Source: Aequorivita sp. CIP111184 (lineage in GTDB: Bacteria; Bacteroidota; Bacteroidia; Flavobacteriales; Flavobacteriaceae). From it: a DNA stretch of 64,000 bases. Of the stretch, positions 1-64,000 are shown piece after piece; the stretch's first letter is position 1, and each line of letters begins with the position of its first letter. The stretch covers positions 434,001 to 498,000 of the forward strand of contig NZ_UEFQ01000024.1 of NCBI RefSeq assembly GCF_900489465.1, written 5' to 3'. The notes beneath the pieces were generated by a model. That model was not told the origin of the DNA. It saw only the letters and a list, made by a program, of their open reading frames with translations, and did not search any database. Position numbers and translations under genes: made by a program.

Positions 1-462
1 CCACAATTTGCACTTATTGGCGCAAGTGCAGGTGCACATATTTCGTTAATGTATGATTATATATATGACCTAGACGACCAAATAAAAATGGTTGGAGACA
101 TTGTAGGACCATCAGATTTTACTGATCCGTTTTACAGTGAAAACCCCAATTTTTCACTTTTAATGACTGCTTTGGTTGATGAAAGCGCATATCCTCCTGG
201 AACAAATTATGCTGAAGTTTTAAGCCCAGCGCTTCGAGTTACAAACGCCAGTAGCCCTACCCTACTTTTTTATGGAAACACAGATCCTTTGGTACCTCTT
301 GCAAATGCTACTACATTAAATACTGCACTCCTCAATTCACAAATAGATCATATTTTAAATATTTATGAAGGTGGTCACGGTGATTGGGCAACAAATGACA
401 TTGAAAATATGAAAACCCAGATAAGCACTTATATTGATACTTATTTGGAAGTGAATGAATAA
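1..462 (+). CDS. Alpha/beta hydrolase (esterase/lipase-like), 3' part
   Basis: The reading frame is open from base 1, so the gene starts upstream of the window and only the last 153 codons are present. The nucleophile elbow GASAGAH (Ser at codon 9, Gly-X-Ser-X-Gly type) is followed by an acidic residue in GNTDPLVP (about base 283) and a histidine in GGHGDW (codon at 376-378). This gives the Ser-Asp-His order of the alpha/beta hydrolase fold, closest in style to the BD-FAE/esterase_lipase group. The substrate cannot be told from this part. It converges with the helicase gene on the other strand across 51 bases. Confidence 0.8.
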   Translation, partial: PQFALIGASAGAHISLMYDYIYDLDDQIKMVGDIVGPSDFTDPFYSENPNFSLLMTALVDESAYPPGTNYAEVLSPALRVTNASSPTLLFYGNTDPLVPLANATTLNTALLNSQIDHILNIYEGGHGDWATNDIENMKTQISTYIDTYLEVNE

Positions 463-513
463 ATAGAATTTCGGGGTTTCTTAATTTGAAATCACGAATG
501 AGTATTTGACGAA

Positions 514-2835
514 TTATGTATTCATCACCTTAAGTTTTGCAAAACGAAGTAGTAACTTTTTCAAGCCGCCGTTTTCAAAATCTATTTCCGCTTTTGTATC
601 AGCGCCAACCCCTTCAATTTTAAGAATCTTCCCTTTTCCGAAGCGAACGTGTTCAACCATGGTTCCCACATTTAGGTTTGCGTCTGCGGCATTAAAATTT
701 TTATCAGTATTGCTTAAAACTGGCTTCAACCTTCTCAGTTTTCGAAGTTGTTCTTCAGTTGGGCCTGTTGGTGCTTTGCTCGCCACAGGTTTCCGAAGCC
801 GCAACTTGCTATGGTCTACTTCATCAAAAATATCTGCATCCAACAAGGGTTTATACCTGTTTTCAGTAATTGGAGTCAAGTATTCTAGGAAACTTTCATC
901 AATTTCCTCAATAAAACGGCTCGGTTCGGCGTCAATCAATTTTCCCCAACGATAGCGGGATTGGGTATATGTTAAATAAGCTTGTTTTTCAGCACGCGTC
1001 AAAGCAACATAAAACAAGCGTCTTTCCTCTTCCAATTCACTGCGGGTATTCATACTCATTCCGCTGGGAAAAAGATCTTCTTCCATTCCAACAATATATA
1101 CGTATGGAAACTCCAACCCTTTTGCCAAATGGACGGTCATTAAAGCCACGCGATCACCATCGCCCTTGTCATTATCTAAGTCTGTGGCAAGTGCCACATC
1201 TTCCATAAATTCTGAAAGTGAACCTGTGGCATCGGCAATTTCTTTTTGTTCCTCTACAAAATCGCGCATCCCGTTCAATAACTCTTCAATATTCTCAATC
1301 CGTGCGATTCCTTCTGGAGTACCGTCTTTTTTAAGTTCTTGAAGTAAACCTGTTTTTTTTGAAACGTGTTCGGTAATGGTGAAAGCATCGTAATTTTTAT
1401 TTAAAACTTGAAAACTTTCAATCATCGTAACAAAATCCTGTAATTTAGTTTTAGTTCCCGAATTTATCTTCAAATCAATTTTGTCGATATTTTTCATTAC
1501 TTCAAAAATCGAACGGCTGTAATGATTTGAAGCTACAATCAATCTTTCAATAGTAGTTTCACCAATTCCACGAGCTGGATAATTTATTACACGTTTTAGA
1601 GCCTCCTCGTCTTTCGGGTTTAAAACCAATCGCAGATATGCCAAAACGTCTTTTATTTCCTTTCTTTGGTAAAAACTGAGTCCGCCGTAAATTCTGTATG
1701 GAATATCTTTCTTCCTAAGCGCATCTTCAATCGCTCGGCTTTGTGCATTGGTTCGGTACAAAATAGCAAAATCGCCATCTTTCAGCTGGTGGTTCATTTT
1801 ATTTTCAAAAATGGAACTGGCCACAAAACGACCTTCATCACCATCCGTCATTGTCCGGTTTACGAGAATTTTAGTACCTTCATCATTGGCTGTCCACACA
1901 ACTTTTTCAAGACGGGTCTTATTCTTTTCAATGATACTATTTGCAGCGCTTACAATGTTTTTTGTGGAGCGATAATTTTGTTCCAAACGAAACACTTTCA
2001 CATCATCATAATCTTTTTGAAAATTTAAAATGTTGTTGATATTCGCTCCGCGGAAAGCGTAAATACTCTGCGCGTCATCGCCCACAACACAAATATTTTG
2101 AAACCTGTCAGAAAGTGCGCGCACAATCAAATACTGACTGTGATTGGTATCTTGGTACTCATCCACCAATATGTAGCGGAATCGGTTTTGATATTTTGCC
2201 AAAACATCTGGAAAACGCGTTAAAAGCTCGTTGGTCTTCAATAACAAATCATCAAAATCCATTGCGCCAGCCTTGAAACACTTATCTACATACGATTTAT
2301 AAATATCTCCCAATCGCGGCATTTTTGCCATTGCATCGGCTTCCATCAATTCAGGGTTGTTGAAATACGCTTTTACGGTAATCAGACTGTTTTTATAAGA
2401 AGAAATCCGCGAATAGACCTGTTTGTACTTATAAACGTCTTTATCTAGATGCATTTCTTTGATGACAGCGCGAATCACACTTTGTGAATCCTGGGTGTCA
2501 TAAATTGTAAAATTTGAAGGATAGCCCAATTTATCTGCTTCAAAACGAAGTATTTTCGCAAAAATACTGTGGAAAGTTCCCATCCAAAGATTTTTGGCTT
2601 CGCTTGCGCCTACAATTTTTGAGATACGGTTTTTCATCTCGCGCGCCGCTTTGTTGGTAAATGTTAATGCCAAAATATTAAAAGGGTCCACTCCCAGCGA
2701 CATTAGGTAAGCAATTCTAAAAGTGAGCACACGAGTTTTACCAGAACCGGCACCCGCAATTACTATCATTGCCCCGTCTTTTTGCAGCACTGGCGCACGC
2801 TGGGCATCATTGAGTTGTTCTAAATACTTTTCCAA
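514..2835 (-). CDS. uvrD: ATP-dependent 3'-5' DNA helicase, UvrD/PcrA family
   Basis: A 773-residue superfamily 1A helicase that unwinds DNA in nucleotide excision and mismatch repair and removes RecA filaments. Walker A GAGSGKT is at residues 28-34. The DEYQDT motif II lies near residue 225, and the motif VI region ending in FYVALTRAEK lies near 600. The tail after residue 720 (VEHVRFGKGKI onwards) looks like the small beta-barrel of PcrA/UvrD. Length is usual for the Bacteroidota form. The start is a TTG codon: the family N-terminus (KYLEQLNDAQRAP) begins right there, no ATG occurs before residue 23, and the frame closes a few codons upstream. It is divergent from the glutamate-synthase-like gene. 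Confidence 0.93.
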   Translation of the reverse strand: MEKYLEQLNDAQRAPVLQKDGAMIVIAGAGSGKTRVLTFRIAYLMSLGVDPFNILALTFTNKAAREMKNRISKIVGASEAKNLWMGTFHSIFAKILRFEADKLGYPSNFTIYDTQDSQSVIRAVIKEMHLDKDVYKYKQVYSRISSYKNSLITVKAYFNNPELMEADAMAKMPRLGDIYKSYVDKCFKAGAMDFDDLLLKTNELLTRFPDVLAKYQNRFRYILVDEYQDTNHSQYLIVRALSDRFQNICVVGDDAQSIYAFRGANINNILNFQKDYDDVKVFRLEQNYRSTKNIVSAANSIIEKNKTRLEKVVWTANDEGTKILVNRTMTDGDEGRFVASSIFENKMNHQLKDGDFAILYRTNAQSRAIEDALRKKDIPYRIYGGLSFYQRKEIKDVLAYLRLVLNPKDEEALKRVINYPARGIGETTIERLIVASNHYSRSIFEVMKNIDKIDLKINSGTKTKLQDFVTMIESFQVLNKNYDAFTITEHVSKKTGLLQELKKDGTPEGIARIENIEELLNGMRDFVEEQKEIADATGSLSEFMEDVALATDLDNDKGDGDRVALMTVHLAKGLEFPYVYIVGMEEDLFPSGMSMNTRSELEEERRLFYVALTRAEKQAYLTYTQSRYRWGKLIDAEPSRFIEEIDESFLEYLTPITENRYKPLLDADIFDEVDHSKLRLRKPVASKAPTGPTEEQLRKLRRLKPVLSNTDKNFNAADANLNVGTMVEHVRFGKGKILKIEGVGADTKAEIDFENGGLKKLLLRFAKLKVMNT

Positions 2836-2933
2836 AACTTCCTTTTCTTCAAGCTGTGAAAATAACCATTATCAAACTTTTATTAGAAGTGATTTTGGAG
2901 AAATTATAAACAATAATATATGACTCAATTATA

Positions 2934-2958
2934 TTTTAAAAGTCTAGTACTTTTAAAA
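2934..2958. promoter_or_regulatory. Perfect 10-bp inverted repeat in divergent promoter region
   Basis: Arms TTTTAAAAGT and ACTTTTAAAA around a 5-base centre, in the gap between the uvrD and glutamate-synthase-like genes. It sits 17 bases upstream of the likely -7 box of the rightward gene, so it could be an operator or an AT-rich cruciform. Function is inferred from position only. Confidence 0.3.
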
Positions 2959-2974
2959 ACCATTTAATTTTAAA

Positions 2975-2982
2975 TATCTTTA
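2975..2982 (+). promoter_or_regulatory. Candidate -7 box (TATCTTTA) of the glutamate-synthase-like gene
   Basis: Matches seven of eight positions of the Bacteroidota -7 consensus TAnnTTTG and lies 14 bases before the ATG at 2997, implying a very short leader. Confidence 0.4.
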
Positions 2983-2996
2983 TAAAAAAACTTTCT

Positions 2997-4613
2997 ATGG
3001 ATGCATTTTTAGCTTTTCTATCCCAAATCCCTTGGTGGGGCTGGGTTCTCTTCTTCCTTTTAATTGTTGCCATTCGCGACATATTTTTCAACAAGCGCCA
3101 TACGGTAAGCCATAATTTCCCCATAGTTGGCCATATACGTTATATGTTAGAAAGCATTGGGCCGGAGCTTCGGCAGTATATTGTAGCAAACAACAGAGAA
3201 GAGCTTCCTTTTAACCGTATAGAACGGGGATGGATTTATGCTTCTGCGAAAAACGAAAATAATTATGAAGGCTTCGGGACAGACCGAGATATTTATGAGC
3301 CAAATTATATTTTCATAAACAATTCGCTACTTCCTTATAAAGTTGAAAAAGAAAATCCCAATTATAAAAATCCATATTTTGTTCCCTGTGCAAAATTGAT
3401 GGGGGGCTACCACAAAAGAAGAAGACCTTACAGACCAACCTCTGTAATTAACGTTTCCGCAATGAGTTTTGGCTCATTATCTGCGCGAGCAATCGAATCG
3501 CTAAATAAAGGATGTGGATTGGCTTATTGCTACCACAATACAGGTGAAGGTGGCCTTTCCCCATACCATAAAACTGGGGCGGACGTGGTTTTTCACTTTG
3601 GGACAGGATATTTTGGTGTTCGCGATGAAAACGGAGAGTTTTCTATGGAAAAAATTGTAAAACTTGTAAATGAAAACCCACAGGTTAGAGCTATTGAAGT
3701 GAAACTTTCGCAAGGTGCAAAACCAGGAAAAGGGGGTGTTCTGCCAGGTGCAAAAATAACACCCGAAATTGCTGAAATAAGACATGTACCATTGGGCAAA
3801 GATGTTCTTTCACCACCCAATCATACAGCTTTTGAGGGAGTAAAAGGTTTAGTTGAATTTGTGGAAAGCATTGCCGAAGCTACCGGTCTTCCTGTTGGAA
3901 TAAAATCTGCAGTTGGCCGTTTAGGCGAATGGGAAGAGCTTGCGAAAATCATGAAAGAAACTGGTAAAGGGCCAGATTTTATAACTATTGACGGAGGCGA
4001 GGGTGGAACTGGTGCCTCACCGCCAAGTTTTGCCGATCACGTATCGTTACCTTGGCTTTTTGGTTTTGCTGAAGTTTATAAGATTTTCAAAAAAAATAAC
4101 ATCTGTGATCAAATAGTATTTATAGGGAGTGGAAAATTAGGCTTTCCCGCCAGGGCAGCAATGGCCTTCTCAATGGGCGCAGATTTAGTAAATGTAGCAC
4201 GAGAAGCAATGATGAGTATTGGCTGTATCCAAGCACAACAGTGCCACACAAATAAATGCCCAAGCGGTGTTGCCACCCAAAATAAATGGTTGCAGCGAGG
4301 TATAAATATAGAAGACAAATCTGTTCGGGCCCATTTCTATTTTAAAAACTTTAGAAAAGAACTCTTGGAGATGACACACGCATGTGGCTATGAGCATCCC
4401 TGCCAATTTACCATGGATGATGTGGATTTAACCGTAGGCGATAAAAATCTAATTAAAACTTTGGCAGAATCTTTTATGTACCACAAATGCGCTGTTCCTT
4501 TTGAAAGTGTAAAAGCCCTTTCCCATTGTCCACATCTTGGTGGAAATTTCCACGAAAAAGAGGCGAAAAAAGAAGTGAAGGCAATGAAAAAGGAAAATAA
4601 AGTTCGCTATTAA
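2997..4613 (+). CDS. Membrane-anchored FMN-binding glutamate synthase-family protein
   Basis: 538 residues. A transmembrane helix (about residues 8-28, WWGWVLFFLLIVAI) precedes a glutamate-synthase FMN-barrel domain. NVSAMSFGSLS and GGEGGTGASPPSF are typical of the GltB synthase domain, and the cysteines C410, C416 and C421 (CIQAQQC then HTNKC) match the 3Fe-4S ligand pattern. The amidotransferase and GXGXG domains of full-length GltB are missing, and no GltD-like partner gene lies nearby, so it is unlikely to be ordinary glutamate synthase. The family is widespread; its reaction is not established as far as I know. The ATG at 2997 is preceded by a plausible -7 box. Confidence 0.88.
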   Translation: MDAFLAFLSQIPWWGWVLFFLLIVAIRDIFFNKRHTVSHNFPIVGHIRYMLESIGPELRQYIVANNREELPFNRIERGWIYASAKNENNYEGFGTDRDIYEPNYIFINNSLLPYKVEKENPNYKNPYFVPCAKLMGGYHKRRRPYRPTSVINVSAMSFGSLSARAIESLNKGCGLAYCYHNTGEGGLSPYHKTGADVVFHFGTGYFGVRDENGEFSMEKIVKLVNENPQVRAIEVKLSQGAKPGKGGVLPGAKITPEIAEIRHVPLGKDVLSPPNHTAFEGVKGLVEFVESIAEATGLPVGIKSAVGRLGEWEELAKIMKETGKGPDFITIDGGEGGTGASPPSFADHVSLPWLFGFAEVYKIFKKNNICDQIVFIGSGKLGFPARAAMAFSMGADLVNVAREAMMSIGCIQAQQCHTNKCPSGVATQNKWLQRGINIEDKSVRAHFYFKNFRKELLEMTHACGYEHPCQFTMDDVDLTVGDKNLIKTLAESFMYHKCAVPFESVKALSHCPHLGGNFHEKEAKKEVKAMKKENKVRY

Positions 4614-4685
4614 CGTTTTGAAGTCAACGTATCTCTTGCTCATATTCCAAAAACACATTAAGTTTGTTCTCCTTTAAAAATATTT

Positions 4686-5210
4686 ATGGAAGAAGCAACC
4701 CAAATTATTAGTTATGTAGCCTATCTATTGCCTGCAATTGTTGTAGGCATTATTGCCTATTTCTTCTTTAAAGGCCACACTGCCAATGAGGAAGGCCGGA
4801 GAAGATATTTGGTTCAAAAAGAGGCACAAAAACAGGTATTACCACTTCGCCTGCAGGCTTATGAAAGAATAACATTGTTTTTGGAGAGAATTGATCCAAA
4901 CAAATTATTAGTGCGTGTAAAACCGTTTTCAGATTCGAAAGACGATTATGAGAACTTGCTTATTAAAAATATTGAGCAGGAATACGAACACAATCTTACA
5001 CAACAAATTTATGTTACTCCTGAATGTTGGAATTTGGTGAATGCCGCAAAAAATGCTACCATTCATGTGATTCGCCAAGGAGCAATGCATGAAAAAGATG
5101 GCAATGTTGATAAAATGCGTACATGGCTTCTTCAAAATTTTATGGAAGAAGTTTCTCCCTCACAAAAAGCTATGGCATATTTAAAAAATGAGGTAAGTGA
5201 GCTTTTTTAA
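4686..5210 (+). CDS. Conserved membrane-anchored protein of unknown function (DUF7935-like)
   Basis: 174 residues: one N-terminal transmembrane helix (about 8-28, AYLLPAIVVGIIAYFFF), then a charged soluble domain (LRLQAYERITLFLERIDP) that is probably mostly helical. I recognise the layout as a Bacteroidota family that I believe is DUF7935; the number should be checked. It follows the glutamate-synthase-like gene by 72 bases on the same strand and converges with the response regulator (3 bases apart). No catalytic motif is visible and no function can be given. Confidence 0.7.
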   Translation: MEEATQIISYVAYLLPAIVVGIIAYFFFKGHTANEEGRRRYLVQKEAQKQVLPLRLQAYERITLFLERIDPNKLLVRVKPFSDSKDDYENLLIKNIEQEYEHNLTQQIYVTPECWNLVNAAKNATIHVIRQGAMHEKDGNVDKMRTWLLQNFMEEVSPSQKAMAYLKNEVSELF

Positions 5211-5213
5211 AAT

Positions 5214-5846
5214 TTAGGGAGTAAACATATTGTGATGAATGGCAAAAAGTACTAAGCCAATTCTATTTTTTATTCCAAGTTTTTTATATAGCGAATCTCT
5301 ATAACCCTCAACGGTTTTGTAGCTGCAGAACATTACCTCAGAAATTTGTTTGTAGTTCATTTCAGTACACGCAAGTTTAATAAACTCAATTTCTTTTTCC
5401 TTTAATTCAGTATCTGTTTCTTTTTCCAAAGATTCCATAAGTATTTGAGAAACTGTATTTGTATAGTAATGACCATTTTCTATAACCTGTAATAATGCTT
5501 CTTCAAGAATATCTTTTTTGGTATCTTTCATTAAATAGCCTTTGGCACCAGCTCGAAGCATTTTCAAAATAGTGTATTCATCCTCTTCTATAGAAAGGGC
5601 AAGTACTTTTACATTGGGATACTTTTTTCTGAGTTGTTCAGTTGTTTCTATTCCGTTTAGAATGGGCATTTTTATATCCATCAATACCAAATCTGGAATA
5701 TTTAGAGGATTTTCAAATTTATCCAATAGCTCCTGCCCGTTTTTGCATAAGTACGAAACTTTAAAATTATTAAAGCCTTGAACCAGGCCGCCGATTGCCT
5801 GGGAAAGCAAAAAATGATCGTCAACTACTACTACTGAATAATTCAT
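5214..5846 (-). CDS. Two-component response regulator, NarL/FixJ family
   Basis: 210 residues. The receiver domain has the acidic pair VVDDH (residues 8-10) and the phospho-acceptor Asp57 in LVLMDIKMP. The C-terminal LuxR-type helix-turn-helix (about 149-205, KQISEVMFCSYKTVEGYR) binds DNA. It is the last gene of a four-gene leftward operon and follows the histidine kinase by 38 bases, so it is the kinase's probable partner. AGGAG lies about 10 bases before the ATG, a rare Shine-Dalgarno-like sequence in this window. Target genes are unknown. Confidence 0.92.
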   Translation of the reverse strand: MNYSVVVVDDHFLLSQAIGGLVQGFNNFKVSYLCKNGQELLDKFENPLNIPDLVLMDIKMPILNGIETTEQLRKKYPNVKVLALSIEEDEYTILKMLRAGAKGYLMKDTKKDILEEALLQVIENGHYYTNTVSQILMESLEKETDTELKEKEIEFIKLACTEMNYKQISEVMFCSYKTVEGYRDSLYKKLGIKNRIGLVLFAIHHNMFTP

Positions 5847-5884
5847 TCTAATCTCCTTTTAAATTTATTTTTCTGAAAATTTTC

Positions 5885-6637
5885 CTATGCAAATTTATAT
5901 TTTAAGTGCAAAGCCGTTCCCTTTCCTTTTACTGAATCTATCTTCAAAATTGAATTGATAAGTTGAGCCCTTGTTTTCATGTTTTTCAATCCAATTCCCA
6001 TAAAATCACCACTTTTTTCAAACCCTACTCCATTGTCTTCGGCAATAATGGCCAATTCCTCAGTAGTATAATTGAGTACCACTTTTAGGGTAGATGCTTT
6101 TGAATGCTTTATGGTATTTGAAAAAAATTCCTGTAAAATTCTAAATAGAATAATCTGGGTATTTACTTCAATTGGAACCACGGTTCCATTGATGGTTAAT
6201 TGGGCTGCAATAAATTTTAATCTATTGAACCTCTCTATTTCCAAGCTAACGGCTTCTTTTAAACTTAGGCTTTTTAATGCTTCGGGATTTATCAGTTTGG
6301 AAAGCGCCCTAAGCTCATCAAGGCCAGTGCCTATGGTTTGTGAAACCTCAGCCATCAATTCGGGTTTCTCCTGTGCCATTTGGGCCTGTATTTTAGCGAG
6401 AGTCATTAACTGCCCAATATTGTCATGAAGTTCCCAACTTATGTTTCGCAGGGTTTCTTCCCTAATTTCAATTTGTGATTCTGCCAATTCACGATCAAAA
6501 GCTTTTTTGGTCTCTTGCTGTTCCCACAACAATCTGTTTTTCCTTCGGGAAAAAACACTGAACATGACAATAACAATACCTACCAAGGTTATTGGAATTG
6601 CAATTGCAACTAAAATTATGATCTCTTTTTCATCCAT
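5885..6637 (-). CDS. Sensor histidine kinase (HisKA_3 / HATPase_c)
   Basis: 250 residues. One transmembrane helix (about 6-29) is followed by a short coiled linker, a HisKA_3 dimerisation segment with the phosphorylated His71 (SWELHDNIGQ), and a GHKL ATPase domain (N box FFSNTIKHSKAS, G1 EDNGVGF, G2 GIGLKNMKTRA). No extracellular sensor domain is present. The gene overlaps the end of the upstream seven-helix protein by 22 bases, suggesting that this membrane protein supplies the input. It would phosphorylate the NarL-type regulator encoded next. Confidence 0.92.
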   Translation of the reverse strand: MDEKEIIILVAIAIPITLVGIVIVMFSVFSRRKNRLLWEQQETKKAFDRELAESQIEIREETLRNISWELHDNIGQLMTLAKIQAQMAQEKPELMAEVSQTIGTGLDELRALSKLINPEALKSLSLKEAVSLEIERFNRLKFIAAQLTINGTVVPIEVNTQIILFRILQEFFSNTIKHSKASTLKVVLNYTTEELAIIAEDNGVGFEKSGDFMGIGLKNMKTRAQLINSILKIDSVKGKGTALHLKYKFA

Positions 6638-7266
6638 AAAAATCCTGTTAGAAAGAATAAATACATAATAGTTACAAGCGAGGACTGTATTAAAATTAAA
6701 AGCTCAAAAAAATTGTCAGGTTTATAAAACCAAGTTTTGATAATCTTTATTGGAATATAACCAATATAAAACAGAAAAAGGCCAACGCTTACCCAGAACA
6801 ATAAATCATTTTTTATAACAAGTACTAGAGAAGATTGCAGAATGTTTATGTAATAAAGTATAATACATAAAACCAATATTCCTGCCCCTGCAATATATGT
6901 TCTAGCAAAAGAATTTTCATAAATATTAGTGAAAATTAAATCGCTTAAAAAAATTATTAAAAAAATCCCGATACCTATTTTAATATACTTTTTAAACCTT
7001 TTATCATCAATTATCTCCATAAACACATAAAAGAAGAATAAAAAATGGATTAAATAATAGATATTAAATATAACCTGATTAATAACTAAATAATCATATT
7101 TGGTGAAGTATCCCCCATATTCCGTTGCGATGGTGAAAAAAAAAATAATTGGCAAATACTTTAATGGAGTATTTTTATATAATGGAAATCTAATTATAGC
7201 AACAAGAAAAACGATGACATAAAGTGCCAGATATGTATTCTCAAGTATTTTTAAAACTGTTTCCAA
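6616..7266 (-). CDS. Polytopic membrane protein of unknown function in signalling operon
   Basis: 216 residues, almost wholly hydrophobic, with about seven predicted membrane helices (about residues 8-26, 36-48, 60-84, 96-112, 122-143, 152-173, 187-211) and a short basic tail (WMKKRS). No family was recognised. The start is TTG at 7266. It lies between a lipoprotein gene (16 bases upstream) and the histidine kinase (22-base overlap), so co-translation with the kinase is likely and a role as its membrane sensor partner is a reasonable inference. Confidence 0.75.
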   Translation of the reverse strand: METVLKILENTYLALYVIVFLVAIIRFPLYKNTPLKYLPIIFFFTIATEYGGYFTKYDYLVINQVIFNIYYLIHFLFFFYVFMEIIDDKRFKKYIKIGIGIFLIIFLSDLIFTNIYENSFARTYIAGAGILVLCIILYYINILQSSLVLVIKNDLLFWVSVGLFLFYIGYIPIKIIKTWFYKPDNFFELLILIQSSLVTIMYLFFLTGFLWMKKRS

Positions 7267-7282
7267 GAAAATCTAAAGGACC

Positions 7283-7972
7283 CTAATTGTTATTGCCAAA
7301 ACCACCCGTGCCTGGAGGCGGGGCTAATTGTGTGTCATTCAAAATCAAACTTGTAGTTCCTCCTCCTTGAACCGCTGTATTATTTGAAATGAAAAATCCA
7401 GCTTCATTCATTTGTCCTGTAGAATCAGCTTGTCTTTTATTCTGGTTTATTTCTTTAGTTGAGTTAACTCTACTGATAGGTACTGCTGTGGGTTTTCCAT
7501 CAACTTCCTCTATTGAAAAGTCTACGTTTTTTCCCTCATAAGCAATAGTTGGCACTACAAAAAAGCTATTTTTTCTTGGGTATTTCACCACATCTCCATT
7601 CGCGAATTTATCACTGTTTGGGTAGTTGGAAAGATAAAAACGTAAAGTCTTGATATCTACATTTGCCTGACCAGCTTCGTGTTCTATATAAGCAATGTAT
7701 TGTTTTACGGTTTGTAAATCATATTCTGCATAGCGGGTAGGCTCAAAATTTGAACCATCTAAAGCAATGCTGTCCTCATACTTCTTTATAATAGGAACTC
7801 GTCTTTGCGTATATGCATCATACATCTCTCCTGCACGTTCTACTGAGATTATATGGTCTTTTGGGGGGCCTTCATACGGAGACTCATCATGTGTTGATGG
7901 CTCTTGGCAACTAAAAAGCAGCAAATTTGTAAAAAACAATAACATGAATAGTTTGGTCATTTTTGTGGTCAT
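7283..7972 (-). CDS. Putative lipoprotein, first gene of the signalling operon
   Basis: 229 residues. An N-terminal signal with a lipobox ending in LLFSC (Cys22) predicts a lipid-anchored envelope protein. The body (DAYTQRRVPIIKKYED, SLRFYLSNYPN-like region) matches no family I can name, and the last 25 residues are Gly/Pro/Asn-rich. It is the first of four co-directional genes ending in the response regulator, so it may be a ligand-binding or accessory component of the pathway. A second possible start is Met5. Confidence 0.72.
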   Translation of the reverse strand: MTTKMTKLFMLLFFTNLLLFSCQEPSTHDESPYEGPPKDHIISVERAGEMYDAYTQRRVPIIKKYEDSIALDGSNFEPTRYAEYDLQTVKQYIAYIEHEAGQANVDIKTLRFYLSNYPNSDKFANGDVVKYPRKNSFFVVPTIAYEGKNVDFSIEEVDGKPTAVPISRVNSTKEINQNKRQADSTGQMNEAGFFISNNTAVQGGGTTSLILNDTQLAPPPGTGGFGNNN

Positions 7973-8154
7973 GATGATTTTTTTTAAGGTTGTGGTATAA
8001 AGGTAGTTACAAAAGCAGGGATTTAAAAATATGCTTTTAAAAATAAACTATGAAGATGAATTTAAAATGCTGGTAATAAAACAATTAAAAAAAAACACAT
8101 AAGAGAAAACAGGGAAAACACTTAAAAAAAGGGGGAAATCACCCGAAAGTAAGC

Positions 8155-9069
8155 TTAAACATCGTTGGCTTTTATTTCGTTCAATTCATTGTTTTTTTGA
8201 TCTGCAAATTCATAGCCACGCTCCCACCATTTTCCCATCATTACCTTATCAAAAATCAATGAATTGGTTGTTAAAACCGTAGGTGTATAATATAGGTTTA
8301 TAATAACATCTTTATTGGCAGCCACGAATTTCCCGATGCGGATATTCTGTTTTTCAATCCTGTCAGCCATATAACTGTGCATATTGGTAAGTAATGAAAA
8401 CACATTTTTGGATGGAAGTCGGTTATAATACGTAACCTCTGTTTCCAAAATAATTACATCTATTGTTGTTGCACCTCTATTTATAGCCTCCTCTATAGGC
8501 ACCATACTGCCAAAACCGCCATCGGCATACTCACATCCGTCCTTCTTGACCAAACTCATAAAAGGCGTGAAATTTGAAGAAATCCAAATCCAGTCCAAAA
8601 AATCCTTATACTCAAAATCATTAACAGATTTATATTCAACTTGGTTTAGTGAAAGATTTGATACAGTTACCACTACTTCTTTATTGGAAGCCTTCAACTT
8701 ATTGAATTCTGTTTCGGTAAGGGTCCTTTCAATCAATTTCCGAAGGTTCAAACTTTCTCCAAATGTTTTTTTCCCCTTCATAAAATTTTTCAGAACGGTG
8801 AAATGATTTATCGCTATTTGCTTCCCTCCAAATTTATCTTCTTTTATAATAAAGGGACAACTACTGAATATACTATCCTGATTCACTGAAGTGAAAACCT
8901 CTTTTATTTTTTCAACCTCGTTTAAAGCTAAATGTGAAATCAATAAACTGCCCGTTGATGTGCCCACGAAAAGCTCATAATTATGTTGAAGCTGCTCCAT
9001 TAAATACTGCGCCACGCCACCTGCGAACGCGCCTTTGCTTCCTCCGCCTGAAATTACCAGTGCTCTCAT
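8155..9069 (-). CDS. Patatin-like phospholipase family protein
   Basis: 304 residues, predicted acyl hydrolase with a Ser-Asp dyad. The glycine-rich oxyanion segment GGGSKGAF is at residues 8-15, the nucleophile Ser38 is in GTSTG, and the Asp is in ADGGFGS (about residue 178). No signal peptide is present, so it is probably cytoplasmic or peripheral. The start ATG overlaps the stop of the M1 peptidase gene upstream (ATGA at 9066-9069), indicating translational coupling. The natural lipid substrate is unknown. Confidence 0.88.
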   Translation of the reverse strand: MRALVISGGGSKGAFAGGVAQYLMEQLQHNYELFVGTSTGSLLISHLALNEVEKIKEVFTSVNQDSIFSSCPFIIKEDKFGGKQIAINHFTVLKNFMKGKKTFGESLNLRKLIERTLTETEFNKLKASNKEVVVTVSNLSLNQVEYKSVNDFEYKDFLDWIWISSNFTPFMSLVKKDGCEYADGGFGSMVPIEEAINRGATTIDVIILETEVTYYNRLPSKNVFSLLTNMHSYMADRIEKQNIRIGKFVAANKDVIINLYYTPTVLTTNSLIFDKVMMGKWWERGYEFADQKNNELNEIKANDV

Positions 9070-11120
9070 TCCTTTATAATTGAGTTTAAATAATTTGCAG
9101 CTTTTCCTGAAACTTGTCTGCCCAAAACTTTCACTTGTTCATAATATTTTTTATCCTGAAGTAAATTGTTCAACATTTCTTTTGAAGGTTTTGAAAAACG
9201 CCATGTTGGGTGCACACAGGCTTCAGCTAAATTTTTAAGTGTTTCCAAATCCCACAGTTGAAGCTCGTTTACATATTCAAAAGCCTTTTCACGTATTTCA
9301 AAACTGTAATCTGTGGAAGTATAATTTTTAAGTTCCTTTAAATAATTTTCCTTTTCGGCATTTTCATATCCATCAGTAATCAAAGCCAAAGTCAACCACA
9401 ACTGTCTTATGTTTTTATTCTGAAAACCTTCAATGCCTTTTGTTTTGTTTAGATACTTTACTCTTTTCTCCGGAAACTGCATCCACAATTGATATAAGAC
9501 AGTTTCCATTGTAACATAGGATTTATCACTTAAAAGACTTTCATATTCCTTCTGAAGCTCTTTTGGAATGGTTTGCAACGAAAGCGCCACCGCCTGCCGA
9601 ACATAAAGATTATTACTTTCAAAAGCATTTTTATAAAGCGGAAGTGTTTCAGAAATAGGTTCATCTACCAATTGATAAACCGCTTCCTGCCCAATAAAAT
9701 CATTTGGAAAAGTGAGTGCGGTTTTCAACTGAATCTTTTTGTCTTCCAAAGGCGTTGCACGAAGCGCAGAAACTTCAAAATATTTTTTGATAAAAGTAGA
9801 TTTCAATAACGATTGATAAGCTTCTTCACTTTGAAAAGCACTCTGCTGCAGCCAATCCTTTTCAAAGTCTGAAATATCAATTGCTGAAACCGCTTTCACT
9901 TCATTTAAAAAATCTTCGGTGGAAACATTTTTGAATTTATATTTTTCCAAATAGTTTTTGATGGCAGTTTTAAACGCCTCGTCCCCTATTCGCTCTCTTA
10001 AAAGATGAAGCGCCCACGCTCCTTTTTGGTAAAAAGTAAGCGAGCTTGCTTTGGGGTTTAAAAGCGATTCGCCTTTCCCTTCATCGCTGGCAGCCTTTAA
10101 TTGCTCGGCGGTTTGATACAATTGCCAGTAATAATAATCATCTCCAAAAATTTCCTTTTCAGTCAGTAAGGCGTAATAAGTCGCGAAACCCTCCTGCAGC
10201 CAATGATCCTCGCTGCCCTTTTCGGTAACCATATCGCCAAACCATTGATGGGCGAGTTCGTGGGCATTCACGTTAATGTAATTTCTGTCGTTAAAACCTG
10301 TGGAATCTACCATAAACGCCTCAGAAAAAAAAGTGGCGGTTGTATTTTCCATTCCAGCATACAGAAAATCGCGAACGGGAACTTGTTTGTAATTTTGCCA
10401 CGGATATGGCACTCCTATTTCACTTTCCAAAAAGTCAAAAATCTGTTTGCTGTAGCGGTACGTTGCCTCAACTTTCATTGAATCTGAGAGTTTATAGTAT
10501 AATTCAATTGGCGTTCCTGAATTTGAGAATAATTCTTTTTTATTAAAATCACCAATGGCAAATGCAACCAAATAGCTGGACATGGGCTCTTTCATGTCGA
10601 AATGCCAATATTTTACACTTCCTTTATTTTCAACATTTAAAAACTTTCCATTTGCTATAACATTTTTTTCGTCAGAAGATACAATGGATAAATCGAATTC
10701 AATCTTATCATTTACATCATCTATACTTGGCAACCAATGCGAAGTATATTTGCCCTGGCCCTGTGTCCAGATTTCATTTCCAAAGAAATAGAGAGTTTGC
10801 TTAGGTTCCGCTTCATAGGTGAAAAACGCAGTATAAGTCCTACCTGCCTCAAAACTGTTTAAAAGCCAAATCTTCTCACTTCCTGCTTTTACAACAATAC
10901 CTTCCAAAGCAAAATTAATAACCTTCATGTTTTTAGCGTCCAAATAAATAGAGTCTGTTTTCTGAAGTATTTTAAAAGAACATTTCACCGTTCCTTTTAT
11001 ACTTTTTTTAGCAGACATAGGGGTTACCGTCGCATTTATATTTAAAAAATCCACAACATCCGTCTGTTGTGCAAATACCGTAAAACTTGAAAAAAGAAAC
11101 GCAATAAAAAACTTGTTCAT
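9066..11120 (-). CDS. M1 family zinc metallopeptidase (aminopeptidase), secreted
   Basis: 684 residues from the chosen ATG at 11120. An upstream in-frame start at 11168 would put 16 residues before the signal peptide MNKFFIAFLFSS...FA-QQ, so it is not preferred. The zinc site is HELAH at residues 287-291, with the third ligand Glu310 in HWLQEGFATYYA (the HEXXH-18-E pattern of M1). The exopeptidase motif appears as GMENTTAT instead of GAMEN, which is common in this branch. The signal peptide predicts a periplasmic or secreted peptidase. Translationally coupled to the patatin gene. Confidence 0.9.
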   Translation of the reverse strand: MNKFFIAFLFSSFTVFAQQTDVVDFLNINATVTPMSAKKSIKGTVKCSFKILQKTDSIYLDAKNMKVINFALEGIVVKAGSEKIWLLNSFEAGRTYTAFFTYEAEPKQTLYFFGNEIWTQGQGKYTSHWLPSIDDVNDKIEFDLSIVSSDEKNVIANGKFLNVENKGSVKYWHFDMKEPMSSYLVAFAIGDFNKKELFSNSGTPIELYYKLSDSMKVEATYRYSKQIFDFLESEIGVPYPWQNYKQVPVRDFLYAGMENTTATFFSEAFMVDSTGFNDRNYINVNAHELAHQWFGDMVTEKGSEDHWLQEGFATYYALLTEKEIFGDDYYYWQLYQTAEQLKAASDEGKGESLLNPKASSLTFYQKGAWALHLLRERIGDEAFKTAIKNYLEKYKFKNVSTEDFLNEVKAVSAIDISDFEKDWLQQSAFQSEEAYQSLLKSTFIKKYFEVSALRATPLEDKKIQLKTALTFPNDFIGQEAVYQLVDEPISETLPLYKNAFESNNLYVRQAVALSLQTIPKELQKEYESLLSDKSYVTMETVLYQLWMQFPEKRVKYLNKTKGIEGFQNKNIRQLWLTLALITDGYENAEKENYLKELKNYTSTDYSFEIREKAFEYVNELQLWDLETLKNLAEACVHPTWRFSKPSKEMLNNLLQDKKYYEQVKVLGRQVSGKAANYLNSIIKE

Positions 11121-11176
11121 TTTAGTGAAGGGCAATTTAATTAGAGAAAGCAAATTACAAATTTTCAACCAATGAG

Positions 11177-11196
11177 ATTCCTGCCTACGCAGGAAT
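11177..11196. repeat. REP-like palindrome between M1 peptidase and recG
   Basis: Perfect 8-bp arms ATTCCTGC and GCAGGAAT around a 4-base loop, between two divergent genes and 16 bases before the recG ATG. Sequences of this type occur dispersed in flavobacterial genomes; here only one copy was seen. Confidence 0.5.
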
Positions 11197-11212
11197 TAAG
11201 TATTTTCGTTTT

Positions 11213-13318
11213 ATGAATGCCAACTTTCTCCAAACTCCAATAGATTATCTGAAAGGCGTCGGCCCAAACAGGGCGGATTTGCTGAAAAAAGAGCTTGGTA
11301 TTCACACCTTTCAGGATTTGTTGAATCTTTTCCCGAACCGATATCTGGACCGCACGCAGTATTATAAAATTACGCAATTGCAGCAAACCAATGCTGAAGT
11401 TCAGATTATCGGGAAAATCACACATATAAAAACGATAGAACAAAAACGTGGAAAAAGACTTGTCGCTACTTTTATTGACGAAACTGGAACTATTGAATTG
11501 GTTTGGTTTCGCGGCCAAAAATGGATTCGGGAGAATTTAAAGTTGAATGTTCCGTATGTAATTTTTGGAAAAACGAATTATTTCAATAATAGTTTTTCTA
11601 TGCCACATCCCGAAATGGAATTGCTGGACGCGCACGAGAAAAGTATCCGTTCTGCAATGCAACCGGTATATCCTTCCACAGAAAAATTAGGTAATAGTGG
11701 CATCACAAATCGAGTGATAAATGGACTGATGCAACAACTGTTTTTGGAGAGCAAAAATGCCTTCGCGGAAACCCTCTCAAAACCACTTTTGGAACAGCTA
11801 AAATTAGACTCAAAAAAGGAGGCACTTTTCAACATACATTTTCCGAAAAGTCAGGCACATTTGGCGCGCGCACAATACCGATTAAAGTTTGAAGAATTAT
11901 TCTATATCCAACTGCAATTAATTCGAAAAAATCTCATCCATAAATCGAAAATTAAAGGCTATCCTTTTGATAAAATTGGGCCTAATTTCAATACTTTTTT
12001 TTCTGAACATTTACCCTTTGAATTGACAGAAGCACAAAAGCGGGTGATCAAAGAAATACGAAACGATTTGGGAAGCAACGCACAGATGAACCGACTTTTA
12101 CAAGGCGATGTTGGCTCTGGTAAGACAATAGTAGCGCTAATGTCAATGTTAATAGCTATTGACAACGGTTTTCAAGCTTGTTTAATGGCGCCTACTGAAA
12201 TTTTGTCAGTACAGCATTATACAGGTTTAGTTGAATTATGTAAAAAACTGAACACCAGCATTGAATTGTTGACTGGTTCAACTAAAACTTCAAAAAGAAG
12301 GGAAATTCACAAAAAACTCGAAAATGGCGAATTAGACATCCTAATTGGTACTCATGCGCTGCTCGAAGATAAGGTAAAATTTAAAAATTTGGGGCTTGCA
12401 ATTGTGGATGAGCAACACCGTTTTGGGGTAGAACAACGCAGTAAATTATGGCATAAAAATGAGTACCCGCCACACGTACTTGTAATGACCGCCACCCCCA
12501 TCCCCCGCACCCTTGCTATGAGCGTTTATGGCGACCTAGATATTAGTGTAATTGACGAGCTTCCACCGGGTAGAAAAGACATTAAAACCGTGCACCGTTT
12601 TGATGCAAATAGACTGAAGGTTTTTCGCTTTATAAAAGACGAAATTTCAAAGGGCAGACAGGTGTATATTGTGTACCCTTTAATACAGGAAAGTGAAACC
12701 ATGGATTACAAAGATTTGATGGACGGATACGAGAGTATCGTACGCGAATTTCCGCAGCCAAATTATCAAGTTTCCATACTTCACGGACAGATGAAACCTG
12801 CCGACAAAGAGTATGAAATGAACCGTTTTATAAAAGGCGAAACACAAATTATGGTCGCCACTACGGTTATTGAAGTTGGTGTAAATGTTCCTAATGCCAG
12901 CGTTATGATTGTGGAAAGTGCAGAACGTTTCGGACTTTCACAATTACACCAATTGCGTGGTCGTGTGGGTCGTGGTGCCGAACAGAGTTACTGCATTTTA
13001 ATGACTAGCCATAAACTATCTGCTGACGCCAAAACTCGTTTGGAAACGATGGTAAGAACCAGCGACGGTTTTGAAATCGCGGAAGTAGATTTAAAACTCC
13101 GTGGCCCCGGCGATATGATGGGCACCCAACAAAGTGGTGTACTAAATCTTCGTATTGCTGATATAATAAAGGATTCGGAAATATTGAAAATCGCGCGTAG
13201 CTATGCAATGCAAGTATTGAAAGCTGACCCCAACCTTTCTTCCGAAGAAAACATTCCTATAAAAAATACGTACGCACAGTTGGTGAAATATCGAAATATC
13301 TGGAATTATATTTCATAA
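11213..13318 (+). CDS. recG: ATP-dependent DNA helicase RecG
   Basis: 701 residues, usual RecG length. It remodels stalled forks and Holliday junctions. An N-terminal wedge/OB region (GVGPNRADLLKKELG, then IIGKITHIKTIEQKRGKR) is followed by a superfamily 2 motor with Walker A LQGDVGSGKT, DEQH (VDEQHRFGVEQR), TATPIPRTLAM and the RecG motif QLRGRVGRG. The 3' end is intact (ends WNYIS). A degraded second copy of the last 76 bases lies about 4.3 kb downstream. Confidence 0.96.
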   Translation: MNANFLQTPIDYLKGVGPNRADLLKKELGIHTFQDLLNLFPNRYLDRTQYYKITQLQQTNAEVQIIGKITHIKTIEQKRGKRLVATFIDETGTIELVWFRGQKWIRENLKLNVPYVIFGKTNYFNNSFSMPHPEMELLDAHEKSIRSAMQPVYPSTEKLGNSGITNRVINGLMQQLFLESKNAFAETLSKPLLEQLKLDSKKEALFNIHFPKSQAHLARAQYRLKFEELFYIQLQLIRKNLIHKSKIKGYPFDKIGPNFNTFFSEHLPFELTEAQKRVIKEIRNDLGSNAQMNRLLQGDVGSGKTIVALMSMLIAIDNGFQACLMAPTEILSVQHYTGLVELCKKLNTSIELLTGSTKTSKRREIHKKLENGELDILIGTHALLEDKVKFKNLGLAIVDEQHRFGVEQRSKLWHKNEYPPHVLVMTATPIPRTLAMSVYGDLDISVIDELPPGRKDIKTVHRFDANRLKVFRFIKDEISKGRQVYIVYPLIQESETMDYKDLMDGYESIVREFPQPNYQVSILHGQMKPADKEYEMNRFIKGETQIMVATTVIEVGVNVPNASVMIVESAERFGLSQLHQLRGRVGRGAEQSYCILMTSHKLSADAKTRLETMVRTSDGFEIAEVDLKLRGPGDMMGTQQSGVLNLRIADIIKDSEILKIARSYAMQVLKADPNLSSEENIPIKNTYAQLVKYRNIWNYIS

Positions 13319-13534
13319 ATTATCACTAAAATTGCTTTCTTTTCACTGAGATAAAAGTTACGAAGGAGAGATCTGCAATTAAGACATTCCACTGATGGAA
13401 AGAACATATACTAATGTAAGATAAAACTCTCTTAAATTAGGGGGATTTACCCCTAACCTAGTTCATATATTTATTGTAATTTGTTGTAAACTAAATATAT
13501 ATGGATCAAAACAGCCAATCTTAAGCTAAATGAA

Positions 13535-14374
13535 ATGTTTCAAACGCATGTTCCATCCAAGATTCTACAACCCTACATTGCATTTTATTATACCATAAAA
13601 TGCAAGAAGACCGATTATGACAATATAATAAGTGAGTATAATTTACCCAGTGGTTTTGGACATATGGGGTTTCACTTTTGTGGTTCTTTTTATGTAGTTC
13701 AAAAAAAAGGAGAACAAGAACTACCGAGATTTTACACCGTAGGCCAGCAAACCCAACACTACTATATGAATTCTGACTCGTCCAAGGTAGATCTCTATGC
13801 TGTAACGTTTAAACCAACAGGGTTATGGCATTTTTTTGGATTGGATATGCCATCAATTACAGATAAGGCAATTGCAACTACTTCACTCTTTAATAATAAT
13901 ATTCAGAAATTTACCAAGCAATTTGATTCTCAACAAGGCGATAAACTAAAGATTAAGCTTATTGAAAATCTTTTAATTAATCATTTATTAACGGTAAATC
14001 CGCAATTAAATGTAATTGATTCTGCAATACAAAGAATAAATGAAACTTACGGTTGTTGTTCAATTACAGAACTTATAAGTTATTTAGGAATTAACGAGCG
14101 CTACTTTCAAAAACAGTTTAAAAAAATGGTCGGCATCACTCCCACCGTATACAAGCGCATTGTGCGTTTTAATTATATGTTTGCAGAAATAAAGAACGAA
14201 ACTCCAATCGATTGTAAGGCCTTAATTGCACTATTTAATTATTACGATTTTTCCCATTTCTCCAAGGATTTTAAAAAATATTGTGGCGCCTGTCCTTCTA
14301 AATTTCATATTGAAAAGTTCAAATTTCTTCAAGAGCTTATGGCTTCAAAAGCTTTTCTCAACCCACCACTATAA
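13535..14374 (+). CDS. AraC family transcriptional regulator
   Basis: 279 residues. An N-terminal sensing half (about 1-150; DUF6597-like, with LPSGFGHMGFHF) is followed by a C-terminal AraC double helix-turn-helix (about 165-260; ELISYLGINERYFQKQFK and FNYYDFSHFSKDFKKY). It would bind DNA in response to an unknown signal. It sits at the left end of the accessory pocket after recG, 277 bases upstream of the M28 peptidase signal peptide on the same strand, and might regulate that gene or the T9SS cargo gene behind it. Confidence 0.87.
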   Translation: MFQTHVPSKILQPYIAFYYTIKCKKTDYDNIISEYNLPSGFGHMGFHFCGSFYVVQKKGEQELPRFYTVGQQTQHYYMNSDSSKVDLYAVTFKPTGLWHFFGLDMPSITDKAIATTSLFNNNIQKFTKQFDSQQGDKLKIKLIENLLINHLLTVNPQLNVIDSAIQRINETYGCCSITELISYLGINERYFQKQFKKMVGITPTVYKRIVRFNYMFAEIKNETPIDCKALIALFNYYDFSHFSKDFKKYCGACPSKFHIEKFKFLQELMASKAFLNPPL

Positions 14375-14651
14375 AATTCTCCCCCACTATATAATTGATT
14401 TCCAGATACTAAATGGCGGTTTTATACAACTCAATATTAGATTTTCCAATTACATTTAAACATCTTAACTCCCAATTACTAATTATTAAAAGAATATTAA
14501 CCACTTTAAAATTATCATTATGGGACATTTCAACTTTATCCATTCCGGAGTAAAAACAGCCGAAAACTATTTTACAATTCACGTTGGACCATTCGAATTT
14601 AACAACAATAATAGATGTGATACTCGCATAAAAAGGCTTCGATTTAGCAAA

Positions 14652-16244
14652 ATGAAAAAAAATCTAACATTTATTTTATGTCTTTTCTCTTTAGTGTGCC
14701 TTGGTCAAAACACCCCACCACAAATTGAAATTACCGATTTAACGGAAGATGAAACTGCAAAAACCCTTACCGTTAATTATTCTTTAAGCGATGCTGAAAG
14801 TGATATATGTGAAGTGTGGCTAAAAATTTCCTTAGATGATGGGATCTATTTTGAAACAATACCACAAGCTAACATTACTGGAGATATCGGTACAGGTATA
14901 AATCCTGATCCAACACTTTCTCTAACTTGGGATTATTCAGACCTAACTGTAGGAATTAGAGATGTAGATATCAAACTATTTGCCTCAGATAACCAAGCAG
15001 TTGATATTGCCGAAATGGTCAGTCAAGTAGATGAAGCAAGGTTATTGAGCGACTTACAATTTATTGAAGGTGAGCGGCATTATTTAACGGCTCCTGTCCA
15101 TCTGGAAGAAGTACGCACATTTATTGAAGATGCTTTTACGGATGCAAATCTTCAAACCGAACGCCAAGATTTTGTAGTTTCTGGTACGGGAGGTACGACG
15201 ATGCAGAATATCCTGGGTCGCCAACCTGGTGCTAAAGATGAAGCCACTACCTATGTCATCGACGGACATTTTGATGGGGTTTCTGGCAGTCCAGCGGCAG
15301 ACGACAACGGCTCGGCAGTAGTAGGAACACTTGAAGCATTGCGCATATTGTCGCAATATTCCTTTGAACATTCCATTCGTTTTATTGGTTTTGATGCTGA
15401 AGAAAGTTTTTCGGCCAGCGGTAGCGATAAGTACATTTCCGATGGCATTAAACCTTTTGAAGATTTACAGGGAACTTTAAATATGGAGATGATTGGTTTT
15501 TATTCTGATGAAATAAATTCGCAAAGTTTGCCTGTAGGTTTCGGCACGCTATTTCCAGATGTTGCCCAAGCGGTTGAAGATGATGAGTTTCGAGGTAATT
15601 TTCTGTTTGGATGTGGCAACACCACATCAGATCCTTTATTAGCAGCTTTTGTAAGTGCTTCTGAAACGTATGTTTCGGAATTAAGGGTTCTTACTGTCTC
15701 TGTACCTGGTAATGGTGAAGTGACCCCAGATCTTCGTAGAAGTGATCATGCTGCTTTTTGGGATGCAGGTTTACAGGCGTTGATGCTTACAGATACTGCC
15801 GATTTTAGAAACCTTAATTATCATACTTCTGGCGATACCAGTAATACACTCAATTTTGAATTTATGAGGGATGTTGTTAAAACAATTTTGGCTACAGCCG
15901 CCGAACTAGCCGTACCCATTAGTGCAGGTTCTGACGAAGCTGATTTATCTATTTGGCTGAGTGTGGAAGATCACAATACACAGTTTCCCGCCAAGGTGAA
16001 TATATTTCCCAATCCTTCAAATGGACTCTTGTCGTTGCGTGTTGAGAATGCTAAATCCGGATTTACCTCGCAGGTTGACGTTTATAACTTAACTGGAAAA
16101 CGTGTATATCAAGATGTTCTAGATTTTTCAGCTGGTACCAGCAATTCTGAAATCAATCTACAGCATTTAGCTAATGGTTCTTATATTCTTAAGCTGCAAT
16201 GTGAAAATGTCACAAAATCCATTGGTTTTATTATTGCTGAATGA
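14652..16244 (+). CDS. M28 family metallopeptidase with T9SS type A sorting domain
   Basis: 530 residues from the ATG at 14652, where the signal peptide MKKNLTFILCLFSLVCLGQ begins. An in-frame ATG at 14520 would add 44 polar residues in front of it and is less likely. An Ig-like domain (residues about 20-110) is followed by an M28 zinc peptidase domain: IDGHFDG, AADDNGSAV, DAEESFSASG, MEMIGF and a late YHTSGDT histidine. The C-terminus is VNIFPNPSNG ... GSYILKL, the type A sorting domain that sends proteins through the type IX system. It is therefore a secreted amino- or carboxypeptidase-like enzyme; its exact specificity is unknown. Confidence 0.9.
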   Translation: MKKNLTFILCLFSLVCLGQNTPPQIEITDLTEDETAKTLTVNYSLSDAESDICEVWLKISLDDGIYFETIPQANITGDIGTGINPDPTLSLTWDYSDLTVGIRDVDIKLFASDNQAVDIAEMVSQVDEARLLSDLQFIEGERHYLTAPVHLEEVRTFIEDAFTDANLQTERQDFVVSGTGGTTMQNILGRQPGAKDEATTYVIDGHFDGVSGSPAADDNGSAVVGTLEALRILSQYSFEHSIRFIGFDAEESFSASGSDKYISDGIKPFEDLQGTLNMEMIGFYSDEINSQSLPVGFGTLFPDVAQAVEDDEFRGNFLFGCGNTTSDPLLAAFVSASETYVSELRVLTVSVPGNGEVTPDLRRSDHAAFWDAGLQALMLTDTADFRNLNYHTSGDTSNTLNFEFMRDVVKTILATAAELAVPISAGSDEADLSIWLSVEDHNTQFPAKVNIFPNPSNGLLSLRVENAKSGFTSQVDVYNLTGKRVYQDVLDFSAGTSNSEINLQHLANGSYILKLQCENVTKSIGFIIAE

Positions 16245-16412
16245 TTTACAAATCGGAGATAAAAGCTAAAATGGATTAATGGATTTTTTTATTTGACTCC
16301 CCATAAACAGACTTTTAAATGCAGAATGATTTTATCATTACTACACAGTTTATTCTGTGAATATTAACTGAATTATTCACCTAGTCAATTACTAATCTTA
16401 AATTTTAAAATT

Positions 16413-17388
16413 ATGAAAACATATACATTCGCATTCGCAATTTGCGTATTCTTGACCCTCACAATGTCTGGGCAAAAAGCCGCAAAAATAAATACACCAA
16501 TATCATCTTCTGGTTTGCGTTCACACAATCCTAATATTAGACCTTCCCATTTGGTTACTTGCGATGGCGTTCTGCCAAATTACACCAACGCTATTCCAAA
16601 TAGTTCACGCGGGGTAACATCACAAGATATTGGGGGTAACTAATGCTGCTTATGACACCATGGCTGCAGACGATTTTGTGGCTCCAGGTACTGGCGAATC
16701 TACAATTTGTGAAGTATCCATACCCGGAGTTCTCACCCAAGCTGGATTTAGTGGAGATCCTGACAGTGGGATAGTATTTAGGTTGTTTGAGGACGATGGT
16801 GGATTACCGGAAACTATGATATATTCAGAAAATTTTCCTGGAAGCGTTGATGATGATAATGATGGGAGTTTCGTTTTGGAGCTTACAGGAGGACCTGCAT
16901 TAACAGGTGGCACTACATATTGGTTAAGTGTTCAGGCAATACTGGATTGGGATTTAGCAGGACTATGGTATTGGAGTACTGCAACCGATGGAAATGGAAA
17001 TGTTTATGCATGGCAAAATCCTCTTGATGGTTTTGATACCAGTTGTGTTATCTGGACTCCGTTTACATTTTGCTCATTAACATCTGAAGGACCAGATTTA
17101 CTAATGGATATATCCTTTAACGAAGCTCTTGGAACAAACTCCAATTCTTTGGAAACAGCCGTTTCTATCTATCCAAACCCAGCAAAAAACGAATTCATTT
17201 TACGTTCTAATGTGCCTTTGGAAAAATTAACAATTTATGATTTGCGTGGAGCAATAATAAGAAATGTAGATGTATCGGAAATGTCGCAAGAAAAAACAGT
17301 TGATATTTCACCTTTAGATTCGGGAGTATATATGGTTCGGATTACTGATTCTAAAGGTTCGGTTGTCAAAAATTTAGTGAAGCAATAA
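16413..17388 (+). pseudogene. T9SS-sorted extracellular protein with one-base frameshift
   Basis: Two frames together make one gene. 16413-16643 encodes a signal peptide (MKTYTFAFAICVFLTLTMSGQ) and mature start ending SSRGVTSQDIGGN-stop; 16630-17388 continues with VTNAAYDTMAADDF and ends in a type A sorting domain (SIYPNPAKNEFIL ... GVYMVRI). Removing one G from the five-G run at 16632-16636 joins them seamlessly (DIG-VTN, about 324 residues). It may be a real mutation, a phase-variable tract or a sequencing error. The middle (DDDNDGSFVLEL, TTYWLSV) looks like a beta-rich surface module of unknown function. Confidence 0.82.
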
Positions 17389-17407
17389 TCCAATCCCTAA
17401 AAATCCT

Positions 17408-17448
17408 AAAAGTCTTCTTCTACATAACTGTAGTGGAAGACTTTTTTT
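17408..17448 (+). terminator. Intrinsic terminator after the T9SS cargo gene
   Basis: Arms AAAAGTCTTC and GAAGACTTTT with an inner CTACA/TGTAG pairing, followed by a run of T. It lies 20 bases after the stop codon at 17388. Confidence 0.8.
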
Positions 17449-17477
17449 ATCATTATAGCTACAGCTAATTAAAAGAA

Positions 17478-17575
17478 CTAAAGACTGGAAATCTTTTTTT
17501 TAGCAATCTCAAATCCTGTTACCGTATTCTTTAAAACTTCTTCGCTATCTGCAAATTCTGGTATTCTCAACCATC
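17478..17575 (-). pseudogene. Possible C-terminal gene remnant
   Basis: An open stretch of 32 codons on the minus strand ends in a stop at 17478-17480 and reads RWLRIPEFADSEEV ... GFEIAKKKI. The composition is protein-like but there is no start and an in-frame stop lies just upstream. It abuts the recG relic. I do not recognise the family; it could be the tail of a gene once convergent with a recG copy, or chance. Confidence 0.3.
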
Positions 17576-17586
17576 TTTATGCATTA

Positions 17587-17654
17587 CGAAGAAAATATTC
17601 CTATAAAGAATACGTATGCACAATATGTAAAATATTTGGAATTATATTTCGTAG
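17587..17654 (+). pseudogene. Relic of the recG 3' end
   Basis: Aligned by eye with the last 76 bases of recG (13243-13318), this stretch matches at about 58 of 68 positions, with one 8-base deletion between short AAATAT repeats. It still encodes EENIPIKNTYAQ before the deletion. No other part of recG is visible upstream. Its end overlaps the 3' end of the TetR gene on the opposite strand. It marks a duplication or rearrangement that placed 13.3-17.6 kb between two recG ends. Confidence 0.75.
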
Positions 17655-18325
17655 TCCAAAAGCTTGGAAGCAAAGTAATTCAGCATTTTTTCTACTTCCG
17701 AGTATTTGTTTTCACTTACCTGAATGTCAGTTAGCCTAGGCAGGTGCTTGGCAAAATAGATGTGGTTATTAGACATTTCAAATAAATTGCTAGCCAGCGC
17801 ATATGGATATTCAAAGGTTGGGTTTATTTCCATAATCACTCCAGCGACATTATTTATTAGTTGTTTGTAGTTTTTGAAAAAACCCTTTCCATTTTCATTG
17901 TCCACTTCTTTCGTGTGATATGCTTTGATGCCTTCAGCAATAATTACACTATGGAGTTTGCTTTCGTCCACATAATCTGTGGTGGGGTTATCTACAGATG
18001 CCGAAACAAAGGAGTTGATGATTATTTCAAGTTTTCTCTTTGGGTCGTCTATGTTTGTGGTATTTATCCGAATTAAATAGGCAACCCATTCCCAATACCA
18101 CGAAACCAAATAGAGAAGCAGTAGGTGCTTATTTTCAAAATAGCGATAGATGGAAGCTTCGGTAGAGTTCATTTCCTGAGCTAGTTTTTTAAAATTAAAT
18201 GCCTCGAACCCCAAATCACTTAACAATATAATACTGTGCTTAATAATATTTCTGCCCAAGACTGAATCCTGTGGATCCTTTAAATATAGTCCTTCGTTTA
18301 GTGCTATTTTGATTTCAATACCCAT
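17642..18325 (-). CDS. TetR/AcrR family transcriptional regulator
   Basis: 227 residues. The N-terminal helix-turn-helix (about 24-72) has the TetR signature NSTEASIYRYFENK. The ligand-binding C-terminal half is helical and unassigned. It is divergent from the carbonic anhydrase gene across 160 bases, the classic arrangement for a repressor acting on its neighbour. The last residues (DYEI) are encoded by sequence shared with the recG relic, so the C-terminus may have been reshaped by that rearrangement. Confidence 0.88.
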   Translation of the reverse strand: MGIEIKIALNEGLYLKDPQDSVLGRNIIKHSIILLSDLGFEAFNFKKLAQEMNSTEASIYRYFENKHLLLLYLVSWYWEWVAYLIRINTTNIDDPKRKLEIIINSFVSASVDNPTTDYVDESKLHSVIIAEGIKAYHTKEVDNENGKGFFKNYKQLINNVAGVIMEINPTFEYPYALASNLFEMSNNHIYFAKHLPRLTDIQVSENKYSEVEKMLNYFASKLLDYEI

Positions 18326-18406
18326 AACTAATCACTTTGAAACAAAAATAAACAATTGAAATTCATAGGAAAAATATTACTTAAAAAAGTTTTATAATTA
18401 TTTATA

Positions 18407-18419
18407 ATAGTTTTACTAT
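18407..18419. promoter_or_regulatory. Candidate TetR operator
   Basis: Small palindrome ATAGT-TTT-ACTAT in the divergent gap between the TetR and carbonic anhydrase genes, 18 bases upstream of the anhydrase -7 box. Other AT-rich near-palindromes surround it, so the assignment is tentative. Confidence 0.25.
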
Positions 18420-18437
18420 CATTTTAAAAAGTATTAT

Positions 18438-18445
18438 TATATTTG
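18438..18445 (+). promoter_or_regulatory. Candidate -7 box (TATATTTG) of the carbonic anhydrase gene
   Basis: Full match to TAnnTTTG, 40 bases before the ATG at 18486. No clear -33 TTG is present at 19-21 bases upstream. Confidence 0.45.
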
Positions 18446-18485
18446 ACCTATGTTAAGTATAAAATAAACACTAAAAATCCATAAA

Positions 18486-19256
18486 ATGAAAACAATGAAA
18501 ATTACATCTCCACTCGCTTTAACCCTTTTATTTTGTGCTACCCTCTTTATATCCTGCAAGGAAGACCCAAAAAAAACGGAAGAAACCGCGATAGTTCAGG
18601 AAACTACTGAAGCTCCACAAATGGTTACTCATGTTATGACCAAAGAAGATCAGGATAACATGACACCCCAAATGGTTATTGATGATTTTAAGGCTGGTAA
18701 CGAACGCTTTGTTAATCAACAAACCACAAATCGTAACCACGGGGAGCAAATAAGAAAAACAGCATTAGCGCAATATCCAAAAGCCATTGTGCTAAGCTGT
18801 GTGGATAGCCGCGTTCCCGTTGAAGATTTATTTGACCAAGGCATTGGCGACGTTTTTGTTGGTCGTGTAGCAGGTAATTTTGTCAACGAAGATTTACTTG
18901 GCAGTATGGAATTTGCAACCAAAGTAGCTGGAGCAAAACTTGTGATTATTATGGGCCATAAGTACTGTGGCGCTGTGAAAGGCGCCATTGATAACGCCGA
19001 ACTTGGAAACCTAACTGCTATGCTTAAAAAAATAAAACCCGCAGTAAACGCTGTGGAGGAACCACAAGACAAAGCGATCAGAAATTCAAAAAATGACGAT
19101 TTTGTGGAAGCTGTTTCTAATAAAAACGTACTTCTAAATATTGAAAAAACACTTGCTCAAAGTCCAGTATTGGCAGAAATGCAGGAAAAAGGCGAAATTA
19201 AAATTGTTGGGGCAACTTATGACCTGTCTACTGGAAAGGTAACCTTTTTTGAATAA
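18486..19256 (+). CDS. Beta-carbonic anhydrase, lipoprotein
   Basis: 256 residues. Interconverts CO2 and bicarbonate. The lipobox LFISC puts the lipid-anchored cysteine at residue 24, so the enzyme should sit in the envelope rather than the cytoplasm. Zinc ligands Cys105 and Asp107 with Arg109 (LSCVDSR) and His158/Cys161 (GHKYCGA) are all present. A linker rich in Glu/Thr separates anchor and enzyme. It is divergent from a TetR gene and leads a run of DUF2490, NhaA and other cation-handling genes, suggesting a role in pH or inorganic carbon balance. Confidence 0.93.
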   Translation: MKTMKITSPLALTLLFCATLFISCKEDPKKTEETAIVQETTEAPQMVTHVMTKEDQDNMTPQMVIDDFKAGNERFVNQQTTNRNHGEQIRKTALAQYPKAIVLSCVDSRVPVEDLFDQGIGDVFVGRVAGNFVNEDLLGSMEFATKVAGAKLVIIMGHKYCGAVKGAIDNAELGNLTAMLKKIKPAVNAVEEPQDKAIRNSKNDDFVEAVSNKNVLLNIEKTLAQSPVLAEMQEKGEIKIVGATYDLSTGKVTFFE

Positions 19257-19264
19257 AAAATTTT

Positions 19265-19334
19265 AAAGAGTGGCCAAAAAAAAATGCATCGAATTTAGAT
19301 TAGTTTGTTTTTTAGCATTAATGGCCACTCTTTT
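19265..19334 (+). terminator. Long-loop hairpin after carbonic anhydrase
   Basis: Perfect 12-bp arms (AAAGAGTGGCCA and TGGCCACTCTTT) enclose 45 bases containing a further AATGC/GCATT pairing, and the right arm ends in TTTT. It lies 8 bases after the stop. It acts as a terminator or as a processed 3' structure. Confidence 0.55.
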
Positions 19335-19383
19335 CTCTTAGTCCCAATTTGAGTATTAAAAAAAACTTTACAAATAAATTATA

Positions 19384-20043
19384 ATGGAGAAACGATTTTT
19401 TTTATTGGCTTTCCTATTGCCGCTTTTGGCTATTGGCCAAGACAGTAACTTCGGAAATTGGATCATTTATTTCGGAAATAAAAAAATTGACAATAAATGG
19501 AACTTGCATCACGAAGTTCAATACAGAAACTATAACGCCATTGGCGATCTTGAACAACTATTGCTTCGCACAGGTCTAGGCTATAATCTTACCGAAAACA
19601 ACAACAATTTACTGCTAGGTTACGGCTATATTTTAAGCGAAAACTACATTGGTACAACAAACGATAAAAACTCGGTAAACGAGCATAGAATTTACCAACA
19701 ATTTATTACCAGACAACAAATAAACCGCGTTGGTGTTCAGCACAGATATCGCTTTGAGCAACGTTTTATGGAAGCTGATTTTAAACTCCGCTTTCGTTAT
19801 TTTTTAGGTCTAAACGTGTCTTTAAACAATGCTGAAATAATCGACAAAACAATATATTTTTCGGCCTACAACGAAATTTTCCTAAATACAGAGAACAATG
19901 TTTTTGACAGAAACAGACTATACTCGGGCTTGGGTTATAAACTGAATAAATCTTTAAAGTTTGAAATTGGCTATATGAACCAGTTTCTAGCCGGAGGTAA
20001 AAATAAGGATCAGTTGAACATTATTACCTTTTTTAATTTCTAA
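19384..20043 (+). CDS. DUF2490 domain protein, probable outer membrane beta-barrel
   Basis: 219 residues. Signal peptide MEKRFFLLAFLLPLLAIGQ is followed by alternating aromatic and polar strands (WNLHHEVQYRNYN, RYFLGLNVSLNNAE) and ends in a phenylalanine (TFFNF), as in outer membrane barrels. This matches the DUF2490 family, whose function is unknown. It lies 127 bases after the carbonic anhydrase and 9 bases before nhaA, so it is probably co-transcribed with nhaA. A second DUF2490 gene lies at 22867. Confidence 0.82.
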   Translation: MEKRFFLLAFLLPLLAIGQDSNFGNWIIYFGNKKIDNKWNLHHEVQYRNYNAIGDLEQLLLRTGLGYNLTENNNNLLLGYGYILSENYIGTTNDKNSVNEHRIYQQFITRQQINRVGVQHRYRFEQRFMEADFKLRFRYFLGLNVSLNNAEIIDKTIYFSAYNEIFLNTENNVFDRNRLYSGLGYKLNKSLKFEIGYMNQFLAGGKNKDQLNIITFFNF

Positions 20044-20052
20044 AACACCCCT

Positions 20053-21369
20053 ATGCCAACCAGTAAAATTTTAAGTCCTTTTCAAAAATTCACCAAAATT
20101 GAAAGTTTCAGCGGTATTTTGCTGATGCTAGCCACGGTTATTGCGCTTATCTGGGCAAACTCGTCATTTTCCGATAGCTACGTTTCGCTATGGAACTCAA
20201 AAATAGGTTTCAGTTTTACGGGTTTTGAACTTTACAAACCGCTATTGCTTTGGATTAATGATTTATTGATGGCCATCTTCTTTTTTGTAATTGGTCTGGA
20301 AATAAAGCGTGAGTTTTTGGTAGGCGAACTCAACTCTACAAAGAAAGTGGTTTTTCCTTTGGTGGGCGCCTTGGGCGGAATGGTGCTTCCTGTACTTTTC
20401 TTTATACTTATAAACCAATACCCTGACACTGCACGTGGCTGGGGCGTACCAATGGCTACTGATATTGCCTTTGCTTTAGCAATACTAAAATTACTGGGAG
20501 ATAAGGTGCCTATGGCGCTCAAAATTTTTCTTACCGCATTCGCCATTATAGACGATATGGGTGCGGTGCTAATCATCGCCATTTTTTACAGCGGAAACAT
20601 ACAAATAATGATGCTACTTTTTGCTTTGATACTATTGGCGGTGCTTTATTTTTTATCGTATAAAGGTATTTATTCAAAATTTTTATTGGTGCTAGTGGGC
20701 GCTGTAGTATGGTTCTTATTCTTGAAAAGCGGAATACACCCTACAATTGCGGGACTGTTGCTGGCTTTTTCGGTTCCACTGCGGCAGAAAATAAATACAG
20801 AAACTTTTATTGGTTCGTTAAACTTTATTTCAGAAAATATAAAAATCAACCCAGAAAAAACGAAACTCGTGCTTTCTGAAGTACAAATTGAGGCAATAGA
20901 CAATCTTGAAGATTGGACGGCAAAATACCAATCGCCACTGCAGCATTTAGAGCACCGTCTTCACGATTGGGTAGCCTATTTTATAATTCCGCTTTTTGCA
21001 TTGGCAAATGCCGGAGTGGTACTTAATACAGATATCCCGTTAGACCAATCTCTCATTATAACCATCATCATCTGTTTGGTTGCTGGAAACAGTATTGGCA
21101 TTACAAGCTTGGTCTTTTTGGCGAAAAAACTAAAGTTAATCACTATGCCCAAGGAAATTAATATGAAGCATATTGTAGGAGTTTCCTTTATAGCTGGAGT
21201 AGGCTTCACTATGGCCATTTTTATAGCCAGTCTTGCCTTTGCAAACAGGCCGGAATATTTAGACTCAGCCAAAATAGGCATTCTTATTGGCTCATTAATT
21301 TCTGGTATTATAGGTTATTTAATACTAGCCCGATCATCAAAAAAGAATACGAACACCCAAAAAATATAG
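20053..21369 (+). CDS. nhaA: Na+/H+ antiporter NhaA
   Basis: 438 residues, polytopic inner membrane antiporter exporting Na+ in exchange for protons. The ion-binding aspartates are recognisable: Asp137 (MATDIAF) and the Asp167-Asp168 pair (AIIDDMGA). About twelve membrane helices are present and a charged loop occurs near residues 290-310. It starts 9 bases after the DUF2490 gene and ends 2 bases before a small lipoprotein gene, so the three probably share a transcript. Confidence 0.95.
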   Translation: MPTSKILSPFQKFTKIESFSGILLMLATVIALIWANSSFSDSYVSLWNSKIGFSFTGFELYKPLLLWINDLLMAIFFFVIGLEIKREFLVGELNSTKKVVFPLVGALGGMVLPVLFFILINQYPDTARGWGVPMATDIAFALAILKLLGDKVPMALKIFLTAFAIIDDMGAVLIIAIFYSGNIQIMMLLFALILLAVLYFLSYKGIYSKFLLVLVGAVVWFLFLKSGIHPTIAGLLLAFSVPLRQKINTETFIGSLNFISENIKINPEKTKLVLSEVQIEAIDNLEDWTAKYQSPLQHLEHRLHDWVAYFIIPLFALANAGVVLNTDIPLDQSLIITIIICLVAGNSIGITSLVFLAKKLKLITMPKEINMKHIVGVSFIAGVGFTMAIFIASLAFANRPEYLDSAKIGILIGSLISGIIGYLILARSSKKNTNTQKI

Positions 21370-21371
21370 CT

Positions 21372-21641
21372 ATGCAAAAATATAAATTGTTCATCGTTTT
21401 AGTTATTGTGTTAGTGGCATTCTTAACCTCTTGTGAAAATGGCATTAGCGCTGTAGAAAGCCAGTTAAACAATCTTACTAACAAAGCGAACCAGCTAGAT
21501 TCAGTAATTAACACTGAAATGGATAAGGTTATAAAACTCGATTCAATAATTAATCTGGAAGACCTAAAGGTTAAAAAACTGGACTCAATAGTGGAAAAAA
21601 CTTCATCAAACCTTGATTCTATTTTGAACAAATATAAGTGA
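21372..21641 (+). CDS. Small coiled-coil lipoprotein
   Basis: 89 residues. The signal with lipobox FLTSC (Cys21) is followed by a regular heptad pattern with repeated LDSI units (KLDSIINLE, KKLDSIVEK, NLDSILN), resembling Lpp-type or trimeric coiled-coil lipoproteins. The unit LDSI recurs four times at 14-22 residue spacing. It follows nhaA by 2 bases. No family is recognised; a structural role tied to the transporter is only an inference. Confidence 0.7.
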   Translation: MQKYKLFIVLVIVLVAFLTSCENGISAVESQLNNLTNKANQLDSVINTEMDKVIKLDSIINLEDLKVKKLDSIVEKTSSNLDSILNKYK

Positions 21642-21804
21642 CAGTAAATTCTGGTATCGATTCTAAGACGGAGTTTTGGGATTTCGATTTTAAAAATAAA
21701 AATGAATCACAAAAGAATGCTATGAACGGTTAAGAAAAAAATATCATTTTTTAATCGCTGAATCTCCAGCAAAGTTTGAGAATCACTATCATAAAACTAT
21801 AATA

Positions 21805-22300
21805 ATGGATAGTGTCCAGTTAAAAATTATTGAAACGGTTGTAGTCTTAGCTGCATTTGCATTAACGCTTTTTGTTATGACCAAATTGGTAAATAGAACT
21901 GTATCAACCAATTTGTTGAAAAAGGTAAGAGGTAAACTCATAAAGAAAGTCATCAACCTAATCAACATTTTAGTTTGTTTAATAATAATCTTAATAATTT
22001 GGGGAGTTGACCAATCAGAATTAGGTGTTTTTATAGGGTCGTTATTAACTGTTTTAGGGATAGCCTTGTTTGCCCGATGGTCAATCCTTTCTAATATAAC
22101 TTCCAGTATCATTTTTTTTTAATCATCCTGTAAAATTGGATGATACAATTACCATAATTGATAAGGACTACGAAACCGAAGGAAGGATGAGCGATATTGG
22201 TATTTTTTTTATTATCCTTAAAACGAAGGAAGGAGAGTAAATAACAATACTCAGCAACGTTTTTATTCAAAAAAAGATAAAAAAGAAAATAAATGATTAA
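21805..22300 (+). pseudogene. Broken small-conductance mechanosensitive channel (MscS family)
   Basis: The first 105 codons encode helices and the MscS pore start (GSLLTVLGIALFARWSILSN). A nine-T run at 22112-22120 then shifts the frame; with eight T the frame continues NHPVKLDDTITIIDKDYE and IGIFFIILKTKEG. A second lesion, TAA at 22238-22240, stops even the repaired frame, and the tail NVFIQKKIKK resumes up to 22300. Two independent defects argue for a real pseudogene. The family releases solutes on osmotic downshift. Confidence 0.85.
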
Positions 22301-22877
22301 GTCCATTTTAGCGGTTGTTGCAATTTTCATTCTTGGAAATTTTTCCAATAGTTTATTCGCTCAACAAAAGTTTGAAAAGGAAAGTCGTTTAGCACAAAGT
22401 GATGTTCCGATGAATGCTTTAAATTTTATAGATTTTTTAGAATTGAAGAATAAAGTAAAATGGTATTTGGAAAAAGGACTGGAAAGGAAAAGTATCGAAG
22501 CCAAATTTAAAAGAAACAGAAAAAAACACAGCGTTGAATTTGATGCACTCGGAAATATTGAAGATGTTGAAATTGAAATAAAATGGGATGAATTAACAAC
22601 ACCACTTAAAAATTCAATAGACACAAGATTGCAAAAAGACTGTATTAAGCACAGAATTGACAAAATCCAAATACAATATACAGGAAATCAAATACCGTTG
22701 TTTTTAAAATTATTCTCTGGAAAACCAACTGAAGATTTGACCGTTAAATATGAAATAATAGTCAAGTGCCGTTCCGAAAAAAGCACTGAATTATTTGAAT
22801 ACCTCTTCACAGATAAAGGACACTTCGTTTTGGCATCCCAAATAATATTTAAACCCAGCTATCATCTTGAATATTAA
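22293..22877 (+). CDS. Secreted or periplasmic protein of unknown function
   Basis: 194 residues with a signal peptide (about 1-24, ending LFAQQ). The mature part is basic and mixed alpha/beta (KWYLEKGLERKSIEAKFKR, VKYEIIVKCRSEKS). No family is recognised. The start overlaps the end of the broken mscS gene by 8 bases, and the stop overlaps the following DUF2490 gene by 11 bases, so it is coupled to that gene and may act with it at the envelope. Confidence 0.7.
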   Translation: MIKSILAVVAIFILGNFSNSLFAQQKFEKESRLAQSDVPMNALNFIDFLELKNKVKWYLEKGLERKSIEAKFKRNRKKHSVEFDALGNIEDVEIEIKWDELTTPLKNSIDTRLQKDCIKHRIDKIQIQYTGNQIPLFLKLFSGKPTEDLTVKYEIIVKCRSEKSTELFEYLFTDKGHFVLASQIIFKPSYHLEY

Positions 22878-23559
22878 TAAATTTCATATAGCCACTTTTA
22901 TTGTGTTCATTCAATTTTTAAATAGTGCATCGGCCCAAAGCACCTATCAGCTTGGGCTGTTGCCATCCGTAAATTTAAATTATAAATTAGAAAATGATTG
23001 GTTTTTAAATACAAAGATAGAATCACGCCACCTTTTACAATCAGGAGAATTCAACAGCAGTACTGAAAGCGAGTATAACTACATTCTCACTGACATTTCA
23101 ATGATTACCGCCAAAAAAGTTGGTTTGAATTCTCGTGTTGCTGGTGGTTATCTTATTAGGCTTCGAGAAGAAAAGTTATTTCATAGATTTATTCAGCAAT
23201 ATACTGTAGTGCAAAGATTGAGTGCTCTTAGGTTGGTACACCGTTTCTCAACAGATCAAACGTTTTCCATAGAAGAAAAACCAGAAATTAGATTAAGATA
23301 TCGCATTGCTTCCGAAATCCCATTAAATGGAGAATCAGTGGACCCACAGGAATTCTATTTTAAATTTAATAACGAATATCTTAACAGTTGGCAGGATTCA
23401 GACTATGACCTTGAAATACGACTTGTTCCACTATTAGGATATAATTTGAAAAATAATGATAAAATAGAGGTGGGTATGGGCTATAGGGTTAATTCATTTC
23501 TGGACAATACTACCCGCCATAGTTTTTGGACGAGTATAAATTGGTTTTTAGAAATATAA
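22867..23559 (+). CDS. DUF2490 domain protein (second copy)
   Basis: 230 residues. Signal peptide FHIATFIVFIQFLNSASAQ precedes a barrel-like domain of DUF2490 type (KLENDWFLNTKIESRHLL, ending SFWTSINWFLEI). The start is TTG, overlapping the previous gene by 11 bases; no ATG occurs near the signal peptide. It is a diverged paralog of the DUF2490 protein encoded at 19384. Predicted outer membrane location; function unknown. Confidence 0.75.
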   Translation: MNINKFHIATFIVFIQFLNSASAQSTYQLGLLPSVNLNYKLENDWFLNTKIESRHLLQSGEFNSSTESEYNYILTDISMITAKKVGLNSRVAGGYLIRLREEKLFHRFIQQYTVVQRLSALRLVHRFSTDQTFSIEEKPEIRLRYRIASEIPLNGESVDPQEFYFKFNNEYLNSWQDSDYDLEIRLVPLLGYNLKNNDKIEVGMGYRVNSFLDNTTRHSFWTSINWFLEI

Positions 23560-23720
23560 CCTTCTCAGAAGAAAAATCTTTTCAGAGAATTAAAACGCAG
23601 CAATTTAAAGCCTTGCTTGCTTACTTGAATGGATAGCTGAGAAGTATTTAATTATTTATTTCCTTATGTTACCGCAATTAGATTAATATATATCTTCGGG
23701 GGCTTTCAAAAAAAAATAGT

Positions 23721-24674
23721 ATGATTGTATCACTGCTTTTAATAGTTTTTGGATTTGCAGGCTTAATATTTGGCGCTAATTGGCTTGTTGATGGCGCTAC
23801 CTCATTAGCGAAAAAGTATAATATTCCAGATTTAGTAATAGGCTTAACTATTGTTGCCTTCGGAACTTCTGCCCCTGAGTTGGTTGTAAACTCCATCGCT
23901 TCAGCAGACGGTCTTTCAGATATTGTTTTGGCAAACGTAATAGGCAGTAACAACTTCAACTTATTTATAATATTGGGATTAGCAGGTTTAATTTACCCAA
24001 TAACTGTTCAGTCTTCCACAGCTTGGAAAGAAATTCCCGTCTCGCTTATAATTACTATCGCTTTAATGGTGCTAGCAAATAATTTCTTCATGGATGGAGA
24101 TTCTGAAATATCAAGACTAGACGGGCTTATTTTACTGATACTTTTTGCAGGCTTTTTGTATTATATGTTTAGACAGTTAAAAACGGATAATACCAATGTT
24201 GTTGTGCAGGTAAACAAATCTAATACAAAAATTTGGGGCTTAATTTTAATTGGTTTCGCAGGTCTTCTAGTAGGTGGAACTTTAGTGGTTGACAACGCCA
24301 TAGCAGTAGCCACCGAATTGGGAACCAGTCAAAAAATAATTGGTCTAACCATAATTGCCGTCGGCACTTCATTGCCCGAATTAGTAACTTCAATAGTCGC
24401 CGCCGTTAAAAGAAATAGTGATATTGCCATAGGTAATGTTATAGGCTCAAACATATTTAATATACTGCTGATTGTTTCAGTTAGTTCATTTATAAATCCG
24501 ATAGCATACAATCAGAACTTTAACCAAGACTTCGCAATACTCATTGGAGGAACTATATTTCTAATAATTTCCATGTTTATAGGAAAAAGAAAAAAACTGG
24601 ACCGTTGGGAAGCCTTACTGTTATTTAGCTTTTATTTAATTTATACTGGCTATTTAGTATTTAAAGAAATTTAA
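23721..24674 (+). CDS. Calcium/sodium antiporter, CaCA family (YrbG-like)
   Basis: 317 residues with about ten helices in two inverted halves. Both alpha-repeats are clear: GLTIVAFGTSAPELVVNS with GNVIGSN-like NVIGSNNFN in the first half, and GLTIIAVGTSLPELVTS with NVIGSNIFN in the second. The conserved glutamates (PEL) bind the cation. It probably exchanges Ca2+ for Na+ or H+ across the inner membrane. It closes the cation-transport cluster that begins with the carbonic anhydrase. Confidence 0.93.
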   Translation: MIVSLLLIVFGFAGLIFGANWLVDGATSLAKKYNIPDLVIGLTIVAFGTSAPELVVNSIASADGLSDIVLANVIGSNNFNLFIILGLAGLIYPITVQSSTAWKEIPVSLIITIALMVLANNFFMDGDSEISRLDGLILLILFAGFLYYMFRQLKTDNTNVVVQVNKSNTKIWGLILIGFAGLLVGGTLVVDNAIAVATELGTSQKIIGLTIIAVGTSLPELVTSIVAAVKRNSDIAIGNVIGSNIFNILLIVSVSSFINPIAYNQNFNQDFAILIGGTIFLIISMFIGKRKKLDRWEALLLFSFYLIYTGYLVFKEI

Positions 24675-24848
24675 AAAACAATTAATTATAGGAGCCGCCA
24701 GATTTCAACACCAAGGTCGCAGAGCGCACTACTCTGAAAAGATAAATATGTATATTTGGAAACTATGCATAATAAAAATTCGAAAACTTGGGCATTGCCA
24801 ACCGTGTTTACGGAATAATCTCAACAAATTTGATTTAAATGAACTGTT

Positions 24849-25172
24849 ATGGAATTAAAACCGATTAAATCTGAAAAGGATTACCGAAATATACTTGAAC
24901 GTCTTGAAATAATTTTTGATGCTCCGGTTGACACAAAAGATGGCGGCGAGGCAGAAATCCTATCATTGCTGATTGAAAATTACGAAAACGAACTTTATCC
25001 AATTGAAGCACCTGACCCGATCGAGGCAATAAAAATAAGAATGGAGGAACTAAATATGCGCCAAAAGAACTTGGTCGGAATAGTAGGTGGAAAAAGTCGA
25101 GTGTCAGAAATCCTAAATAGAAAGAAGAGATTGACTGTAGATATGATTAGGGAACTGGAACGAATACTTTAG
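24849..25172 (+). CDS. HigA-type antitoxin-like helix-turn-helix protein
   Basis: 107 residues of COG5499/HigA style: an N-terminal helical part (ILERLEIIFDAPVDT) and a C-terminal Xre-type helix-turn-helix (about 65-105; LNMRQKNLVGIVGGKSRVSEIL). The partner toxin HigB normally lies immediately upstream. In the 174 bases before this gene only a 17-codon open frame (24765) is visible and no HigB-like sequence, so it appears to be an orphan antitoxin or a free-standing regulator. Confidence 0.78.
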   Translation: MELKPIKSEKDYRNILERLEIIFDAPVDTKDGGEAEILSLLIENYENELYPIEAPDPIEAIKIRMEELNMRQKNLVGIVGGKSRVSEILNRKKRLTVDMIRELERIL

Positions 25173-25269
25173 ATTTCCGCATCGGTTCTTGTCAATAACT
25201 ATCAGCTTTCAAAAAAATAATAAAGGATACCAAAGTATCCCATGAATACTAATCCCGTTACCCACAACT

Positions 25270-25626
25270 ATGGAACAAACTGAATTCTTAGAGAAAAACA
25301 TATTTACTGATTTGAAAAATCTAAATGACGAATCCGAGAAAGACACCGTGCAAATTTTTTCTGAGTCGGAATTTGAAACAGTTCTTGAACGCGTTGAGCA
25401 TTTCGGGATAGGAGTTTATAAAATTGAGTCTTGGCACAATGGTGAAACCTCTGAGGTTGCAGCACACGATGATTTCAAAAAGAAAGCCACAGATCCAAAA
25501 TGGTATAAAAAAGCATTTTTGACATTTAAATCACGTCAACCCGGACTTTCTTATTCTGCAACCTATAAAGTTTCAAATAAACTTTTAGCAAAACAGAATA
25601 CTTTAGACGACGAAGAACTGAGCTAA
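25270..25626 (+). CDS. Hypothetical protein
   Basis: 118 residues, soluble, with no signal peptide. The central part FGIGVYKIESWHNGETSEVAAHDDF and the later WYKKAFLTFKSRQPG are charged and aromatic-rich. I do not recognise a family. Codon use is like the neighbours, so it is probably real. It lies between the HigA-like gene and the RSH gene on the same strand, with gaps of about 100-130 bases, so it may be transcribed alone. Confidence 0.55.
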   Translation: MEQTEFLEKNIFTDLKNLNDESEKDTVQIFSESEFETVLERVEHFGIGVYKIESWHNGETSEVAAHDDFKKKATDPKWYKKAFLTFKSRQPGLSYSATYKVSNKLLAKQNTLDDEELS

Positions 25627-25754
25627 AAACTCCCTTATCCTTAATTATAGCCAGCTGCATTTTTAGCTTTCTTTTTTCCATTTGCCCTTAATTCATATAG
25701 CAACCCCTCATTAATTTTCTTGCCAATTAAATTACTTATCAGTACTTTTAGGTT

Positions 25755-27959
25755 ATGACAGAAGCCGCTATAGAAGAAGAGAAAAAAGAACTCGCCAAGC
25801 AATATAAACAGTTACTAAAAATCAGTTATCGCACGCTTAGTAGTGATGATAAAAAACTGATTCGAAGCGCGTTTGATCTTGCCGTGGATGCACACAAAGA
25901 GCAACGCCGCAAAAGTGGCGAAGCCTATATTTTTCATCCAATAGCCGTAGCAAAAATTGTTGCTGCTGAGATTGGGTTGGACGCCACCAGTATAGCTGCA
26001 GCACTGTTGCACGACGTTGTTGAGGACACAACTTATACTTTAGAGGAAATTGAGGATATGTTTGGCACCGCAGTGGCGCGTATTGTTGATGGGCTTACCA
26101 AGATTGCCCACATAAACATGTCTGAAGATGTTTCCATGCAAGCGGAAAACTTCCGGAAAATGTTGCTTACCCTTAATGAGGATATTCGGGTAATCATCAT
26201 AAAAATCGCGGACAGATTGCATAATATGCAAACGATGGACAGTATGCCGCCAGACAAACAGCGGAAAATAGCTTCGGAAACACTTTACATTTACGCCCCC
26301 CTCGCCCATCGTATTGGGCTTTACAACATAAAAACAGAATTGGAAGATCTCGGTTTGAAATTTACCGAACCTGAAGTTTATGCAGAGATTTTAGGGCGAA
26401 TAAAAGAAAGCAAAGAAGAACAAGACGCCTACATTGCTGCTTTCAACAAAGTGATAAAAGATTCTTTGGATGCTGAAGATTTGAAATATGAAATAAAAGG
26501 CCGTCCAAAATCAATTTTTTCCATCAGAAGAAAAATGCTGACACAGAACGTAAGTTTTGACGAAGTTTATGACAAATTCGCTGTCCGAATTATTTATAAC
26601 AGTGCGCCTGAAAACGAAAAATTCTTTGCTTGGAAAATATATTCTATTGTTACAGACCATTTTCGTCCCAATCCAATACGGTTGCGCGATTGGATTTCTT
26701 CACCTAAATCAACTGGCTACGAAGCACTGCACATTACTGTTATGGGCCCAAAAGGTAGATGGGTGGAAGTGCAAATTCGCAGCGAACGGATGAATGAGAT
26801 TGCAGAAAAAGGTTTTGCCGCCCACTACAAATACAAAAACAAAGAAAAAGACGACGGCGGACTTGAAGACTGGTTGAATAAACTGCAAGACACGCTTGAA
26901 AATTCAGAAATAAGCGCGGTAGATTTTGTAGAGGAATTCAAATTGAATCTTTATGCAAAAGAAATTTTCGTGTTTACGCCAAAAGGAGATCTGTATTCAC
27001 TTCCCAAAGGCGCAACAGCATTGGATTTCGCATTTCATATTCATACTGAAATTGGGATGCATACACGAGGCACAAAGGTGAATGGAAAACTCGTTCCACT
27101 AAGTCATGAACTAAAAAGTGGCGATCAAGTGGAAATAATTACTTCAGAAAATGCCAAACCCACTGCAAACTGGTTAAACTACGCAACAACAGGTCGAGCA
27201 CGTTCCAAAATAAAATCCTCTTTAAAAGACGAAAAGAAACAACTCGCAGAAGAAGGAAAGGTAATTTTGGCCCGCAAACTAAAGTCGTTAAAGTTAAATC
27301 TAGACGAAGGCACACTAAATCAGCTGGTGGTCTTCTTTAAAGTAAAAACTAGCCTAGACCTATATTATCGTGTGGGTGCAGGAATTATTGACAACCCGAA
27401 ATTAAAAGATTTTGCAGCTTCCCGAAGCAATGCCTTTATCAGTTTCTTTAAAAATAGAATTCGAAAGCCAGACAAACCGGAAGATGTCCATAAAGAAGAA
27501 ATAACCGAAAAGTTTGATCAACTAGTTTTTGGCAAGAACGAAGATAAATTAGATTACAAAATGGCGAATTGTTGCAACCCTATTCCAGGGGACGATGTGT
27601 TCGGCTTTGTAACGGTTAACGAAGGGATAAAGGTGCATAAAACCAATTGTCCCAACGCGCTACAACTTCAAAGCAACTATAGCTACCGCATTATGCCCGC
27701 AAAGTGGATTGACTCCACCCAGCGCGAGTTTAAGGCAGATTTAACAATAAGCGGAATAGATACCATTGGTTTAGTAAATGAGGTGACAAAAGTGATCTCC
27801 AACAACCTTCACATAGATATGAAAAGCGTACACTTTGACAGTAACGATGGTGTTTTCACGGGGAAAATTGTGGTTGTAGTAAAAAACAAAACCATTCTAA
27901 ATAATTTAGTAGACAACATCAAAAAAATAAACGGAATTGATAAAGTTACCAGAGTGTAA
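25755..27959 (+). CDS. Bifunctional (p)ppGpp synthetase/hydrolase (RelA/SpoT family)
   Basis: 734 residues, the long RSH form that makes and breaks the stringent-response alarmone. The HD hydrolase domain has His61 (FHPIAV), His86-Asp87 and Glu-Asp (LLHDVVEDT). The synthetase domain shows KSTGYEALH and VEVQIRSERMNEIAEKG. TGS (DLYSLPKGATALDFAF), a zinc-finger-like CCNPIPGDDV and a C-terminal ACT domain follow. Both catalytic halves look intact. The gene is followed after 27 bases by the fur-like gene, an arrangement I have seen in flavobacteria. Confidence 0.96.
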   Translation: MTEAAIEEEKKELAKQYKQLLKISYRTLSSDDKKLIRSAFDLAVDAHKEQRRKSGEAYIFHPIAVAKIVAAEIGLDATSIAAALLHDVVEDTTYTLEEIEDMFGTAVARIVDGLTKIAHINMSEDVSMQAENFRKMLLTLNEDIRVIIIKIADRLHNMQTMDSMPPDKQRKIASETLYIYAPLAHRIGLYNIKTELEDLGLKFTEPEVYAEILGRIKESKEEQDAYIAAFNKVIKDSLDAEDLKYEIKGRPKSIFSIRRKMLTQNVSFDEVYDKFAVRIIYNSAPENEKFFAWKIYSIVTDHFRPNPIRLRDWISSPKSTGYEALHITVMGPKGRWVEVQIRSERMNEIAEKGFAAHYKYKNKEKDDGGLEDWLNKLQDTLENSEISAVDFVEEFKLNLYAKEIFVFTPKGDLYSLPKGATALDFAFHIHTEIGMHTRGTKVNGKLVPLSHELKSGDQVEIITSENAKPTANWLNYATTGRARSKIKSSLKDEKKQLAEEGKVILARKLKSLKLNLDEGTLNQLVVFFKVKTSLDLYYRVGAGIIDNPKLKDFAASRSNAFISFFKNRIRKPDKPEDVHKEEITEKFDQLVFGKNEDKLDYKMANCCNPIPGDDVFGFVTVNEGIKVHKTNCPNALQLQSNYSYRIMPAKWIDSTQREFKADLTISGIDTIGLVNEVTKVISNNLHIDMKSVHFDSNDGVFTGKIVVVVKNKTILNNLVDNIKKINGIDKVTRV

Positions 27960-27967
27960 AATTTGAG

Positions 27968-27975
27968 TAACTTTG
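27968..27975 (+). promoter_or_regulatory. Candidate -7 box (TAACTTTG) of the fur-like gene
   Basis: Full TAnnTTTG match lying between the RSH stop and the ATG at 27987. It implies a leader of only a few bases and supports that ATG over the TTG at 27963, which would lie upstream of the transcript. Confidence 0.5.
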
Positions 27976-27986
27976 CAATCTTAATT

Positions 27987-28457
27987 ATGAGTTCAAAAAC
28001 AAATATAAATAATCAGGCAATTGTAAAGAACGTTTTCACGGGGTTCCTTGAGGAAAAAGGACACCGTAAAACCCCGGAACGATACGCCATTCTTCAGGAA
28101 ATTTATGATCACGACGACCATTTTGATATTGAGTCGCTGTACATAAATATGAAGAATAAAAATTACCGTGTTAGCCGTGCCACGCTTTACAACACTATTG
28201 AATTACTTTTAGAATGTGGCCTTGTGCGCAAACATCAATTTGGGCAAAACCAAGCACATTATGAAAAATCATATTTTGACCGCAATCACGATCACGTAAT
28301 TCTTGGGGACGGTGAAGTAATAGAGTTTTGCGATCCACGAATTCAAAGTATAAAAAAAACCATCGAAGAAGTTTTCGATATTGAAATAACCAACCATTCA
28401 CTTTATTTCTACGGAAATAAAAAAACCGCTAAAAACGTTAAGGCGGACAATTCTTAA
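27987..28457 (+). CDS. Fur-family transcriptional regulator
   Basis: 156 residues from the ATG at 27987. A winged-helix DNA-binding half ([41 protein letters not shown]) is followed by a dimerisation half with [18 protein letters not shown] and a final NHSLYFYG. The CxxC zinc pair that Fur usually has after DHxI is replaced by LGDG, so the structural zinc site is absent or altered; the metal sensed cannot be assumed to be iron. It precedes purA by 5 bases, so the two are probably co-transcribed. Confidence 0.88.
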
Positions 28458-28462
28458 AAACT

Positions 28463-29734
28463 ATGGCAGTAGACTTACTACTTGGACTACAATGGGGCGA
28501 CGAAGGCAAAGGAAAAATTGTTGACGTACTCACAAAAAATTATGACATAATTGCACGTTTTCAGGGCGGGCCCAACGCAGGGCACACTTTGGAGTTTGAT
28601 GGAATAAAACACGTTTTGCGAACCATTCCCTCAGGAATTTTCCATAAAGAATCAGTAAACGTTATAGGAAACGGTGTTGTAATTGACCCCGTTGTTTTTG
28701 TAAAAGAACTGGAAGCACTGGAAAAATACAATATTGATTATAAAAAAAACCTAATCGTTTCCAGAAAAGCACACGTTATTTTACCAACACATCGTTTGCT
28801 GGACGCAGCTTCAGAGGCTTCCAAAGGAAAAGCAAAAATTGGTTCCACGCTAAAAGGAATTGGACCAACTTATATGGATAAAACCGGAAGAAACGGAATC
28901 CGTATTGGCGATTTAGAGCTAGAAAATTGGCAAGATAAATATCGTGCCTTAGCAGATAAGCACGAAGCAATGATAGCTTTTTACAATGTTGACGTTCAAT
29001 ATGATTTGGCTGATCTTGAAGCTGAATTTTTTACGGCGGTTGAAACATTGAAAAAGCTAACTTTCATTGACAGTGAGGAATATTTGCACCAAGCCCAAAA
29101 AAACGGAAAAACAATTTTGGCCGAAGGCGCCCAAGGTTCATTGTTAGACATTGATTTTGGAACTTACCCTTTTGTAACGTCATCAAATACAACGGCAGCA
29201 GGTGCTTGCACAGGTTTGGGCATACCACCAAACAAAGTGAAAGATGTCTTCGGAATTTTTAAAGCATATACTACTCGCGTGGGTAGCGGCCCTTTTCCTA
29301 CCGAGCTTTTTGATGAGGACGGAGAAAGAATGGCAAAAGTTGGAAATGAATTTGGAGCTGTAACTGGGCGTCCGAGACGCTGTGGTTGGCTAGATTTAGT
29401 AGCACTACGCTATGCTGTTCAAGTGAATGGCGTTACCCAATTAATAATGATGAAAGCCGATGTTTTAAGCGGTTTCGAAACATTAAAGGTTTGCACTGCT
29501 TATAACTACAAAGGTAAAACCATTCACCATTTACCCTATAATATCGAGGCTGAAAATGTTACGCCAATCTTCACCAAAATGAAAGGATGGAAGGCAGATT
29601 TAACTAAAATGAGCGAAGCTTCCCAGTTGCCCGAGGCATTAAACGATTATATCGATTTTCTTGAAAAAGAACTTGAAGTACCTATCAAAATCGTTTCAGT
29701 TGGGCCAGACAGAAAGCAGACTATTGATCGATAA
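28463..29734 (+). CDS. purA: Adenylosuccinate synthase
   Basis: 423 residues, usual length. Converts IMP, aspartate and GTP to adenylosuccinate in AMP synthesis. The N-terminal GTP loop QWGDEGKGK with catalytic Asp, GGPNAGHT with catalytic His, GPTYMDK, and TTRVGSGPFPTE near residue 275 are all conserved. It follows the fur-like gene by 5 bases and precedes the OstA-like gene, so purine synthesis, stringent response and envelope genes are adjacent here. Confidence 0.97.
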   Translation: MAVDLLLGLQWGDEGKGKIVDVLTKNYDIIARFQGGPNAGHTLEFDGIKHVLRTIPSGIFHKESVNVIGNGVVIDPVVFVKELEALEKYNIDYKKNLIVSRKAHVILPTHRLLDAASEASKGKAKIGSTLKGIGPTYMDKTGRNGIRIGDLELENWQDKYRALADKHEAMIAFYNVDVQYDLADLEAEFFTAVETLKKLTFIDSEEYLHQAQKNGKTILAEGAQGSLLDIDFGTYPFVTSSNTTAAGACTGLGIPPNKVKDVFGIFKAYTTRVGSGPFPTELFDEDGERMAKVGNEFGAVTGRPRRCGWLDLVALRYAVQVNGVTQLIMMKADVLSGFETLKVCTAYNYKGKTIHHLPYNIEAENVTPIFTKMKGWKADLTKMSEASQLPEALNDYIDFLEKELEVPIKIVSVGPDRKQTIDR

Positions 29735-29763
29735 TCAATTTGTTGTTGATATTTTCGTTGCTA

Positions 29764-31536
29764 ATGATAAATAATTCTTTTTTGAAAATATCATCTTTCA
29801 TATTTGTTCTATTTTTTGTTTTATTCGGAATAAATGGTTCCGCTCAAGAAAAGCAAAAGGTTGATATACAATCGGGCTATCTTGAATTGCGACCCGAATT
29901 TCCCGACGCCGCCATTTATACCAAAGATGAAACCGGACAGGTTTATATTATTCACGAAGGTATAGAAATGTGGTGCGACCAAGCTTTTGTGTATTTGAAA
30001 AACAATTTTGTGAAAGCCTACGGGAAAGTTAGAATTACCCAGGGCGACACCATTTCAATGGATAGCAAATACGCCGAATACAATGGCAACACGCAATTTG
30101 CCTTCGCAAGTGGCGATGTGGTTTTGACCGAACCAAAAACCACGCTTACTACAGATACACTCTATTTTGATAGAATAAAACAGCAAGCTTATTACAGAAC
30201 CGGTGGAACCGTTCGTGACACTGCAAGTGTTTTGACCAGCCGTTCGGGTAGGTATTTTGCCGAAACTAAAAAGTATCAGTTTCTTCAAAATGTAAAAATT
30301 GTAAATCCAAAATATACCGTAAATAGCAACCAACTCGATTTCTATTCGGAAACGGGAGCCGCTTATCTCTATGGCCCTTCAACAATTGTTAGTGAAACCA
30401 GCACCGTTTATTGCGAAAGAGGGTATTACGACACACGAGGCGATACAGGGTATTTTGTGAAAAATTCAAAAGTGGATTATGAAAACCGTACACTTTACGG
30501 CGACAGTATTTATTTTGACCGAAACAAAAGTTTTGCTTCCGCCACAAACAATATTCGGGTTTTGGACACTATAAATAAAAGTGTAATTCGAGGACATTAC
30601 GCTGAAGTTTTTCGGGAAAAAGATTCCGTTTTTATTACGAAACGCGCCATTGCCATTACTGTTCGTGATGGCGATTCAATTTATGTTCACGCAGATACAT
30701 TACAAATAACGGGAAAGCCAGAAAATAGAATTATGAAAGGTTTTTACCGCGCAAGACTATTTAAACCCGGAAAAGTTGGCGATGATCCCACTAGTGGAAA
30801 ATGTGATTCTATTTATGTTAATGAAAAACGGGGGATTACCAAATTGCTTCGAAATCCTGTTTTGTGGAGCGGTGAAAACCAGATGATCGGCGATACCATC
30901 CACCTTCTTTCAGACACGATCACGAATAAACTTGATACACTTAAAGTCTTCAATAACGCTTTTTTAGTTCAGAAGGATAGTTTGGGCTATAATCAGGTTA
31001 AGGGGGAACGGCTTATCGGGCTTTTTACAAATAATGAATTGGATACGGTAAACATTAATAAAAATGCACAAGTAATTTACTATCCTAGGAATGATAATGG
31101 GGAGTTGGTAGGAATAAATAATACCGTTTCCAGTTCTATTCAAATGTATTTGGAAGAACAACAGATTACCGGAATTCGATTTATAAAAAAAGCTTCAGGA
31201 AAAGTATATCCGCCTTCCATGTTACCAGAAAACGCTCGGATTCTTCCCGGTTTTCAATGGCGCGGGGAAGAACGATTATATTCTGTGGAAAATTTATTTA
31301 AAGGAAAACCAGCACCCGTGCTTCCCAAAATAACGGGAATTCCATTACCGAAAGACGAAGGCGAATTTTTTGAAGATATTCCTGAAGATGAAATTCAACT
31401 TCCCGAAGAATCAAAACTAAGTCCGAAAGATTTGCAAAACCGTCCGGACGACCCAAAACCCGAAACGCAGGAAAGCGAAGCGAAACGCGATTCCATTCAG
31501 CAGAAAAAGAACGATTCCATTCAATCCGGCAACTAA
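29764..31536 (+). CDS. OstA-like (LptA-type) periplasmic protein
   Basis: 590 residues from the ATG at 29764; TTG codons at 29740-29746 are also in frame but precede the signal peptide (SSFIFVLFFVLFGINGSAQ). The body is a long series of beta-strand units of the OstA/LptA fold (YAEYNGNTQFAFASGDV, YYDTRGDTGYFVKNSKVDY), ending in a Pro/Glu/Ser-rich tail. It is expected to bind lipid A and bridge the periplasm in LPS export, with LptB encoded at 61217. The stop overlaps the aminotransferase start (TAATG). Confidence 0.88.
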   Translation: MINNSFLKISSFIFVLFFVLFGINGSAQEKQKVDIQSGYLELRPEFPDAAIYTKDETGQVYIIHEGIEMWCDQAFVYLKNNFVKAYGKVRITQGDTISMDSKYAEYNGNTQFAFASGDVVLTEPKTTLTTDTLYFDRIKQQAYYRTGGTVRDTASVLTSRSGRYFAETKKYQFLQNVKIVNPKYTVNSNQLDFYSETGAAYLYGPSTIVSETSTVYCERGYYDTRGDTGYFVKNSKVDYENRTLYGDSIYFDRNKSFASATNNIRVLDTINKSVIRGHYAEVFREKDSVFITKRAIAITVRDGDSIYVHADTLQITGKPENRIMKGFYRARLFKPGKVGDDPTSGKCDSIYVNEKRGITKLLRNPVLWSGENQMIGDTIHLLSDTITNKLDTLKVFNNAFLVQKDSLGYNQVKGERLIGLFTNNELDTVNINKNAQVIYYPRNDNGELVGINNTVSSSIQMYLEEQQITGIRFIKKASGKVYPPSMLPENARILPGFQWRGEERLYSVENLFKGKPAPVLPKITGIPLPKDEGEFFEDIPEDEIQLPEESKLSPKDLQNRPDDPKPETQESEAKRDSIQQKKNDSIQSGN

Positions 31537-32714
31537 TGACCGAAGATTTTTTTAAATATCAAGCGCAGACCACCCCGCATCCGTTGGCCTTGAAAATTTC
31601 ATACGCTAAAGGAAGTTATATTTATGACACCTCGGGAAATAAGCATCTCGATTTTGTAGCTGGAGTTTCGGCTTGTACACTCGGGCATTGCCATCCACGA
31701 GTTGTTTCAGCAATAAAAAATCAAGCTGAAAAGTATCTACACGTAATGGTTTATGGCGAATATATTCAGGAGCCAGCAGTTGAACTTTCAAAACTTCTCG
31801 CAAAAAATCTTCCGAAAAATTTAAATACCACATATTTGGTAAATAGCGGCACCGAAGCTATTGAGGGAGCTTTAAAGTTGGCTCGTCGTGCTACTGGAAG
31901 AACCCAGCTTTTATATGCAAACAATGCGTACCACGGCAATACAATGGGCTCGATGAGCGTGATGGGTTACGAAGAAAGAAAAAATGCTTTTAAACCTTTG
32001 GTTCCCGATTGTTTTCCAGTTACTTTCAATAATGAAGCGGATCTTCAAAAAATCACCTCAGAAACAGCAGCCATTATTTTAGAAACCATTCAAGGTGGCG
32101 CAGGCTTTATACAACCAGAGAATGATTACTTAAAAAAGGTTCGTGAGCGTTGTGATGAAACTGGAACTCTTTTGATATTGGATGAAATTCAACCTGGTTT
32201 TGGTCGCACGGGAAAACTTTTCGCTTTTGAACATTTCGGAATTGTTCCCGATATAGTAGTGATGGGAAAAGGAATGGGTGGCGGATTGCCTATTGGCGCT
32301 TTCACAGCTTCACACGAAGTGATGGCACTACTGCAGGAAAACCCAAAACTTGGGCATATTACCACTTTTGGCGGGAATCCTGTAATTGCGGCTGCCGCTT
32401 TGGCAACGCTTCAGGAACTGACGGAAACGGACATTATTCAACAAACTCTTCAAAAGGAAAAACTTTTCAGAAAACTTCTTAAACACCCTATGATAAAAGA
32501 AGTACGCGGAAGAGGTTTGATGCTTGCGGCAATGTTGGAAACTCCCGAGATTGCTTCCGAAGTGATTCTCGCTTGCAAAGATCAAGGATTGATTCTTTTC
32601 TGGCTTCTTTTTGAAGGTCGCGCAATCCGTATAACTCCACCACTCACAATAAGCAATGACGAAATTGCAGAAGGTTGCAAAATTGTTCAAAACGTGCTAA
32701 ATCGCGTCAAATGA
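31536..32714 (+). CDS. Class III PLP-dependent aminotransferase
   Basis: 392 residues. The fold-type I motif ILDEIQPGFGRTGKLFAFEHFG, the PLP-lysine context VVMGKGMGGGLPIGAF and the N-terminal HLDFVAGVSACTLGHCHP place it with ornithine, acetylornithine and 4-aminobutyrate aminotransferases. No arginine-pathway genes are nearby, so the substrate is open; in flavobacteria this type is annotated as an aspartate aminotransferase family protein. It is translationally coupled to the OstA-like gene, an odd pairing that may be only historical. Confidence 0.9.
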   Translation: MTEDFFKYQAQTTPHPLALKISYAKGSYIYDTSGNKHLDFVAGVSACTLGHCHPRVVSAIKNQAEKYLHVMVYGEYIQEPAVELSKLLAKNLPKNLNTTYLVNSGTEAIEGALKLARRATGRTQLLYANNAYHGNTMGSMSVMGYEERKNAFKPLVPDCFPVTFNNEADLQKITSETAAIILETIQGGAGFIQPENDYLKKVRERCDETGTLLILDEIQPGFGRTGKLFAFEHFGIVPDIVVMGKGMGGGLPIGAFTASHEVMALLQENPKLGHITTFGGNPVIAAAALATLQELTETDIIQQTLQKEKLFRKLLKHPMIKEVRGRGLMLAAMLETPEIASEVILACKDQGLILFWLLFEGRAIRITPPLTISNDEIAEGCKIVQNVLNRVK

Positions 32715-32803
32715 AGTCAATTTTGCACAACCCCTTTATTAATAGGAATTTACGCCTTACCTTTCTGTTGATAAGTCCGTTAACAAGAAAGACGGCATAA
32801 CTA

Positions 32804-32832
32804 TTGAAACAGTATTTACATTATTATCTTTA
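32804..32832 (+). promoter_or_regulatory. Candidate promoter of the TPR gene
   Basis: TTG at 32804-32806, an 18-base spacer, then TATCTTTA (7 of 8 to TAnnTTTG) at 32825-32832, 28 bases before the ATG at 32861. Confidence 0.45.
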
Positions 32833-32860
32833 AAATAGAAGAAACCGTTAAACCGTGCGT

Positions 32861-34261
32861 ATGCAATTAAGTTCAAACGAGCATAACAACTTCTCGCTGG
32901 AAAGATTTGAATCTATGCTGAAAACCAACAGCGTTCTATTTTTCGACTCAGAAGAATTTGAAGAGATAGTGCACCACTACCTTGAAAATGGTAAAATTGC
33001 ACTAGCCAAAAAGGCTACCAAATTGGGGCTTGAGCAACATCCTTCCTCAACAAACCTTAAGCTTTTCCAAATAGAAATGTACATTTTTGAAAACCAATTA
33101 GATATCGCCGAAGAACTTTTGGACGAATTGTACCAATTGGAACAAAGCAATGAGGAAATCTACATTCAAAAGGCAAACATTTTTTCACGTCGCGACAAAC
33201 ACAAAGAAGCTATTACACTTTTGGAACAGGCTTTAGAAATAACCGATGATGAAGCTGACGTACTGTCATTATTAGGCATGGAGTATCTTTTTATGGAAGA
33301 CTACGTAAATGCTAAATTTTATTTCATGAAGTGCTTGGAGGAAGATGAAGAAGATTATTCCGCACTTTACAATATTATTTACTGCTTCGAATATCTTGAT
33401 GAATATGAAGCAGCTATAGATTATTTAAACGATTTTCTAAACAAAAATCCATACTGTGAAGTGGCTTGGCATCAAGTTGGTAAACAATATTATGAACTTA
33501 AAGACTACAAAAAGGCACTTGCAGCATTTGATTTTGCAATAATAAGCGATGATCGCTTTATAGGCGCATACCTTGAAAAAGGGCGCGTGTTGGAAAAATT
33601 AAAGAAATATGAAGAAGCCATAGAGAGCTACTCAATAACCTTAGGTTTAGATGATCCAACTTCTTATGCACTTTTGCGAATTGGAAAATGTTATGAAAAG
33701 CTCGGCAATGCTGAAATGGCGCTTCAATTTTTCACTAAATGTGTTGAAGAGGATTCATTGCTAGATAAAGGTTGGATAGCCATCACAGATTTTTACTCTA
33801 AAAGCAAACAATTCCAAAAAGCGCTTTATTACATAGAAAAAGCTATAAATATTGATAGTGAAAATGTGCTTTATTGGAAGCGATATGCCAAAATAAACAA
33901 TCGTTTAAACCATTATGAAGAAGCGGAAGTAGGTTATCGTAAAGCTTTGGAATTGGGTAATTATGAATTGGAATCCTGGTTAACTCGCGGCGATATTCTA
34001 ACTAACCTAGGCGAATTTGAAGCTGCAGTAAATAATTTTAACCAAGCTTTAGAATTTTATCCCGAACACGCCGAATTAGAATACCGACTTTCAGGTCTGT
34101 ATTATTCGTTGAATGAAAACGACAAAGGAGCGTTCCATTTAAAAAACGCTTTAAAAGCAGAACCCGAATATTTAATGATAATTGAAGAATTATTTCCTCA
34201 AGTCTATCAAATGAAAACGGTTGTTGAAATAATTAAACAACACAAAAATCCTTCGCTTTAA
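32861..34261 (+). CDS. Tetratricopeptide repeat protein
   Basis: 466 residues from the ATG at 32861 (a GTG two codons earlier is also possible). There is no signal peptide. About ten TPR helical pairs can be traced (ALAAFDFAIISDDRFIGAY, KALYYIEKAINIDSENVLY, GYRKALELGNYELESW), so it is a cytoplasmic scaffold of unknown partners. The N-terminal 40 residues are acidic and polar. It precedes the two DUF368 transporters and aroE on the same strand; its role with them is unknown. Confidence 0.85.
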   Translation: MQLSSNEHNNFSLERFESMLKTNSVLFFDSEEFEEIVHHYLENGKIALAKKATKLGLEQHPSSTNLKLFQIEMYIFENQLDIAEELLDELYQLEQSNEEIYIQKANIFSRRDKHKEAITLLEQALEITDDEADVLSLLGMEYLFMEDYVNAKFYFMKCLEEDEEDYSALYNIIYCFEYLDEYEAAIDYLNDFLNKNPYCEVAWHQVGKQYYELKDYKKALAAFDFAIISDDRFIGAYLEKGRVLEKLKKYEEAIESYSITLGLDDPTSYALLRIGKCYEKLGNAEMALQFFTKCVEEDSLLDKGWIAITDFYSKSKQFQKALYYIEKAINIDSENVLYWKRYAKINNRLNHYEEAEVGYRKALELGNYELESWLTRGDILTNLGEFEAAVNNFNQALEFYPEHAELEYRLSGLYYSLNENDKGAFHLKNALKAEPEYLMIIEELFPQVYQMKTVVEIIKQHKNPSL

Positions 34262-34297
34262 TTTCAGTATTTTTGGGGTTATTAGCAAAATAAACCT

Positions 34298-35284
34298 ATG
34301 CCTCAAAGAAATTTCCTTCAATATTTAACCGTTACGGCAAAAGGGCTCGCTATGGGCGCTGCAGATGTAGTTCCGGGTGTTTCGGGCGGAACCATCGCCT
34401 TCATTTCCGGAATTTATGAAGAATTGATTGAAACCATTAACAACATTGATCTTGGTTTTTTTAAAATTTGGAAAAAAGAAGGTTTCACTCAGGCTTGGAA
34501 GCATTACAACCTATCTTTTTTAGTCGCGCTTTTTTCCGGAGTTTTTATAAGTATTATTTCTCTCGCAAAACTTATCACCTGGCTTTTGGATGTTTACCCC
34601 ATAATGGTTTGGTCTTTTTTCTTTGGGTTGGTTATTGCAAGTATTGTTTACGTTGCAAAACAAATAAACAATTGGAGGTTAGCGGTAATTGTAGCATTGG
34701 TTATTGCTTCAATACTTTCCTATTTAATTACCATTGCAGACCCAGTTGGTTCTCCGGGAAGTACATGGTTTCTTTTCTTTGCAGGTTTTATAGCGATTAT
34801 CGCTATGATACTTCCTGGAATTTCCGGAGCTTTCATTCTTTTGCTTTTGGGCGCCTACACAACGGTTATTGGAATTGTAACCCAATTGACAGAGGGCATT
34901 ACAACTTTCAACAGTTCGCTTTTCTTGGGTGCATTTGGTAAGCTTTTAATATTTGCCTTAGGTGCTATTATTGGACTTAAGGTTTTTTCAAAAGCATTAA
35001 ACTGGATGTTTAAACATCACAAAAACTTGATTTTAGCGGTACTTACTGGTTTTATGGTAGGTGCCCTTAATAAAATATGGCCTTGGAAAGAAGTATTACA
35101 GTATAGAATGAATCATGTGGGAGAGCAAATTCCGTTTATTGAGAGAAGCATCCTCCCACAAAATTACGAAAGTAATCCACAAATTTTATATGCTATTATC
35201 TTTGCTGTTATAGGCTTTTTGACCATTTTTTTATTGGAAAGAATTGCCGTGAATAAAGTGACAGTTAAAAATGAAAGTGAGTAG
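34298..35284 (+). CDS. DUF368 family membrane protein, probable polyprenyl-phosphate transporter (copy 1)
   Basis: 328 residues with about nine helices. The DUF368 signatures GAADVVPGVSGGTIAF (residues 20-35) and LPGISGAFILLLLGAY in the second half form an inverted repeat typical of re-entrant transporters. Members of DUF368 (PopT) have been reported to return undecaprenyl phosphate to the cytoplasmic face; this is family knowledge, not proven here. A second, clearly related but different copy follows after 27 bases. Confidence 0.88.
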   Translation: MPQRNFLQYLTVTAKGLAMGAADVVPGVSGGTIAFISGIYEELIETINNIDLGFFKIWKKEGFTQAWKHYNLSFLVALFSGVFISIISLAKLITWLLDVYPIMVWSFFFGLVIASIVYVAKQINNWRLAVIVALVIASILSYLITIADPVGSPGSTWFLFFAGFIAIIAMILPGISGAFILLLLGAYTTVIGIVTQLTEGITTFNSSLFLGAFGKLLIFALGAIIGLKVFSKALNWMFKHHKNLILAVLTGFMVGALNKIWPWKEVLQYRMNHVGEQIPFIERSILPQNYESNPQILYAIIFAVIGFLTIFLLERIAVNKVTVKNESE

Positions 35285-35311
35285 TAAAACCTTTATGTAC
35301 CAGAACTAAAA

Positions 35312-36334
35312 ATGTACGAAAACCGCTCCTTATCAGATAAAACTTGGCTGGTTCTAAAAGGACTGGGTATGGGCGCTGCCAATAAAGTCCCTGGTGTTTC
35401 TGGTGGTGTGGTGGCATTTGTGGCTGGTTTTTATGAGGAATTTATTTATTCACTTCAAAAAGTGAATAGAAAAGCTTTTAAACTTTTACTTGGTGGGCGT
35501 TTTCAAAGTTTTTATAGGTATACCAACGGACAGTTTTTGAGTCTTCTTATTTTAGGAATGATCATCAGTTATTTCAGTATTTCAAAGCTTCTCGATTATT
35601 TAATTGACCACTATGAACTTTATGTTTGGAGCGCATTCTTTGGAATGATAATCGGCTCTATTTACTTTATCGCAAAAGATTTTGGCGATTGGAATCGCAA
35701 ATATGCTGCTTATTTATTGTGCGGAGTAATTGCCGGCGTTGGCATTAGTTTCCTAGAACCGGCAAAGGAAAACAGCAATCTCTTTTTTGTCTTTTTCTGC
35801 GGAATTATAAGCGTTTCGGGAATGACATTGCCGGGACTGTCAGGCTCTTTTATATTAATACTTTTCGGAAATTATGTGCTGTTATTGGTAGATTCAGTAA
35901 ATGCGCTTTTTGATACATTCGCCAATATTTTTCAATGGAATTTCAGTTGGATTTATGACCCAGAACGCATTGAGCTTTTAAAAGTCTTGGCCGTTTTTTC
36001 ATTAGGCTCATTAGTAGGTCTAGTTTCACTTTCACACCTTTTGGCCTATGTTTTAAAACGTTTCAAAAAAGCTACCTATGCTGTTATTATAGGCTTTATT
36101 GCAGGTTCTTTAGGCGTAGTTTGGCCTTGGAAAGAAAAAAAATACGATCTCGATGCTTTGGGTCAAATTCAATTTGACAACAACGGCAGGGAAATCATAA
36201 CAGGCTATAACAGATTTTTCCCTTCTGAGTTTAACACAGAAACCACTATGGCAATCGTTTTTGTAGTTATTGGTGTTTTAATCGTGCTCAGTTTGGATTG
36301 GTACGATAACCATAAAAAAAAACATAATGTCTAA
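35312..36334 (+). CDS. DUF368 family membrane protein, probable polyprenyl-phosphate transporter (copy 2)
   Basis: 340 residues. GAANKVPGVSGGVVAF (21-36) and LPGLSGSFILILFGNY repeat the motifs of the preceding gene, but the Asp of GAADVV is replaced by Asn and loop lengths differ, so this is an old paralog rather than a recent duplicate. The two share GFMVGAL/GFIAGSL-VWPWKE. Its end overlaps aroE by 8 bases. The two proteins may form a heterodimer or recognise different lipid carriers. Confidence 0.88.
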   Translation: MYENRSLSDKTWLVLKGLGMGAANKVPGVSGGVVAFVAGFYEEFIYSLQKVNRKAFKLLLGGRFQSFYRYTNGQFLSLLILGMIISYFSISKLLDYLIDHYELYVWSAFFGMIIGSIYFIAKDFGDWNRKYAAYLLCGVIAGVGISFLEPAKENSNLFFVFFCGIISVSGMTLPGLSGSFILILFGNYVLLLVDSVNALFDTFANIFQWNFSWIYDPERIELLKVLAVFSLGSLVGLVSLSHLLAYVLKRFKKATYAVIIGFIAGSLGVVWPWKEKKYDLDALGQIQFDNNGREIITGYNRFFPSEFNTETTMAIVFVVIGVLIVLSLDWYDNHKKKHNV

Positions 36335-37058
36335 ATTTGGATTACTAGGAAAAAACATTGGCTATTCCTTTTCAAAATCATTCTTTTCAGAAAAATTTGA
36401 AAAAGAAAACCTGCCACATTCTTATGAAAATTTCGATATTTCTTCTATTGAAAAATTCCCAAATATAATTTCAAAAACACCTAATTTAAAGGGACTTAGC
36501 GTAACTATTCCTTATAAGCAGCAAGTTATTCCATTTCTAGATAATTTAAATGAGGAAGCGGAAATAATTGGCGCCGTAAATACAATTAAAATTTCCGATG
36601 AAAAAAAACTCACGGGCTATAATACCGATCACTTCGGATTTCAAAAATCGCTGAAAGATTTTTTACCACTTCAACAGAAAACAGCTCTTATTTTAGGCAC
36701 TGGTGGAGCTTCAAAAGCCATTGCATATGCGCTCGGAAACTTAGGTTTTGATTTCAAGTTTGTAAGCAGAACAGCCACTTTAAATATGCTAGACTATTCT
36801 TCATTAAATCAAGCTATTATTGAAAAACATTTGCTAATCATTAATTGTACGCCTTTGGGAACATATCCAAATATTGAAGGCTGCCCGAACATTCCCTATC
36901 AATATCTCACAAAAAACCATTTGCTTTTCGACTTAATATATAATCCCTCAGAAACCGAATTTTTAAAACGCGGAAAATCACAAGGCACAAAAACGAGTAA
37001 TGGTTTAAAAATGTTGCAACATCAAGCCGAAAGAGCTTGGGAGGTCTGGAATTCATAA
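36327..37058 (+). CDS. aroE: Shikimate dehydrogenase
   Basis: 243 residues, slightly short for AroE as usual in Bacteroidota. Reduces 3-dehydroshikimate to shikimate with NADPH. The substrate-binding GYSFSKSFF (residues 11-19), the catalytic Lys in SVTIPYKQQV, GAVNTI, the nucleotide loop GTGGASKAIAYAL and the C-terminal GLKMLQHQAERAWEVW are present. It overlaps the second DUF368 gene by 8 bases. Confidence 0.95.
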   Translation: MSKFGLLGKNIGYSFSKSFFSEKFEKENLPHSYENFDISSIEKFPNIISKTPNLKGLSVTIPYKQQVIPFLDNLNEEAEIIGAVNTIKISDEKKLTGYNTDHFGFQKSLKDFLPLQQKTALILGTGGASKAIAYALGNLGFDFKFVSRTATLNMLDYSSLNQAIIEKHLLIINCTPLGTYPNIEGCPNIPYQYLTKNHLLFDLIYNPSETEFLKRGKSQGTKTSNGLKMLQHQAERAWEVWNS

Positions 37059-37161
37059 AAATTTACATAAAAAGGTTCAAAAAAACTTCGTGTGCTTTGC
37101 CAGTTGCGCAGTTGTTAGTATATTGACCCTCCAAGAAAAACGAACCTAAACATTGAAACAA

Positions 37162-39315
37162 ATGTCTGACGAAAAATTGCCTCAGGAAGAAAACGAGAAA
37201 GAAATTCCAACGAACGAAACTACGGAAGAAACAAACGCTGCATCTGAAACATCAGAGACATCGACCAAGGAAAACACACCTGAAACCCAAGTTGAAGAAG
37301 TTCATGAAGAAAAAAATGCTTCGGAAAAAAATCCAGAAAGTGGTTCAGTCGTTGAAAATGAAACTGAGGAAGAAAACGAAGTTGAAAAAGCAATGATTGC
37401 CGAAAAGGAATCGGTAAAAGAGAAAGAAGTGATTGAAGCCACTTCAAATGAAAAGATTGAAGCTTCGGATGAAGAAGTAGTAGGAGAGAGCAAAGACGCA
37501 TCTTTGGTTGATTCTTCGGAGTCTGATAGTGAAGATGAAGAGGAAGTAGCTTCTTCAGAAGACGATGAGGATGAAGAAGAACACGAGGAAAAAGCTCAAA
37601 AAGATTATAGCACACTTTCTGAAAAGGAATTAGTTGCTGAACTTGATATGCTTCTGAAAACAAAAAAAATTCAAGAATTAAAGCACGATGTTGAAGAAAT
37701 TCGTTCCGAATTCAACAGTAAATTCAATGAAGAACTGGAACATAAAAAAGAGGAGTTTCTTGCCGAGGGCGGAAACATCATTGACTTCCACTACACTACT
37801 CCATTAAAAAAGGATTTTAATTCACTTTATTTCGACTATAAAGAAAAGCGCAATAGCCATTATAAAAATCTTAAAAAAGATCTACAAGGCAACCTAGACA
37901 AGCGTTGGGAACTTATTGAGGAGTTAAAGGGTCTTCTAGGCGCTGAGGAAAACATAAATACCACTTACAAACATTTTAAGGAAATTCAGGAAAAATGGCA
38001 TGTCGCCGGTGCAATTCCGCGCGATAAATACAACACTGTTTGGAATACATATCACCATCATGTTGAGAATTTTTACGATTTTCTTCACCTGAACAGAGAG
38101 TTTCGCGATTTAGATTTTAAACATAATCTTGACGCCAAAATTAAGCTGATTACCCGTGCTGAAGAGCTAGGACAGGAAGAAGACATAAACAAAGCATTTC
38201 GCGAACTGCAGATGCTCCACAAAATGTGGAAAGAAGATGTTGGGCCCGTAGCCAAAGAATATCGCGATGAAGTTTGGGACAAATTCAGTGAGGCCACAAA
38301 AGTTATCCATGATAAGCGCCAAGAGCAGTTACAGGAACTTGAAAAGAATTTTGAAAATAATTACGAAACAAAAAAACAATTAATAGAAGAAATAAAAAAA
38401 ATAACTGAAGAAACCAAGCCAAGTCACCAAGGTTGGCAAAATGCCATAAAAAAAGTGCAGGAACTTCGAGATGCTTTTTTTAATACTGGACGTGTTCCAA
38501 GAGTAAACAACAAAGAAATTTGGAAGGATTTTAAGGATGCTACCGGAAATTTTAACCATCAGAAAAATAGCTTTTATAAAAACCAGAAAAAGGAACAATT
38601 TACCAATCTGGAAAAGAAACGTGAGCTGATAAAAATTGCCGAAGATAACAAAGAAAGTGACGATTTTGATGCCACAACCCAATTGATGAAAAAAATCCAG
38701 AGTGACTGGAAAAGTATTGGGCACGTGCCACGAAAGGACAGCGATAAGATTTGGAAGCAGTTTAAAAAAGCCTGTAATCATTATTTTGACAGAGTACACG
38801 CGCAGAAAAATGAAGCCAATAAAGAAGAAGTAGTTCATTTTGAAGCAAAACAGGCAATGCTTGAAAAGCTTGCTTCTTTTGAATTAAGCGGCGACCACAA
38901 AGCTGATGTGAAGTCTATTAAAGAACACATAACTTCTTGGAAAGAAATTGGCCGTGTGCCCTACAACAAACGTAATATTGAACAGAAATTCAACAAAATC
39001 TTGGATGGTCTTTTTTCAAAACTTGATTTAGGTAAAAAGGAGACTGAGCTTATTAAATTCGATAATAAATTAAATACGCTCGTAAATAGAGAAGACGATC
39101 GCAAATTGCAGAACGAGCATTTCTTTATTTCGAAAAAGATAGATGAAACCCGTGATGAAATTCGTCAATTGGAAAACAATTTAGGTTTCTTTCGCCATGT
39201 GCCCGATGATAACCCAATGGTAAAAGAAGTTCATAAAAACATTGAGCGACACAAAGAACAGCTTGAAGTTTGGAAGGCGAAGCTATCCAAAATTAAAGAG
39301 ATAAGAGAAGATTAA
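37162..39315 (+). CDS. DUF349 repeat protein with acidic N-terminus
   Basis: 717 residues from the ATG at 37162 (a TTG three codons earlier is in frame). The first ~150 residues are very rich in Glu, Ser and Thr and look disordered. The rest is helical with at least five DUF349 units marked by Trp and G-x-VPR (AGAIPRDKYN, VGPVAKEYRD, TGRVPRVNNK, IGHVPRKDSDK, IGRVPYNKRN). The function of this family in Bacteroidota is not established. A strong terminator follows. Confidence 0.88.
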   Translation: MSDEKLPQEENEKEIPTNETTEETNAASETSETSTKENTPETQVEEVHEEKNASEKNPESGSVVENETEEENEVEKAMIAEKESVKEKEVIEATSNEKIEASDEEVVGESKDASLVDSSESDSEDEEEVASSEDDEDEEEHEEKAQKDYSTLSEKELVAELDMLLKTKKIQELKHDVEEIRSEFNSKFNEELEHKKEEFLAEGGNIIDFHYTTPLKKDFNSLYFDYKEKRNSHYKNLKKDLQGNLDKRWELIEELKGLLGAEENINTTYKHFKEIQEKWHVAGAIPRDKYNTVWNTYHHHVENFYDFLHLNREFRDLDFKHNLDAKIKLITRAEELGQEEDINKAFRELQMLHKMWKEDVGPVAKEYRDEVWDKFSEATKVIHDKRQEQLQELEKNFENNYETKKQLIEEIKKITEETKPSHQGWQNAIKKVQELRDAFFNTGRVPRVNNKEIWKDFKDATGNFNHQKNSFYKNQKKEQFTNLEKKRELIKIAEDNKESDDFDATTQLMKKIQSDWKSIGHVPRKDSDKIWKQFKKACNHYFDRVHAQKNEANKEEVVHFEAKQAMLEKLASFELSGDHKADVKSIKEHITSWKEIGRVPYNKRNIEQKFNKILDGLFSKLDLGKKETELIKFDNKLNTLVNREDDRKLQNEHFFISKKIDETRDEIRQLENNLGFFRHVPDDNPMVKEVHKNIERHKEQLEVWKAKLSKIKEIRED

Positions 39316-39320
39316 ATATT

Positions 39321-39354
39321 AAAAATGCCAGATGTAAATCTGGCATTTTTTTTT
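39321..39354 (+). terminator. Bidirectional intrinsic terminator
   Basis: Perfect 12-bp arms AAAAATGCCAGA and TCTGGCATTTTT around a 6-base loop, followed by further T. The A-run on the left gives a T-run on the other strand, so it serves both the DUF349 gene and the convergent mazG gene. Confidence 0.9.
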
Positions 39355-39379
39355 ACTGCAAACTGCTAGTGAACAAAGC

Positions 39380-40153
39380 TTACTGAATTTTTGCTTCATT
39401 CCAAAAGACATCCATCTCTGCTAGCGTCATATCTTTTAAAGACTTGTCCATTTCCTTGGCCTTACTTTCCAAATATTGAAAGCGCTTGATGAATTTTTTG
39501 TTGGTGCGTTCCAATGCGTTTTCGGGGTTCACTTTTAGAAATCGCGCATAGTTTATCATTGAAAAGAGAACATCCCCAAATTCTGCTTCTATTTCATCTT
39601 GATTATTTTCGTTAATTTCGTGTTGTAGCTCGCCCAATTCTTCCTGCAATTTTTCAAAAACTTGCTGTGGTTCTTCCCAATCAAAACCTACGCCGGCCAC
39701 TTTATCTTGAATCCTGCTCGCTTTCACCAAAGCTGGCAATGATTTTGGAACACCTTCCAAAACACTTTTTTTGCCCTCTTTGAGTTTTAAATTTTCCCAG
39801 TTTCTTTTTACTTCTTCTTCGTCAGCCACTTTAACGTCTCCATAAATATGTGGGTGACGTGAAATTAATTTCTCACAAATATCATTACAAACGTCGGCGA
39901 TATCGAAATGGTTCGTTTCGCTCCCTATTTTTGCATAAAAAACAATGTGGAGCAAAACATCCCCCAGTTCATTTTTCACTTCATTTAAATCTTTGTCTAA
40001 AATAGCATCGCCCAATTCATAAGTTTCCTCAATGGTCAAATGGCGTAGTGTTTCCATGGTTTGTTTTTTGTCCCAAGGGCACTGCTCGCGCAATTCGTCC
40101 ATAATTGTTAATAATCTATCGAAGGCTTTTAGTTGGTTCTCTCGGGAATTCAT
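39380..40153 (-). CDS. mazG: Nucleoside triphosphate pyrophosphohydrolase MazG
   Basis: 257 residues. Hydrolyses NTPs to NMP and pyrophosphate, cleaning damaged nucleotides. Two MazG folds: the N-terminal one has the metal-binding EETYELGDAI (about 42-51) and NELGDVLLHIVFYAKI, the second has EELGELQHEI and EAEFGDVLFSMINYARF. CPWDKKQTMETLRHL near the start is the classic MazG opening. It is transcribed away from DUF5606 after 131 bases and ends at the shared terminator. Confidence 0.95.
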   Translation of the reverse strand: MNSRENQLKAFDRLLTIMDELREQCPWDKKQTMETLRHLTIEETYELGDAILDKDLNEVKNELGDVLLHIVFYAKIGSETNHFDIADVCNDICEKLISRHPHIYGDVKVADEEEVKRNWENLKLKEGKKSVLEGVPKSLPALVKASRIQDKVAGVGFDWEEPQQVFEKLQEELGELQHEINENNQDEIEAEFGDVLFSMINYARFLKVNPENALERTNKKFIKRFQYLESKAKEMDKSLKDMTLAEMDVFWNEAKIQ

Positions 40154-40231
40154 TTTGTTGAAATTTTTATAAACAAAGCTACTGTAAATGCAATTGGTTA
40201 TAGAAATGATTTATTAAAAACCATTAACAAA

Positions 40232-40261
40232 AAATCCCGAGAGCCAAAACTTTCGGGATTT
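40232..40261 (-). terminator. Intrinsic terminator of the DUF5606 gene
   Basis: Arms AAATCCCGA and TCGGGATTT; read on the minus strand the hairpin is followed by a run of T. It lies 24 bases past the DUF5606 stop. Confidence 0.85.
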
Positions 40262-40284
40262 GTAATATTTATAAAAATTGAATA

Positions 40285-40833
40285 TTAGGTTTTACGTGAA
40301 GCTGCATTTTTTGTAGAACCGCCTTTCTTGGTTGAGGAAGCTTTAGGATTTGCTGTTTTAAGTGCAGCAGATTTTGGAGCAGTAGTTTTTTGTGAAACTG
40401 CCTTTTTTGCAGTTTCTTTTTCCTCTTCCTTGGTTTCTTCTTTTGCTTCAGAGAAATCGGTAATACCGTTTTTTACAAGCATATTATACCATTGCACAAC
40501 TTTTTTAATATCACTTGCATAAACACGGTCTTCGTCATAATCTGGCATTACGCTAAAGAAATACTCCTCAAGTTCCTCTTTGGAAGCTTTATGGCCTATG
40601 GTTTCTTTACCGCCTTCTTTTTCAGAAATCTTTTCGAACACTTTACGAAGTGGAACTTCTTCCGTCAATGTATAGATAGCAATTTCAGAAAGCAAGCTTA
40701 CGTTATGCCTACCACTTACATTTATGGTCTTTCCGTCCAAAAGTGATTCTGCAAGGAATCCTGCACGGGTCTGGTTTTTTAATTTATAAAGTCCGGGTTT
40801 GCCGGCAATGGAAAGCACTTTTTCTAAGCTCAT
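40285..40833 (-). CDS. DUF5606 family protein with Lys/Ala/Thr-rich tail
   Basis: 182 residues. The first ~130 match the Bacteroidota DUF5606 family (EKVLSIAGKPGLYKLKNQTRAGF, KVVQWYNMLVKNGI). From about residue 145 the tail is a low-complexity run of Lys, Ala, Thr, Ser and Pro (SQKTTAPKSAALKT) like histone H1-type proteins and may bind nucleic acid. The function is unknown. It is the first gene reading away from def after 64 bases, in the same direction, and may share its promoter region. Confidence 0.85.
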   Translation of the reverse strand: MSLEKVLSIAGKPGLYKLKNQTRAGFLAESLLDGKTINVSGRHNVSLLSEIAIYTLTEEVPLRKVFEKISEKEGGKETIGHKASKEELEEYFFSVMPDYDEDRVYASDIKKVVQWYNMLVKNGITDFSEAKEETKEEEKETAKKAVSQKTTAPKSAALKTANPKASSTKKGGSTKNAASRKT

Positions 40834-40897
40834 AAATTACTTTTAAAATTTTTAACAGTTGCAAATATCTTTGGTTTGGTTAATAAAAACAAGCGAG

Positions 40898-41488
40898 TTA
40901 ACGTTTCTTTTTAGCATTCGGAAATTTCATGCGGTATTCTATACTCACATTACCTTTTGAAATGTTGGTCAACTTACCTTTAATCAATCTTTTTTTCAAC
41001 GGCGAAAGCTTATCAGTAAAGAGAATCCCTTCAATATGATCATATTCATGCTGAATTATTCGCGCCACCATCCCGCTGAACGTTTCTTTCTGTTTTTCAA
41101 AATTTTCGTCTTCGTATTCAATAACGATATTTGGCTGACGGAAAACATCTTCACGCACGTCCGGAATGCTCAAACAGCCTTCGTTGAATGCCCATTCATC
41201 ACCAGATTCCTCAAGAATTCGCGGATTGATGAAAACTTTTTTAAAGGTTGAAACAAATTTTTGTTCTTCTTCCGAAAGATCTTCATCATCCGCAAAAGGT
41301 GTTGCATCCACAATAAAAAGGCGAATGGGTAAATTTACCTGAGGTGCGGCAAGACCAATACCACGGGCTTCATACATGGTTTCAAACATATTTTCCAGCA
41401 CCGCATCAAATTTTGGATAATCTTTGGATATTTCTTCGGTCTCTTTTCGTAATACGGGATCTCCGTAAGCTACAATGGGTAGTATCAT
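40898..41488 (-). CDS. def: Peptide deformylase
   Basis: 196 residues. Removes the formyl group from nascent proteins. The three family motifs are all present: GIGLAAPQV, EGCLSIP with the metal-binding Cys, and QHEYDHIEG (HExxH). An acidic insertion (DDEDLSEEEQ, about 75-85) lies between motifs 1 and 2, common in Bacteroidota. It starts 4 bases after ruvX stops, so the two form an operon. Confidence 0.97.
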   Translation of the reverse strand: MILPIVAYGDPVLRKETEEISKDYPKFDAVLENMFETMYEARGIGLAAPQVNLPIRLFIVDATPFADDEDLSEEEQKFVSTFKKVFINPRILEESGDEWAFNEGCLSIPDVREDVFRQPNIVIEYEDENFEKQKETFSGMVARIIQHEYDHIEGILFTDKLSPLKKRLIKGKLTNISKGNVSIEYRMKFPNAKKKR

Positions 41489-41492
41489 CTAA

Positions 41493-41903
41493 CTATTTAT
41501 TATATAAAAACTCTTGTAAAATTATTGTCGCACTAATCTCATCAACAAGCGCCTTGTTCTGTCGTTGCTTCTTCTTCAAGCCGCTATCAATCATGGTTTG
41601 AAAAGCCATTTTACTGGTATAACGCTCATCAACACGCTTTACAGGTAAGTCGAAAAAAACTTCAGAAAATTTCTTTAAAAACTTCTTAATTTCTTCTTCA
41701 ATGTTGGAATGGGTGCCGTCTTTTTGTTTGGGCTCCCCTACTAAAACCAGTTCCACTTTTTCAGAAGCGATATATTTTTTCAAAAAATCCATCAATACAG
41801 GAGTAGCCACCGTAGTTAAGCCAGAAGCAATTAATTGCAGCTCATCAGTGATAGCAATGCCTGTGCGCTTGCTTCCGTAATCTAGTGCTAAAATTCTTCC
41901 CAT
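41493..41903 (-). CDS. ruvX: Putative pre-16S rRNA nuclease / Holliday junction resolvase-like, YqgF
   Basis: 136 residues, RNase H-like fold. LALDYGSKRTGIAITD holds the first catalytic Asp, VGEPKQKDG the second region and VDERYTSKMA the third acidic site. The family processes the 5' end of 16S rRNA in E. coli. It is the first gene of the ruvX-def pair. A -7 box sits directly before its ATG, implying an almost leaderless message. Confidence 0.92.
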   Translation of the reverse strand: MGRILALDYGSKRTGIAITDELQLIASGLTTVATPVLMDFLKKYIASEKVELVLVGEPKQKDGTHSNIEEEIKKFLKKFSEVFFDLPVKRVDERYTSKMAFQTMIDSGLKKKQRQNKALVDEISATIILQEFLYNK

Positions 41904-41911
41904 ACCAAATG

Positions 41912-41919
41912 CAAAAATA
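41912..41919 (-). promoter_or_regulatory. Candidate -7 box (TATTTTTG) of ruvX-def
   Basis: Full TAnnTTTG match on the minus strand, 8 bases upstream of the ruvX ATG. A TTG-like -33 element lies 23 bases further up, slightly far. Confidence 0.45.
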
Positions 41920-41972
41920 AGGGTTTCGGAAATAGTATGCTACAATTGGACAGTTATTTGGAACGGAGGTTT

Positions 41973-41980
41973 TATATTTG
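41973..41980 (+). promoter_or_regulatory. Candidate -7 box (TATATTTG) of dapD
   Basis: Full TAnnTTTG match 67 bases before the dapD ATG. It is divergent from the ruvX box 53 bases away. Confidence 0.45.
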
Positions 41981-42047
41981 TGAAAAGATGCTATATGGCT
42001 AATACCAGATAACAGATTTAAAATAGAATTTAAAGTACTTATATATT

Positions 42048-42863
42048 ATGACCGAACTACAACAAACCATAGAAAAAGCTTGGGAAGACCGTTCCCTACT
42101 CACCGAAACCGAAACCATCGTCGCCATTCGCGAAGTGGTAAACCTTTGCGACGAAGGCAAACTGCGCTGTGCTGAACCAACCGCTGATGGTTGGCAAGTA
42201 AACGAGTGGGTTAAAAAAGCAATCGTGTTGTACTTTCCCATCCAAAAAATGAAAACGCTTGAAGCTGGTATTTTTGAATATCACGACAAAATTCCGCTAA
42301 AATCTGGTTACGAAGCCAAAGGTATTCGCGTAGTACCAAATGCTGTTGCACGACATGGCGCTTACATTTCTAAAGGTGTAATTTTAATGCCAAGCTACGT
42401 AAACATTGGTGCTTATGTGGATGAAGGCACAATGGTGGACACATGGGCCACTGTGGGCAGTTGTGCACAGATTGGCAAAAACGTTCACCTCAGCGGCGGC
42501 GTAGGCATTGGCGGGGTATTAGAACCGCTACAAGCTTCCCCTGTAATTATTGAAGATGGTGCCTTTATTGGTTCACGTTGCATCGTTGTTGAAGGTGTTC
42601 GGGTTGGCAAAGAAGCTGTTTTGGGTGCTAATGTAGTACTAACCGCTTCCACAAAAATAATAGACGTTACTGGTGAAAACCCAGTTGAAGTTAAAGGGTA
42701 TGTTCCTAAACGCTCTGTAGTAATTCCTGGAAGTTATACTAAAAAATTTCCTGCAGGCGAGTTTCAAGTACCCTGTGCCCTGATTATTGGTGTGCGTAAA
42801 GAAAGCACTAATTTAAAAACCTCTTTGAATGATGCTTTGCGGGAGTATGGGGTGGCGGTTTAG
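42048..42863 (+). CDS. dapD: 2,3,4,5-tetrahydropyridine-2,6-dicarboxylate N-succinyltransferase
   Basis: 271 residues, usual length. Succinylates tetrahydrodipicolinate in the lysine/diaminopimelate pathway. An N-terminal helical part is followed by a left-handed beta helix of hexapeptide repeats (GVILMPSYVNIGAYVDEGTMVD, IEDGAFIGSRCIVVEGVRVG). It is transcribed alone and divergent from ruvX. No other lysine genes are in the window. Confidence 0.96.
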   Translation: MTELQQTIEKAWEDRSLLTETETIVAIREVVNLCDEGKLRCAEPTADGWQVNEWVKKAIVLYFPIQKMKTLEAGIFEYHDKIPLKSGYEAKGIRVVPNAVARHGAYISKGVILMPSYVNIGAYVDEGTMVDTWATVGSCAQIGKNVHLSGGVGIGGVLEPLQASPVIIEDGAFIGSRCIVVEGVRVGKEAVLGANVVLTASTKIIDVTGENPVEVKGYVPKRSVVIPGSYTKKFPAGEFQVPCALIIGVRKESTNLKTSLNDALREYGVAV

Positions 42864-43002
42864 AAGTATTTTAACGCTGCATAACTAAATTGAAAGGCTT
42901 TGCTCGGTAGTCTGAAATATTGATTTTACGCTAAATTTGAAGTAAAAATATATAACTTCTCATTATAACGTGAATAAATAAAACAGTTGTATTTATTCGC
43001 TA

Positions 43003-43296
43003 TTGGTAATAATTATCGGAATTGCATATAGCCCAAAGTTATTAACCAATATCGTAGTGAAAGACGGATTTTACATTTTTGAGACTTACTCAATTGTAAG
43101 CCAAAAAGAGGAATTTAAAATTTCAAAAACTGATATTAGCGAAATATTATATAGAAACACTCTTTATATTCTGATTTTAAAATATAACGGAACTAATGGT
43201 ATCATGAGTAAAAAATTAGCTCTGAATACTGAACCTTGGAGCGATCTGAATTCTGAGATAAGCCGAATAAAAAAAACTATTTTCAATAATGTATAA
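43003..43296 (+). CDS. Possible small membrane-associated protein or gene fragment
   Basis: 97 residues if started at the TTG at 43003; there is no ATG in the frame, which opens at 42982. It reads YIFETYSIVSQKEEFKISKTDISEILY and ends IKKTIFNNV, with a short hydrophobic start, resembling the strand-rich PH-like part of small membrane proteins. It lies in a 437-base stretch between dapD and the Kdo kinase gene that holds nothing else. It may be a remnant. Confidence 0.35.
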   Translation: MVIIIGIAYSPKLLTNIVVKDGFYIFETYSIVSQKEEFKISKTDISEILYRNTLYILILKYNGTNGIMSKKLALNTEPWSDLNSEISRIKKTIFNNV

Positions 43297-43300
43297 TCTT

Positions 43301-44047
43301 TCATTTCCGCCGCCGCAACTTCTTACTATTAATCTTCTTCTGAAAAATCCGACTGTAATGCAACATCAGTTCATAAGTTCCATCAATAGGCTTTTTATAA
43401 AGCTTGGCATATTCTTCAGCCATTACTTTCATCATCGTTTTTGAAAGCCATAATCTACGGAAGTTGTGCATACGTGCATTGAAATCCATTGGCTCAAAAC
43501 GCATACGATTTAGGTCTATTAAATAGAATTCATAATTATCATTTCCGTGATCCATTATCAGCGTATTTCCAGGAGAATGGTCCAAGAAATTCACGCCATT
43601 TTCGTGGAGTTTAAAGGTGAATCTCGTGAACTGTCGTAAAACCTCGTTCCTTTTTTTAAATTCAGGATTATGAATCAATTCCCGAAAATCAAAATCGTAG
43701 TTAATGTGCTCACTTACATAAAAACTCTCCCGCAATCCTCCCGAAAACATTTCTAAATATGCAACGGGAAAAGGTGTTTTTATATCTAATTCAATCAATT
43801 TTGAAGCATACTCAAAAGATCGTTTCGCCTTGCTTTTCCGAATAAATTCATAAACCAAAGCTTGAAAAACATTGGGAGTTTTAAATTTCTTAATATTAAA
43901 GGAGATTCCTTCCAGCTGCACCATTTTTATAACATTCCGGTCGCCCTTGGTCACATATTCGCCTTTTTTGGAAAAATTATGAAGCACATCCCCTAGCTTT
44001 GCAGCTAGGTGTGTATAATTTGGGTGAATAACAAAATTCTCGCGCAT
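43301..44047 (-). CDS. LPS core kinase, Kdo kinase/WaaP-like
   Basis: 248 residues, kinase-like fold. The catalytic-loop equivalent is NFLDHSPGNTLI and the metal-binding segment FYLIDLNRMRF; an ATP-lysine lies in the first part (GISFNIKKFKTPN). This matches the lipopolysaccharide/Kdo kinase families that phosphorylate inner-core sugars. It is divergent from the GT9 gene across 48 bases, the first gene pair of the LPS cluster. Confidence 0.82.
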   Translation of the reverse strand: MRENFVIHPNYTHLAAKLGDVLHNFSKKGEYVTKGDRNVIKMVQLEGISFNIKKFKTPNVFQALVYEFIRKSKAKRSFEYASKLIELDIKTPFPVAYLEMFSGGLRESFYVSEHINYDFDFRELIHNPEFKKRNEVLRQFTRFTFKLHENGVNFLDHSPGNTLIMDHGNDNYEFYLIDLNRMRFEPMDFNARMHNFRRLWLSKTMMKVMAEEYAKLYKKPIDGTYELMLHYSRIFQKKINSKKLRRRK

Positions 44048-44095
44048 TTATAAAAAAGATATATTCAAAAAAGGTATTTTGCGAAGGTAATCTAT

Positions 44096-45169
44096 ATGAA
44101 GAAAATACTAGTAATACAAAACAAAAGAATTGGCGATGTACTAATCAGCTCTGTAATTGCCGAAAACATTAAAAAAGTGTTTCCAAAAAGCGAAGTTACC
44201 TATTTTGTGTATGATTATACAATAGGCGTATTGGAAAACAATCCTTTTATAGATCGCGTTATTTCGGTAAAAGAAAAGGAACTGAAGAAATTTTCGAAGC
44301 TTTTACAGACCATTTCAAAAATAAAAAAGGAAAATTACGACATCATTTTTGATCCGTATTCCAAGTTTCAAAGTAGAATGATCTGTCTTATTTCTGGGGC
44401 GGAATATCGTATCGGTTTTAAAAGAATAAAAAAGAAATTACGTCTTCCGTTCTATTCGCATCCCTTCAATTATATTCCAAGTCATACTATGTTCTGCGGC
44501 AAAGCCATTGAAAATAGAATAAAATTAGTACAATCGGTTTTTCCGATTGCCAAACCTGCTGATGAACCCTTAATTTATTTAACCGAGGAAGAAAAAAAAT
44601 ATCATCTTCCCAATAACGAAAACCTTCCCGTAATTATGCTTGGGGTTTTGGGCAGTACACCACAAAAATCTATGCCCTACCCTTACGTGGCGGAACTGAT
44701 AGATTATGTTGCCGAAAGTTATAACGTGAAAATACTTTTCAATTATGCTCCAAATCAAAAAGATGAGGCATTAAAAATTTATGAGCTGTGCAAAAACAAA
44801 GCACAGATAGATTTAAATATTTATGAAGATTCTATCCGGGGTTTTATAAAATTGATGAACAAATGTGATATGCTTATTGCTAATGAAGGTGGAAGCGTAC
44901 ACATTGCCAAAGCGCTACACAAACCTACTTTTACTGTATATTCCCCCTATATTGAAAAAGAGGATTGGAGTAGTTTTGAAGATCATATCCAGCACGAGTC
45001 TATCCATCTTTTAGAAGAAAAACCCGATTTATACACAGATTTTACACGGGAAGAAAGAAAAAAAATAGAGGAAAACCCTTCCGTAATGTACAACGAACTT
45101 ACTCCAGCATTAATTTTTGAAAAACTGAAACCTTTTCTGGCCCATCATTTAAAAAAGGCAAAAAAATAG
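44096..45169 (+). CDS. Glycosyltransferase family 9 (heptosyltransferase-type)
   Basis: 357 residues with GT-B fold. The start KKILVIQNKRIGDVLISSVIAENIK and the later MLIANEGGSVHIAKALHKPTFTVY (nucleotide-sugar site, E-G-G-S-V-H) are GT9 signatures. GT9 enzymes add heptose or similar residues to lipid A-Kdo. It converges with the fused GT2 gene (21 bases between stops). Confidence 0.92.
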   Translation: MKKILVIQNKRIGDVLISSVIAENIKKVFPKSEVTYFVYDYTIGVLENNPFIDRVISVKEKELKKFSKLLQTISKIKKENYDIIFDPYSKFQSRMICLISGAEYRIGFKRIKKKLRLPFYSHPFNYIPSHTMFCGKAIENRIKLVQSVFPIAKPADEPLIYLTEEEKKYHLPNNENLPVIMLGVLGSTPQKSMPYPYVAELIDYVAESYNVKILFNYAPNQKDEALKIYELCKNKAQIDLNIYEDSIRGFIKLMNKCDMLIANEGGSVHIAKALHKPTFTVYSPYIEKEDWSSFEDHIQHESIHLLEEKPDLYTDFTREERKKIEENPSVMYNELTPALIFEKLKPFLAHHLKKAKK

Positions 45170-45190
45170 CAACGGAAATTTTTCGGACAA

Positions 45191-46831
45191 TTATACCACT
45201 TCCTTTTTCTCAATTCCGTATTCAGTCCAAATACTTTTGTTCTTTTTGGTCTGTTTTCTAATTGCCTTGTTTTTCACAATCATATCGTCAGTTACATATC
45301 CGCGCGGATGATCTAAATGGATAGTTACCGTGCTATAGCGTATCTGCAATGGTTTTATACCTTTGTTCATAAGGCGTTCGCCAAGCTCGCGGTCCTCACC
45401 TCCGTATTGCATCCGTTCGTCAAAACCATTTACAGAAAGAATATCCCTACGCCAACCCGAAACATTGTTTCCGTCCCAAGTAGGGCTGGTAGGGGTTATT
45501 GCGTTAAGAAATTTTTCTTTTGTCTCGTTGGAGGTAAGCTTGTTTATTTTGAAACTTCTTTTTAGACCTTGTTTCACAAGCCATTTTGGATCAAAGCAGT
45601 CACGGGAAACTATATCTTCTTTTGTGATTTTATTTGAAAGTTCCATTGGAAGTTTCAAATAACCCGCTGAAAGAAAACAATCTGGCTTTCTGTGTTTTTT
45701 ATGGGTTTCCACAAAATCATATTTTGGAATGCAATCTCCATCAGTAAAAATAATATACTCCCCTTTGGAAGCTTGAATAGCTTTATTCAATATCATTGTC
45801 TTCCGAAATCCTTTGTCTTCCTGCCAAACGTGTGATATTTTTAGAGGAGAGTTCTTTTTAAAGGTTTCTATCATTTCCAAAGTGTCTGGAGTAGAACCGT
45901 CATCTGCAATTACTATTTCAAAATCTTTTTCGGTCTGATTTTCAAAACCCCACAAGGCCTTTTTTAACCATTCTGGTTGATTATATGTACTTACAATTAC
46001 AGATATGGATGGCATTTTTTGAATTCCATGTTCTGTCCAAAACCGCTCGCTTTTTTTTGTATCCTTCCGGATAGCAAGATTGCGCTCCAAAGATTCTTTG
46101 GTTTTATATCCACGGGCATGGTCCAGATGTAAGCAAATAGCTTTGTGTCTAATCTGTTTTGATTTTAACCCGTAATTTTCAAGTCTCTCGCCCAGTTCTC
46201 TATCTGGACCACCATATTGCATTCGCTCATCATAACCGTTTATTGCTAAAAGATCTTCCTTAAAAGCAGAAGAATTACAATTATTGAAACTGGCATTGGT
46301 GGGAGTTATCAAATCCAAAATAGTGGCAACTGTTGGGCCTGAATTCAATTTTAAGCTTTGTGTTCCCTTTAGCCTGTCGTGCTGTTTCAGCCACTTCACA
46401 TTAAAACAATTTCCTGTTTCAATATCTTCTTTGGAAATTGCTTCACTGGTTTTCATTGGCAACTTACAATAGCCACCAGAAAGGAAATATCCCTTTTCGG
46501 CAAATTTTGCATGTACCGAAACAAAATCTTTGCGCGGAATACAGTCGCCATCCGTAAACAAAATATACTCATATTTTGATTTTGTAATAGCATCGTTGAG
46601 AATACGCTGCCGGCGGTAGCCTTGATCTTCATGCCAAATATGACGTAGTGGCACAGTATATTTTTTCTGAAAAGATTCAATAAGCTCGCGTGTTTCGGTT
46701 TTTGAACCATCATCTGCTACTATTACTTCATAATTTTCATAATCTTGATACATATAGCCTTCCAGCACTTTTCTCAACCATTCTTCCGAATTGTAAGTAC
46801 TTATTATTACTGAAATTGATGGCATGCTCAT
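45191..46831 (-). CDS. Double-domain GT2 glycosyltransferase (fused tandem paralogs)
   Basis: 546 residues made of two similar GT-A transferases: residues 1-272 and 273-546, each opening MPSISVI(I/V)STYN and each carrying VADDGS or IADDGS, FTDGDCIP (DxD), and a C-terminal GGxDRELGERL region (galactosyltransferase C-domain type). Copy 1 ends WTEHGIQK and copy 2 starts with its own Met codon at 46015. Both active sites look intact, so one polypeptide could add two sugars. Starts at Met1 or Met3. Confidence 0.9.
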   Translation of the reverse strand: MSMPSISVIISTYNSEEWLRKVLEGYMYQDYENYEVIVADDGSKTETRELIESFQKKYTVPLRHIWHEDQGYRRQRILNDAITKSKYEYILFTDGDCIPRKDFVSVHAKFAEKGYFLSGGYCKLPMKTSEAISKEDIETGNCFNVKWLKQHDRLKGTQSLKLNSGPTVATILDLITPTNASFNNCNSSAFKEDLLAINGYDERMQYGGPDRELGERLENYGLKSKQIRHKAICLHLDHARGYKTKESLERNLAIRKDTKKSERFWTEHGIQKMPSISVIVSTYNQPEWLKKALWGFENQTEKDFEIVIADDGSTPDTLEMIETFKKNSPLKISHVWQEDKGFRKTMILNKAIQASKGEYIIFTDGDCIPKYDFVETHKKHRKPDCFLSAGYLKLPMELSNKITKEDIVSRDCFDPKWLVKQGLKRSFKINKLTSNETKEKFLNAITPTSPTWDGNNVSGWRRDILSVNGFDERMQYGGEDRELGERLMNKGIKPLQIRYSTVTIHLDHPRGYVTDDMIVKNKAIRKQTKKNKSIWTEYGIEKKEVV

Positions 46832-46841
46832 GAAAATATAT

Positions 46842-46874
46842 TTTGTGCAAAGATAATCTTATTTGCTAATTTTG
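46842..46874 (+). promoter_or_regulatory. Candidate promoter of the GT2 gene at 46880
   Basis: TTTG at 46842-46845, 21-base spacer, TAATTTTG at 46867-46874, then ATG 5 bases later, predicting a leaderless transcript. Confidence 0.5.
46848..46855 (-). promoter_or_regulatory. Candidate -7 box (TATCTTTG) of the fused GT2 gene
   Basis: Full TAnnTTTG match on the minus strand, 16 bases before its start. It lies inside the spacer of the opposite promoter, so the two overlap. Confidence 0.45.
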
Positions 46875-46879
46875 CGAAT

Positions 46880-47617
46880 ATGGTAAATCTTTCGGTAATA
46901 ATTCCCACTTTCAATGAAGAAGCTTTTGTAGAAGAAGCACTTAAAAGTATTTCTTTTGCTGATGAGATTATTGTGGTGGATTCCTTCAGCACCGACAAAA
47001 CTCCAGAGATTTCCAAAAAATATGCTACCAAATTTCTGCAACGCAAGTTTGACAATTTTTCCAACCAGAAAAATTTCGCATTAAAAGAAGCCACTGGAGA
47101 TTGGGTGCTTTTTTTGGATGCCGATGAAAGAATTCCGCAAAAATTAAAGGCCGAAATCCTTACAACCTTACAGCACCCAAAGCACGATGGTTATAAACTA
47201 AATTTCCCCCACTATTTTATGGATCGCTTTCTGTATCATCATAGCGATGATGTTTTACGCTTAGTAAAACGTGAAGGCGCAAATTTTACTGGGCTTGTCC
47301 ACGAAAAACTAAATTGTACAGGTTCTATAGGCAAGTTGAAAGCTATGGTTGAGCACTACACCTACAAAGGACTGCAAAATTACATATCAAAAAAAGAATC
47401 GTATGCATGGTTTCAAGCGGAACAACTTTTTGCAAAAGGAAAAAAAGTTACGTGGGGACATCTTTTAATTAAACCCACTTTCCGCTTTATAAAATCTTAC
47501 ATTATTCGTGGAAGCTATAAAGATGGAGTTCCCGGATTAACAATTGCAGCAATAAATGCCTATGGTGTTTTTTCAAGATATGTGAAACTGATGCTTTTGC
47601 AGAAAGGAATTCGTTGA
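46880..47617 (+). CDS. GT2 glycosyltransferase, WaaE/KdtX-like
   Basis: 245 residues. VNLSVIIPTFNEEAFVEEAL, VVDSFSTDKTPEI and WVLFLDADERIP are typical of the WaaE/KdtX branch that modifies the LPS inner core (beta-glucosyltransferase in enterobacteria). GANFTGLVHEKL and the C-terminal GSYKDGVPGLTIAAINAYGVF complete the family pattern. A second, similar protein is encoded at 48393. The sugar added here is not known. Confidence 0.9.
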   Translation: MVNLSVIIPTFNEEAFVEEALKSISFADEIIVVDSFSTDKTPEISKKYATKFLQRKFDNFSNQKNFALKEATGDWVLFLDADERIPQKLKAEILTTLQHPKHDGYKLNFPHYFMDRFLYHHSDDVLRLVKREGANFTGLVHEKLNCTGSIGKLKAMVEHYTYKGLQNYISKKESYAWFQAEQLFAKGKKVTWGHLLIKPTFRFIKSYIIRGSYKDGVPGLTIAAINAYGVFSRYVKLMLLQKGIR

Positions 47618-47628
47618 TTATTGACTGA

Positions 47629-48333
47629 TTAAAAAATCTTCCCAAACCTAATTTTCTGCCGAAACTTTAGCATTGAAAATTCTCCTTTCACGTCTATTCG
47701 TTCTATTTCAAAAGGTTTTTTAAATGGAAAATGATTTATTCGGTTGCCAATGCGCGCTCCAAATTGAATTCCATTTTGCGAAAGATTTTTTTTAAAAATT
47801 TCATTACTTCTTTTCTCTTTCGGAAACTTCCCAAAAGGATACGCCAAAACAGGTGAAAAATTCAACTCATTTTCAGAAACAAATTCCAAACAACGTCTAG
47901 TATCTGCTTCAATTTCGGCATTGGAAAGATCGGTGTATTTTTTATGGTAAAAGGAATGAAAACCGAGCTCCACAATTTTTGGATCGATTAATTTCAATTG
48001 ATCGGAAGTCATTATTTCCAACAAAGAAGTATTCCAACTGTCGGTTTTTCCCAAAAAGTCCAATGGCACAAAAAAAGTAGCTTTCAGCTTGTATTTTTTC
48101 AGCAAAGGAAGTGCCAATTCCAGTTGGCTTACATAGCCATCATCAAAAGTGATGACTATATTTTTTGCGTTGGGCAAGATTTTTAATTCTTGCAACTCCT
48201 TAAAATGATAGGTTCTGTAATCGTTATCGGATAAATACTTAAATTGTTTTTCAAGGTTTTTGGTAGAAATAGTTAAACCCTTTCCCTCTTTAACGGTAAC
48301 GTGGTGGTACATTAAAATAGGAAGTTTCGCCAT
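47629..48333 (-). CDS. Polysaccharide deacetylase family protein
   Basis: 234 residues from the ATG at 48333; an upstream TTG would add 15 residues with no function. PILMYHHVTVKEG, ITFDDGYVSQLE (metal-binding Asp pair) and KATFFVPLDFLG with a late LAYPFGKFP are NodB-type deacetylase motifs. There is no clear signal peptide. It probably deacetylates an LPS or surface sugar. Convergent with one GT2 gene, divergent from another. Confidence 0.85.
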   Translation of the reverse strand: MAKLPILMYHHVTVKEGKGLTISTKNLEKQFKYLSDNDYRTYHFKELQELKILPNAKNIVITFDDGYVSQLELALPLLKKYKLKATFFVPLDFLGKTDSWNTSLLEIMTSDQLKLIDPKIVELGFHSFYHKKYTDLSNAEIEADTRRCLEFVSENELNFSPVLAYPFGKFPKEKRSNEIFKKNLSQNGIQFGARIGNRINHFPFKKPFEIERIDVKGEFSMLKFRQKIRFGKIF

Positions 48334-48392
48334 AACGGTTTTCGAGTTTATAGCTGTAAAATTATTACTTTTACACAAACTACAAGCTGTTT

Positions 48393-49154
48393 TTGGAAAA
48401 CCCTGTAAAAATTACCGCTCTTGCCATTACCCTCAACGAGGCGCACAATATTGAAGGCTATATTAAAAGCCTTTGGTTTGCAGATGAAATTGTGGTTGTT
48501 GATTCATTCAGTAACGATGAAACGGTGGCTTTAGCTTCAAGGCACGAAAAAGTTAAGGTGCATCAACGCGTTTTTGACAATTTTTCAGCACAAAAGAATT
48601 TCGCCATTTCAAAAGCGAAAAATGATTGGGTCACTTTCTTTGATTTGGATGAGGAAATAACACCCGAACTCGCAAACGAAATTTTGGAAACCTTTAAAAA
48701 CCCAACTGCTGTTGCGTATTTAGTAAAAAGAGACTTTTATTTTATGGGCAAGCGTATAAAATACAGTGGCTTGCAGAATGATTATATTGTGCGTTTTTTC
48801 AACAAAAAGTATTGTCTATATAATGCAAATTTAGTTCACGAAACTTTGGAAACTGACGGAAAAACCGAAAATTTAAAAAACAGTCTACCACATCATACTT
48901 ATAAATCTTTTGATGATTATACCGCAAAAATGCATCAATACAGTGCGTTGCAAGCGGAAATGCTTTTCAAAAAAGGAAAGAGGCCTAATTATTATCATTT
49001 TTTGTTCAGACCTTTTTACAGATTTTGGAACCAATTTATTTTCCGTTTGGGTATTTTAGACGGGAAAGAAGGGTTCATTTTGGCGTATGTGAGCGCTTTT
49101 TCCGTGTTTAAGAGATATGTGAATCTTTGGCTTTTGCACAAAAAATTGAATTGA
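48393..49154 (+). CDS. GT2 glycosyltransferase, WaaE/KdtX-like (second)
   Basis: 253 residues, paralogous to the protein encoded at 46880: ITALAITLNEAHNIEGYIKS, VVDSFSNDETVAL, WVTFFDLDEEITPE, ending GILDGKEGFILAYVSAFSVFKRY. The start is TTG at 48393 (no nearby ATG). The gene is followed by the CDP-glycerol transferase-like gene after 6 bases, so the two form an operon. Confidence 0.88.
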   Translation: MENPVKITALAITLNEAHNIEGYIKSLWFADEIVVVDSFSNDETVALASRHEKVKVHQRVFDNFSAQKNFAISKAKNDWVTFFDLDEEITPELANEILETFKNPTAVAYLVKRDFYFMGKRIKYSGLQNDYIVRFFNKKYCLYNANLVHETLETDGKTENLKNSLPHHTYKSFDDYTAKMHQYSALQAEMLFKKGKRPNYYHFLFRPFYRFWNQFIFRLGILDGKEGFILAYVSAFSVFKRYVNLWLLHKKLN

Positions 49155-49160
49155 AAATAT

Positions 49161-50297
49161 ATGAAGGGAAACCACAAAATAGCAATCATCTTTCTGGATG
49201 AAATCCATCATATTTACCATTTTACAAGTATTGCCGTAGAGCTTTCAAAAAACAATGAAGTTCATTTACTCACCCATCCCGGAAAACAGGAGTTTCTTTA
49301 TAAAACCTTAAAAAATCTCAATGGCGAAAATGTAATTGTAGAAAAACTACAAACCTCACTTTTTAGAGCCTTTACCGACAAGTTAAAAAATAGAAAACTG
49401 CCGCGTAAAGGGTTTTGGGTGAAGAAACACCAAAATTATATACTCAATAATTTTGATGCCGTTATTTTCACGGATTATTTTCACCATTATTTATTGGAAG
49501 CCCGCGGCCAAAGAAATAAACCTAAGTTTATTAAAGTTCCGCACGGATTGCCCGGAAGAGGATATAGCTATAATAAAGAGCTTCTTGATTTTGATTTTCA
49601 ATTGTTATATGGCAATTTTCACGTTGAACAAATGGAGGAAAAAAAATTATTATCAAAGAATTGGGCCGTTGCCGGATTTCCCAAGTTAGACGTAATAGAA
49701 AAATCGAATATTGAGCCTATATTTTCTGATGAAAAAACAACAGTAATTTACAATCCGCATTTTGAGCCCGCACTTTCTTCGTGGCCTTTAATAGGTTTGG
49801 AAATTCTGGAATTCTTTTATAATTCAAAAAAATACAACCTTATCTTCGCACCACACATCAACCTTTTCAATAAACTTGGGGTTGACAATAATTCTACAGT
49901 TCCCGAAAAATATTTTACTGCAAAAAATATACATATTGACTTGGGCAGTGAAAAAAGCGTGAATATGGCCTATGTGAACGAAGCTGATATTTATCTGGGC
50001 GATGTATCCAGCCAAGTATTTGAATTTATAATAAATCCAAGACCCTGCATATTTCTCAATCCTAAAAAGGTGAAGTTTAAAGGCGACATAAATTATCGTT
50101 TTTGGAGTTGCGGAAAAATAATCAAAAAAGTGGGCAAGTTGCCAAAAGCGCTTAAAAAAGCCCCGAAACAATTTAATAAAAAATACAGAGAGATTCAGCA
50201 AAAAATGAACTCAGAGAATTTTCATATTGAGGAAGGATCTACTGCTTCACAACTTGCTGCTACTGCGATAACTGAATATTTGGACAGAAGTCTATAA
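49161..50297 (+). CDS. CDP-glycerol glycerophosphotransferase-like GT-B enzyme
   Basis: 378 residues. YNPHFEPALSSWPLIG, IFAPHINLFNK and YLGDVSSQVFEFIINPRPCIFLN resemble the TagB/TagF domain that transfers glycerol phosphate or similar groups from CDP-activated donors in surface polymers. No membrane helix is obvious. It overlaps the convergent GT2 gene by 6 bases at their 3' ends. Donor and acceptor are unknown. Confidence 0.78.
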   Translation: MKGNHKIAIIFLDEIHHIYHFTSIAVELSKNNEVHLLTHPGKQEFLYKTLKNLNGENVIVEKLQTSLFRAFTDKLKNRKLPRKGFWVKKHQNYILNNFDAVIFTDYFHHYLLEARGQRNKPKFIKVPHGLPGRGYSYNKELLDFDFQLLYGNFHVEQMEEKKLLSKNWAVAGFPKLDVIEKSNIEPIFSDEKTTVIYNPHFEPALSSWPLIGLEILEFFYNSKKYNLIFAPHINLFNKLGVDNNSTVPEKYFTAKNIHIDLGSEKSVNMAYVNEADIYLGDVSSQVFEFIINPRPCIFLNPKKVKFKGDINYRFWSCGKIIKKVGKLPKALKKAPKQFNKKYREIQQKMNSENFHIEEGSTASQLAATAITEYLDRSL

Positions 50298-51077
50298 ATA
50301 TTTAGTAATTCCATTCTCACAACGTTTCACTTTGTTTTTCTGTGTTTGTAACTGCAAGGAATCGTTAATCTCAAAACGGCTTTGGTCTTTAACCAAATGC
50401 CAAATGTGATAAATAATACCGCGGTACCGCAAGCGTTTCCCCATTACACCAGAGTTCAATAGGCGAATAACCATTTCAGAATCTTCCCTGCCCCACCCTT
50501 CAAAATCTTCATTATAGCCGTTAATAGCTATAAAATCTTTTTTCCAGAATGATAGATTGCAGCCGCGCAACTTTGTGGAAAGCTCATTGCTGGCTTTATA
50601 AGTACTACTTAAAATCGGGATCCGCATCGCCCGTGTGCGTTTTTTTATGCCTTTTGAATAAAAACCGAAATTTATGGTTCCCCTTTCAAAAAGCTCTTTT
50701 AAAAAACCTTGTTGGATGTTTACGCGACTCCCAAAAAGAAACTGATTATTTTCTGCCATTTTTTGATGATCCTTCACAAAATCTGAATGCATTATACAAT
50801 CCCCGTCAATCTGCACAATATAATCGCCCGCAGCAACCGCAATTGCTTTATTTAAGATTTTTGATCTTCTAAAACCTTTATCCTCATGCCATACATGAAC
50901 AACTTTGATGAGCGTTTTCATTTTAAAATTTTCAATCAATTTTTTAGTTTCTTCCTTTGAACCATCATCAGCGATAAGTATTTCAAATGGCTGAACACTT
51001 TGCCTTTCGGCACTTTTTAGCACTAAGCCCAGCGCTTCGGGCCAATTATAGGTTGAAATTAACAATGAAGTTTTCAT
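50292..51077 (-). CDS. GT2 glycosyltransferase, same family as the fused enzyme
   Basis: 261 residues, single-domain version of each half of the enzyme at 45191-46831: KTSLLISTYNWPEALGLVL, LIADDGSKEETK, HEDKGFRRSKILNKAI, QIDGDCIMHSDF and the C-terminal EGWGREDSEMVIRLLNSG. It is likely to add a core sugar. Its presence suggests that the fused gene arose from a family amplified in this cluster. Confidence 0.9.
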   Translation of the reverse strand: MKTSLLISTYNWPEALGLVLKSAERQSVQPFEILIADDGSKEETKKLIENFKMKTLIKVVHVWHEDKGFRRSKILNKAIAVAAGDYIVQIDGDCIMHSDFVKDHQKMAENNQFLFGSRVNIQQGFLKELFERGTINFGFYSKGIKKRTRAMRIPILSSTYKASNELSTKLRGCNLSFWKKDFIAINGYNEDFEGWGREDSEMVIRLLNSGVMGKRLRYRGIIYHIWHLVKDQSRFEINDSLQLQTQKNKVKRCENGITKYL

Positions 51078-51203
51078 TATAAGCTAAATTTTCCTCAAAT
51101 ATAGCCAATTAATATAACCAGCTTTTGCAATAAAGTTTAATTGAATTCGTCAAGGATTTTAAGTGTTTTTTGAAGTACTTTGCACTTTTAAACGTGAAGC
51201 CGT

Positions 51204-51770
51204 ATGACACAAGAAGACGAAATAAAAAATCTGGTAACCATCCTTAAACGAGGAGGAATAATACTTTATCCAACAGATACCGTATGGGGAATAGGCTGTG
51301 ACGCCACAAACTATCAAGCGATTGAAAAAGTTTTTCAACTAAAAAAACGCGCCGAAAGTAAATCTATGATTTGCTTGGTGAGCGATTTTAAAATGCTCAA
51401 CCAGTATATTGAAAATGTGCCAGAAGTAGCCTACGATATTTTGAAGTATGCTAAAAAACCCACTACAATAATTTATGATCGCCCGCTTCATGTGGCAGAA
51501 AACCTTATTGCCGAAGACAATTCATTGGCCATTCGTGTAACCAAAGATGCATTCTGCAAGAAACTAATTCAAAAATTCAGAAAACCTATAGTTTCAACAT
51601 CTGCAAATTTCAGCAGTGCAAAAACTCCACAAAGCTTTGCCGAAATAGACCCTTTAATTTTGGAAGGAGTGGACTATGTTGTAAATTTGCATCAGGAAAA
51701 AAAATCAGGAAAACCCTCTGCCATTATTAAGTTGAAAAATGATGGTTCGGTAAGGGTAATTCGACAATAA
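51204..51770 (+). CDS. tsaC: Threonylcarbamoyl-AMP synthase (YrdC/Sua5 family)
   Basis: 188 residues. Makes L-threonylcarbamoyladenylate for the t6A modification of tRNAs reading ANN codons. [29 protein letters not shown] and [12 protein letters not shown] are the YrdC signatures. Only the YrdC domain is present. It precedes the CCA transferase gene by 4 bases, giving a tRNA-maturation operon. Confidence 0.93.
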
Positions 51771-51774
51771 AAAA

Positions 51775-53193
51775 ATGCCACAATACCCAACAGCACTTCA
51801 AAATCCCGTTTTTAGAACTATCTCAAAAGCTTCCAAAAATCTAAATATGGAAAGCTATGTAATTGGCGGTTACGTTCGCGATTTTCTATTGAAACGAGGC
51901 GAAGCAAAAGATATAGACATAGTTGCCGTTGGAAGCGGAATAGATTTAGCTGAGGAAGTTTCAAAATTATTACCCGGAAAACCAAAGGTTTCAGTCTTCA
52001 AAACCTACGGCACCGCAATGCTTAAAAGTGGAGGAATAGAACTGGAATTTGTTGGGGCTCGAAAAGAATCCTACTCTGAGGAAAGCCGAAATCCTGCAGT
52101 TGAAAACGGTACTTTAGAAGACGACCAAAACCGCCGTGATTTTACAATAAACGCTTTAGCCCTTAACTTGAGTGATAACAATTTTGGAGAGTTGCTCGAT
52201 CCCTTCAACGGTATTGAAGATCTTCAGAAAAAGATAATCAGAACACCGCTCGATCCAGACATTACCTATAGTGACGATCCATTGCGTATGCTTCGTGCCA
52301 TTCGTTTTGCATCGCAATTGGATTTTATAATTGAAAAGGATTCTTTGCAAGCAATTACCAGAAATGCTGAACGCATTAAAATCATCTCCAAAGAACGTAT
52401 TGTAGACGAGTTGAACAAAATTTTGCTTTCAGAAGTTCCTTCAAAAGGATTCGGTCTTTTGCACAAAACGGGATTACTCCCTTTTATTTTACCAGAATTG
52501 GTAGCACTGCAAGGCATTGACGAAAAAGAAGGTCAAACGCATAAAGACAATTTTTGGCACACACTAGAAGTTGTTGATAATATTTCAAAAGCAACAGACG
52601 ATCTATGGCTACGCTGGGCAGCATTACTACACGATATAGGAAAAGCACCGACGAAACGATTTGACAAAAAACTGGGCTGGACCTTTCACACGCACGAATT
52701 TGTGGGTGCAAAAATGGTTTATAAGCTTTTCAAACGCTTGAAAATGCCACTGAACGAAAAGATGAAGTTCGTCCAAAAAATGGTTTTAATGAGCTCCCGT
52801 CCTATTGTTTTGGCGAGCGATGTAACTGATAGTGCCGTACGCCGATTGATTTTTGACGCGGGTGAAAATGTGGAAGATCTAATGACGCTTTGTGAAGCTG
52901 ATATTACAACCAAAAATCCAAAAAAGTTTAAGAAATATCACGCTAATTTCCAATTGGTGCGCGATAAAATTGTGGAAGTGGAAGAACGCGATCAAGTTCG
53001 AAACTTTCAGCCGCCAGTAACCGGCGAAGAGATTATGGAAACCTTCAACTTAAAACCATCTCGCGAAATTGGTATTATAAAAGACGCCATAAAAGAAGCA
53101 ATCCTTGAAGGCGAAATTCCCAATGAATATGAAGCCGCAAAAGAGTTTATGTTGACGAAAGGAGCGGCCATTGGACTTAAGTCAATTAAATAA
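51775..53193 (+). CDS. CCA tRNA nucleotidyltransferase with HD domain
   Basis: 472 residues. Adds or repairs the CCA end of tRNA. The class II head has [11 protein letters not shown] and [19 protein letters not shown] and [17 protein letters not shown] follow; an HD phosphohydrolase domain ([21 protein letters not shown]) lies at about 255-340. The HD domain is usual in the Bacteroidota form. Coupled to tsaC. Confidence 0.95.
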
Positions 53194-53234
53194 TAAGCAG
53201 TAGCAGTGTTCAGTAAAAAATAATTGTATCAACA

Positions 53235-54248
53235 GTGAAAGACAACAAAAAAGTAATCTATTGGCTCCTCACAGGATGTTTCATGATTTTTGTGATGGTG
53301 GTAGTAGGTGGTATCACGCGGCTTACCCATTCTGGGTTATCAATTTCCAGTTATAAACTTATTTCAGGTACGCTGCCGCCTTTAAATGAAGCACAGTGGA
53401 TTGCGGAATTTGATCATTACAAACAATTTCCCGAATACCAAAAACTGAACAATCATTTCAGTTTAAAGGATTTTAAGGATATTTATTTCTGGGAGTGGTT
53501 TCACCGCCTGTTGGGCAGACTTTTGGGCGTTGTTTTCATCATTCCTTTTTTATATTTTTTACTGAAAAAACAACTCACTAAACCCACCATAAAAAAAGCT
53601 ATAATTTTAATGTGCCTAGGTGCATTTCAAGGATTTTTGGGCTGGTATATGGTTAAAAGCGGCTTGGTAGACAGACCCGATGTGAGTCACTATCGGCTCG
53701 CAATGCACTTAACCACAGCATTTATAACTTTCTCTTATACCTTTTGGGTGGCGATGGATTTAATCTATCCTGTAAAAAAAGAAATAAATAAACACATCCG
53801 AAACATCATCCGCTTTGGAATGGCAGTCCTGCTCATCCAAATTATTTGGGGTGCTTTTGTGGCAGGGCTTGATGCCGGTTGGATTCATAACCATTGGCCA
53901 CTAATGAATGATGGTGAATGGATGCACGAAACCGTTACAACGGAGCAAGTCCCGGTGTGGAAAAATTTTGTGGAAGGCAAAAGTGGTGTTCAGTTTGTTC
54001 ACAGATATATGGCTTATGCTGTAGTGGGAATCATTTTCTTTATATGGTACAAAACTCGAAAATTACAGCTCACCTTACCACAGAAAAACGGAATAAATGT
54101 ATTATTGCTTTTGGTTTTGGTACAGTTCACTTTAGGCGTTTTCACGCTTATACTGCAAGTGCCCGTAGTTTTGGGAGTTTTGCATCAAGTAACCGCATTT
54201 TTCCTGCTTGCCGCAATGACTTTTGTTTTACATAGATTCAGCAAATAA
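53235..54248 (+). CDS. Heme A synthase, COX15/CtaA family
   Basis: 337 residues, about eight helices, start GTG. Converts heme O to heme A for cytochrome oxidase. Conserved His motifs are seen: GGITRLTHSGLSIS, WFHRLLGRLLG, HLTTAFITF and FVHRYMAYAVV, with a late LHQVTAFFLL. No oxidase genes lie nearby. It follows the CCA gene by 41 bases and has no obvious promoter of its own. Confidence 0.93.
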   Translation: MKDNKKVIYWLLTGCFMIFVMVVVGGITRLTHSGLSISSYKLISGTLPPLNEAQWIAEFDHYKQFPEYQKLNNHFSLKDFKDIYFWEWFHRLLGRLLGVVFIIPFLYFLLKKQLTKPTIKKAIILMCLGAFQGFLGWYMVKSGLVDRPDVSHYRLAMHLTTAFITFSYTFWVAMDLIYPVKKEINKHIRNIIRFGMAVLLIQIIWGAFVAGLDAGWIHNHWPLMNDGEWMHETVTTEQVPVWKNFVEGKSGVQFVHRYMAYAVVGIIFFIWYKTRKLQLTLPQKNGINVLLLLVLVQFTLGVFTLILQVPVVLGVLHQVTAFFLLAAMTFVLHRFSK

Positions 54249-54295
54249 TACTGAAAAAACAAAAATTTCAAGACCTAAAAAGAGGTATAAAATTG

Positions 54296-54303
54296 TAACT
54301 TTG
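54296..54303 (+). promoter_or_regulatory. Candidate -7 box (TAACTTTG) of the pRiA4b-like gene
   Basis: Full TAnnTTTG match 19 bases before the ATG at 54323. Confidence 0.45.
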
Positions 54304-54322
54304 CAAACTAAAATTTTTTAAA

Positions 54323-54838
54323 ATGATTTACCGTTTCAGAATAATCCTCGACACTCACGAAGACGTTTTCCGCGACTTAGAAATAGAAGCTTCAGCCACA
54401 TTGGAAGATTTTCATAATGCCATTACCCAATCCTTCGGTTTTGATGGGCAGGAAATGGCTTCTTTTTACACGAGTAACGATTTATGGGAAGAAGGCGAGG
54501 AAATTTCTCTTTTTGATGTTAGTGATGAACCAGGGAGTATTCGCATTATGGGCGAAACCCATTTGGAAGATGTTGTGAACAAAGAAAAAACCCGTCTCCT
54601 TTATGTGTACGATTTTTTGAATATGTGGACGTTTATGGTGGAGCTTGCCGATATTGCCGAAGCTGAAGCTGGCCAGATATATCCTAATTTAATGTATTCC
54701 CACGGTCAAATTCCAGAAGAAGCTCCAGAAAAAGAATTCACTTCAGAACCTATTGAAGATGAAGACGATTTTGATGAAGAGTTTGACCTTGACCCAGAAG
54801 ATTACGACAATCTCGATTTTGACGAAAATTGGAATTGA
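54323..54838 (+). CDS. Plasmid pRiA4b ORF-3 family protein
   Basis: 171 residues. YRFRIILDTHEDVFRDLEI and FHNAITQSFGFDGQEMASFY match the pRiA4b ORF-3 / IS1096 passenger-type domain. The last 40 residues are nearly all acidic (EDDFDEEFDLDPEDYDN). Despite the name, in flavobacteria this is a chromosomal gene with no transposase nearby. The function is unknown. Confidence 0.8.
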   Translation: MIYRFRIILDTHEDVFRDLEIEASATLEDFHNAITQSFGFDGQEMASFYTSNDLWEEGEEISLFDVSDEPGSIRIMGETHLEDVVNKEKTRLLYVYDFLNMWTFMVELADIAEAEAGQIYPNLMYSHGQIPEEAPEKEFTSEPIEDEDDFDEEFDLDPEDYDNLDFDENWN

Positions 54839-54923
54839 TTTGATTGAACGTTAATGGTTCATGATCGCCAAAACAGACTCACAAATTCACTTATTCACAA
54901 ACTTACTAATTCACACTTAAAGA

Positions 54924-55982
54924 ATGATAAACCTTTTCAGTACCCACATTGAATCCCTTTCCATACACCGAGTGGGTAACAAAAGTAGAAACGAAGCTAT
55001 TTTTCTTTCTGAAAAACCTTATAAAACGGACGATGAGCTAACACCTTTGCTGAAAGAATTCTTCTTAAAACCGTTTAGAGATAAAGAGGAAAATTATTTT
55101 CATTTTTCCCATGAGGCAGATTTGGAGTTTCATGAGTTGTACAACAGCGCAAATAAAATTTTTGACAATCCGCAAGATATCCATGAAGAGAGCAGAAAAA
55201 TTGCTACTTATCTTTTCAATCAATCCGAGCATCCTCATATAAAAAGTGGTGAAGTTTATATAGCATATCTAGAAGGTGTTCAGTTGGACAATTTGAAAAT
55301 GGACGCTATCGGAATTTTTAAAAGTGAATTGAAGCAGGATTTTCTTCAGTTTTCTGAAGAAGGAAACCAGTTGGATGCGATGTTGCAACACGGTGTGAGC
55401 CTTAATAAATTGGATAAAGGCTGTATTATTTTCAATTCAAAAAAAGAGGAAGGCTATAAAATACTTTCTGTTGACAGTAATCGTTACGATGCCCGTTATT
55501 GGCTGGAAAGCTTTTTAGGAGTGGAAGCTTTGGCAGATGATAATTTTTACACAAAAAAGTATTTAAAATTCTGTCAGGATTTTGCGAAAGATGTTGTTTT
55601 ACCTGCCGAAGATAAAAAGCAGGAAGTAATGTTTATGAACCGTGCTGTAAACCATTTTGCCAAAAACGACAATTTTGAGGAAACTGCTTTTATGAACGAA
55701 GTAATTGACAATCCAGATTTGTTACCTGAATTCCGTCATTACAAAAGTGAAAAAGCACCAAAATACAGTATTGAAGATTTAACCTCCTTCCCTATTGCAA
55801 ATACCGCCGTAACTGCTGCTAGAAAAAAAATAAAAAATGTAATAAATCTAGATACAAACATTCAGATAAAACTAGATTTCATCAATCCGGAAAGTGCCGA
55901 AAAATTTGTAGAAAAAGGCTGGGATGAAGAAAAGCAGATGTATTATTATTTGGTGTATTTCAACAAAGAAGAAAAAAGCTAA
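54924..55982 (+). CDS. Nucleoid-associated protein, NdpA/YejK family
   Basis: 352 residues. The family opening SIHRVGNKSRNEAIFLSEKPY and the mid-region KSGEVYIAYLEGVQLDN with KGCIIFNSKKEEGYKILSVD fit the 37-kDa nucleoid-associated group. The function in Bacteroidota is unproven. It is followed by a lipoprotein gene after 21 bases; the gap contains the ATTACTAATTATT leader also seen before other genes of the window. Confidence 0.82.
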   Translation: MINLFSTHIESLSIHRVGNKSRNEAIFLSEKPYKTDDELTPLLKEFFLKPFRDKEENYFHFSHEADLEFHELYNSANKIFDNPQDIHEESRKIATYLFNQSEHPHIKSGEVYIAYLEGVQLDNLKMDAIGIFKSELKQDFLQFSEEGNQLDAMLQHGVSLNKLDKGCIIFNSKKEEGYKILSVDSNRYDARYWLESFLGVEALADDNFYTKKYLKFCQDFAKDVVLPAEDKKQEVMFMNRAVNHFAKNDNFEETAFMNEVIDNPDLLPEFRHYKSEKAPKYSIEDLTSFPIANTAVTAARKKIKNVINLDTNIQIKLDFINPESAEKFVEKGWDEEKQMYYYLVYFNKEEKS

Positions 55983-56003
55983 CAATTACTAATTATTTTT
56001 TTA

Positions 56004-56462
56004 ATGAAGACAAAAGGTTTTATTTTATTGTTTTTTGCAATTTTCCTTTTGAATTCGTGTAGCGTTGATAAATGTGACGTGGATTGTAATTCCGGACCAT
56101 TGGAATTGGATTTTGAACTTTTAAATAAAGCTACTGGTGAAAATCTATTTACCAATGGCACATTTGATCCAAACGATATTGATGTTTTAGATTTGGACAA
56201 CAATAATAGTAGTGTACAATTCACCTTCAACTCTGAAAATGATATAAACATCATCAACTTAGGTCCATTCGGTTGGGAAACAAATATTGCAAATTATTTT
56301 TTGAAAGTAGGTGATCGCGATATTTTTACATTACATGTTGATGCAGAAGAAAAAACAGAAGATTGTTGCTCTTTTGTGCAAGTAAATAAACTAGAAATTA
56401 CAAACGCAAGTTTTGAGCTAAATCCTGAAACTGGGGTTTATGAAGTTTTAGTGGAGCTATAA
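56004..56462 (+). CDS. Small putative lipoprotein
   Basis: 152 residues. Signal with lipobox LLNSC (Cys19), then CDVDCNSGPLELDF and a beta-rich domain ending ETGVYEVLVEL. There are five further cysteines, including a CC pair (EDCCSFV). It is lipid-anchored in the envelope and not recognised as a family. It is convergent with recQ across 80 bases. Confidence 0.7.
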   Translation: MKTKGFILLFFAIFLLNSCSVDKCDVDCNSGPLELDFELLNKATGENLFTNGTFDPNDIDVLDLDNNNSSVQFTFNSENDINIINLGPFGWETNIANYFLKVGDRDIFTLHVDAEEKTEDCCSFVQVNKLEITNASFELNPETGVYEVLVEL

Positions 56463-56542
56463 AAAACTTTCAGCTTTCAGGATTAGGTACTGTAATCCGC
56501 TAATGGCAATTGTCCCAAAAGCAATTAAGTGTTCCCTAGAAA

Positions 56543-58777
56543 TTAATTCCCCACTTCGCTGATGAACTTGATACGGTACAATCGTAATTCCTCTTCATCA
56601 TAATCTCCATCAAACTCGTCTAAGGCTTCCTCTATTTTATCAGATTTTGCTTCTAAGAAATATTCATGGATTTCTTCCTGTTGGTCTTCATCCAACACTT
56701 CATCAATCCAATAATTTATATTCAATTTAGTTCCGCTGTAAACAATAGCCTCCATTTCCTTTATAAACTCAGGCATTTCAAGGCCTTTGGCGTTTGCAAT
56801 GTCGGGTAAGGATAACTTCCGATCCACATTTTGAATAATATATAATTTTAGTGAACTGTTGGTACCTGTAGATTTTACCACAAAATCTTCCGGACGGATT
56901 ATTTCGTTTTCTTCAACGTAATCTTGGATGAGTTTCAAGAAAGTCTTTCCATATTTTTTTGCTTTCCCCTCACCCACTCCATGGACATTGGAAAGTTCTT
57001 CCATTGTTACTGGATATTTGAGAGCCATATCTTCCAAAGAAGGTTCTTGGAAAATAACAAACGGCGGAAGATCTAAATCGTGCGCCACTTTTTTAAGCTC
57101 AGCCTTTAATAGCTTGAAAAGATTTTCATCTACAATATCTCCTCCCTTACTTGCTGTAACAATAATGTCATCATTGGCATCTTTAAAGGAATGGTCTTCG
57201 GTCATCATAAATGAGGTGGGCGATTTAATGAATTTCTTTCCCGAATCCGTCAAATGAATTACACCGTATGTTTCAATATCTTTCTTTAAATATCCTGCAA
57301 CCAAAAGTTGGCGAAGTAGTGCCATCCAATAAGGCGCATCGTGATCTATACCAGAACCAAAATATTCCTGCACATCTGTGCGGTGTGATTTAATAAGGGC
57401 GTTTACCTTCCCTATTAAAACATTTACAATTTCCTTACTTTTATATTGCTCGTTGGTTTTGGAAACTACTTCCAAAACTTGCTTTGCGTCATCTTTTGCT
57501 TCGTGTTTCTTTTTGGGGTAGCGCATATTATCATCCATCATGCCTCCATCGCCAGTTTCATTGTCAAATTCTTCCCCAAAATAATGAAGGATAAATTTTC
57601 TGCGAGACATAGAAGTTTCTGCAAAACCAACTACTTCCTGTAAAAGTGCATGGCCAATTTCCTGTTCGGCAACTGGTTTACCGCTCATAAATTTCTCTAG
57701 CTTTTCAATATCCTTATAACTGTAAAAGGCTAGGCAGTGACCTTCGCCACCGTCTCTTCCTGCACGTCCGGTTTCTTGATAATAGCTTTCAATACTTTTT
57801 GGAATATCATTGTGAATTACAAAACGGACGTCAGGTTTATCTATCCCCATTCCAAAAGCAATGGTTGCAACAACAACATCCACGTCTTCCATCAAAAACA
57901 TATCTTGATGTTTTACCCGAGTTTTGCCATCAAGACCAGCATGATATGGTACCGCTTTTATACCGTTTACCTGTAATGCTTGGGCCAGCCCTTCTACCCT
58001 TTTTCTGCTTAAACAATAAATAATACCACTTTTACCATCGTTCTGTTTAACAAACCGAATGATGTCAGAATCTACGTTTTTAGTCTTAGGCCTTATTTCA
58101 TAATATAGGTTAGGACGGTTAAAGGAAGCCTTAAAGGTATTGGCATCCTGCATATTGAGGTTTTTAAGTATATCTTCCTGTACTTTTGGAGTTGCTGTAG
58201 CCGTGAGCCCAATAATTGGAATGTCGTTGCCTATACGTTGAATAATGCTTTTAAGATTTCGGTATTCCGGCCTAAAATCATGTCCCCATTCGCTAATACA
58301 ATGGGCCTCATCTATAGCCATAAATGATATTTTCTGTGTCTGTAGAAAATTCACGTACTCTTCTTTGGTGAGCGATTCAGGAGCTACGTAAAGTAATTTT
58401 GTTATTCCACTAGCAATATCGCTCTTTACTCTTTTTACTTCTGTTTTATTAAGAGAAGAGTTCAGAACATGTGCAATTCCTTCGTCTGAAGAGAGGGAGC
58501 GCAAGGCATCCACTTGATTCTTCATTAGTGCAATAAGGGGTGAAACAACAATTGCCGTCCCTTCCTGCATAAGTGCGGGAAGTTGATAACAAAGCGATTT
58601 TCCACCGCCAGTGGGCATAACCACGAATGTATTATTACCGTTGAGGATACTTTTTACAACTTCTTCCTGAAGGCCTTTAAAGCGAGTGAATCCAAAATAT
58701 TTTTTCAGGGCTGCGTAAATGTCAATCTCTGCCACGCTGCTTGGGTTTTTAATGAACAATTCAGTTTTAGTCAACAA
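56543..58777 (-). CDS. recQ: ATP-dependent DNA helicase RecQ
   Basis: 744 residues. Superfamily 2 helicase of recombination and fork repair. Walker A MPTGGGKSLCYQLPA, DEAHCISEWGHDFRPEY, and QETGRAGRDGG are clear. The RQC/winged-helix part follows, then HRDC (PPFVIFQEPSLEDMA) and an extra C-terminal helical domain. The start is uncertain: TTG at 58777, or GTG at 58735, which directly precedes the family N-terminus AEIDIYAALKKYFGF; there is no ATG at this end. Confidence 0.95.
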   Translation of the reverse strand: MLTKTELFIKNPSSVAEIDIYAALKKYFGFTRFKGLQEEVVKSILNGNNTFVVMPTGGGKSLCYQLPALMQEGTAIVVSPLIALMKNQVDALRSLSSDEGIAHVLNSSLNKTEVKRVKSDIASGITKLLYVAPESLTKEEYVNFLQTQKISFMAIDEAHCISEWGHDFRPEYRNLKSIIQRIGNDIPIIGLTATATPKVQEDILKNLNMQDANTFKASFNRPNLYYEIRPKTKNVDSDIIRFVKQNDGKSGIIYCLSRKRVEGLAQALQVNGIKAVPYHAGLDGKTRVKHQDMFLMEDVDVVVATIAFGMGIDKPDVRFVIHNDIPKSIESYYQETGRAGRDGGEGHCLAFYSYKDIEKLEKFMSGKPVAEQEIGHALLQEVVGFAETSMSRRKFILHYFGEEFDNETGDGGMMDDNMRYPKKKHEAKDDAKQVLEVVSKTNEQYKSKEIVNVLIGKVNALIKSHRTDVQEYFGSGIDHDAPYWMALLRQLLVAGYLKKDIETYGVIHLTDSGKKFIKSPTSFMMTEDHSFKDANDDIIVTASKGGDIVDENLFKLLKAELKKVAHDLDLPPFVIFQEPSLEDMALKYPVTMEELSNVHGVGEGKAKKYGKTFLKLIQDYVEENEIIRPEDFVVKSTGTNSSLKLYIIQNVDRKLSLPDIANAKGLEMPEFIKEMEAIVYSGTKLNINYWIDEVLDEDQQEEIHEYFLEAKSDKIEEALDEFDGDYDEEELRLYRIKFISEVGN

Positions 58778-58781
58778 TACA

Positions 58782-58811
58782 TTGTTTTACTGATTAACAA
58801 TTGTAATTTTG
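58782..58811 (+). promoter_or_regulatory. Consensus promoter upstream of the KpsF isomerase gene
   Basis: TTG at 58782-58784, exactly 19 bases, TAATTTTG at 58804-58811, the best full Bacteroidota promoter seen in the window. It predicts a leader of about 120 bases before the start at 58939. Confidence 0.6.
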
Positions 58812-58938
58812 CAACCGTATTAAGTTGACTGCATCTTAAAAGAAAAGTATCTATATTAAGATTACCGAATTAAGTTAAATTCTATTCTAAATATACTAAT
58901 TTCTGAAACAGTTACAAACATTCAAAAGCATTAAAATT

Positions 58939-59904
58939 TTGAACAAGCAAGACAGAATTATTTCCGTAGCGAAAAACACCATAGAAACTGAAAGTAAAGC
59001 CATTGCAAATCTCGCTCACTTAGTAGACGATGAATTTGCGGGAGCAGTTGATTACATTTACCATTCCAAAGGAAGAGTTATTGTTACTGGAATAGGCAAA
59101 AGTGCAAACATTGCCACTAAAATTGTTGCCACTTTGAACTCTACGGGTACTCCCTCAATCTTTATGCACGCAGCTGATGCTATTCATGGTGATTTGGGTA
59201 CCATTCAAGAAAATGATACCGTTATCTGCATTTCAAAAAGTGGAAATACCCCTGAAATAAAGGTGCTTGTACCCCTCATAAAAGCTATTGACAACAAATT
59301 GATAGCAATTACCGGAAACCGAGATTCCTTTTTAGGCCAACAAGCCGATTTTGTTTTGAATGCTTACGTTGAAAAAGAAGCCTGTCCCAACAATCTTGCA
59401 CCCACCGCTAGCACTACTGCACAATTGGTGATAGGTGATGCTTTAGCAATGTGCCTTTTAGACCTTCGTGGTTTCTCAAGCAAAGATTTTGCTAAATTCC
59501 ACCCTGGAGGTTCTTTAGGGAAAAAATTATATTTGAGAGTAAGCAATCTCACCTCCCTAAATGAAAAACCACAGGTAAGCCCCGATACCGATGTTAAAAA
59601 AGTGATTGTTGAAATTTCTGAAAAAATGCTGGGCGTAACTGCGGTGGTTGAAAACGATGTAATTGTAGGTATTATTACTGATGGCGATTTACGACGTATG
59701 TTGACCAAAACCGATAGCTTTGCAGGCCTTACCGCAAAGGATATTATGAGTCATAATCCGAAAAAAATAGCTAACAATGCCATGGCTGTTGAAGCCATGG
59801 AAATGATGGATAAATACGGCATTACTCAGATTCTCGCTGAAGAAAAAGGCAAATATAGCGGGGTTGTTCATATTCATAACCTTACCAAAGAAGGTATAAT
59901 TTAA
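58939..59904 (+). CDS. D-arabinose 5-phosphate isomerase, KpsF/GutQ family
   Basis: 321 residues, start TTG. Converts ribulose 5-phosphate to arabinose 5-phosphate, the Kdo precursor for LPS. The SIS domain has VTGIGKSANIATKIVAT and CISKSGNTPEIK; two CBS repeats follow (VIVGIITDGDLRRML and the last 60 residues). Its stop overlaps the tatC start (TAATG). Fits the LPS genes elsewhere in the window. Confidence 0.93.
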   Translation: MNKQDRIISVAKNTIETESKAIANLAHLVDDEFAGAVDYIYHSKGRVIVTGIGKSANIATKIVATLNSTGTPSIFMHAADAIHGDLGTIQENDTVICISKSGNTPEIKVLVPLIKAIDNKLIAITGNRDSFLGQQADFVLNAYVEKEACPNNLAPTASTTAQLVIGDALAMCLLDLRGFSSKDFAKFHPGGSLGKKLYLRVSNLTSLNEKPQVSPDTDVKKVIVEISEKMLGVTAVVENDVIVGIITDGDLRRMLTKTDSFAGLTAKDIMSHNPKKIANNAMAVEAMEMMDKYGITQILAEEKGKYSGVVHIHNLTKEGII

Positions 59905-60746
59905 TGAAAAAACAAGCTTCACCCGAAAAAGAGATGTCCTTTTTGGACCATTTGGAAGAACTGCGCTGGCACTTGGTGCGTTCTACCCTTGCAGTATTAA
60001 TTGTAGCGGTTCTGGCTTTTATTTTTAAACGATTTATTTTTGACGTCCTTATTTTTGGTCCTTCAAAACCAGAATTTCCTACCTATACCATGTTTTGCGA
60101 AATTTCGCGCTCTCTTGGGATAGATACCTTCTGTTTTCAGGAGATGCCCTTTAGTATCCAAAGCAGAACAATGGCCGGACAGTTTTCGGCACATATGTGG
60201 ACATCAATTTATGCGGGAATCATTGTTGCCTTCCCCTATATTCTTTATGAATTTTGGAGATTTATTAGTCCGGGTTTAAAAGAAAAAGAACGCAAGTCTA
60301 GTCGTGGTTTTATTGCGATTGCTTCGGTACTTTTCTTTTTAGGAGTTTTATTTGGGTATTACCTTATTACACCACTGTCCATCAACTTTTTAGGAAACTA
60401 TCAAGTAAGCGAGGAAGTTATAAACCAGTTTGATCTGGAGAGCTATATTTCCCTAGTTCGCACCTCGGTATTAGCTTGTGGAATTGTATTTGAACTTCCA
60501 ATTTTAATGTATATTCTTACAAAAATAGGCTTGGTAACACCAGAAATTCTTAGAAAGTATAGAAAATTCGCATTAATTATTGTCTTGGTCCTTTCTGCAG
60601 TGATCACGCCGCCGGATATTGTGAGCCAGATAATTGTAGCCATCCCAATACTTATTCTTTATGAAGTGAGTATCTATATTTCAAAAATCGTGATCAGAAA
60701 CCAGTTAAAGGAAGAGAGAAAAAGAAAAAAAGAACAAGGTCAATAA
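59904..60746 (+). CDS. tatC: Sec-independent protein translocase TatC
   Basis: 280 residues with six membrane helices. Receptor component of the twin-arginine pathway. The N-terminal FLDHLEELRWHLVRS carries the conserved Glu and Arg, and FWRFISPGLKEKERK follows helix 2. An insert in the first periplasmic loop (about 45-80) is usual for Bacteroidota. No tatA is in the window. Coupled to the isomerase gene. Confidence 0.96.
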   Translation: MKKQASPEKEMSFLDHLEELRWHLVRSTLAVLIVAVLAFIFKRFIFDVLIFGPSKPEFPTYTMFCEISRSLGIDTFCFQEMPFSIQSRTMAGQFSAHMWTSIYAGIIVAFPYILYEFWRFISPGLKEKERKSSRGFIAIASVLFFLGVLFGYYLITPLSINFLGNYQVSEEVINQFDLESYISLVRTSVLACGIVFELPILMYILTKIGLVTPEILRKYRKFALIIVLVLSAVITPPDIVSQIIVAIPILILYEVSIYISKIVIRNQLKEERKRKKEQGQ

Positions 60747-60802
60747 AAGAGAAAATATTCTAAATCAAAAAAAAAGGTAACCTTTTACAATTTATACTAA
60801 AG

Positions 60803-61156
60803 ATGAAAAATAATATAGTTGAGGAATTCAATGCCTATCGCGAAAAGATGAATGATAAGATGCTTGCCGATAATAACAAAATCATCAAGCGTATTTTTAA
60901 TTTAGATACCAACGCCTATATGGAAGGTGTACTTCCAAAGAAGATGAAAGAATTGCTTGGTTTAGGCAATTCATTGGTACTTCGCTGTGATGACTGCGTG
61001 CGGTACCATCTGGAGGAATGTCACAAATTAGGCCTTACCAAAGAAGAAGTGGTTGAAGGAATGAGTATTTCATTACTTATTGGTGGAACAATTGTTGTTC
61101 CGCACTTACGCAGGGCATTTGAATACTGGGAAGCATTGGAAGCGCAAGAATCTTAA
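60803..61156 (+). CDS. Carboxymuconolactone decarboxylase / AhpD-like protein
   Basis: 117 residues, all-helical. The redox pair C62-x-x-C65 and His69 (RCDDCVRYHLEEC) match the AhpD-like active site, so a peroxidase-linked thiol role is likelier than lactone decarboxylation. GGTIVVPHLRRAFEYWE is the family end. It lies between tatC (56 bases) and lptB (60 bases). Confidence 0.88.
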   Translation: MKNNIVEEFNAYREKMNDKMLADNNKIIKRIFNLDTNAYMEGVLPKKMKELLGLGNSLVLRCDDCVRYHLEECHKLGLTKEEVVEGMSISLLIGGTIVVPHLRRAFEYWEALEAQES

Positions 61157-61216
61157 TTTTTTCTTAGGAAAATTATATAGTACATTTATCGTTTTATCTA
61201 CGGAAACAAATACCGA

Positions 61217-61957
61217 ATGAAGCTAAAAGCCGAAAATTTAATGAAATCCTATAAAGGCCGAAAGGTTGTAAAGGGTATTACCGTTGAAGTGAACCAAGGT
61301 GAAATTGTTGGTTTGCTCGGGCCGAATGGTGCGGGAAAAACTACCTCCTTTTACATGATTGTTGGGTTGATAAAACCCAATGGCGGCAATATCTATTTGG
61401 AAGGAACAGAAATCACCAAATATCCAATGTACAAACGGGCTCAAAACGGAATTGGCTATTTGGCACAGGAGGCTTCGGTTTTTAGAAAATTGAGTGTTGA
61501 AGACAATATTTTAAGCGTTTTGCAACTTACGAAGCTTTCCAAAAAAGAGCAACGCGCCAAAATGGAATTGCTTATTGAAGAATTCGGTTTAGGTCATATC
61601 CGTAAAAGTCGGGGTGATCTTTTAAGCGGTGGCGAAAGACGTAGAACCGAGATTGCTCGTGCCTTAGCAACCGACCCACACTTCATCCTTCTCGATGAGC
61701 CTTTTGCGGGCGTTGACCCTGTGGCGGTTGAAGACATTCAGCGTATTGTGGCGCAACTAAAAAACAAAAATATCGGTATTCTTATTACCGATCACAACGT
61801 ACAGGAAACGCTGGCAATTACAGACAGAACCTATTTAATGTTTGAAGGTAGTATTCTAAAACACGGCATCCCCGAAGAGCTTGCCGCAGACGAAATGGTT
61901 CGGAAAGTATATCTTGGGCAGAATTTTGAGCTTCGTAAGAAGAAGTTGGAGTTTTGA
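61217..61957 (+). CDS. lptB: LPS export ABC transporter ATP-binding protein
   Basis: 246 residues. Energises LPS extraction from the inner membrane with LptFG. Walker A GPNGAGKT at residues 35-42, signature [15 protein letters not shown], Walker [15 protein letters not shown] and switch His in [10 protein letters not shown]. The LptB-specific [11 protein letters not shown] is present. The stop at 61957 lies 8 bases before the left end of the GxxExxY element, so the gene is intact. Confidence 0.96.
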
Positions 61958-61968
61958 AAACAACTTTT

Positions 61969-62092
61969 AACCACAAAGGACACAATGGTTGCACAAAGTT
62001 CACTAAGCCCTTACCTATTTTATGCTTTAGGGTGTTTTTATGGGCCTGACTTTTGAACCACAAAGGACAAAAGGGTTGCACAAAGTTCACTA
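61969..62092 (+). repeat. Two 37-base direct repeat units (AACCACAAAGGACA type)
   Basis: Copies at 61969-62005 and 62056-62092 differ at 2 of 37 positions and start 87 bases apart. Each contains AACCACAAAGGACA and GGTTGCACAAAGTTCAC. Confidence 0.85.
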
Positions 62093-62103
62093 TGGTTTTT
62101 AAT

Positions 62104-62484
62104 TCACAACTCTCCATTAATCACTCTTTTAATACCGTGCTTTAATAAACTTACATTAAAATTTATAAGTAGCCCAAGCTTAAAACCACCGAGCCTCATA
62201 TAGGTAAGTGTTTGAGCTAAATGAACATTGTTCAATACTTCCACGCTTTTTATTTCGATAACCACTTTATTTTCAACTAATAAATCAATTCGATATCCAA
62301 CCTCTAATTTTACTTCTTCAAATATTAGGGGCATAGGTTTTTGTTTTGCAACTGACAAATCTTCCTTTGTTAGTTTATAAAAAAGACATTATTGGTATGC
62401 AGACTCCAACAATCCAGGACCAAGTGCCTTATGAACTTCCTAAACACTGCCTATAATCTTATTTGCTATTTGGTTTTCAGTCAT
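62104..62484 (-). pseudogene. GxxExxY protein (PD-(D/E)XK nuclease-like), two nonsense codons
   Basis: Full reading of 127 codons from the ATG at 62484: MTENQIANKIIGSV, stop (TAG, 62440-62442), EVHKALGPGLLESAYQ, stop (TAA, 62389-62391), then an open 3' part to 62104. The motif GPGLLESAY (G-x-x-E-x-x-Y) and the nuclease-type YRIDLLVENKVVIEIKS (Asp and ExK) identify the family. The second Met-initiated 84-codon frame cannot make the full domain. The function of the family is unknown. It is enclosed by the inverted repeats of the element. Confidence 0.85.
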
Positions 62485-62526
62485 TACAATTAAATTTAAC
62501 AAACTGATTTAAACAAATTTAAATGT

Positions 62527-63309
62527 TCACGGAGATTTCTTTGTGCTCTTTGTGTCTTCTTGGTGTTCTTTGTGGTTAAACAGGGAAAGCAATATATAAA
62601 GCAGAATAATAAAAGGTATTGCCAAAAACTTCAGAAATACTAAAAGCACAATACAAAGAATTAAAAACACATAGCGAACGGCGTTGCTTTTAAAATCCCA
62701 GGTTTTAAATTTTAGCGCAAAAAGCGGAATTTCGGCATTCAAAAGTATGCAGCTTAATAAAGTCATTCCTATCAAAAACCATTGATTTAAAATTATACTT
62801 TCTGCAAATTCAGAATATTGAAACTGTAAAATTAAGGGTAAGCTTAAAATGAGAAGTGTGTTTGCCGGCGTTGGAAGACCAATAAAACCAGAAGTTTGTC
62901 GCGTATCTACATTAAATTTTGCCAAGCGGTACGCAGAAGCTATTACAATTAAAAGTCCAATTAAAGGCATATAATTTTTGAATCCCACATTCCAACCATC
63001 CAAAGAAAAAGTATCCGTTAAGGTTTGCATTTGGTGGAAATAGGACAAATTAAACATTTGAAACATTACAACCCCCGGCGCTACGCCACTAGTAATAACA
63101 TCTGCCAAGGAATCAAGTTGAAGTCCTACTTCACTTTGAGCATTTAGCAATCGCGCAGCAAGGCCATCAAAGAAATCGAAGAAAATTCCTAAAAAAACAA
63201 AAAAGGAAGCGGTTATCAAATCGCCTGAAACGGCAAAAAGTACAGCTACGCAGCCGCAGAGTATGTTCAGGGAGGTTATGATGTTTGGAATTTGTTTTGT
63301 CATATTCAT
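62527..63309 (-). CDS. pssA: CDP-diacylglycerol-serine O-phosphatidyltransferase
   Basis: 260 residues, about eight helices. Makes phosphatidylserine, the precursor of phosphatidylethanolamine. The CDP-alcohol motif D48-G-x2-A-R-x8-G-x3-D66-x3-D70 (DGLAARLLNAQ ... GLQLDSLAD) is complete. The last 16 residues (NHKEHQEDTKSTKKSP) and the stop are read from the ACCACAAAG repeat at the right end of the GxxExxY element, so the C-terminus has been replaced or extended by it. Start Met1 or Met3. Confidence 0.93.
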   Translation of the reverse strand: MNMTKQIPNIITSLNILCGCVAVLFAVSGDLITASFFVFLGIFFDFFDGLAARLLNAQSEVGLQLDSLADVITSGVAPGVVMFQMFNLSYFHQMQTLTDTFSLDGWNVGFKNYMPLIGLLIVIASAYRLAKFNVDTRQTSGFIGLPTPANTLLILSLPLILQFQYSEFAESIILNQWFLIGMTLLSCILLNAEIPLFALKFKTWDFKSNAVRYVFLILCIVLLVFLKFLAIPFIILLYILLSLFNHKEHQEDTKSTKKSP

Positions 63310-63365
63310 TTCTTCGGTAAGTATTTTAGAGTTGATTCTCTATTAGTGAAAACATTCTCTCCCAA

Positions 63366-63385
63366 CCTCTCTTTCAAAGAGAAGG
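63366..63385. repeat. Small imperfect inverted repeat upstream of pssA
   Basis: CCTCTCTTT and AAAGAGAAGG around a single base, with one mismatch. It resembles dispersed small palindromes of flavobacteria. Low support. Confidence 0.3.
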
Positions 63386-63537
63386 CGCTTTACAAGACTG
63401 TTTTCTTAATATAAATTGAGATTCAGTGTAAAAATAACAAAGTATTTCCGTCCAAAGCTATCAAAACACAATATGTGCATAAATTTAAAGTTTACTATTC
63501 TGTAAAATAGTGCCATATTTGTCCAAATTTTTAAGCT

Positions 63538-64000
63538 TGAAAGAGAAAATTTTACTCCTTTTACTACTTGTTTCGGCTACGCTGAGTGCTCAGACCGTAC
63601 GTAAGTATTCCAACGAATTTATGAACATTGGTGTAGATGCCGCAGCCTTCGGAATGAGCAATGCCGTGGTAGCTTCCTCTTCCGATGTAAATTCGGGTTA
63701 TTGGAATCCTGCAGGTTTAGTGAATCTTGAGGACAAGCAAATCTCTTTGATGCACGCCTCTTATTTTGCAAATATTGCGAACTATGATTACGCTGCATTT
63801 GCAATGCCTCTTGACGATAGAAGTGCCGTTGGTCTTTCTGTAATCCGTTTTGGGGTAGATGATATTTTGAATACTACCCAATTGATAGACGACGAAGGAA
63901 ATATTTCCTATGATCGTATCAGCAAATTTTCTACTGCAGACTATGGCTTTACGTTTTCATACGCAAGAAGACTGCCGTTAGATGGCTTAAACTATGGTGT
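63538..64000 (+). CDS. PorV/PorQ family outer membrane beta-barrel protein, 5' part
   Basis: Open to the window edge, 154 codons visible. Signal peptide (KEKILLLLLLVSATLSAQ) followed by NEFMNIGVDAAAFGMSNAVV and SGYWNPAGL, the hallmark start of PorV/PorQ (FadL-like) proteins of the type IX secretion system. The start is TTG at 63538; an in-frame GTG at 63511 would lengthen the signal. It fits the T9SS cargo genes at 14-17 kb. Whether it is PorV, PorQ or another paralog needs the rest of the gene. Confidence 0.85.

Follow-up and report, generated by a model that had tools for sequence, protein, structure and literature searches.

An inverted-repeat unit enclosing a GxxExxY nuclease-like pseudogene in Aequorivita: a candidate repeat-borne mobile element

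The 64,000-nt stretch of the Aequorivita sp. CIP111184 genome analysed here (the window) carries, between lptB and pssA, a short inverted-repeat unit built around a gene of the GxxExxY family, and it raises the question of whether such genes travel together with the repeats that enclose them. We consider that the feature is probably a degenerate copy of a small mobile unit carried by repeats, the nuclease of which would act on its own repeats. The GxxExxY gene is often boxed in by inverted repeats that also stand alone in the same genomes, and this suggests a little-known self-spreading element.

The initial annotation had described matching ends in inverted orientation, and these lie where it placed them: TTTAACCACAAAGGACAC at 61966–61983 on the forward strand and TTTAACCACAAAGAACAC at 62563–62580 on the reverse strand both match TTTAACCACAAAGRACAC without mismatch, and a third copy, with two mismatches, occurs at 62053–62070. 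By chance, 0.24 matches to TTTAACCACAAAGRACAC are expected per window, and at least three were seen in 1 of 100 shuffles. The inverted repetition is in fact longer than first described: the arms, which begin TTTAACCACAAAG, are 42 nt each and 76% complementary (Table 1). Across the genome, the 15-base end has four matches at up to one mismatch, three of them inside the element. The placement between lptB and pssA was also correct, the element starting 8 nt after the lptB stop codon, and the pssA frame entering the right arm to give the C-terminus SLF-NHKEHQEDTKSTKKSP (62527–62580). As pssA in element-free relatives ends SLFWKVKK or similarly, the repeat has evidently given the host enzyme a new C-terminal tail; the tail at locus L159 is similar to that in the window. 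An Rfam scan of positions 60000–64000 returned no match.

Table 1. Positions of the element and its neighbours in the window
Feature	Positions	Strand	Basis
Whole inverted-repeat element between lptB and pssA	61966..62580	.	Repeat matches and sequence
Left arm, a chain of CACAAAG-like units	61966..62007	+	End matches, arm comparison
Left arm repeated directly (41 nt, 93%)	62052..62092	+	Arm comparison
Right arm, inverted	62539..62580	-	End matches, arm comparison
GxxExxY (PF13366/TIGR04256) pseudogene, in-frame stops near codons 15 and 32	62104..62484	-	Profiles, translation
pssA reading frame, C-terminal tail read from the right arm	62527..63309	-	ORF list, profiles, element-free relatives
lptB-like ABC ATPase gene, left border (name lptB from the initial annotation)	61217..61957	+	ORF list, locus comparison

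The family assignment of the enclosed gene stood, whereas its intactness did not. In profile searches, the 84-aa open piece matches PF13366 (PDDEXK_3; E 6.5e-24) and TIGR04256 (GxxExxY; E 3.2e-25), and the family scores exceed the curated cut-offs (135.4 bits against 22 and, on the open piece, 88.8 against 35). An in-frame TAG and an in-frame TAA interrupt the full frame, so the window copy is a decayed gene, a pseudogene; besides this copy, a whole-genome profile search found no GxxExxY match. Among 17 sequences of the family, the residues of a PD-(D/E)XK core with a QxxxY motif (D63, E73, K75, Q87 and Y91) are invariant; the protein core comprises 117 aa, and its predicted fold is Cas4-like. 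The best match in a PDB sequence search had an E-value of 0.35, and searches of defence-system profiles (Cas4 and PDC-S02) and of PHROGs gave weak matches and nothing stronger. Within the window's family, Flavobacteriaceae, 85 of 299 sampled genomes have a GxxExxY gene. One GxxExxY query had no match among 50,697 phage records and eight among 72,556 plasmid records, and alignment identified three loci in IMG/VR. A GxxExxY protein is listed for the genome of an algal virus (PMC12085832, Table 1), so the family is present in eukaryotic viruses too.

Empty-site alleles, which the initial annotation had suggested looking for in relatives and the lack of which it would have taken as a refutation, were found at lptB–pssA and at three further sites; all four were compared across 28 genomes of the genus, with allele states assigned by eye. 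At lptB–pssA, the gene is present at 10 of 26 loci and absent from 15, the remaining locus having no pssA beside lptB. Of the 15 gene-free loci, seven contain CACGAAT units, and another seven lack both these units and any repeat chain; in the last, L159, the site holds a short inverted repeat of the element's kind but no gene. In G218, a stop-free GxxExxY gene lies at this site within ends closely similar to those of the window's element. The exact 18-base end is not universal. Locus C, ~11 kb downstream, is element-free in the window's genome and carries the gene with its arms in six relatives, two of which additionally have gene-less palindromes. Locus A was read in 22 of 27 matching genomes, of which two, including the window's own, lack the anchor; the 20 readable alleles comprise six gene elements (some decayed), six gene-less palindromes and eight with nothing. 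Locus B was read in 19 of 23 matching genomes, again with two lacking the anchor, and the 17 readable alleles comprise three with the gene (truncated in one by the end of a contig), one internally deleted remnant, three palindromes, four half-arms and six with none of these. At loci A and B, the insertions directly follow a stop codon, and at the sites read no target-site duplication is visible by eye, the borders being blurred by intergenic divergence. Taken as sequence evidence, the coexistence of gene-filled, palindrome-filled and empty alleles at orthologous sites supports the mobility that had been proposed.

Other repeats were seen in the same places. A CCACGAATTCACGAAT flavour was noted at loci L151, L155 and L198: it occurs as gene-less palindromes at lptB–pssA, and in G303 it flanks a GxxExxY gene ~10 kb from lptB. 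In the locus B alleles L238, L239 and L236 (G000, G307 and, in part, G313), the element is absent and a different, GGTCGAGCGCAGTCGAGA-like palindrome is found, which indicates that several repeat families use common intergenic sites; GGTCGAGCGCAGTCGAGA has no exact match in the window.

The enrichment of flanking repeats at GxxExxY genes had been named beforehand as the other test on which the proposal could fail, and enrichment was found. One query had 572 relatives, and the 80 best of them, all in named genomes and spread over many phyla, made up the sample, a choice that favours the kin of the query. Each was given a motif-free score, the best ungapped inverted match between the 300 nt on either side of the gene, with a threshold of 14; L133, with a flank of 23 nt, was left out. 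The threshold was reached at 53 of 79 GxxExxY loci, against 10 of 367 other ORFs on the same contigs (mechanical ATG frames of 90–1000 aa, some surely non-genes), 2 of 331 random intervals and 0 of 395 shuffles; the other 26 GxxExxY loci fell below it. Scores of at least 18 occur in Bacteroidota, Verrucomicrobiota, Planctomycetota, Acidobacteriota, Chloroflexota, Cyanobacteriota, Ignavibacteriota, Hydrogenedentota, Desulfobacterota and Pseudomonadota (phyla taken from record titles), and the only archaeal locus, L067, scored 8.5. Within Flavobacteriaceae, 18 of 31 loci scored at least 14, a figure obtained with 600-nt flanks and no matched control. By eye, the arms are built from copies of CRCRRAG, or of a near variant of this 7-base unit, that recur every 8–9 nt, and TTAACC or TTCACC often marks their outer end. 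Inward chains of this unit scoring at least 4 on both flanks were found at 47 of 78 loci (two left out), single control windows reaching this in 58 of 986 cases; as the unit was read off the scored loci themselves, the claim of association rests on the motif-free test. Among the control ORFs, a 415-aa frame in Dyadobacter (L121 and L083) has strong flanking inverted repeats of its own (scores 37.5 and 21.5), and is possibly another small element.

The end found in the window was rejected as a universal marker: the 19-mer AACCACAAAGRACACAAAG, at up to two mismatches, is present in 30 of 85 GxxExxY-positive and 61 of 214 GxxExxY-negative genomes (p 0.27). Its matches over these 299 family genomes are mostly chance-like; the GxxExxY-negative G103 has 18, many of them arrayed. 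A 27-mer with fixed 9–9 spacing (three mismatches) was not visibly more frequent in the family than its reversed control, and was a poor choice because 8-nt spacings are common.

What does vary in concert is the arm sequence and the type of protein, a covariation that the initial annotation had also put forward for checking: each protein subfamily goes with its own flavour of the common unit, and about seven arm flavours could be told apart by eye in the genus. Of 30 loci there, four partial ones were left out, and 41 of the 325 pairs among the remaining 26 were dropped as lying at homologous sites. For non-orthologous copies in different genomes, the arms were alike (score of at least 14) in 62 of the 66 pairs whose proteins are at least 65% identical, and in 16 of the 214 less similar pairs. 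Of four same-genome pairs, listed apart, one with an identity of 0.57 has an arm score of 10.0 and the others, with identities of 0.79–0.88, have scores of 14.5–24.5. A wider comparison took 106 loci from the 80 cross-phylum and 28 family loci, removed the gene itself, and dropped 84 of 5565 pairs (homologous flanks, identity of at least 80%, or short arms); protein identity and arm similarity were correlated with a rho of 0.33 (0.31 after correction for GC), beyond all 999 permutations. The arm sequence covaries with the protein subfamily, which may in part reflect host relatedness, a partial confounder.

Repeats of the same flavours as the gene arms are also dispersed through the genus without a gene. 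At up to one mismatch, a 17-mer representing them matches between 0 and 71 times in each genome, and its reversal gives 0 to 3 matches; the count for the window's genome is three, and solo copies are almost absent there. Many form divergent pairs, 23–28 nt apart, that can fold into hairpins, and five such 110-nt stretches have predicted folds of −36 to −47 kcal/mol (RNA parameters). In G024 and G301, 30 divergent pairs were identified by eye, of which 29 have the CAC or CGC type common to both arms, and two adjoin the gene of L006. Further afield, in 24 genomes (23 outside Bacteroidota by title) mostly picked for repeat-bearing loci, the counts exceeded the reversed control at least 3-fold in 18 (up to 212 against 27) and by less in six; ten GxxExxY-negative genomes of the family had 14 matches in sum, against 17 for the control. 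The numbers of GxxExxY and repeat matches are weakly correlated across the 28 genus genomes, with a rho of 0.37 (p 0.054), or 0.52 without G318. With 71, this genome (a single contig; loci L155, L216, L245 and L292) has more repeat matches than any other in the genus and lacks a GxxExxY match, as does G323 with its nine repeat matches. In G318, the driver may have been lost, or another mover may be at work. Related units also occur as direct arrays (G103:C70, G060:C11:67480, G301:C3:331263 and G302:C1:2348625), with spacings of about 109, 110, 123 and 242 nt.

We propose that the GxxExxY protein would recognize its own repeats (probably in hairpin or single-stranded form) and cut them, and that intergenic sites would then receive copies by insertion or by gene conversion; the gene-less palindromes would be non-autonomous passengers. 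Several results count against this proposal: G318 and G323 contain repeats with no GxxExxY match, gene and repeat numbers correlate weakly, 26 of 79 loci fall below the inverted-match threshold, the two family-wide pattern searches were negative, six of the 24 genomes sampled further afield fall short of a 3-fold excess, no clean target-site duplication is visible at the sites read, and the window's genome has almost no dispersed copies. More broadly, and only tentatively, since we would give it somewhat less than an even chance, GxxExxY proteins may be the founding enzymes of a class of tiny elements, present in about ten phyla, in which a Cas4/RecB-like nuclease spreads hairpin repeats of 7-base units without a transposase, and many REP-like palindromes may be their gene-less, non-autonomous copies. 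The gene could instead parasitize an older, independent family of REP-like palindromes that spreads by other means, cutting gene-less repeats and entering them by repair. The abundance of repeats in G318, which has no GxxExxY match, fits such homing better; the flavours common to gene-less copies and gene arms within the genus also accord with it, as do pairs of inward-facing repeats that are listed in G336, separated by tens to a few hundred nt (not each checked for a gene). We nevertheless regard homing as unlikely: at locus A, one and the same site holds a gene element whose flavour differs from that of the gene-less palindromes, which simple gain or loss of the gene by those palindromes does not explain, and we know of no other driver of the repeats.

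Movement of the repeats in trans by a Y1 transposase, whether of the host or of the IS200/IS605 type, with GxxExxY as cargo, seems to us quite improbable. REPs are indeed ascribed to IS200/IS605-related transposases in the accessible part of one paper (PMC2817692), and 19 of the 28 genus genomes have a match to PF01797; the other nine have none (three of them are <90% complete), and they include G024, G299 and G307, with 39, 14 and 25 repeat matches, respectively. Moreover, covariation with the type of GxxExxY protein is not expected of mere cargo. We give very little credence to the view that the inverted repeats are regulatory or recombination-prone sequences beside an immobile gene, and resemble each other through inheritance and gene conversion: the lack of a visible target-site duplication and the insertions directly after stop codons at loci A and B would suit it, but the gene-free alleles, the dispersed gene-less copies and the many insertion contexts speak against it. 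The reading of the window feature as a remnant of a repeat-borne unit is the one that we retain.

The link between GxxExxY and dispersed repeats makes the function of these widespread genes directly testable, and a ready-made specificity panel exists in the nuclease subfamilies of a single genus, each paired with its repeat flavour. If the proposal is true, it explains a class of bacterial intergenic palindromes, and a RecB/Cas4-type nuclease can fill the place of the Y1 transposase in REP systems. The accessible text of papers that use the name GxxExxY gives the proteins neither a role nor a link to repeats, and the association is not described in the literature searched, which was mostly outside subscription journals and excluded preprints. 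In a literature search with short sequence words, the matches listed all looked like unrelated sequence, and six 15-mers matched fish eDNA work alone.

Among known systems, the window gene is by profile a member of the PF13366/TIGR04256 GxxExxY family. The putative nuclease is like Cas4 and RecB-type enzymes in its PD-(D/E)XK and QxxxY residues, and differs from them in its short core; to our knowledge, Cas4 is not carried by repeats of its own. Like MITEs and insertion sequences, the GxxExxY unit has short gene-less derivatives that share its ends, including the internally deleted copy at locus B, and empty orthologous sites; it differs in that the enclosed gene is, by profile, not a transposase, and perhaps in lacking a target-site duplication, none being visible by eye at its divergence-blurred borders. 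The closest parallel is with REP/RAYT systems and REPINs. In the accessible portions of the relevant papers, the RAYT gene is bounded by two inverted REPs (PMC2817692; PMC8266576), and RAYT belongs to the tyrosine transposases and is akin to IS200/IS605, the REP having a GT(A/G)G head (PMC2817692). The GxxExxY gene similarly has inverted flanking repeats, in the window as at the majority of loci scored elsewhere; its hairpin repeats are dispersed without the gene, mostly in intergenic DNA (hardly so in the window's genome, with its three to four matches); and, host relatedness partly confounding, the type of repeat follows the type of protein, as with RAYTs. The arms, in contrast, are chains of units rather than a GT(A/G)G-headed palindrome, and the enclosed gene, to judge from a scan of the GxxExxY frame as distinct from other short frames, encodes a PDDEXK_3 nuclease rather than a Y1/HUH tyrosine transposase. 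By analogy, GxxExxY units resemble REP/RAYT systems in which a PD-(D/E)XK nuclease would take the place of the Y1 transposase.
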